Shown here: positions 1 through 27,631 of the stretch, one piece after another
How positions within the stretch are numbered: the first letter of the stretch is position 1
Layout: each line of letters opens with the position of its first letter
Origin: a virus
IMG/VR virus record: IMGVR_UViG_3300042691_049632
Location: 1-27,631 of that record
Reading direction: 5' to 3' (one strand)
Length of the DNA stretch: 27,631 bases
Notes under the pieces: generated by a model
Told to the model about the DNA's origin: nothing
Databases searched by the model: none
The model's input: only the letters and a program-made list of their open reading frames with translations
Program-made: the position numbers and the translations under genes

Positions 1-96
1 TGGCCTTTGGCAGTTCCAGCGATTTTTTCCAGGGAAAGTCGCGGAAATCCGTTGTGCACGGACTGCGCGCGGCGGCCGGCTGGTCATGGTGACACG
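1..96. other. Leader upstream of the terminase genes, possible cos/packaging-site region
   Basis: This non-coding or weakly coding stretch precedes the small terminase. It contains TTTCC (26-30) facing GGAAA (33-37) across a 2-base gap, and a second GGAAA at 43-47, 10 bp after the first. A short partial palindrome, CCGT...ACGG, lies at 49-61. In lambda-like phages cos, with repeated terminase-binding sites, lies just upstream of the small terminase gene, so repeats here could be such sites. That assignment rests only on position. An open frame continues upstream from 97 to a TTG at 7, but the extension has no family-like content. Confidence 0.25.
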
Positions 97-741
97 ATGA
101 CTGCGCCACGGGCGGGACGGTGGTCGTGGCCGACGGGCAAGCAGCTCGCGGCGGCGCTGGGCGTCAGCCGGAACTCGATCACGGCCTGGGCTGAGGCCGG
201 CGCGCCGGCCGGGCCGCCGTTCGACGAGTTCGCCTGGCGCACGTGGGCCGCGGGCCACGCGAAGGAATGCCGCCGGGCGCCCGAGCCCGAGCTGCTCGCC
301 GAGCTCGCCGCCGCCGGCGTCGGGCCCTACCGCCGCGCGGTGGCACCCGCCCCGGCCGCGGCCAGCGCCACTCCCGCGCTGCCTGGCATCCCCGCCCAGC
401 CCCTCACCTCGATCGAGTCCTACGAGGCCCTCCTGGGCGCCCCCAAGACCTGGGCAGAGGCCGAGAAGCGCGAAGGCGTCCGTGGTCAGCTGATCCGCAA
501 CGCCGAGATGGCCGAAGAGGCCTCGATCGCCACCGCCAAGCGCCGCGGCGAGATCCTCACCATCGCCGAGGTCCTCAAGCGCGAATCCGCCTACGACGCC
601 GCGCTGCTCACCCAACTGGCCGCCCTGCCTGATCTCGTCGCCGGCCTGGTCCCCGCTGACCAGTCCGCCCAGGCCCGGGCCGCCATCAACGCCTGGATCG
701 ATCGCACGCGCACCCTGCTGGCCGGGGTGACCGCGCCGTGA
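97..741 (+). CDS. Phage terminase small subunit, Nu1-like
   Basis: Encodes 214 aa from the ATG at 97. The small terminase subunit recognises the packaging site on phage DNA and hands it to the large subunit. The N-terminus (about residues 10-55) reads as a winged-helix DNA-binding domain of the Nu1 type: KQLAAALGVSRNSITAW, then an acidic/aromatic segment. An Ala/Pro-rich linker follows. The C-terminal half is helical and charged, with an AEKREGVRGQ stretch and a final segment like the gpA-contact region of the family. The stop overlaps the start of the large terminase (GTGA, 738-741), which supports the pairing. An in-frame TTG at 7 would add 30 residues; ATG 97 is preferred because the HTH begins soon after it. 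The call rests on the HTH plus adjacency to gpA. Confidence 0.8.
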   Translation: MTAPRAGRWSWPTGKQLAAALGVSRNSITAWAEAGAPAGPPFDEFAWRTWAAGHAKECRRAPEPELLAELAAAGVGPYRRAVAPAPAAASATPALPGIPAQPLTSIESYEALLGAPKTWAEAEKREGVRGQLIRNAEMAEEASIATAKRRGEILTIAEVLKRESAYDAALLTQLAALPDLVAGLVPADQSAQARAAINAWIDRTRTLLAGVTAP

Positions 742-2651
742 CCTCGGCCCTGGACATCGAACGCGCCGCCCGCCTGCGCGCCCCGCCGGCCCCGCCGACC
801 TACCTGCAGGTCGCCCGCCGCATCCGTCTCCCCGACGGTCGCGCCGAAGGCCAATACTGGGACCCCGCCACCGAACCCAGCCAGATCGCCTACATCCAGA
901 TCGCCGACGACCCGCGCTGGACCGAACTGATCGATGTCGGCCCCTCGCAGCGCGGCAAATCGCTGCGTTCGGTCCTGCTCCCCCTGATCCGCTCGCTCTG
1001 CGAACTCAGCCAGGCGGTCATCTATGTGATGCCGAGCCTGGACAAGATCGACCAGCACTGGCACGGCAAACTACGCCCCGCCCTGGCCAAGGCCGGCTAC
1101 AGCGCCTGGCTGCCGACCACCGGCCCCGGATCCGCCGGCGGCCGCGCGTCGGTGATCCTCTTCCGCAACCCCGAAACCGGCAACACCGCCCCGCTCTACT
1201 TCCAGGCCATGGGTGGCGGCGGCAAGGAAACGAGCCTGGCCTCGAACACCGCGCCGGTGGTCGTCTGCGACGAAGCCGACGACGCCCAGGACGAAGGCCA
1301 CTTCGGCCTGGTCCGCCGCCGCACCCGATCCTTCGGAGCCGCCGGCTACCGCATCTGCTACGCCTCGACCATCAACGACCGCCTCGACCGCGACGCGCAC
1401 CCCATCCTCGCCGCCTGGCGTGAGGGCACCCGCTCGCGCATGTGGTTCGCCTGCCCATTCTGCGGCCGCTTCCAGGCCCTCGAATGGGACCGGGTCAAGT
1501 TCGACGACATCGAGTCTCGCTATTCCTGCGTCCACTGCCCAGCGCTGTGGACCGAAACCGACCGCCAGATGGCGTTGCGCAAATGGCGCCTGGTCCACCA
1601 GGGCCAGGACGTCGATGCCGCCGGCCAGATCACCGGCCCCGCCCCCACCGGCCGCACCTTCAGCCTGCGCACCTGGGATCTCGATTACCACAGCGCCAAC
1701 CTCGACCAGGTCGTCGAAGAAGCCCGCGCCGCCCGCCGTGCCTGCGATGAACGCGGCGACCACACCGCCCTGCGCCAATTCCACCACAAGGTGCTGGTCC
1801 TCGAATACGACGGCGACCGCAAGGAAGCCGGCGACGACCTCACGTGGCAGTACCTGCTCGGCCGCTCGCAGACCTGCATCTACGGCCCCGCCCGCGCCAC
1901 CACCGATCGCGACCCCGCCGCGCCTGGCCACACCTACTCGCGCCACCTCTGCGCCCCGCCGCCCGAGGCCTACCTCTGCGCCCTCTTCGTCGACGTCCAG
2001 CACAACCGCGTCTACTGGACCCTGATCGCCATGGCCCTCGATGGCACCACCTGGGACGTCGCCTGGGGCTATGAACTCGCCCGCGCGGACGCCGCCCCGT
2101 GGAACACGATCGAACTCCACGCCCTGCTCGACCGCGTCAACCGCATCGCCAGCGAAGCTGCCCAGCCCGTCCCGCTGGCCATCGCCGGCCTCGATGTCGG
2201 CGATCAGCCCGACCAGCTCATGCCCTGGCTCGCCGGCCACCGCGCCACCTGGGTGCCCTGCAAGGGTATCGATCGCCAGATGAAGGCCGAACCCGGCGAC
2301 CTCGACGGCCTGGTCTGGATCCGCGACGGCCTCCACCTCACCCACGTCGACCACAGCCGCGACCTGGTCCACGCCGCCCTGCGCCGCCCGAACGGCCAGC
2401 CCGGCGCCGCCCATCTCCCCAACGGCCTCCTGCAGAACCCGAGCGATACCGCCTACCTCCGCCACCTGGTCGGCGAGCTCCAGATCATCGATCGCAAGAC
2501 CGGAAAGCCGAAACTGCAACAACGCGGCCGCTGGGACTGGCTCGACTGCCGACGCGGCGCCCACGTCCTCGCCCTCCTGAAACTGCGCCGCATGACCGCG
2601 GCCCGTCCACCATCGCGACGCTATGGCGTTGTCGGAAAGGCTCTCGCGTGA
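738..2651 (+). CDS. Phage terminase large subunit, GpA family
   Basis: Encodes 637 aa from a GTG that overlaps the previous stop. This is the packaging motor: an ATPase that drives DNA into the prohead, plus a nuclease that cuts the concatemer. A variant Walker A, GPSQRGKS, is at residues 68-75, and a Walker B, VVVCDEAD, is at 174-181 with acidic pair D178/E179. Two CxxC pairs (C239/C242 and C264/C267, in CPFCGR and CVHC) form the zinc-ribbon-like element seen in many GpA proteins between the ATPase and nuclease parts. The nuclease half has acidic residues in hydrophobic strands: D419 in LFVDVQ and D486 in GLDVGD. The length matches lambda gpA (about 640 aa). In most lambda-like phages gpW follows directly; here it lies nearly 3 kb downstream. 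Confidence 0.95.
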   Translation: MTSALDIERAARLRAPPAPPTYLQVARRIRLPDGRAEGQYWDPATEPSQIAYIQIADDPRWTELIDVGPSQRGKSLRSVLLPLIRSLCELSQAVIYVMPSLDKIDQHWHGKLRPALAKAGYSAWLPTTGPGSAGGRASVILFRNPETGNTAPLYFQAMGGGGKETSLASNTAPVVVCDEADDAQDEGHFGLVRRRTRSFGAAGYRICYASTINDRLDRDAHPILAAWREGTRSRMWFACPFCGRFQALEWDRVKFDDIESRYSCVHCPALWTETDRQMALRKWRLVHQGQDVDAAGQITGPAPTGRTFSLRTWDLDYHSANLDQVVEEARAARRACDERGDHTALRQFHHKVLVLEYDGDRKEAGDDLTWQYLLGRSQTCIYGPARATTDRDPAAPGHTYSRHLCAPPPEAYLCALFVDVQHNRVYWTLIAMALDGTTWDVAWGYELARADAAPWNTIELHALLDRVNRIASEAAQPVPLAIAGLDVGDQPDQLMPWLAGHRATWVPCKGIDRQMKAEPGDLDGLVWIRDGLHLTHVDHSRDLVHAALRRPNGQPGAAHLPNGLLQNPSDTAYLRHLVGELQIIDRKTGKPKLQQRGRWDWLDCRRGAHVLALLKLRRMTAARPPSRRYGVVGKALA

Positions 2652-3028
2652 TCGATCCCGCCGCCCATCCCGATCTGGTCTCACTGTTCTACCGAGGATT
2701 TTCTAAAGGGTTCCCCGGTGAACCCGAATGGTTGCAGTGCTTTATTCGCGGCCACCTGTATCGCCGTGCGGTTCTTGCCGCGATTGGTTCCGGAGCCGCG
2801 CGACACTCGATAACCGTCGGGTTCTCGAACGTTGGCACCGTCGACCAACCATGCGTGCGGCATTCCGGCGGTCACTGGAATGTTGCGCAGGGCGTCAGCG
2901 GCGGCTGGCACCACGCATGGAATGAGCACAGCCGCCTGGCGTATTGCGCGGCGCTCGGTCAATCGCCGATGTTCATCACCAAACCCACCAGCTTCACCGA
3001 GTACCTGCTCTCGAAAGACCAGAAATGA
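2648..3028 (+). CDS. Hypothetical protein, 126 aa
   Basis: Starts at a GTG overlapping the terminase stop (GTGA) and ends in an ATGA overlap with the next gene, so it is translationally coupled on both sides. I do not recognise the family. The protein is rich in Gly, His, Trp and aromatic residues, with a compact middle (GGHWNVAQGVSGGWHHAW, about residues 77-94). It has no signal peptide or membrane segment. Its base composition is noticeably less GC-rich than the terminase upstream and the DUF115-like gene downstream. Together with its location between terminase and gpW, this suggests an acquired accessory gene. An open frame extends further upstream inside the terminase gene, but that part is low-complexity Arg/Pro shadow sequence, so the GTG at 2648 is chosen. 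Confidence 0.7.
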   Translation: MIDPAAHPDLVSLFYRGFSKGFPGEPEWLQCFIRGHLYRRAVLAAIGSGAARHSITVGFSNVGTVDQPCVRHSGGHWNVAQGVSGGWHHAWNEHSRLAYCAALGQSPMFITKPTSFTEYLLSKDQK

Positions 3029-4362
3029 CCACCCTCGACATCGACGCCTTCGCCGCCCTCCACAACGCCACCACCCCCGACCAGCTCTTCTACCACCTGC
3101 GCCGCCACTACGCCGATCACCGCCAGATCGCCACGCTCGCCAGCACCACGCTGATCGGCCGCGATCCCGAGCTGCTCGATCTGGTCGAAGAACGCCTCGC
3201 GCTCTACTTCCTCGATCTCGGCAACAGCTTCCAGGACACCTGGCAGGGGGTTGGCAACGCACTCGGGCACCGCTCGCGCCTCACCACCTGCCCGACCACC
3301 GACGACCTTGCTGGCCGCTTCGCCGGCATGCCCGCGGTGGTGCTCGGCGCCGGCCCCAGCGTCGATCCCTGCTGGGACGCGATCGCCGCCGCGCGCCAGG
3401 GCGCGATCCTGTTCGTGGTCGACGCCATGGTGCGGCCCTGCCTGGCGCGCGGCATCCGCCCGGACTTCGTCTGCGCGGTCGAACGCCTGCCCGATGTCTA
3501 CGACTGCATGGCCGGCCTCGACAAGTCCGGCATGGCGCTGATCGCGCCGGTCGTGGTCGAACCGCGCCTGATCGATGACTTCGGCGGCCGCGTGATCTGG
3601 GCCTGGCGAGCCTGCCTGATCGAACAATGGATCGACCCCGGCGTGCGCCCCTGCAACACCGGCCACAGTTCCGGAACCGTCGCCCTGGCCGCGGCCGCGC
3701 TCGCCGGGTGCGATCCCATCCACCTGGTCGGCCACGATCTGTGCATGCAGGGCGCCGCCACCCACTGCGCCACCGCCGACAGCATGGTCGAGATGACTGC
3801 CGACCACCTCGATCGGGACCAGCTGCACATCCGCACCCCCGCGACGAACTGGAAGGGCGACCCGGTCATCACCATCCCGCTCTGGGAGCTGCTGAAGGCC
3901 GATCTGGAACACACCCTCAGCGAACACCCCGACCGCCGCGCCATCGTCGCCGGCGACGGCCTGGCCATCCGCGGCACCACCCGCGGCAGCCTGCCGGCAA
4001 CCGGTTGGAAACGCCTGCCCCGCCGTCGTGATGGCACCCTGGCCATGCCGCGCCGCCGCGCCCCCGGCGCCGACGTCTGCACGCTGTTCCCGCAGATCCG
4101 CCAGGACTGCGACGCCCTCGAAAAGGTCTGCCGGGACATCCTCGCCGCCCCCGGCCCGGACGATGCCGAACGCCTGCGCCTCAGCCGCATCGTCCCGCCG
4201 TCCACGGTCATCCTGTGGTCCGAACTGCTCCAGAACATCCTCGAAGCCGCGCTGGTCCGCCTCCATCTCCAACCCTGGTCCACCAGGGAAACCCACCACC
4301 ACGTCGCCATCACCGTCCTCACGGTGATCGACATTCTCCGCCAGGAACTGCCCCATGCCTGA
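3025..4362 (+). CDS. DUF115 / MptE-like (Maf-type) protein
   Basis: Encodes 445 aa from the ATG of an ATGA overlap. The central region matches the DUF115 family, which includes flagellin glycosylation factors (Maf) and the archaeal pterin pyrophosphokinase MptE. Residues 105-112 give VVLGAGPS. A strand follows with VVDAMVRPCLARGIRPDFV, the family's 'D-A-x-x-x-L-x-x-G-I-x-P-D' pattern. From residue 213, GHSSGTVALAAAALAGCD leads into HLVGHDL, the 'G-x-x-x-T-A-L...G...LVGxDL' block. Flanking helical regions are not recognised. Family members handle nucleotide-activated substrates, often sugars such as pseudaminic or legionaminic acid; the substrate here is unknown. Within a phage packaging operon it is an accessory gene, perhaps one that modifies host surface glycans or virion proteins (inference). 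The fold-level call is fairly firm; the reaction is not. Confidence 0.75.
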   Translation: MTTLDIDAFAALHNATTPDQLFYHLRRHYADHRQIATLASTTLIGRDPELLDLVEERLALYFLDLGNSFQDTWQGVGNALGHRSRLTTCPTTDDLAGRFAGMPAVVLGAGPSVDPCWDAIAAARQGAILFVVDAMVRPCLARGIRPDFVCAVERLPDVYDCMAGLDKSGMALIAPVVVEPRLIDDFGGRVIWAWRACLIEQWIDPGVRPCNTGHSSGTVALAAAALAGCDPIHLVGHDLCMQGAATHCATADSMVEMTADHLDRDQLHIRTPATNWKGDPVITIPLWELLKADLEHTLSEHPDRRAIVAGDGLAIRGTTRGSLPATGWKRLPRRRDGTLAMPRRRAPGADVCTLFPQIRQDCDALEKVCRDILAAPGPDDAERLRLSRIVPPSTVILWSELLQNILEAALVRLHLQPWSTRETHHHVAITVLTVIDILRQELPHA

Positions 4363-4696
4363 CCAGATGAACACCCCGCCCATCCCCCCAACAACCTGGA
4401 CCCTGAATCTCAGCAGTGTGTGGGGCAAGGCTGACGAATACCAGACCGTCGCCCGCGCCGCTTCACGCGAAGCGCTCATTGCCTGGGAATCAAGCCAGCG
4501 GGTTGCGACCTACTTCGATGGCCGGCATCGAAGGTACCCCAAGCATTCACCCCTGTATGAATTCAACCCGCCAGGGACTCAAGAATATCCGTATTTCCTG
4601 AATATCGGCTCAGAACAACGCGACATCGACGCCGCCGTCGCGCAGGTGCGCCATAAATGGAGCCGGATCGCGGCCCTGTTCGAGGTCAAATCGTGA
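4355..4696 (+). CDS. Hypothetical protein, 113 aa
   Basis: The ATG at 4355 overlaps the upstream stop by 8 bp and has an AGGAA about 9 bases upstream, which favours it over the in-frame ATG at 4367. The protein is soluble and has no recognised domain. Its middle is aromatic and Pro-rich (RRYPKHSPLYEFNPPG), followed by a helical C-terminus. Codon use in the middle is less GC-biased than in the structural genes, as in other members of this accessory block. It is coupled to the next gene through a GTGA overlap at 4693-4696. Confidence 0.65.
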   Translation: MPDQMNTPPIPPTTWTLNLSSVWGKADEYQTVARAASREALIAWESSQRVATYFDGRHRRYPKHSPLYEFNPPGTQEYPYFLNIGSEQRDIDAAVAQVRHKWSRIAALFEVKS

Positions 4697-4944
4697 TCCC
4701 CGACCAGCGCCCCCGCCACGCCCGCGGCGCCCGCCTCCGCCAGGCCGCCATCCTCTTCGACACCAGCGCCGCCCGCTGGCGCTACGAACTCACCGGCGAC
4801 AACACCGAGATCCGCGACCTGCTGCCCGAGCAGCTCGCCGCCCTCGCCCCGCTCTGGCCGGAAGGATCTCCGCAGCGCACCCAGATCGAACGCCGCATCG
4901 CCAAACTCACCGCCATTCCCCAGGAAACCGCCCATGTTCGATAA
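4693..4944 (+). CDS. Hypothetical small protein, 83 aa
   Basis: Starts at a GTG overlapping the previous stop (GTGA). The sequence is Arg/Ala-rich at the N-terminus and then helical, with ELTGDNTEIRDLLPEQLAAL in the middle and IERRIAKLTAI near the end. It may be a small all-alpha protein. It has no Cys, signal peptide or membrane segment, and the family is not recognised. The stop lies 11 bases inside the next gene, whose own SD (CAGGAA) sits within this gene's 3' end. Confidence 0.6.
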   Translation: MIPDQRPRHARGARLRQAAILFDTSAARWRYELTGDNTEIRDLLPEQLAALAPLWPEGSPQRTQIERRIAKLTAIPQETAHVR

Positions 4945-5239
4945 TCTCAAGAATCGCAAACTCGAAACCCGTCCGCGCGGACGGCCGCCATCCCATTCAC
5001 CTATTGTCGGCCCGGCGGAGGACGTTGAGGTGTTTAATGGTCCAATTCCTCCCATAATTCCAAAATGCTGCGGGCGCGCCAATGTCCCATTGCGAAATAA
5101 AGCAAAAAAACCACTACAGGACGGCGCGATCTGGGTCTTTTGCCAATCGTGTGGAGTTGAATTTAAGTGGTACCCTCCGAAAGCAGCATATAAACCGGGT
5201 TTAATAAGGGACGAAAATGGCGACAACGTTCCCCCCTGA
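4934..5239 (+). CDS. Small Cys-rich, zinc-ribbon-like protein
   Basis: Encodes 101 aa from an ATG with CAGGAA about 8 bases upstream. Residues of about 44-80 carry a CCGR motif and, some 24 residues later, a CQSC pair followed by GVEFKWYPP. This spacing is compatible with a four-Cys zinc ribbon. The N-terminus is basic and Pro-rich (RPRGRPPSHS). The gene is strikingly AT-rich beside its neighbours (AAATAAAGCAAAAAAACC, for example), so it looks recently transferred. It is probably a nucleic-acid- or protein-binding accessory factor, but no family is recognised. Confidence 0.65.
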   Translation: MFDNLKNRKLETRPRGRPPSHSPIVGPAEDVEVFNGPIPPIIPKCCGRANVPLRNKAKKPLQDGAIWVFCQSCGVEFKWYPPKAAYKPGLIRDENGDNVPP

Positions 5240-5390
5240 ATTCGTCCGTGCAAATAAGTTGAAAATGGCGAAAAAAAGAGTGAGGGATCTGGAAATTGAT
5301 GGTATCTGTCTCATTTGTCAGTGCCGCCATTTCCATTCCGATACCTGCCTGGTGAAAGGGCTCCTGGATCGCATAGAAAGTCTACTTTAA
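5217..5390 (+). CDS. Tiny Cys/His-rich protein, 57 aa
   Basis: Runs from the ATG at 5217 to a TAA at 5388-5390 and overlaps the 3' end of the previous gene by 23 bp in another frame. An AAGGGA Shine-Dalgarno lies about 5 bases upstream. The N-terminal part is basic (KLKMAKKRVRDLE). Residues 31-44 hold C-x2-C-x-C-x-H-x-H-x3-C, a plausible single zinc-binding knuckle, followed by a short amphipathic helix. It shares the AT-rich composition of the gene before it, and the two probably arrived together. Function is unknown; a small DNA- or RNA-binding regulator is one option. Confidence 0.6.
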   Translation: MATTFPPEFVRANKLKMAKKRVRDLEIDGICLICQCRHFHSDTCLVKGLLDRIESLL

Positions 5391-5394
5391 CCAA

Positions 5395-5442
5395 TTTACC
5401 GTGATAAAAATGCTGTAATTACCGGGTTTTTATCACGGTAAA
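5395..5442. repeat. Perfect 16-bp inverted repeat, operator-like
   Basis: The left arm TTTACCGTGATAAAAA (5395-5410) and the right arm TTTTTATCACGGTAAA (5427-5442) are exact reverse complements around a 16-base loop. The loop carries a further TTACCG (5419-5424), so the hexamer occurs three times: 5396-5401 and 5419-5424 on +, and 5436-5441 on -. There is no T-tract after the stem on either strand, so a classical intrinsic terminator is unlikely. It sits in the AT-rich gap between the small Cys-rich genes and gpW. A regulator operator or the edge of an inserted element fits best. Confidence 0.6.
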
Positions 5443-5496
5443 ATATTGTAAAATACATTTTCGTTGCCCGCCGCTTTCGTGCAGGCTGTGGTCTGC
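5443..5496. other. AT-rich spacer upstream of gpW
   Basis: The first part (5443-5463) continues the AT-rich patch with TAAAAT-type hexamers (5439-5444 and 5449-5454) that could serve as -10 elements. No convincing -35 box is seen at proper spacing. An in-frame TTG at 5464 would extend the following gene by 11 residues. Confidence 0.25.
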
Positions 5497-5736
5497 ATGG
5501 CACGCAGCGCCACATCGATTCAGGCCGAGATCACCACGCTGGAAGCCTTCCTGGCGTCCGATGGTTCGACCATCGTGACGCAGGGGGCCAACGGCGTCTC
5601 GGCCACCCGCATCGATCGCACCGCCGCCGCGAAGCGCCTCGACGAACTGTACCAGCACCTCGGGCGCGCTGACGGCAGCAGCCCGATGCTGGTGCGCGGA
5701 CGGCTGACCGGCCAGGGGAATTACTCCCTTGGCTAA
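5497..5736 (+). CDS. Head-tail joining protein, gpW-like
   Basis: Encodes 79 aa from the ATG at 5497; an upstream TTG at 5464 is less likely. Lambda gpW is a 68-residue protein that stabilises the packaged head and provides the platform for gpFII. Here the protein has the same size and architecture. An N-terminal helix carries SIQAEITTLEAFLA, a beta hairpin carries GSTIVTQGANGVSATRID, and a second helix carries AAKRLDELYQHLGR. A basic tail follows. It lies directly before the portal gene, as in lambda (Nu1-A-W-B), which supports the call strongly. It overlaps the portal start by 8 bp. Confidence 0.75.
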   Translation: MARSATSIQAEITTLEAFLASDGSTIVTQGANGVSATRIDRTAAAKRLDELYQHLGRADGSSPMLVRGRLTGQGNYSLG

Positions 5737-7195
5737 GCTCAATCCGCTCTCCCGGACGCTGGCCTTCTTCACCAGTGTCGCCTCGGTGGTCGGGAACTGG
5801 CTGGGCGCCTATTCCGGCAGCGACCTGCGCCGCAAGCCGCTCCAGGGCCGCCGTCCGACCAGTTCCACCGCCAACCAGGCCCTGGCCGGCAACCTGCCGC
5901 TGCTGCGCGCCCACTGCCGCCAGCTCGAACGCAACAACCCCACCGCCCGCGCCGCCATCGAAGGCCTCGCCGCCCACGTCATCGGCAGCGGCATCGCCCT
6001 GCAGCCGGACACCGGCGACCAGGCCATAGACAAGCGGATCGCGGACCAGTGGAAGGAATTCCTGGCCACCTGCGCCGTCGACGGGTGCGACCTCTACCAC
6101 CTGCAGCTCCAGGCCTTCCGCGAAGTGGTCACCGCCGGCGAATTCCTCTGGCGCCTGGTGATCCTGCCCGAGCGCTCCAACGCCGGCGATGTGCCGCTCG
6201 CGGTGCTGCCGCTCGAAGCCGAATGGATCGCCGAAGGCCTCAACCAGCCCGTCTATGACGGCCAGATCGTACGCCTCGGTGGCGTCGAGATGGATCGTCT
6301 CGGACGCCCGCAGCGCTACTGGCTGATGAATCCCGAACTCGACGCCACCTCCAATCCTGAACCGGTTCCAGCTGCTGAGATCATCCATGGCTTCGAGCGT
6401 CGTCGCAGCCTCCAGGCCCGCGGCGAACCCTGGCTCGCCCCGGTGATTGAACGCCTCTACCAGGAAGCCGACCTGGTCGACGCCGAACTGGCTGCCGCGA
6501 AGTCCTCGGCCGGCGTCGCCGTCGCGATCACCAGCAAGTACCACGGCACGCCAGACCAGGACGAATCCGGCGACCCGGTCACCGACATCCCGGTCGGCTC
6601 GACCGTGCGGCTGTTCCCGGATGAAGACGTCTCGGTCATCCAGAACAACCGCCCCTCGCAGATGATCGCGCCGTTCCGCCAGATGCTGCGCGGCGACATC
6701 GCCGCCGCGTTGCGCATCTCGCAGCGATTCCTCGATCGCGACGTCAGTCGCGCCAACTACAGCTCGATGCGCGCCGACATGCTCGATGCTGAACGGCTGC
6801 TCGGCCCGGTCCGTGAATGGATGGGCCACGCCACCGCTGGCCGCCTGTACCGCGCCGCGCTGCCCTGGCTCGCGTTGCGGGCCGGCATCAAGACGCCACG
6901 CGCCGCCTACCGCCTGATCCCCGATGGACAGCCCTACGTCGATCCGCTCAAGGATGCCGAAGCGGCGGCTTCGGCCATCGCCAGCGGTCTCTCGACCCAC
7001 GAGATCGAGATCGGCAAGCGCGGTGGCGACTACCGTGAGATCTGGAAGCAGCTCGCCAAGGAACGCGAGGAAGCCGAAGGCCTCGGCCTGGTGCTCGACC
7101 TCTCCGGCAAGAACACCCCGGCGCCGGAATCGACCATCGGCGAGGACAACGACACCCCAGCGCCGGCCGCCGGCACCGCCAAGGAATCGCCATGA
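5729..7195 (+). CDS. Portal protein, lambda gpB family
   Basis: Encodes 488 aa from a TTG at 5729, chosen because AGGGGA lies about 9 bases upstream and the MAKLNPLSRTL start fits the family. Twelve portal subunits form the ring at one capsid vertex through which DNA enters and to which the neck attaches. Family features include RRKPLQGRRPTSSTANQAL near the N-terminus, LERNNPTARAAIEGLAAHVIGSG (about residues 70-92), and FREVVTAGEFLWRLV (about 130-145). In the C-terminal crown region, RISQRFLDRDVSRANYSSMR matches the conserved 'N-Y-S-S-x-R' signature. The C-terminus is acidic and Pro/Ala-rich. It ends in an ATGA overlap with the protease-capsid gene. Confidence 0.93.
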   Translation: MAKLNPLSRTLAFFTSVASVVGNWLGAYSGSDLRRKPLQGRRPTSSTANQALAGNLPLLRAHCRQLERNNPTARAAIEGLAAHVIGSGIALQPDTGDQAIDKRIADQWKEFLATCAVDGCDLYHLQLQAFREVVTAGEFLWRLVILPERSNAGDVPLAVLPLEAEWIAEGLNQPVYDGQIVRLGGVEMDRLGRPQRYWLMNPELDATSNPEPVPAAEIIHGFERRRSLQARGEPWLAPVIERLYQEADLVDAELAAAKSSAGVAVAITSKYHGTPDQDESGDPVTDIPVGSTVRLFPDEDVSVIQNNRPSQMIAPFRQMLRGDIAAALRISQRFLDRDVSRANYSSMRADMLDAERLLGPVREWMGHATAGRLYRAALPWLALRAGIKTPRAAYRLIPDGQPYVDPLKDAEAAASAIASGLSTHEIEIGKRGGDYREIWKQLAKEREEAEGLGLVLDLSGKNTPAPESTIGEDNDTPAPAAGTAKESP

Positions 7196-9096
7196 CCGAA
7201 GTGTTCTACCGGTTCCGCGCCCTGCGTGATGCTGATCAGCCAGCAGACGACGGCACCCTGGACATGGTCGCCAGCACCGCCGACCCCGTAGACTTCGGCG
7301 GCTACCGCGAAGAACTGCTGCACGACAACGGCTGCGTCGATATGTCGGCCGCCCGCGCCCTGCTGCTCAACCACGATGCCGACCAGATCATCGGCACCCT
7401 GCGCGACTGCGCCGTCGACGGCAAGGCGCTGACCAATCAGGCGCGCCTGCTGCCGGACGCGCGGCTGTCGACCGGGCCGACTGTCCGCGACGCGGTCAAG
7501 TCCGGCGCCCTGCGCGGCGTCTCGATCGGCTACACCTACAGCCGGGACGATGCCGCCTACGACGAAGAGACCCGCACCATCACGGTGCGCAAATGGCGCC
7601 TGCTCGAAGTCAGCCTCACCCCCATTCCGCGCGATGCCGCTGCCGGCGTCCGCTCGCTCCCGTCCTGGATTTCCAAACCCGCCGCACCTGCGGCTCATTC
7701 CCCGGAGGCTCGCATGAGCGACCCCATCAAGCCCACCCCGCAGGGCACCCCGGCCGCGGCTTCTCCCACCATCACGGCCCCCGCCGGCGACGAAACCGCC
7801 CGCGCCCGCGAGCTCGCCGACGCACGCACGCGCGCCGAACGCGCCGAGCTGAACCTCAAGCTGCGCACCCTCGCCGACGAACATGGCGTCGAAATCAAGG
7901 GCATGGACCTCGGCACTTTCGCCACCGAAGCCGATGGCCTGCGCGCCCTGCTCGCCAGGAAGGGCACCGACGAGGCGACCAACGTCGAACAGCCCGCCAT
8001 CCGCCTCACCTCCGATGCCCGCGACAAGGCCCAGCGCGCCGCCGTCGACTCCCTGGTCGCCGCGCACTTCGCCGATGAGAAGGTCGACCACGCTGAACGC
8101 GGCTTCTCGGTGCTCGACATCGCCCGGCGCTTCGCCCAGCGCATGGGCCTGAACGTCAGCGACTGGAACCGCTTCGATGTCGCGCAGTTCATCCTCGGCA
8201 AGCAGGTGCCCGGCGCGCGATCCGCGAACGCTTCGCTCGGCATGTTCAACACCGTCGTCCTCGGCAACTTCATGGACAAGTCGGTGATGAACGGCTTCAA
8301 CAACTTCGCCAAGAACATGACCTGGTCGAAGTGGACGCGCAAGAAGTCGGTAAACGACTTCAAGCAGTTCGGCATCGGCGCGCTCGACACCGGCAACCTG
8401 GTCTCGACCGCGGAAGGCCTCGCCCTGCCCGAACTCAACAAGGTCGAAGGCAGCTATACTGGCACGCTCGGCCTGTTCGGCGCCACGGTCTCGCTCACCT
8501 TCCAGGCCCTGGTCAGCGATGACCTCGGTGAGTTCGCCTCGATGCTCGCCCGCGCCGGCGCCATCGCCCAGCGCACCATCGAGATCGAGGTCTACAACGC
8601 GCTGAACAACGGCACCTTCACCAACAACACCACCTCCGGCATCGCCGGCCTGGCCACCGCTGGTGATCTCGATGAGCTGCGCGCCGCCTTCGACCTGAAA
8701 ACCGGCCCCGGCGGCCAGGTCCTCGGCAATACGCCGAAGTACCTGCTGGTCCCGTCCTGCCTGCGCACGAAGGCCCTGCAGCTGACCACGCAGGTCCAGG
8801 CCTTCCCCACCGCTACCAACATCAATACCGATCTGGAATCGGTGGTCACGCCGTTCCTCACCCAGGCCGGCACGCCCAGCCAATCCACCGTCTACCTGAC
8901 GGGTGACCCGGCCCTGGTCGACACCGTGATCGCGGCATTCCTCACCGGCATGGAAACCCCGCAGCTCGCGGAATACGACGCCGGCGCCGTCGCCGCGCGC
9001 AAGTGGAAGATCCTCCAGGCCTTCGTGGCCGTCCTCGCCTCCACCACGGTGGGCGGCACGGTCTTCATCCCCGGCATCCAGCAGGGCACGAACTGA
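7192..9096 (+). CDS. Prohead protease-major capsid protein fusion
   Basis: Encodes 634 aa. Residues 1-150 match the HK97-type prohead protease (peptidase S78): LLLNHDAD with H61, RGVSIGYTY with S111, and LLEVSLTPIP with E139, the last matching the family's 'E-x-S-x-x-x-x-P' block. Residues 175-250 are charged and helical (RARELADARTRAERAELNL), like a scaffold or delta domain that is cleaved away. From about residue 330 the sequence reads as an HK97-fold capsid subunit: N-arm, RTIEIEVYNAL spine helix, LLVPSCLRTKAL, and a C-terminal beta-rich segment. The protease would release the capsid domain in cis or trans. An in-frame ATG at 7714 (residue 175) has an excellent SD and may give a second, protease-free product. 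Which capsid family the C-terminal half belongs to is less certain than the fold. Confidence 0.88.
   Translation: MTEVFYRFRALRDADQPADDGTLDMVASTADPVDFGGYREELLHDNGCVDMSAARALLLNHDADQIIGTLRDCAVDGKALTNQARLLPDARLSTGPTVRDAVKSGALRGVSIGYTYSRDDAAYDEETRTITVRKWRLLEVSLTPIPRDAAAGVRSLPSWISKPAAPAAHSPEARMSDPIKPTPQGTPAAASPTITAPAGDETARARELADARTRAERAELNLKLRTLADEHGVEIKGMDLGTFATEADGLRALLARKGTDEATNVEQPAIRLTSDARDKAQRAAVDSLVAAHFADEKVDHAERGFSVLDIARRFAQRMGLNVSDWNRFDVAQFILGKQVPGARSANASLGMFNTVVLGNFMDKSVMNGFNNFAKNMTWSKWTRKKSVNDFKQFGIGALDTGNLVSTAEGLALPELNKVEGSYTGTLGLFGATVSLTFQALVSDDLGEFASMLARAGAIAQRTIEIEVYNALNNGTFTNNTTSGIAGLATAGDLDELRAAFDLKTGPGGQVLGNTPKYLLVPSCLRTKALQLTTQVQAFPTATNINTDLESVVTPFLTQAGTPSQSTVYLTGDPALVDTVIAAFLTGMETPQLAEYDAGAVAARKWKILQAFVAVLASTTVGGTVFIPGIQQGTN
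7704..7716 (+). promoter_or_regulatory. Internal Shine-Dalgarno and ATG inside the protease-capsid fusion
   Basis: GGAGG at 7704-7708 lies 5 bases before an ATG at 7714-7716 that is in frame with the 634-residue protein. It is one of the best SD-start pairs in the window. It falls exactly at the junction between the protease domain and the helical scaffold-like region. Translation from it would give a 460-residue scaffold-capsid protein without the protease, like lambda Nu3 made from inside C. Confidence 0.6.
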
Positions 9097-9102
9097 TCAG
9101 AC

Positions 9103-9133
9103 GGCGGGCGCGCGGACACCACGCGCGCCCGCC
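9103..9133 (+). terminator. GC-rich hairpin after the capsid gene
   Basis: A perfect 12-bp stem, GGCGGGCGCGCG (9103-9114) with CGCGCGCCCGCC (9122-9133), closes on a 7-base loop. It begins 6 bases after the capsid stop codon. Only a weak T run follows (GATCGTTTCCC), so it may attenuate transcription or protect the 3' end of the capsid message rather than stop all transcription. Confidence 0.5.
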
Positions 9134-9184
9134 TGATCGTTTCCCGAACCATCCCCACCCCATCCCTCCCGCACGAAAGAAGCC

Positions 9185-9535
9185 ATGCCCACCACCTCTC
9201 ACGACTGGGACGACACGATCACGTTCGCCGCCCCGACCGGCGGCACCACCGCCGGTGTCCTCGTCGGCCTCTCGGCCAGCAAGGCCATCGTCCTGCCACT
9301 CCAGACCAAGACCTCGGGCCAGACCTGCGTCGGCAAGATCCGCGGCCTGGTCAAGGGCGTCACCAAGGTCTCGACCGCAGCCTTCGAGGGCGGCGATCCG
9401 CTGTTCATCACCAGCGCCCTGGTCGCCGCCGCGCAGTCCGCGGCCGGCATCGTCAACGCCTGGGCCGCCGCCCCGGCGGTGTCGACCGCCGTGACCTGCG
9501 ACGTGATCCTGACCCCGCCGATCAACACCGTCTGA
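9185..9535 (+). CDS. Putative capsid decoration protein
   Basis: Encodes 116 aa; a GAAAGA sequence lies just upstream of the ATG. The protein is small, Gly/Ala/Thr-rich and apparently all-beta. Its features resemble DUF2190-like or gpD-like decoration proteins that sit on the capsid lattice: a TSGQTCVGKIRGLVKGVTKV strand region, FEGGDPLFIT, and a final TCDVILTPPINTV. The position directly after the capsid gene is the usual one. The gene is bracketed by two strong GC-rich hairpins (9103-9133 and 9551-9589), which suggests its expression level is set separately from its neighbours. Confidence 0.6.
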   Translation: MPTTSHDWDDTITFAAPTGGTTAGVLVGLSASKAIVLPLQTKTSGQTCVGKIRGLVKGVTKVSTAAFEGGDPLFITSALVAAAQSAAGIVNAWAAAPAVSTAVTCDVILTPPINTV

Positions 9536-9550
9536 TCCGGCTGAGAGCCC

Positions 9551-9589
9551 CCCGCCGCCGTCCGCGCCACGAGTGCGGACGGCGGCGGG
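9551..9589 (+). terminator. GC-rich hairpin after the decoration gene
   Basis: A perfect 15-bp stem, CCCGCCGCCGTCCGC (9551-9565) with GCGGACGGCGGCGGG (9575-9589), closes on a 9-base loop. It starts 15 bases after the decoration stop codon. No T-tract follows, so it is better read as an attenuator or mRNA-stabilising structure than as a full terminator. Confidence 0.5.
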
Positions 9590-9634
9590 TGACTGCTCGC
9601 CGTCGACGCGCTCACCCCTCGTTCCCCGAGTCCC

Positions 9635-10600
9635 ATGTCCAAAGCAGGTGAAACCGGACGCTTCGCCGCCTACCTGTACGCAGGTACGGTCGCGCAGTCG
9701 TTTGCCAGCGCTGCCGCATTCACCGCGGCCGGCTGGACGCTCACCTACCTGCTCGGCGGCGCCGTCGCCGCGCTCGGCACCTTCACCTGCGCCGCGGTCG
9801 CCGGCGTGGCTGGGCTGCATGTCTTCACGTTCACCCACCAAGGCGGCGAGGAGACGATCGCGATCGTCCCGCCGTCCGCGACCGCGTTCGCGTCCCCCAA
9901 CCTCTTCGCCGGCGAAGCGGAATCCTTCGACCTCGACGCCCTGGCCGCCCTGCTCACCGCCTCCAGCGGCACGCCGGTCGCCAACAGCCGCGCTGTGCAG
10001 ACCGACTTCGAGGTCACCGAAGGCGACAGCTTCCTCCGCGAGCTGACCATCCCCGCCACGGCGCTGTCGGACTTCGGCTTCAGCGATCTCACCGGCACCT
10101 GGACCGCCAGCGCCAGCGTCCGCCTGCCCACCGACACCTCGACCACGCAGCCGCCACCCGGCGGCGCCGCGATCACCGCGGTGATCAGCGACACCACGAA
10201 TCGCAAGGTCACCATCTCGTGGCCCGCCTATCCCTCGACGATGGCCCTCGCCGCCGCCGACCTCCAGTCCGGATCCAAGGCCTTCAACTACGACGTGCAA
10301 CTGCGCACGACCAAGCTGTTCGCGATCACCGCCGTGGCCACCGGCACCGGCGGCTCCTTCACCATCGCCGGCGACCAGCGGAAGTTCTTCCGCGTCGGCG
10401 ATGCGCTGACCATCACCGGCAGCACGAACAACAACGCCCAGACCAAGACCATCGCCGGCCTCGCCTTCACCGGCGGCAATACCGTGATCACCATCACGGA
10501 AACGGTTGGCGCAGTCGCTGACGGATCGATCAACCGCGACCTCACCATCACCGGCGCCCGCGGACGTCTGACCGTGCGCCGGCAGGAAGACCGCACGTGA
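9635..10600 (+). CDS. BppU-like structural protein with an inserted beta domain
   Basis: Encodes 321 aa with a weak SD. Residues 1-115 are Ala/Gly-rich with no recognised family. From residue 121, TDFEVTEGDSFLRELTIPA begins an Ig-like domain of the kind found in baseplate upper proteins (BppU N-terminal type). It runs to YDVQLRTTKL near residue 228 and resumes as ARGRLTVRRQ at the C-terminus. Between these, residues of about 229-300 look like a separate small beta domain (GGSFTIAGDQRKFF, DALTITGSTNNNAQ, GNTVITITE) inserted before the last strand. It is probably a virion surface or tail-adsorption protein. Its stop overlaps the next start (GTGA). Confidence 0.45.
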   Translation: MSKAGETGRFAAYLYAGTVAQSFASAAAFTAAGWTLTYLLGGAVAALGTFTCAAVAGVAGLHVFTFTHQGGEETIAIVPPSATAFASPNLFAGEAESFDLDALAALLTASSGTPVANSRAVQTDFEVTEGDSFLRELTIPATALSDFGFSDLTGTWTASASVRLPTDTSTTQPPPGGAAITAVISDTTNRKVTISWPAYPSTMALAAADLQSGSKAFNYDVQLRTTKLFAITAVATGTGGSFTIAGDQRKFFRVGDALTITGSTNNNAQTKTIAGLAFTGGNTVITITETVGAVADGSINRDLTITGARGRLTVRRQEDRT

Positions 10601-10956
10601 CCGCCCTCGTCGGTACCGATGTGATCACGCCCCCGCGCGCCGCGTGGCTCAACGCCGTGATCGATGCGGCCACCGCCGCCGCGGTCGCCGCCGCCACCGC
10701 CAGCATCCAGCGCAGCCTCGGGTACCGTATCCTCCACGCGCAGCAGTCCACCGACCTGGTCGCCGCCGGCATCGCCACGCTCGACCACGGCCAGCTCAAC
10801 GCCAACCAGGTCCCCGAGGACCTTGGCGCCGCGCAGTCACCCGCCGCCCTGCCCACCGACGACGCGCTCAAGCTCCTCATCGCCCGCCTCGCTGCCGCCG
10901 GCCTCGATCGCGAGCTCGGTGACGACCTCCTCCTCCACGCAAAGGACTACCTGTGA
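10597..10956 (+). CDS. Hypothetical protein, 119 aa, Ala-rich
   Basis: The GTG start overlaps the previous stop, and AGGAAGA lies about 9 bases upstream. The N-terminus (VGTDVITPPRAAWLNAVIDA) leads into an Ala-rich helix (about residues 20-40). The C-terminal part is helical and acidic (DDALKLLIARLAAAGLDREL). No Cys or membrane segment is present. Family not recognised. The neighbours are structural, so a small virion or chaperone role is possible. Confidence 0.6.
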   Translation: MTALVGTDVITPPRAAWLNAVIDAATAAAVAAATASIQRSLGYRILHAQQSTDLVAAGIATLDHGQLNANQVPEDLGAAQSPAALPTDDALKLLIARLAAAGLDRELGDDLLLHAKDYL

Positions 10957-11597
10957 ACATCGACACCAACGTCTCGCCCCTCGGCCAGACCTACGCCGGC
11001 GACGGCGTGACCGCCCGCAGCACCACGCTCGGCTCCCTGGCCGTCGCCCAGGCCGAGGCGCCGAACACCGACCGCGCCCGCGCCGGCCGGCGGTTCCACG
11101 GCGGCTGCGGCATCATCGCCAATGCCATCGCGCCGGTGCAGGCGATCCCCACAACCACAGCGACCCTCGCGCTCTACAACGCCAACGACACCCTGGCGCT
11201 GGCCATCGATCGCCTGGCGATCTGGCTGGCCTCGGGCACCGCGGCCGCCGGCCTCACCCTGCTGGCCTGCGTCAGCCCGGCCAAGGTCGCCACCCCGGTG
11301 ACCGCCAATGCCACGGGCTACAGCTCAGGCCCGACCCGCGCCGGCGGCCCGTCCTCGGGCGCCTTCTGGGGCACGGCGGTGACGCTGCCCGCCGGCGCGG
11401 TGTGGGTGCCGATCCTGTCGAACTTCCAGCTCGCCGCCGCCAACGTCGGCCAGGGCGACCAGGCCGCCAACCTGTTCGGCTCGCTGATCGTGCCACCCGG
11501 CTACGCCCTCGGCCTGGCCGTGCTCAGCGGCGTCGGCACCAGCCCGCTCTACGCCATCGGCGCCGAGTGGGATGAACTGGCCCTGCCCTCCACCTGA
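10953..11597 (+). CDS. Hypothetical structural protein, 214 aa
   Basis: The GTG start overlaps the previous stop (GTGA). The protein is low in charge and rich in Ala, Gly, Thr and Val, with many short beta-strand-like runs (TTTATLALYNAND, WGTAVTLPAGAVWVPILSNF). This is typical of phage virion beta-sandwich proteins. It has no signal peptide or clear membrane helix. The family is not recognised; its place in the cassette between capsid and neck genes suggests a virion surface component. Confidence 0.55.
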   Translation: MNIDTNVSPLGQTYAGDGVTARSTTLGSLAVAQAEAPNTDRARAGRRFHGGCGIIANAIAPVQAIPTTTATLALYNANDTLALAIDRLAIWLASGTAAAGLTLLACVSPAKVATPVTANATGYSSGPTRAGGPSSGAFWGTAVTLPAGAVWVPILSNFQLAAANVGQGDQAANLFGSLIVPPGYALGLAVLSGVGTSPLYAIGAEWDELALPST

Positions 11598-11602
11598 TCG
11601 CC

Positions 11603-11965
11603 ATGCCAATCTCCGACGACACCGATCGCCACATCGCACCGGATGGCAGCACGCATGACCTGCTGCGCCAGATGGTGCGCAACGGCGCCGACATGGCGCG
11701 CGACCTCGGCGAGATCAAGGCGCGCCTCTGCGGCGGCGAACAGCGCTTCGACGATCACGCGCGCCGCATGGGCGACGTCGAAGCCGCGGTCAAGGTCGCC
11801 ACCGCGCACGGCATCGAGCAGGCCCAGACCATCGTCCTGCTCCAGGACCGCGTCAGCACGCTCAAGGCCATCGTCTACGGCGCCGTCGCCACCGTCCTGC
11901 TCGGCGTGCTCGGCACCGCCGGCGCCGCGCTGCTCATCGTCATCAAGATGGGCGGCAAGCCGTGA
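11603..11965 (+). CDS. XhlA-like coiled-coil membrane protein
   Basis: Encodes 120 aa. Residues 15-85 are charged and heptad-like (LLRQMVRNGADMARDLGEIKA; later VLLQDRVSTLKAI). One hydrophobic segment follows at about 90-115 (VYGAVATVLLGVLGTAGAALLIV) with a short basic tail (KMGGKP). This layout, an N-terminal coiled coil and a single C-terminal membrane helix, is that of the haemolysin XhlA family, which includes phage proteins thought to help holins or endolysins at the membrane. The match is architectural rather than at motif level. It is coupled to the lipoprotein gene by a GTGA overlap. Confidence 0.5.
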   Translation: MPISDDTDRHIAPDGSTHDLLRQMVRNGADMARDLGEIKARLCGGEQRFDDHARRMGDVEAAVKVATAHGIEQAQTIVLLQDRVSTLKAIVYGAVATVLLGVLGTAGAALLIVIKMGGKP

Positions 11966-12675
11966 ACCGCACCGCAGCCGCCGACCAACGACAGCACCCG
12001 CCCGCTCTTGGGTTCCTGGCCCTGGTGGGGCTGGCGGTGCTGCTGTCGTTGGTCGGCGGCTGCACGCGAGAAACCGCGAAGGCGGCGAAGCAGGCCGACC
12101 AGGCCGTCGCCGCGATCGCGATCAAGGCTGACACCGCCCGCGCCGAGATCGCCAAGCCCGAACCGGATCGCACCGTGATCGCTGCTGCCCTCGATGACGT
12201 GGCCGTCCTGTCCGGCGCCGCGCGCACCAGCCTCGCGCCCACGGTGCGCCTGCTCGAGGCCGAATCGTGGACTGGCAGCACCACGCCCGACACCACGCCC
12301 GCCGATGCGTTCCAGCATCCGCCGGCCTTCGCGCAACGCGCCGCGATCCAGGCCGGGCGCGCCGGCTTGGAGGCCGACCGCGCCGAAGCCATCCACGCCA
12401 CGGTCACCGCGATCGCGCCGGTCGCCGGCGGCCTGGGCTCGCAGGTGCTCGCCGCCCTCGGCGGCGCCAGCGGAGCCGGCGCGATCGCGCTCTGGATTGG
12501 CCGCACCCTGGTCGGCCGCTATCGATCGGCGCTCAAGACCACCGCCCAGCTCGCTGACGACCTCGAAAGCGCGGAAACCGAAGACCAGGTCGACGCGGCC
12601 AAAACCAAGGCGCTGGCCGCCCAGCTCGCCGCCGGCAACCGCCCGCTCGTGCAGGCCGTCCGCGGCAAAGCCTGA
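11962..12675 (+). CDS. Phage lipoprotein with second membrane segment
   Basis: Encodes 237 aa from a GTG overlapping the previous stop. After a basic N-terminus, a hydrophobic stretch ends in a lipobox, SLVGGC, with the Cys near residue 34; this predicts signal peptidase II processing and lipid anchoring. An Ala-rich helical region follows. A second hydrophobic, Gly/Ala-rich segment (about residues 153-180) precedes a charged helical tail (QLADDLESAETEDQVDAAKT). The pairing with an XhlA-like membrane protein suggests a lysis or envelope function, such as a spanin-like role (inference). No endolysin is adjacent, so this remains open. Confidence 0.5.
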   Translation: MNRTAAADQRQHPPALGFLALVGLAVLLSLVGGCTRETAKAAKQADQAVAAIAIKADTARAEIAKPEPDRTVIAAALDDVAVLSGAARTSLAPTVRLLEAESWTGSTTPDTTPADAFQHPPAFAQRAAIQAGRAGLEADRAEAIHATVTAIAPVAGGLGSQVLAALGGASGAGAIALWIGRTLVGRYRSALKTTAQLADDLESAETEDQVDAAKTKALAAQLAAGNRPLVQAVRGKA

Positions 12676-12708
12676 ACGCTCACCACCCACCGACCCCGAA
12701 AGCCTGCA

Positions 12709-13389
12709 ATGTCCAAAGGCAACACCTTCGAGAACGACTGGCTCAAGCTGGTCTTCAATGGCACCGGCATCGCGAATATCGCCGACAACGCCGCCGCCAG
12801 CCCGCTGACCAACCTGTTCGTGGCGTTGCACACCGCCGACCCCGGCGAAGCCGGCGATCAGACCACCTCGGAAGCCGCCTATACCGGCTATGCCCGCGTC
12901 GCGGTCGCCCGCTCCTCGGGCGGATGGACGGTCACGGGCAACCAGGCGGTGAACGTCGCGACCATCACCTTCCCGAACTGCACCGCCGGCACCTCGACCA
13001 TCACGCACTGGTCGATCGGGGTGGCCACCAGTGGCGCCAGCAAGATCCTGTATTCCGGCCCGATCGCCGGTGCCCAGGTGATCGGGACCGGAAAGGCGTC
13101 GAACGACACCGTGACCCTTCCCGGCCACGGCCTGATCGTCAACGACCAGGTCGCCGTGGTCGCGATCCCCGGCGCGACCCTGCCCGGCGGCCTCACCGAC
13201 GGACAGCTCGTCTTCGTCAAGACGGTCAGCGGCAACGATATCACGCTCAGCACCACGCAGGGCGGCTCCCTGCTCGATATCACCGCCGACGGGGCGCTGG
13301 CGCTGCAGAAGGAAGGGGCGATCACGATCTCGACCACCGTCACCCCACCGACCATCGCGGCCGGCGCTCTGAAGGTCAACGAGGACTGA
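12709..13389 (+). CDS. Gp80-like phage structural protein with domain insertion
   Basis: Encodes 226 aa. The first 120 residues resemble a common family of short phage structural proteins often annotated as tail fibre or Gp80: FENDWLKLVFNGT, NLFVALHTADPGEAG, YTGYARVAV and THWSIGVATSG. Residues of about 124-205 form an extra beta-rich segment (NDTVTLPGHGLIVNDQV, GNDITLSTTQGG) that the usual short form lacks. The canonical ending resumes with ISTTVTPPTIAAGALKV. It is probably part of the virion surface or tail. Its stop abuts the next ATG directly. Confidence 0.6.
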   Translation: MSKGNTFENDWLKLVFNGTGIANIADNAAASPLTNLFVALHTADPGEAGDQTTSEAAYTGYARVAVARSSGGWTVTGNQAVNVATITFPNCTAGTSTITHWSIGVATSGASKILYSGPIAGAQVIGTGKASNDTVTLPGHGLIVNDQVAVVAIPGATLPGGLTDGQLVFVKTVSGNDITLSTTQGGSLLDITADGALALQKEGAITISTTVTPPTIAAGALKVNED

Positions 13390-13827
13390 ATGAGCATCCT
13401 CAAGTACACCACCCCGGCGGCGCTGGGCAGCGAACTGCTCGGAACCGAGCTCAACGGCCTCGGCGCCGGCGTGGAATCGGCGCTCAACACCACGGCGCTG
13501 GACAACACCACCAACCTCAACCAGTTCTGCTCGCTTGAGCTGACCCTGGGTTCGTTCGACCCCGGCGCCAACAAGACGGTCACGCTGCGCGTCTACGCCA
13601 ACGATGGCACGGTGACGCCCGACGGCTCCGGCGGCGCCACGCCGACCGACACGTACGTCGTCGCGGTATCCGCTGGTTCGTCGATCAAGAAGGTGGTCTT
13701 CCCGCAGGTGAAGCTCTACCCGTTCAGCATGCGCTTCACCATCCAGAACGGGTGCAGCAACGCCTTCGCGGCATCTGGCCACTCGATGAAGCCCCGCACC
13801 TACAATGAGCAGACCACCTCGACCTGA
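13390..13827 (+). CDS. Hypothetical structural protein, 145 aa
   Basis: Begins on the base after the previous stop. The N-terminal part (LKYTTPAALGSELLGTELNG) is followed by beta-rich segments (SLELTLGSFDPGANKTVTLR, DTYVVAVSAGSSIKK). This resembles small phage proteins that accompany Gp80-like subunits. No enzyme motif or membrane segment is seen. Probably a virion protein; family not named with confidence. Confidence 0.55.
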   Translation: MSILKYTTPAALGSELLGTELNGLGAGVESALNTTALDNTTNLNQFCSLELTLGSFDPGANKTVTLRVYANDGTVTPDGSGGATPTDTYVVAVSAGSSIKKVVFPQVKLYPFSMRFTIQNGCSNAFAASGHSMKPRTYNEQTTST

Positions 13828-13829
13828 TC

Positions 13830-14597
13830 ATGGTCCGTCGCGCGCACAGCCTGGGCTGCTTCGACAATGCGATCAAACGCATCGAAGGGGACACGTGGCC
13901 GACCTCCGGCGCCGCGACCACCACCAGCACCGGTTTCACCACCACCATGATCGGCGGCACGCACGTCGGCTCGACCGACCTGCCGCCCGGCAGCAAGGCC
14001 ACCGGCTACATCCAGGGCCCTGCCGATACCGGCGACATCCAGTTCCGCGTCGGCGCCGGTGCCACTGAATTCCTGGTCAACAACGAAGACGACAACTGGA
14101 CCAGCCTGTGGCTGCGCTGGGTGCTCACCGGCACCGCGCTCGCCGCTGACGGCACCGCTACCTACCTCTCGAACTTCCAGACCGGCGGCAGCATCATCGC
14201 CCTGCGCGCCTACGTGCGCAATCTCACCCACAATCCCGGCTACAGCCTGTCGGTGCAGGAAACCCTGACCGGTGGTCTGACCGAAGGACTGCAGGACTTC
14301 TCCGGCGTCGGCCAGGGCAGCACGTTCGTCCCCTTCGGCCGCTGGTTCAACCTGGTGCGCCGCGTCAAGCGCAGCACGTCCGGCGGCATGATCGAATGCT
14401 ACGTCAATGGCACCCTGATCGGTCGCCAGGCCAACCTGCCCACCGACGGCGAGCTCGGCGCCAGCGTCCTGCAGTCGCAACGTGATATCTGGCACCCGAC
14501 CCAGGCTGGCACCCAGCTCCAGGTCACCGGCCCGATCTACACCTATGACGGCCCGGGCCCGGATCTGCGCCCGCTCTGGGATCTGCAGGATCTCTGA
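13830..14597 (+). CDS. Tail/adsorption protein, possible lectin-like fold
   Basis: Encodes 255 aa. It is beta-rich with regular aromatic residues (NWTSLWLRWVLTG, GRWFNLVRRVKRS, MIECYVNGTLIG). The pattern of a heparin-lyase-like or concanavalin-like jelly roll is visible in the 'W-x-x-L/V...R...G-x-x-E-x-Y-V-N-G' run, which is typical of beta-sandwich carbohydrate-binding proteins. It could bind host surface glycan. The call is a fold-level inference only. It shares one base with the start of the SGNH-like gene (TGATG), so the two are translationally coupled and may act together. Confidence 0.45.
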   Translation: MVRRAHSLGCFDNAIKRIEGDTWPTSGAATTTSTGFTTTMIGGTHVGSTDLPPGSKATGYIQGPADTGDIQFRVGAGATEFLVNNEDDNWTSLWLRWVLTGTALAADGTATYLSNFQTGGSIIALRAYVRNLTHNPGYSLSVQETLTGGLTEGLQDFSGVGQGSTFVPFGRWFNLVRRVKRSTSGGMIECYVNGTLIGRQANLPTDGELGASVLQSQRDIWHPTQAGTQLQVTGPIYTYDGPGPDLRPLWDLQDL

Positions 14598-16414
14598 TGG
14601 CCAACCCCGCGACCCTGACGCGCTGGTTCGGCTGCGATGTCGCCACCGACAGCACCAACCGCAACGGCAAGTGCTGGACGTTCAGCGGTACCGCCACGCG
14701 CACCGCCACCACCTACGCCTCGGGCGGAAAGCATCCGCACCGCAAGCGTGACGTGTTTTCCGGCTCCGTGGGCGCCACCTGGTCGCGGTCGCTGATCGAT
14801 TGCGTCGGCACGTTGCCGTTCTCGTCCTTCGGCTGGGCGAGCATCTTCCTGCCCGCCACCTATTTCCCGGATGGCACCGGGCAGCTGGTCATCGAGGACA
14901 ACAACCGCAACCCGATCCTGACGCTCGACATCACCGGCGGAAACCTCAAGCAGGGTTCGACCATCCTCGCGCCGTGGACCACCACCCAGCGCTATGCCCT
15001 GGCCGTTCACTTCGGCCAGACCGGCAGCCTGTGCGGATCGCTCTACGACCTGACCGGACTCCAGAACGCGCAACGGGCCTGGTCCTTTTCGCTCGGATCC
15101 TGGTCACCCTCGTCGATCGCCGCGATCAACGTCGCCGGCGTCCTTGGCGCCAGCAACCAGGAATGCGACGGCGCCGGCGTCGCCCGCTGGCTGACCATCG
15201 CCGGCGTCGACTCGCTCAGCCACGTCGCCGCGGCTTCGGTCTCTCCGAACCTCGCCACGGTCGAAAACATCGCCGAGGCGCTCGCGCCGCCCTACGACGC
15301 CGCGCTGATCCCCGATGGCGCCTATCCCAACCGCAAGTGGATGGTCGCCGGCCGCGAACGCCGCACGATCATGATCGTCTCCGGTCGCGCCGGTGCGACC
15401 CTCGCGGCATTCAAACAGCACGTCTGGGACCACCTCGATCTCGCCCGCGGCCTCGAGATCGACCTGATGGACGGCCCCAGCGTCAATGAGTTCGTCGGCA
15501 TCTTCGACGTCACCACCCAGTCCAGCGTCCTCGCCGGACTGAAATCGAACACCGAGGCCATCCTCGACGAAGCCAACGCCCGCGACAGCCGCGTGCGCCT
15601 CTCGACCATCGTCACCAGGCCCAACGGTGGATCACCGACCAACTGGTCGACGCTCCAGACCGACTCGATGACGCTGCACGCTGCACAGAATCGTGCGTCA
15701 TCGCGCGCGAAGCAGTCGACCCGCGGGCACATCCTGTTCAGCGACCCGGCGGCAGCGATCGCGAACCATGCCTCGCTATTCGTTGCCGGCACCGACGACG
15801 TGCATCCCACCGCCTCGGGCGTCGGTGAAATCGCGAAGCAGATGATCCTGACCGATACCACGCCGCCGCCTGCGGCTGCTGGTCAGACGTCCGGACGCTC
15901 CAATGGGCAGTGCGCGGTCACCACGCCAGCGGTCGTCATCGGTGAGACCGTCGGACGCTCCAATGGTCAGTGCGCCGCCCCGGCGCCCGCGAATCTCATC
16001 GGCGAGACCGCAGGCCGTTCCAGCGGACAGGCGGCGGTCGCCCTGCCTGCGGGCGTACCGCTTGCCGGCGAAACGGTCGGACGGTCCAGCGGCCAGCTCG
16101 AGGTGACCGCAGTCGGACGCGTCGCCGGCGAGACCAGTGGCCGCGCGGTGGGCGAAGCCCTGATCACCGCTCTCGGACGGATCATCGGTGAAACCACCGG
16201 TCGCAGCACGCTTCAGGCGCTGATCACCGCGCCGACGGCCGGCCCCGGCATGGTGACCGGTCAGGCCTTCGGCCGCAGTTCCGGACAGGCGGCGGTGACC
16301 ATCCCCGGCCAGGGCCCGACGGCACCGCTGAAGGGGCTGCGTCTGAACGCTTCGGTCGGCCGGCGATCGCTCACCGGCCATGTCGGCAACCGCTCGCTGA
16401 AAGCATACGCATAG
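14597..16414 (+). CDS. SGNH-hydrolase-like fibre protein with repeat tail
   Basis: Encodes 605 aa. Residues 1-240 are beta-rich. Residues of about 256-415 resemble an SGNH/GDSL esterase: S262 in IMIVSGRAG at the block I position, DGPSVNEF (292-299) for the Gly/Asn blocks, and DDVHPTASG with D400 and H403 giving the DxxH of block V. Block I lacks the usual GDS, so activity is uncertain. Phage SGNH domains commonly remove acetyl groups from surface polysaccharide. Residues of about 429-575 hold seven copies of a roughly 20-residue repeat (GETxGRSxGQ plus about ten residues), perhaps a shaft or sugar-binding array. The last 30 residues are basic. Its place before the neck genes is unusual for a fibre. 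Confidence 0.6.
   Translation: MANPATLTRWFGCDVATDSTNRNGKCWTFSGTATRTATTYASGGKHPHRKRDVFSGSVGATWSRSLIDCVGTLPFSSFGWASIFLPATYFPDGTGQLVIEDNNRNPILTLDITGGNLKQGSTILAPWTTTQRYALAVHFGQTGSLCGSLYDLTGLQNAQRAWSFSLGSWSPSSIAAINVAGVLGASNQECDGAGVARWLTIAGVDSLSHVAAASVSPNLATVENIAEALAPPYDAALIPDGAYPNRKWMVAGRERRTIMIVSGRAGATLAAFKQHVWDHLDLARGLEIDLMDGPSVNEFVGIFDVTTQSSVLAGLKSNTEAILDEANARDSRVRLSTIVTRPNGGSPTNWSTLQTDSMTLHAAQNRASSRAKQSTRGHILFSDPAAAIANHASLFVAGTDDVHPTASGVGEIAKQMILTDTTPPPAAAGQTSGRSNGQCAVTTPAVVIGETVGRSNGQCAAPAPANLIGETAGRSSGQAAVALPAGVPLAGETVGRSSGQLEVTAVGRVAGETSGRAVGEALITALGRIIGETTGRSTLQALITAPTAGPGMVTGQAFGRSSGQAAVTIPGQGPTAPLKGLRLNASVGRRSLTGHVGNRSLKAYA
15881..16320 (+). repeat. Seven-copy ~60-bp coding repeat
   Basis: Units start at 15881, 15941, 16001, 16067, 16127, 16187 and 16259, so spacings are 60, 60, 66, 60, 60 and 72 bp. 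All are in frame. Each encodes G(E/Q)TxGRSxGQ-like residues followed by a variable ten or so residues. DNA similarity is highest between the first two units, which points to recent duplication there. Confidence 0.85.
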
Positions 16415-16421
16415 GGCCCGC

Positions 16422-16775
16422 ATGAGCACCGCCACCGACTTCTTCACCACCGGCGACACCCGGCCGATCATCGTGACGCTGCCCGCGGCTGACGGCGCCG
16501 GCAATGCCGTCGATCTGACGACCATCGCGCCGACCATCCGCGCGCGTCTGGTCGCTCCGGATCGCAGCGTCGCGCTGACCTCGTCGCGGACGATCGGGCC
16601 GACCGATCCCGGCTGCGATTACGCCAACCGCAAGATAGCCCTGGCCATGCCGGCGGCCGACACCCAGGACCTGGTCGAGCAGAAGGCGGTGGTGGAAATC
16701 GAGGTCAACATCGCCGGAGCGGTCGAGACCTTCTGGTCGTCGATCTTCAGCATCCGCAAGGGTCTCGTGGTATGA
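16422..16775 (+). CDS. BppU-type Ig-like domain protein
   Basis: Encodes 117 aa. The N-terminal FFTTGDTRPIIVTLP, followed by VDLTTIAPTIRARLV, matches the opening of BppU N-terminal-type phage domains ('G-D-x-x-P...L-x-x-A...D-L-T'). The C-terminal part, VEIEVNIAGAVETFWSSI, gives the final strands. Such domains occur in baseplate upper proteins and small virion subunits. It lies at the junction with the neck genes and is coupled to the next gene by ATGA. Confidence 0.5.
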   Translation: MSTATDFFTTGDTRPIIVTLPAADGAGNAVDLTTIAPTIRARLVAPDRSVALTSSRTIGPTDPGCDYANRKIALAMPAADTQDLVEQKAVVEIEVNIAGAVETFWSSIFSIRKGLVV

Positions 16776-17167
16776 CGTTGCTCGCCTCGATCCGCGCCAC
16801 CCTCGCTGCCGTCGCCAGCTCGGCCACCGGCCTCGGCGAGTCCTGGTCGTACCGCACCCTGACCAGCGACCCCGACGTCACCCCGCGCACCTACAGCGTG
16901 TTTGCGTCCGTCGACGCGGTCTGCCGCCTGTCGCACGTCGAGCGCTACGACGAGCACCGCCGCCAGCACGTGCGCGAGGAACAGGGGGCGCTGCTGATCA
17001 CGGATGCGATCGCCATGAAGCAGGGCGACCAGGTGAAGAGCCCGGCCGGCAACATCTACACCGTGCGCGGTGTGCTCAGCCAGGCCAACAACGCCGGCAC
17101 CGTGCTGCTCGACATCGGCCGTACCGTGCCGCTGATCGGCGGCGCCGACCGTGGGCAGGGCGTATGA
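16772..17167 (+). CDS. Head-tail connector / head closure protein (putative)
   Basis: Encodes 131 aa. Its size, beta content and position between head and tail genes fit a head closure protein (HK97 gp7, SPP1 gp16 or lambda gpFII type), which seals the portal after packaging. The middle (YSVFASVDAVCRLSHVERYD) and the late KSPAGNIYTVRGVLSQ resemble 'D-x-V-x-x-x-G-x-x-Y-x-V' patterns of these proteins. Identity at family level is not certain. Overlaps on both sides (ATGA) tie it to the BppU-like and tail-terminator-like genes. Confidence 0.45.
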   Translation: MTLLASIRATLAAVASSATGLGESWSYRTLTSDPDVTPRTYSVFASVDAVCRLSHVERYDEHRRQHVREEQGALLITDAIAMKQGDQVKSPAGNIYTVRGVLSQANNAGTVLLDIGRTVPLIGGADRGQGV

Positions 17168-17625
17168 GCTACGACACCGCCCCTGCGATCATCGACGCGC
17201 TGCGCGTCCACCTGCTGGCCTGCCCAGCCTTCCTGGCCGCGGGCGGCAGCATCCAGACCATCCACTATCCGCGGGCAGTGCTGACCATCGCCGATGAACC
17301 GCGCGATCGCCTCTTCCCGCTGGCCGTGCTCGAACAGGTCACCGATCGGCACACCACGTTCGCCGTCGGCGCCGCCCCGCTGCGCGGCGGATCGCTGCGC
17401 ATCACCCTGACCGCCACCGGCACCGTCGGCGAAATCGAGCAGCTCGCCGTCGACGTGAAGCGCGAGCTGGTCGCGCAGCAGTCCGGCATCTTCTTCGTCT
17501 CGATCGACATCGGCATGGCCGGCGAACCGCCGCCCGAACAGCTCGCCGCCGCCGCGCAGGACGACGGCACCGCCGTCGAGTCCTACAGCATCGTGCTCGA
17601 CATCACCCACGGCCTCAGCGCCTGA
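17164..17625 (+). CDS. Tail terminator / neck protein (putative)
   Basis: Encodes 153 aa. The N-terminal helix (APAIIDALRVHLLACPAF) is followed by strands and an alternating hydrophobic C-terminus. The segment GSLRITLTATGTVGEIEQLA is typical of the tail terminator fold (lambda gpU-like, SPP1 gp17-like), which caps the tail tube and joins the neck. It lies directly before the tail-tube-like gene, as expected. Assigned from size, order and secondary-structure pattern. Confidence 0.45.
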   Translation: MSYDTAPAIIDALRVHLLACPAFLAAGGSIQTIHYPRAVLTIADEPRDRLFPLAVLEQVTDRHTTFAVGAAPLRGGSLRITLTATGTVGEIEQLAVDVKRELVAQQSGIFFVSIDIGMAGEPPPEQLAAAAQDDGTAVESYSIVLDITHGLSA

Positions 17626-17638
17626 CCCGGAGTCCCCA

Positions 17639-18556
17639 ATGGCCGCCGCCAACCTCTCCAGCCTCAGCCCCGTCCGGCTGAACAGCACGACCCTCGCCGC
17701 TGCCAATCTCACCCTGGTCCAGGGCAATGAGGTCGAACCGCTGCAGCACAGCGGCAACCTCTTCGACAGCGTCATGGTCGCGCCCGGCGCGAAGATCGCG
17801 GTGCGCTTCCGCACGCCGTTCCTCGATGCGTTCAATCTGCTCGGCTTCGGCCTGCCGACCCCGCTGAAGCTGACAACCCTGGATGTCTTCTTCGCCAAGT
17901 TCGTCGACTTCGCCCGTTCAACCGGATCGGTGCATACCAAGTACGCGCTGGCAGCCTCGGCGATCGGCTGTGCCTACATCAAAGGCTTCAGCGTCGACGA
18001 GGGCAAGGTACTGATGGCCGAGGTGGAATGCATCCCGCTATCGGCTGACGGCATGACCCACCCGCTCGTGCGCACCGCGAATAACGCCATGATCACCGTC
18101 GCAGCCGAGCCGACCCTGCACACGCTCGGCCCGTGCCAGGTCAACGGCACCACGCTCGGCGGCGCCTCGGGCGTCGACGCAGACACCGGCCTGACCGTCG
18201 ACGTGCGGCGCAACGACGGCGATCGCTTCGCGCGCACCATCGCGGTGCTCGCCGGCAAGCCGTCGCTGAATGTCCGCCACGACGCGCCCGAGGACCTGGC
18301 CGCCGCGATCGGCCTCGAGGGCGCGACCCTGTCCAGCACCTTCGCCCAGTTCTTCCGCGACATCTCGGCCAGCACCGGCCTGACCCTGACCACCGGCCTC
18401 AAGCTCACCGTGGCCAGCGGTCGCGTCCTGCCGGTCGACCAATCGGCCGAACACGGCGCGATCGCCAAGGGCGGCCTGCACGTCGTCGGCCTGTCCACCT
18501 CCAACGCCACCCATCCCTGGGCCGTCGCCACCGGCCAGGCGGTACCCACGCCATGA
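17639..18556 (+). CDS. Major tail tube protein (putative)
   Basis: Encodes 305 aa; GGAG lies about 7 bases before the ATG, one of the clearer SDs in the late operon. The protein is beta-rich and low in charge. It sits between the tail-terminator-like gene and a chaperone-like gene, the usual place for the tail tube subunit. At 305 residues it is longer than many tube proteins, so it may carry an extra C-terminal domain (about 170-305). The good SD fits a highly made structural subunit. Confidence 0.5.
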   Translation: MAAANLSSLSPVRLNSTTLAAANLTLVQGNEVEPLQHSGNLFDSVMVAPGAKIAVRFRTPFLDAFNLLGFGLPTPLKLTTLDVFFAKFVDFARSTGSVHTKYALAASAIGCAYIKGFSVDEGKVLMAEVECIPLSADGMTHPLVRTANNAMITVAAEPTLHTLGPCQVNGTTLGGASGVDADTGLTVDVRRNDGDRFARTIAVLAGKPSLNVRHDAPEDLAAAIGLEGATLSSTFAQFFRDISASTGLTLTTGLKLTVASGRVLPVDQSAEHGAIAKGGLHVVGLSTSNATHPWAVATGQAVPTP

Positions 18557-19176
18557 TCATCATCCGCGATGCCGCCGGCGGCGCCCGCCGCGCCCCACCC
18601 TGGTTTCCCGAGACCGGCTTCGCCGAACGCGAGACCGTCGCTGGCCGTCTGTTCGCGCTGTGCGATCCGCTGCTGCTCGATGCGCCGGCGCGCACGGACT
18701 GGCGCGATCTCGATGACCAGTGGCAGATCGCTGTCGTCGGCAAGCCCGACGTGGACCGCTACCGCCGCGATCAGACCTGGCTGAAGATCGAACCCTGCAC
18801 CGACAGCACCGCCGCGCTGTGGTTCGCCCCGCGCGTCCTCACCGCGCAGGGAAACCGCAACTTCGCCGTGCCGTTCGGACGCAACTGGATCCCCGCCCCG
18901 CGTCCCGAACAGGCCGCGCTGCTCGATGTCGCCCGCGCCGCGCGCGATGAACTGGTGCGCGGCGCCACGGCCAGCGCCGGCGAATCGTTCGGCATCCCGA
19001 TCGAGGCCGCGTTCAACTGGGCAGCCACGCTGCTGTCGGCGGTCTACCATCTGCCGCCCGAGGCCTTCGCCGCCCTGGCCCTGATCGACGAGGTCCTCGC
19101 GCTCACCGTGCTGCGCATCGCTGCCGGCCTCGACCAGGTCGAGCAGCCAGCGGCACCGGATCGCGAGCACGCATGA
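18553..19176 (+). CDS. Tail assembly chaperone-like protein
   Basis: Encodes 207 aa from the ATG of an ATGA overlap. It is a soluble, partly helical protein placed between tail tube and tape measure, where tail assembly chaperones (lambda gpG position) lie. I see no G/GT-type frameshift site: no slippery heptamer near the 3' end, and the next gene simply overlaps by 4 bp. The aromatic-rich middle (DQWQIAVVGKPDVDRYRR, WFAPRVL) is not a recognised family. The call is positional. Confidence 0.4.
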   Translation: MIIIRDAAGGARRAPPWFPETGFAERETVAGRLFALCDPLLLDAPARTDWRDLDDQWQIAVVGKPDVDRYRRDQTWLKIEPCTDSTAALWFAPRVLTAQGNRNFAVPFGRNWIPAPRPEQAALLDVARAARDELVRGATASAGESFGIPIEAAFNWAATLLSAVYHLPPEAFAALALIDEVLALTVLRIAAGLDQVEQPAAPDREHA

Positions 19177-19793
19177 TCGCATGGCGCTTCTCCGGTACCG
19201 GTGACAGCCCGCTGAAGGTCGCGATCGACCTCAACCGCACCGCCTTGGCGTGGTTCGATCGCGCCGAGCAGAACACCGCCATCCGCACCGCCCTGCAATC
19301 CGCGGGCAACCTGTGGATCCAGGTGTTTCTCGAGAAGCGTTTCAGCGACTACGCGCGAAAGCTGGGCTATGACGAATCGGCGAAGTGGGAAGCCGCCAAG
19401 ATCGCCCTGGCCCGCGGCGGGGTCCTGACCGGCAAACAGCCGACGCCATTCGTCTTCTCCGGGCAGATGAAGTCCACGGCCATGGCCGGCGCGCGCGCCA
19501 CCGCCACGGCCACCGCCAACCGCCAGACCATCACCATCCGCGTTCCCTACGGGCATGCGGTACAGCCCCGTGCCGCCGAGGTCTTCCGCAGCGTGCCGCC
19601 CTGGGAATCGCAGCGCCTGGCCGAGGAGGTCAACGCCTCGCTCGTCGAATGGCTGAACGGCCAGCAACAGGCGCGCCTGGTCGCCGGCCGCGCCACCGCC
19701 ACTGCCCGGGCCGTCGCCGCGGGTCGCGCCAGCGTCGGCGCCCACGTCGGCCGCACTTCCGTCGCCGCCGCCATCCGTCAAAGGGCCGCCTGA
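19173..19793 (+). CDS. Hypothetical minor tail protein, 206 aa
   Basis: Starts at an ATGA overlap. The N-terminal two thirds (LQSAGNLWIQVFLEKRFSDY, then ESAKWEAAKIALARGG) resemble tail-completion or virion-morphogenesis proteins in pattern. The C-terminus (about 165-206) is a low-complexity Arg/Ala/Thr-rich tail that would be very basic. It precedes the tape-measure candidate and shares the TGATG junction with it. Function inferred from place only. Confidence 0.45.
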   Translation: MIAWRFSGTGDSPLKVAIDLNRTALAWFDRAEQNTAIRTALQSAGNLWIQVFLEKRFSDYARKLGYDESAKWEAAKIALARGGVLTGKQPTPFVFSGQMKSTAMAGARATATATANRQTITIRVPYGHAVQPRAAEVFRSVPPWESQRLAEEVNASLVEWLNGQQQARLVAGRATATARAVAAGRASVGAHVGRTSVAAAIRQRAA

Positions 19794-20827
19794 TGTCCGG
19801 ACCAGCCCAGGGCACGATCCAGATCGATGCCGACGTCAGCAAAGCGATCCAGAAGGTCATGCAGATCGGCGTGGCCATGGGCAAGGCCGGCCAGCAGGGC
19901 GCCAAGGGCATGGACGGCTTCGGCGCCTCGGTGCTCAAGACCGCGTTCGGCATCGGCGCGATCACCACCGCGATCGGATCGGTGCAGAAGACCATCATGT
20001 CCACCAAGGACGCGATGGTGCAGATGTCGTCGGACGCCGGCAAGATGCGCCTGGCCCTGGCCGGCGCCGCCGCAGCCGCCGGGTTCAAGGGCAAGGAGGA
20101 CTTCGCCAAGCTGAATTACCAGGTCTTTGACATGCCCGGCGCCACGTCGACCGAAGACCGCTTCAAGTACGCCATGGCCAGCCTGCAGGGCCAGGCGCAA
20201 CTGCAGTCCGCGGTCACGCCTGCCGGTCAGCGCTACATGACTTCACGCAAGAAGTCCGTGGCCGAGAACCTCGCCAATCTCAAGGATGTCGCCGAACTCG
20301 GCGCCACCGGAGCCTTCGGCGCCGACAACGCCGAACTGCTCGAATCCTTCGTCAGCCGCAACATGACCGCGAAGCAGGCGCGCAGCTATTCGCTTGGCCG
20401 TCGCCCCGGCCTGGCCGACGTGATCGATCATCCCCTGGTGAAGCAGGAGATCGAGATGGCGGCGCTCGAACAGCAGAAGCGCCAGGCCGCGCAGGAGGCG
20501 ATCGATCATCCGCCCGGTCCGGGATGGCTCGGCTACCGCGATCTCAATGCGTTGGACTACCGCCGCGGCGCCATCTCCGACCGCTATGACCGGTTCACAC
20601 CGGCCGACCAGCACCTCAAGCCGCTGCGCGACCTGCCCGGCGCGGTTCCGCTGGTCGGTGATGCGCTCGACGCGACCATCACCGGAAACAACGGCTCGCG
20701 CATGGATCGCGGCACGCCGGTCTTCGACCTGCTCAAGGAGCAGATCCGGCTTCAGCAGCAGACGCTTCAGCAGACCCAGAAGCCGCCGCGTCTGAACGTC
20801 GAAGGCAACACCGAGCGGGGTCGCTGA
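19793..20827 (+). CDS. Tape measure protein (putative, short)
   Basis: Encodes 344 aa from the ATG in TGATG. The N-terminal 100 residues are helical, with alternating hydrophobic and polar runs. A Gly/Ala-rich hydrophobic stretch follows (FGASVLKTAFGIGAITTAIG, about residues 43-62), then Ala-rich helix (LALAGAAAAAGFKG). This pattern is common in tape measure proteins, which set tail length and carry membrane-active segments. At about 0.15 nm per residue it would specify a tail near 50 nm, so a short tail. The C-terminus holds Gln-rich helix (KEQIRLQQQTLQQTQ). No other long helical candidate exists in the tail block. Confidence 0.5.
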   Translation: MSGPAQGTIQIDADVSKAIQKVMQIGVAMGKAGQQGAKGMDGFGASVLKTAFGIGAITTAIGSVQKTIMSTKDAMVQMSSDAGKMRLALAGAAAAAGFKGKEDFAKLNYQVFDMPGATSTEDRFKYAMASLQGQAQLQSAVTPAGQRYMTSRKKSVAENLANLKDVAELGATGAFGADNAELLESFVSRNMTAKQARSYSLGRRPGLADVIDHPLVKQEIEMAALEQQKRQAAQEAIDHPPGPGWLGYRDLNALDYRRGAISDRYDRFTPADQHLKPLRDLPGAVPLVGDALDATITGNNGSRMDRGTPVFDLLKEQIRLQQQTLQQTQKPPRLNVEGNTERGR

Positions 20828-21261
20828 TGAGCGCAGACCAGTTTGTCGCCAGCCTATCGGCCGATGCCGGGCGCTTCTTCTTCGCCCTGGCAGTCACCAG
20901 CGTCGGGAAGGTCCCGGACGTGCGCGTCCTGGAGCAGGAGGAGCTCGGCGATCCCGGGATCGACGACGTCCGGTACCGCGACCTGTATGCCCGTTTCCCC
21001 GAGTTCACCATGGACACCCTCGAGGACTTCACCGATCAGGGCGCCGGACTCACGCTGGAACGGTCCTATCGCTCTGCGATAGGATCCGTGGCCACGCTGA
21101 CCCAGATACTGACCACGGTGACCACCAGCTTCCGGGTGAAGATCCGCAGCGTCGACCCCGTGGTGCGGGCCGGACCGCTGATCGGATTCGGCGCCTCGGC
21201 TGGATCGATCGGGACGATCAGAGCCCGCTGGACGCTGCGGGTCGTGGAATCCTTCGCATGA
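20827..21261 (+). CDS. Hypothetical tail protein, 144 aa
   Basis: The ATG lies in TGATG and the stop overlaps the next start. The protein has acidic N-terminal and beta-rich C-terminal parts (ATLTQILTTVTTSFRVKIRS, IRARWTLRVVESFA). Its position after the tape measure suggests a distal-tail or tail-tip adaptor role. No family recognised. Confidence 0.5.
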   Translation: MSADQFVASLSADAGRFFFALAVTSVGKVPDVRVLEQEELGDPGIDDVRYRDLYARFPEFTMDTLEDFTDQGAGLTLERSYRSAIGSVATLTQILTTVTTSFRVKIRSVDPVVRAGPLIGFGASAGSIGTIRARWTLRVVESFA

Positions 21262-23486
21262 CCATCCGCCTGCCGGTGACCGAAGACCAGCATTGGCCGA
21301 TGTTCCGGCTGCTGACGCAGCCCCGGTACAGCCCGACCGGAAGCTGGACCGTCCGGCCCATGCTCCAGCGCGAGGACCTGGGCACGGGCGCCAATGGCTT
21401 CTACATCGAATCGTTCAGCCGGGTCTGCCTGCCGGCGATCGGCGAGGCCTCGATCCGTTTCCACTACGGCATCATCGATGGACGTCTGTTCAGCGATGAC
21501 CCCAACGACACCACCGGCAATGCCACCGCGCCGGATCTGGTCGGGCATGAGATCCGCATCCAGGCCGCGCCGCACCCCAGCGACGCTGAGAAGCGGGCCG
21601 GACTCGATGGTTTCGTCCCGCAATGGCGCACGGTCTGGTGGGGCACCTGCGAACATCACGTGGATACCCTGGCCCCCGGAGCCGGATTCAGCCACGGCCA
21701 GCGCCAGTATCTGTGCCTGGATGGATTCTACCGCGCGAAGCGCTGGCACCTGCGCCGTCATGGACTGCTCCAGGGCGGCCGGTCCTATGCCCACGTCGAA
21801 GGCAATCCCGGCTACAACTTCTCCTGGTGGGATGGGTATGTCGCAGGAAATCGCGACGGTTCCGCCTACGCCTTCCCCGGCGATGGCGCGGTGTCCGTCG
21901 ATTACCATTGCCTCGCCGGCACCTTCAACAGCGGTCAGGCGCAGCTATGGACCGATCTGCAGGCCGCCACGCATGCCGTCCATTCCGCCCGGGGCATCAA
22001 TGATCCGGTCTTCGCATTCGTCGGTTCGACCGACGCGCTGACCGTCGGCAAGACCTGCTGGCCGGTGGATGACCAGAGCGACACCGCCTGGGACCTGGTC
22101 GCCAGGATCTGCGATCGACGTCGTGGCCGTGGCGTGGTCTTCGTCGACTGGGCCGATGACCTTTCCGCGCCGACGGGACCGCTCCAGGTCCGGATGATGG
22201 TCCGCCCGCAATTCAAGAACACCCTCAACATCAGCCTGAATGCCGGAACCGCGAGCATCACGGGCGCGCAGGCCGCGGGGACGGTGCGCGCGGTCGACCT
22301 GATCGGCGACCACCGCAACGTTATGCCCATGTTCCGCATGACGGACCGCCATCAGCACGTCGTCGACTACATCGAATCGGTGGGCGAGCCCATCGAAGTC
22401 CTGGCAACCCTCAGCTACGTCGACGGTTCGCTGGTCGAACGCTGGGACGATGCCGAGTTCGATCGCTTCCTGGCGATCACGGACCCCCTTCAGCGCCTCG
22501 ATGCCCGCTGGATGCCCGTGTGCCAGCTCCACGGCGTTCCCAATGGATGGAATTACCTAATCAGGGACGGCAACGGCGGAACCCCGCGACGCATCGATGT
22601 CCGCTGCGATGACTTCGGCAACATCATCCAGCCCGGCCTGGGCGATGAGGTGGACACGTCGATCCTGCTGTGCGAGATCCTGCGCGACCTGCCGGTGTAC
22701 GATTCGTTCGACTATCGCGGCAGCACGCCCGCCCGCTGGGATGGCGCGCTCCAGAAGCAGATTCCGTCCCGGCGCCAACCGATCATCATGGTCCGCACGG
22801 CCAACGACCGCTACAAGGACCTGCGCATGGAGCACGGTTGCGCCTTGTCGCTGGAACTGCGCGACCTGCTGATCGAACTGCCCGAGAATGGCGGGAACGG
22901 GCTCCGGTTCATCGGCCCGCGTGAAAAGCAGGACGATGCCGGTCTCGGCAGCACCTACCATGCCGACCAGCTCGCCGTGACCATCGGATTCCGCCTGCCG
23001 CACCGCGTGCGCCTGGCCAGCGGCGATCGCAATGGCCGTCGCAAGCTGCGCATCGTGCATCCTGGCATCCACCTCTGGTTCGCTGACATCGGCGCGATCT
23101 GGGACCTCGACTGTAAGAATCGCGACGCCAACGGATCGCCGCCACGCCGGCAGGCCGGCGCCAGCGCCCAGGCGACGCTGCGCGATGATCGCGACATCCT
23201 CCGCGTGCTGCATGCGATCAGCGCCGAATGGTACACGGCCGAACGCCGGACCGTATCCTGGTCGCTGCGCGCCTGCGGATTCCTGCCGGACTTCGAGACC
23301 GAAGACCCGACCACCTTCGCCCGCACCGCGGTCGCATACCCCCAGCTCGGCGAGCTGATCACCACGCTCAGCGCCGGCGGCCGGGATTACATCATCAACA
23401 CGCCCTGCACCAGCGTCCACTATGACAACGTCACCGGGGTGACCTCATGGCAGACCGACTGGCAGGACCTGGACTTCGTCGCGTGA
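21258..23486 (+). CDS. Large tail tip / hub protein (putative)
   Basis: Encodes 742 aa and is the largest tail protein in the window. It is rich in Trp, Tyr, His and Asp (QHWPMFRLLTQPRY, RTVWWGTCEHHVDTL, FSWWDGYVAGN). No signal peptide, coiled coil or enzyme motif is recognised. Its size and position after the tape measure match the baseplate hub or tip protein of siphoviruses (lambda gpL/gpJ region; T4 gp27-like). It probably contacts the host surface. The segment FVGSTDALTVGKTCWPVDDQ and the aromatic content could suggest a hub-type fold, but this is inference. Confidence 0.5.
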   Translation: MTIRLPVTEDQHWPMFRLLTQPRYSPTGSWTVRPMLQREDLGTGANGFYIESFSRVCLPAIGEASIRFHYGIIDGRLFSDDPNDTTGNATAPDLVGHEIRIQAAPHPSDAEKRAGLDGFVPQWRTVWWGTCEHHVDTLAPGAGFSHGQRQYLCLDGFYRAKRWHLRRHGLLQGGRSYAHVEGNPGYNFSWWDGYVAGNRDGSAYAFPGDGAVSVDYHCLAGTFNSGQAQLWTDLQAATHAVHSARGINDPVFAFVGSTDALTVGKTCWPVDDQSDTAWDLVARICDRRRGRGVVFVDWADDLSAPTGPLQVRMMVRPQFKNTLNISLNAGTASITGAQAAGTVRAVDLIGDHRNVMPMFRMTDRHQHVVDYIESVGEPIEVLATLSYVDGSLVERWDDAEFDRFLAITDPLQRLDARWMPVCQLHGVPNGWNYLIRDGNGGTPRRIDVRCDDFGNIIQPGLGDEVDTSILLCEILRDLPVYDSFDYRGSTPARWDGALQKQIPSRRQPIIMVRTANDRYKDLRMEHGCALSLELRDLLIELPENGGNGLRFIGPREKQDDAGLGSTYHADQLAVTIGFRLPHRVRLASGDRNGRRKLRIVHPGIHLWFADIGAIWDLDCKNRDANGSPPRRQAGASAQATLRDDRDILRVLHAISAEWYTAERRTVSWSLRACGFLPDFETEDPTTFARTAVAYPQLGELITTLSAGGRDYIINTPCTSVHYDNVTGVTSWQTDWQDLDFVA

Positions 23487-23490
23487 AATC

Positions 23491-23931
23491 ATGCCCGAAC
23501 TGAGTGCCACCGAATACCGCCTGTTCCAGCAGCTGCTGCGCGATGCCGCGCGACGTCCGCTCTGGGTCCCTCCACGCCAGGATCTGACCTTGCGCCGCCT
23601 GAAGATCACCGGCGGCAAGGATCTCGGATACGGTGGCCTGCAGGGAGTTCTATGCACCCTGGCGGCTATCAACGACATCGCAGCCGAGTTGAACAGGAAC
23701 GCCCCTGCTGCGAATGCCCCCGATGGATTCGGATGGGCAACCGACATGCACACCGATGAAAGGGTCATTGTGATAACCGCCCGGCTGGAGGTTGAAGGTC
23801 GGTATATTGGCGGCGGCGTGATCACCTTCGATCTGCCGGTCGACACCGAGGTCCTGTCATTCCGAGACATCGCCGTGCCGATTGCAGGCGGTGGCAGCAT
23901 GCTCGCCGCTGAGGCGTGGTATCTGGGATGA
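23491..23931 (+). CDS. Hypothetical tail protein, 146 aa
   Basis: Starts 4 bases after the previous stop with no clear SD, so coupling by reinitiation is likely. The N-terminus is helical and basic (LFQQLLRDAARRPLWVPPRQ) and the C-terminal half beta-rich (ERVIVITARLEVEGRYIGGG). No recognised family. Overlaps the next gene by ATGA. Confidence 0.5.
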   Translation: MPELSATEYRLFQQLLRDAARRPLWVPPRQDLTLRRLKITGGKDLGYGGLQGVLCTLAAINDIAAELNRNAPAANAPDGFGWATDMHTDERVIVITARLEVEGRYIGGGVITFDLPVDTEVLSFRDIAVPIAGGGSMLAAEAWYLG

Positions 23932-24938
23932 ATCCCCTGCCGGTCTTTACACTGAGCGAAGGCGTCCCCGACTTCGACGACGTTCCGCCAAACGATCGCA
24001 GTTTCATCTACACGATGACTTGCAGCCATAACAACATCTTCCAGGTCCCGGCCCTGGTTCAGCAGGCCGATTTCATCCACCCGCTTCCTAGGATACGCCC
24101 TTTCCTGCATCCCCTGCCGATGCACGTGACGATCGCGAAAGTCATCCGCCCCGTGGATAATACGTTCACAGAGATCCTCCTGGCCGGGGATCCCCCGTAC
24201 GCTGACACCACGTTCGTCTTCGACCAGGACGCCGGCCTGCGTTACTTCGAGGTGCGCGGACAGATTTTCTCTGGCATAATCCAACGCACGTCGGGCGGGT
24301 TCGGTGGTCCGATCCTGCCATACAAAATCATCCAGCCCTTCCCGAATGGCATCCTACCCGAAGGTGTGGAGGATGGCGACAGGATCACCATTTTCGATCG
24401 CGGTCCACTGATGCCGATGAATATCCCCTGTTACTTCGACCCCGACATCGTGGTCGGATTCGCTGGCGATGGTGAGTTCGATGACTTTTCCGGCCACCTG
24501 GAACACCACAAGGTCCGCGGGTTCCCAGTGGCCGCGCGAAGGTTTGGGCCCGAGATCCGTAGCTGCGCCGGGATCCCACTGATTCTGCCAGCGGCGCAGC
24601 CATTGGATTCGGTCCTGACTGAATGGCCAACCTTCGGCGCTGTCGTTCCGATTGGCTTATTCGGGACGCTCAACTTCATGTGCCCAGAGGGGTGGTATCT
24701 GTGGAGCAATAACGGCGGAGGACAGGAAGAGGTGCAGCGCCTGCGCGTCCCAGTCCCGATGCCCGACCCTAACAACGGCCGTTCAGTCCGTGACAACGGG
24801 CGACTGGGTGCATTTGGGACCATTCCCATGGGCGACATTTCAGGGCCTGAAGCACTCGCATCTCAGGCCCGCGTCCCGATCCGCGCTGCCGATGCTGCAG
24901 GCAAGGATTACCGCGGATTTATTTTCCCCATCGCCTAG
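23928..24938 (+). CDS. Hypothetical tail / receptor-side protein, 336 aa
   Basis: The ATG is in the ATGA overlap with the previous stop; an upstream GTG at 23916 is in frame but adds only four residues. The protein is Pro-, Gly- and Phe-rich and likely beta (TFVFDQDAGLRYFEVRGQIF, PEGWYLWSNNGGG). It is the last late gene before the att region. Base composition is slightly less GC-rich than in the capsid genes. Terminal position is typical of receptor-binding or tail-fibre proteins, but nothing in the sequence proves this. Confidence 0.5.
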   Translation: MNPLPVFTLSEGVPDFDDVPPNDRSFIYTMTCSHNNIFQVPALVQQADFIHPLPRIRPFLHPLPMHVTIAKVIRPVDNTFTEILLAGDPPYADTTFVFDQDAGLRYFEVRGQIFSGIIQRTSGGFGGPILPYKIIQPFPNGILPEGVEDGDRITIFDRGPLMPMNIPCYFDPDIVVGFAGDGEFDDFSGHLEHHKVRGFPVAARRFGPEIRSCAGIPLILPAAQPLDSVLTEWPTFGAVVPIGLFGTLNFMCPEGWYLWSNNGGGQEEVQRLRVPVPMPDPNNGRSVRDNGRLGAFGTIPMGDISGPEALASQARVPIRAADAAGKDYRGFIFPIA

Positions 24939-25011
24939 CCATTGTGGGGGACGGTCAAGAAAAACTTTGCATCAGCCGCCCGGCTCGCATGGTCCCTCCA
25001 GTCGTAGCGAC

Positions 25012-25206
25012 ATGAAGACGCCCGCGAGCACATCCAAAACACCAGCCGGCTTCCGCCTCGGCCTGGTGCTGATCGTCAGCGCGATCCTATCCCCGATCGC
25101 CCTGATTGCCGTCTGCGCATACCTGGACGGCAGCGGTCCGATCGCTGCCGTGCGCTACATCGCCAACGGCTTCCGCCACCATCCACCGGCCCCCGCCCCC
25201 AAGTAG
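25012..25206 (+). CDS. Small single-span membrane protein, holin candidate
   Basis: Encodes 64 aa from an ATG without a strong SD. After a polar N-terminus, residues 15-38 are hydrophobic (GLVLIVSAILSPIALIAVCA), followed by a short basic and Pro-rich tail. One span of this size at the end of a late operon fits a small holin, antiholin or superinfection protein. Nothing distinguishes these. No endolysin is next to it. Confidence 0.45.
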   Translation: MKTPASTSKTPAGFRLGLVLIVSAILSPIALIAVCAYLDGSGPIAAVRYIANGFRHHPPAPAPK

Positions 25207-25236
25207 CGCTGGCCCGGTGTGTACGCCGGCCACCAA

Positions 25237-25283
25237 TTTCCCGGCATTTCCCTCGGTTTCCAATCGACGTCCGTGCACACGGA
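25237..25283. repeat. Phased TTTCC repeats and palindrome beside the att core
   Basis: TTTCC occurs at 25237-25241, 25247-25251 and 25257-25261, spaced exactly 10 bp, so the copies face one side of the helix. A short palindrome follows: TCCGTG (25270-25275), CA, CACGGA (25278-25283). The block lies 15 bases to the left of the att core. Integrase arm sites or accessory bending-protein sites are typical there, so it may be part of the attP arm (inference). Confidence 0.4.
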
Positions 25284-25297
25284 TCGTCGTAAGTCTA

Positions 25298-25339
25298 TGC
25301 GTCATCTAGGACTCGAACCTAGGACCCAGGGATTAAGAA
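25298..25339 (-). other. attP core: 3' half of tRNA-Lys(CTT)
   Basis: Read on the - strand this is the 3' part of a tRNA. It starts at the anticodon loop TTCTTAA (anticodon CTT, Lys), continues with TCCCT (3' anticodon stem) and GGGTC (variable loop), then the T arm CTAGG-TTCGAGT-CCTAG. It ends with acceptor strand ATGACGC and discriminator A; CCA is not encoded. The 5' half is absent: the bases before the loop (25340-25346) do not pair with TCCCT and there is no D arm. A tRNA 3' half beside a tyrosine integrase is a classic attachment core. Phage genes lie on both sides, which fits attP rather than a prophage end. Confidence 0.75.
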
Positions 25340-25367
25340 TGCTTGCCGGATCGTTTTACTGCAAGCA
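25340..25367 (-). terminator. Hairpin between integrase stop and att core
   Basis: TGCTTGC (25340-25346 on +) and GCAAGCA (25361-25367) form a perfect 7-bp stem with a 14-base loop. It lies just after the integrase stop in the direction of integrase transcription and is followed there by TTCTTAAT. It may terminate integrase transcripts, or it may be an integrase-related site next to the core. Confidence 0.4.
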
Positions 25368-25368
25368 C

Positions 25369-26622
25369 TTATGATGCGTGTGTATGGATGGTGTGCACGG
25401 GGGCGGCCATGGCCTCGCGCAGCAGGGTGTCGATCTGCTGGGCGGTGGGCAGCAGTTCGCGCGAGAGCCAGTCGGCGAGGTAGTGCCGGCTGGTGACCGC
25501 GGCGGCCAGGTGGTGGCTGTGGCCGAGGAAGGCTTCGACGTGGTCGATCTTCAGGCCGGCGCGCAGGGTCCAGGTGGCGAAGCTCTTGCGCAGGGACTTG
25601 GCGGGCAGGGTCAGTTCGGCGCCGAGGATGGCTTCGCAGCCGTCGCGCATCCAGGCGGCGAAGGCGTGGGCGGTGAAGGGCTGGGCGACGTGCCGGCGGC
25701 TGGCAGTGGTCAGCAGCTGGTCGGCGGGGCGGCGGCCGGCGGCCAGGGCGCGCCACCAGTCGGCGATCAGGGCGGGCACCGGCAGGTCGCGCTGGCTGGC
25801 GGCGGTCTTGGTGGTGGTGGCGGTGCTGCCGGCGGCGCCGCCGATGCGCAGGACCTGGTCGCTGTCGAGATCTCCGCAGCGCAGGCGCGTGGTCTCGGAC
25901 GGGCGTAGGCCCAGGCCGGCGCCGAGGGCGATCGCCAGCCGCAGACGCGGATCGGTGGCGCCGTTCAGCAGGCGGGCGATCAGCGGCAGATCGTAGACCA
26001 GGACGCGCGGTCGGGATTCGCGGCGATCGAGACGGAAGCCGCCCAGCACGTCAGGAAGTCCGACCGATCCCGCCATGCGCGCGGCGCGGCGCAGGTAGAG
26101 CAGGGCGTGCCGGCGCGTGTCCCAGCTGTAGCCCTCGGCGGTCAGGTGGGCGATCCAGGCCTGCGCCTGATCGAGGGTCAACGCTTCGATGCGGTGGATC
26201 CGGGACCACGTGCAGAAGCGCTCGCACCAGGCCCGATGCTTCCGGTAATCATCGGGCTGGCGCTTCGATTCGTGCTGGGTGGATGGATGCGCCAGGGCGG
26301 CATCGAGGATCGACCAGGTGTGCGGCAGCACCTGCTGCAGGGGTGGCGCGGCGCCGCCGCGCAGGGCATCGGCCTGGGCCTGGGTGATCGCCTTGCGGTC
26401 GAGCGCCAGGCGGACGTCGGCATCATCGATGGGTCCGGATCGTCGGGCGCTGTCCAGGCGGGCGCAGAGCAGCTCGCATTCCGTGGCCCAGCGCACGGCC
26501 TCGGCCTTCGGATCGGCGTGGCCGAGCAGATGGGCGGCCGGGACGCGCACGCGGCGCAATTCGCCATGCAGGCCGCGGAAGCCGGCCGTCCAATAACCGC
26601 GATCGCACTGGGCGTTAGGCAT
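25369..26622 (-). CDS. Tyrosine recombinase, phage integrase
   Basis: Encodes 417 aa. It inserts and, with an excisionase, removes the phage genome at the tRNA-Lys 3' end beside it. Residues of about 95-185 form the core-binding (SAM-like) domain (SKRQPDDYRKHRAWCERF, LDQAQAWIAHL). The catalytic domain shows R240 in GAGLGLRPSET, K272 in TKTAASQRDL, a box II of AKSLRKSFAT with R345, H368 in FLGHSHH and the likely nucleophile Y381 in SRHYL. The HxxR His is replaced by Lys (K342). The first 90 residues may be an arm-binding domain. It is transcribed towards the att core and is the last gene of a - strand run. Confidence 0.92.
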   Translation of the reverse strand: MPNAQCDRGYWTAGFRGLHGELRRVRVPAAHLLGHADPKAEAVRWATECELLCARLDSARRSGPIDDADVRLALDRKAITQAQADALRGGAAPPLQQVLPHTWSILDAALAHPSTQHESKRQPDDYRKHRAWCERFCTWSRIHRIEALTLDQAQAWIAHLTAEGYSWDTRRHALLYLRRAARMAGSVGLPDVLGGFRLDRRESRPRVLVYDLPLIARLLNGATDPRLRLAIALGAGLGLRPSETTRLRCGDLDSDQVLRIGGAAGSTATTTKTAASQRDLPVPALIADWWRALAAGRRPADQLLTTASRRHVAQPFTAHAFAAWMRDGCEAILGAELTLPAKSLRKSFATWTLRAGLKIDHVEAFLGHSHHLAAAVTSRHYLADWLSRELLPTAQQIDTLLREAMAAPVHTIHTHAS

Positions 26623-26637
26623 CGGACAGCGTAGTGA

Positions 26638-27285
26638 TCATGGCACGTCGGGGATGAGCAGGGGCCGCAGTCCGGGTCGTCGTTTGACCGCCTTGTCGAT
26701 CGCGCCCTGCGCAGACATGCGCGTGATGGCGAAGTTTTCTATCAACTCGGTGCCATAGGGTCCGAAGTAGACATCGCCGCCGATGATATATGCGGTGATG
26801 ACCCGCAGCAGATCAGCCTGGGCGCGCTGCGCGGGTTGATGGATGAACTGACCGGATGGCGACTTGAAAACTGATGACCGGTTGACGTTGGTACAGAGCA
26901 ACACGACGAAGTCCTCGCGCAGCGCCAGCGGCATCGGGGATTCGGTGGTTTCAATGACGGTCTGCAGTTTCGCGAGATCAGTGAATCCAACTGGTGCGGC
27001 CGCGACCAGGACATCCTTGCGCATGATGCCGACCAAGGGGACTGGCTTGGTCTCTGGCGGCGGAGGTGTGGCTGCGGGTTGCGCCCCGTCCGTTGGCTGT
27101 GCCGCCGGCGCTGGCAGCGGGGTCGGGTCGTTGGGCTTGGTCGTGGTTGAAGCGGGAATCGTGGTAGAGCGATGGGCGACGTCCCGCGTGGTGCGCTTCA
27201 GCGTCACGGCGACCAGGGCGACCATCAGGAGCACGACCGTGGCAGCGAGGAACCAGACGACGAACGAACCGCGTCGGGCGTTCAC
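26638..27285 (-). CDS. Membrane-anchored protein of unknown function
   Basis: Encodes 215 aa from a GTG that overlaps the upstream stop (GTGA). A single N-terminal anchor lies at about residues 8-30 (VVWFLAATVVLLMVALVAV), with basic residues before it, so the rest is probably outside the cytoplasm. Residues 37-82 are a Thr/Pro/Ala-rich linker. The C-terminal domain (83-215) is mixed alpha/beta (FVVLLCTNVNRSSVFKS, RVITAYIIGGDVYFGPYG) and unrecognised. It ends 15 bp before the integrase start, so the two probably share a transcript. It may act at the envelope, for example in lysogeny or exclusion (inference). Confidence 0.6.
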   Translation of the reverse strand: MNARRGSFVVWFLAATVVLLMVALVAVTLKRTTRDVAHRSTTIPASTTTKPNDPTPLPAPAAQPTDGAQPAATPPPPETKPVPLVGIMRKDVLVAAAPVGFTDLAKLQTVIETTESPMPLALREDFVVLLCTNVNRSSVFKSPSGQFIHQPAQRAQADLLRVITAYIIGGDVYFGPYGTELIENFAITRMSAQGAIDKAVKRRPGLRPLLIPDVP

Positions 27286-27631
27286 GGACGACGTTTCCCG
27301 TTGCGTGGTGGCGGGGGGCGGGTGCGCCGTTGGCGCGGGGTTCCTGGCGGGTCGAAGATCACGGCTACCACGGGGACGATGACCAGCGTAGCGGCGGGGT
27401 CGACGTAGGGGGTGTGCAGGCCGAGGTTGGCCGATGCGACCACGTACTTGCCGGCCTGATCATCGAAGCAGAAGCGCTTCAGGTAGGTGCGGATCGAGCC
27501 GTCGGGCTGTTCGACTTCGAGCACGACCAGGTTGTCATTGAGATCGAGGCAGGTCTCGCGGTCGACTTCAAGCTGCGCGGGAGTGGCGGCGCGATCGGTG
27601 TCGATCGCCACGAACTGGCCTGGGAAGACGA
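27282..27631 (-). CDS. Partial gene at the window edge, unknown function
   Basis: The frame runs from the right edge to a TGA at 27282-27284. A GTG at 27609-27611 could start it, giving 109 aa. The frame stays open to the edge, though (VFPGQF before the GTG), so the gene probably begins outside the window. Visible features are an acidic, beta-rich middle (DLNDNLVVLEVEQPDG), a hydrophobic strand (TLVIVPVVAVIF) and a basic, Pro-rich C-terminus (RQRRTRPPPP). It overlaps the membrane protein gene, so it is in the same operon as the integrase. Confidence 0.55.
   Translation of the reverse strand, partial: VFPGQFVAIDTDRAATPAQLEVDRETCLDLNDNLVVLEVEQPDGSIRTYLKRFCFDDQAGKYVVASANLGLHTPYVDPAATLVIVPVVAVIFDPPGTPRQRRTRPPPPRNGKRRP

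Follow-up and report, generated by a model that had tools for sequence, protein, structure and literature searches.

A 3' half of tRNA-Lys(CTT) beside a tyrosine integrase gene as the probable joined attP of a divergent temperate phage, with a likely host among the Planctomycetota

The window analysed here is an entire virus record of 27,631 bases (IMG/VR record IMGVR_UViG_3300042691_049632). No exact terminal repeat of 12-200 bases was found between its ends and genes are cut at both of them, which makes the record an open fragment rather than a closed circle. From left to right, the plus strand carries genes for TerS (cut by the end), TerL, an MptE-like protein, the portal, a protease-capsid fusion and a head decoration protein, followed by more plus-strand genes up to position 24938 that lack family hits (Table 1). 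The location of the MptE-like gene (PF01973, E 8e-26; 2944-4362) between the terminase and portal genes is unusual, and a 605-aa late protein contains four copies of a degenerate 60-base tandem repeat with a GETxGRSxGQ-type motif (15881-16126). A preliminary description of this DNA had placed tail genes on one side of the feature studied here. In the plus-strand late run, which goes from TerS and TerL through portal and protease/capsid to decoration and then to the genes without family hits, the assignment of the last genes to the tail follows from gene order and not from homology. Beyond these genes, and past a small open reading frame for a possible membrane protein, a tRNA gene fragment begins ca. 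360 bp after the end of the long late-gene run. On its other side, the minus strand encodes a tyrosine integrase and two further genes to which no family could be assigned, the last one being cut by the record end.

The tRNA gene fragment (hereafter the core) consists of 43 bp on the minus strand, which reads ATTCTTAATCCCTGGGTCCTAGGTTCGAGTCCTAGATGACGCA from 25340 to 25298 and is identical without any mismatch to the tRNA-Lys(CTT) genes of two bacterial genomes (L002 and L003), as delimited by aligning window and host tRNAs by eye. This identity ends on both sides, with a against g at 25297 and g against c at 25341. In order, the core comprises the end of the 5' strand of the anticodon stem, the anticodon loop, the variable loop, the T arm, the 3' strand of the acceptor stem and the discriminator, after which the phage copy continues with TAG instead of CCA (GACGCA-TAG). 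The 42 bases that had originally been described as the core (25298-25339) read as reported there, though the identity with host tRNAs extends one base further. Since ARAGORN calls no tRNA gene anywhere in the 27.6-kb window, the core stands without a 5' half, just as had been proposed.

Table 1. Positions of the features in the window and of two elements in the candidate host class
Feature	Position	Strand	Remarks
Terminase large subunit (TerL)	738..2651	+	PF05876/PF20454
Last large late (structural) gene, 340 aa	23916..24938	+	presumed tail/tail-tip protein from gene order; no family hit
Possible small membrane protein, about 64 aa	25013..25206	+	open frame with hydrophobic stretch, part of ORF 24652-25206; between late genes and core
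Candidate integrase arm site, left, CCGTGCACAC	25271..25280	+	10-bp inverted repeat with 25391-25400
Probable attP common core	25298..25340	-	tRNA-Lys(CTT) positions 31-73, anticodon loop to discriminator A, without CCA
Anticodon loop TTCTTAA (CTT)	25333..25339	-	predicted strand-exchange region
Tyrosine integrase (int), 417 aa	25369..26622	-	transcribed towards core; stop codon 28 bp from core
Candidate integrase arm site, right, CCGTGCACAC	25391..25400	-	within last int codons
215-aa protein	26638..27285	-	N-terminal hydrophobic stretch; no family hit
G003:C91 mobilizable element in tRNA-Lys(CTT)	L024 7000-13104		integrase, relaxase, NikA/MobC-like and TraG/TraD-like coupling-protein genes
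G009 prophage, about 39 kb, in tRNA-Met(CAT)	C31:251844-290830 (L056-L058)		intact tRNA at one end, 3' half at the other

To find complete tRNA genes with this 3' half, we searched a collection of 84,980 species, each represented by a single genome, for an exact 41-base pattern of the core. Only two species records contain it, each time inside a complete tRNA-Lys(CTT) gene, and judged by the sequences an exact match of 41 bases in two records is far beyond chance. One of them (L002) is Planctomycetota bacterium SKYG3, while the other (L003) is a MAG named Candidatus Kuenenia, yet with very G+C-rich DNA. Both genomes (G001 and G002) are MAGs and belong to the same class, of which 23 genomes were available. 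The tRNA-Lys(CTT) genes of other class members have the T arm and the anticodon arm of the core but different acceptor stems. In a small test of tetranucleotide signatures covering 20 sampled Planctomycetota stretches, the eight nearest to the window all came from this class, led by genomes G004 and G015, although one class genome with 45% G+C (G009) lies far from the window. Together, these observations suggest that the host of the phage most likely belongs to the small Planctomycetota class of which L002 and L003 are members. The bacterial tRNA-Lys(CTT) site that had been predicted from the core alone is therefore backed by actual genes carrying the exact 3' half.

The integrase gene next to the core is well recognizable by family matches (PF00589, E 1.2e-9; PHROG integrase, E 2.2e-24, PHROG 1 and 216), and structure comparison pointed weakly to XerC-like and IntI4 structures. 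Its box II reads AKSLRKSFAT compared with PHQLRHSFAT in relatives, i.e., a lysine takes the place of the usual catalytic histidine II. Around the core, two copies of CCGTGCACAC form an inverted repeat whose centre (25335.5) falls on the anticodon loop. An inverted repeat centred on the loop in this way was equalled in 14 of 5000 shuffles of the flanks (about 0.3%) and at 12 of 3862 alternative centres along the window. The two copies may be a pair of arm sites of the integrase, but we noticed this pair post hoc and therefore consider it suggestive only. The loop-centred test was the only one among our arm-site tests to stand out; a search by shared k-mers over 540 bp did not reach significance overall (p about 0.08).

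Searches for relatives of the phage itself returned little. Blastn with the attP region and tblastn with the integrase against the phage collection both found no relative, and neither did scans of viral_contigs with the integrase, TerL, a 742-aa late protein, the capsid and tRNA patterns. TerL and the capsid match known phages at 24-28% only, and the integrase gave one weak hit (31%) among 392 genomes of the phylum. By these comparisons, the phage is divergent and has no close relative in the collections searched. The 215-aa gene beyond int was also considered as a possible host gene, but its single weak hit among the 392 genomes lends this no support.

We therefore read positions 25298-25340, with high confidence, as the attP core of a temperate tailed phage. 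In this reading the phage integrase pairs the core with a tRNA-Lys(CTT) gene of the host, and the record shows the site in joined form. The adjacent tyrosine integrase would pair the core with the host gene, and strand exchange would take place in or near the anticodon loop because the identity begins at tRNA position 31, where the lone 3' halves in the genomes G003 and (approximately) G009 begin as well. If the integrase is active, integration would connect the phage-borne 3' half to the host 5' half, leaving an intact tRNA-Lys beside the late genes, while the displaced 3' half of the host would end up beside the integrase gene. Consistent with such a restoration, ARAGORN calls a tRNA-Lys(CTT) of 73 nt when the 5' half of the L003 tRNA is joined in silico to the 3' half of the phage. 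The function as attP that had been assigned to this site thus finds support in the 43-bp tRNA identity, the adjacent integrase gene and class relatives with split sites.

Since late genes lie on one side of the core and int on the other, the site appears in its joined (excised, pre-integration or packaged) form. Host genes, whose continuity with the core had been named beforehand as the sign against an unsplit site, were not found next to it on either side: the left consists of 25 kb of late phage genes, and the right of the integrase gene followed by two genes with no convincing homologue among host genes. The conclusion that the window is free or excised phage DNA can be kept as far as the joined attP is concerned, but a joined site is by itself no proof of virion DNA. 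It would look the same in an excised circle inside a cell, in a tandem lysogen or in an assembly that had jumped across the 43-bp repeat. We regard excised or free phage DNA as the origin of the window and the tandem or the misjoin as less likely.

An assembly jump from attL to attR could have fused the ends of an integrated prophage, given that both sites of a lysogen would have at least these 43 bp in common. However, the k-mers used in metagenome assembly usually reach beyond 43 bp and no further sign of a misjoin was seen, which makes such an artefact very improbable. A little more weight, though still not much, can be given to tandem or neighbouring chromosomal elements, in which case the core would mark where the late-gene end of one prophage meets the integrase end of a different element in the same tRNA gene. 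In this class, tRNA-Lys(CTT) is indeed used by another kind of element (G003), int has a higher G+C content than the late genes (72% compared with 68%), and about 129 tandem arrays are recorded in Islander (125 of two and 4 of three or more elements; PMC4383910). Yet these are rare relative to single islands, the G+C content of int at the codon positions falls inside the range spanned by the late genes, and a single circular phage map accounts for both sides of the core without a second element. We give hardly any credence to the idea of a decayed phage tRNA gene without a role in integration: phages carry tRNAs and fragments of them can decay, but the identity is perfect over 43 bp, its boundary lies exactly at the anticodon loop as it does in an independent element, and the integrase gene is only 28 bp away.

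Searching the class for prophages at this kind of site, in line with an earlier suggestion, brought up elements in tRNA-Lys(CTT) and tRNA-Met genes but no lysogen of the window phage, and none of the 23 class genomes contains a relative of its integrase at E 1e-8. The element in G003 has left a lone 3' half of tRNA-Lys(CTT) on contig C91 that starts with ATTCTTAATCCC, exactly at the same base as the core in the window. Despite the same tRNA and the same core boundary, it is not a phage (with its relaxase and coupling protein), and its unrelated-looking integrase (BLASTP E 0.24) has the opposite orientation. The G009 element is a prophage bounded on one side by an intact tRNA-Met (251844-251920), with a TerL homologue near 256250 and an integrase gene at 289557-290657 (L058:13557-14657) that runs into the 3' half of tRNA-Met, which starts at about 290782 (L058:14783) and is followed by host ffh. 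This prophage also carries a VapE-like primase. It resembles the window phage in the boundary at the anticodon loop, in the integrase gene transcribed into the tRNA 3' half and in a distantly related TerL (27-32% identical), and it differs in its integrated (split) site, a core that includes CCA and late genes in opposite orientation. The polarity from int to the tRNA half is common to both, with phage late genes in the window where G009 has ffh, so that this integrated relative from the same class shows the layout of the split state. BLASTP detects no similarity between its integrase and the one encoded in the window. Because meaningful similarity to the latter is missing for the integrases of both class elements, the use of anticodon-loop sites by these elements and by the window phage looks independent.

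Phage attP sites that contain a tRNA 3' half from the anticodon loop onwards are common textbook cases, and the mechanism is ordinary. The closest known counterpart is the anticodon-centred ('A') class of tyrosine integrases, whose attP carries a 3' piece of the tDNA (Islander, PMC4383910; Williams 2002, cited therein). As for how frequent such sites are, Islander contains 3760 islands with 3' tDNA fragments compared with 159 with 5' fragments, and 2083 islands have an anticodon-centred attP (PMC4383910). The anticodon loop is one of the known tDNA crossover subsites. The window has the features of this 'A' class (PMC4383910) without essential difference, i.e., a 3' fragment from the anticodon loop that would restore the tRNA upon integration, an adjoining tyrosine integrase gene and a complete target tRNA in L002 and L003; only the CCA encoded by these exactly matching host tRNAs is missing from the phage copy. 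Mycobacteriophage Fionnbharth, known for tRNA-dependent lysogeny, likewise integrates in the anticodon region of a tRNA-Lys gene, but its core is limited to about 10 bp and a complete tRNA is supplied by the phage (PMC10865867). In the window, by contrast, the 43-bp core itself would restore the tRNA and the 27.6-kb record holds no whole tRNA. What the core adds is a host assignment at the sequence level for a divergent phage, pointing to a small and little-studied class of Planctomycetota.

The lack of CCA in the phage copy had led to the prediction of a host tRNA that does not encode it either. L002 and L003, which both encode CCA, speak against this, whereas the tRNA-Lys(CTT) genes of G004 and G015, the genomes closest in tetranucleotides, do not encode it but differ from the core in the acceptor stem. 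A host without encoded CCA would thus be possible. We also considered the CCA-less tRNA genes of G004 and G015 as occupied sites, but chromosomal-looking genes follow them and no integrase was recognised among the listed frames. If the host encodes CCA, a lysogen would depend on CCA addition. It seems rather unlikely that the phage indeed swaps a CCA-encoding tRNA-Lys(CTT) for its CCA-less copy, so that the only CTT tRNA of every lysogen would need the CCA-adding enzyme of the host; if true, integration might have a regulatory or compatibility effect. In L003, a near-perfect palindrome with arms of about 37 bp (GATGACGCACCATCGCAGAAACGCAGAGAGCCCGGCC) is formed where the host tRNA-Lys gene ends and its 3' flank begins (approximately 6365-6455). 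It takes in the last tRNA bases and the terminator and may be a fold-back, a remnant or an assembly artefact.
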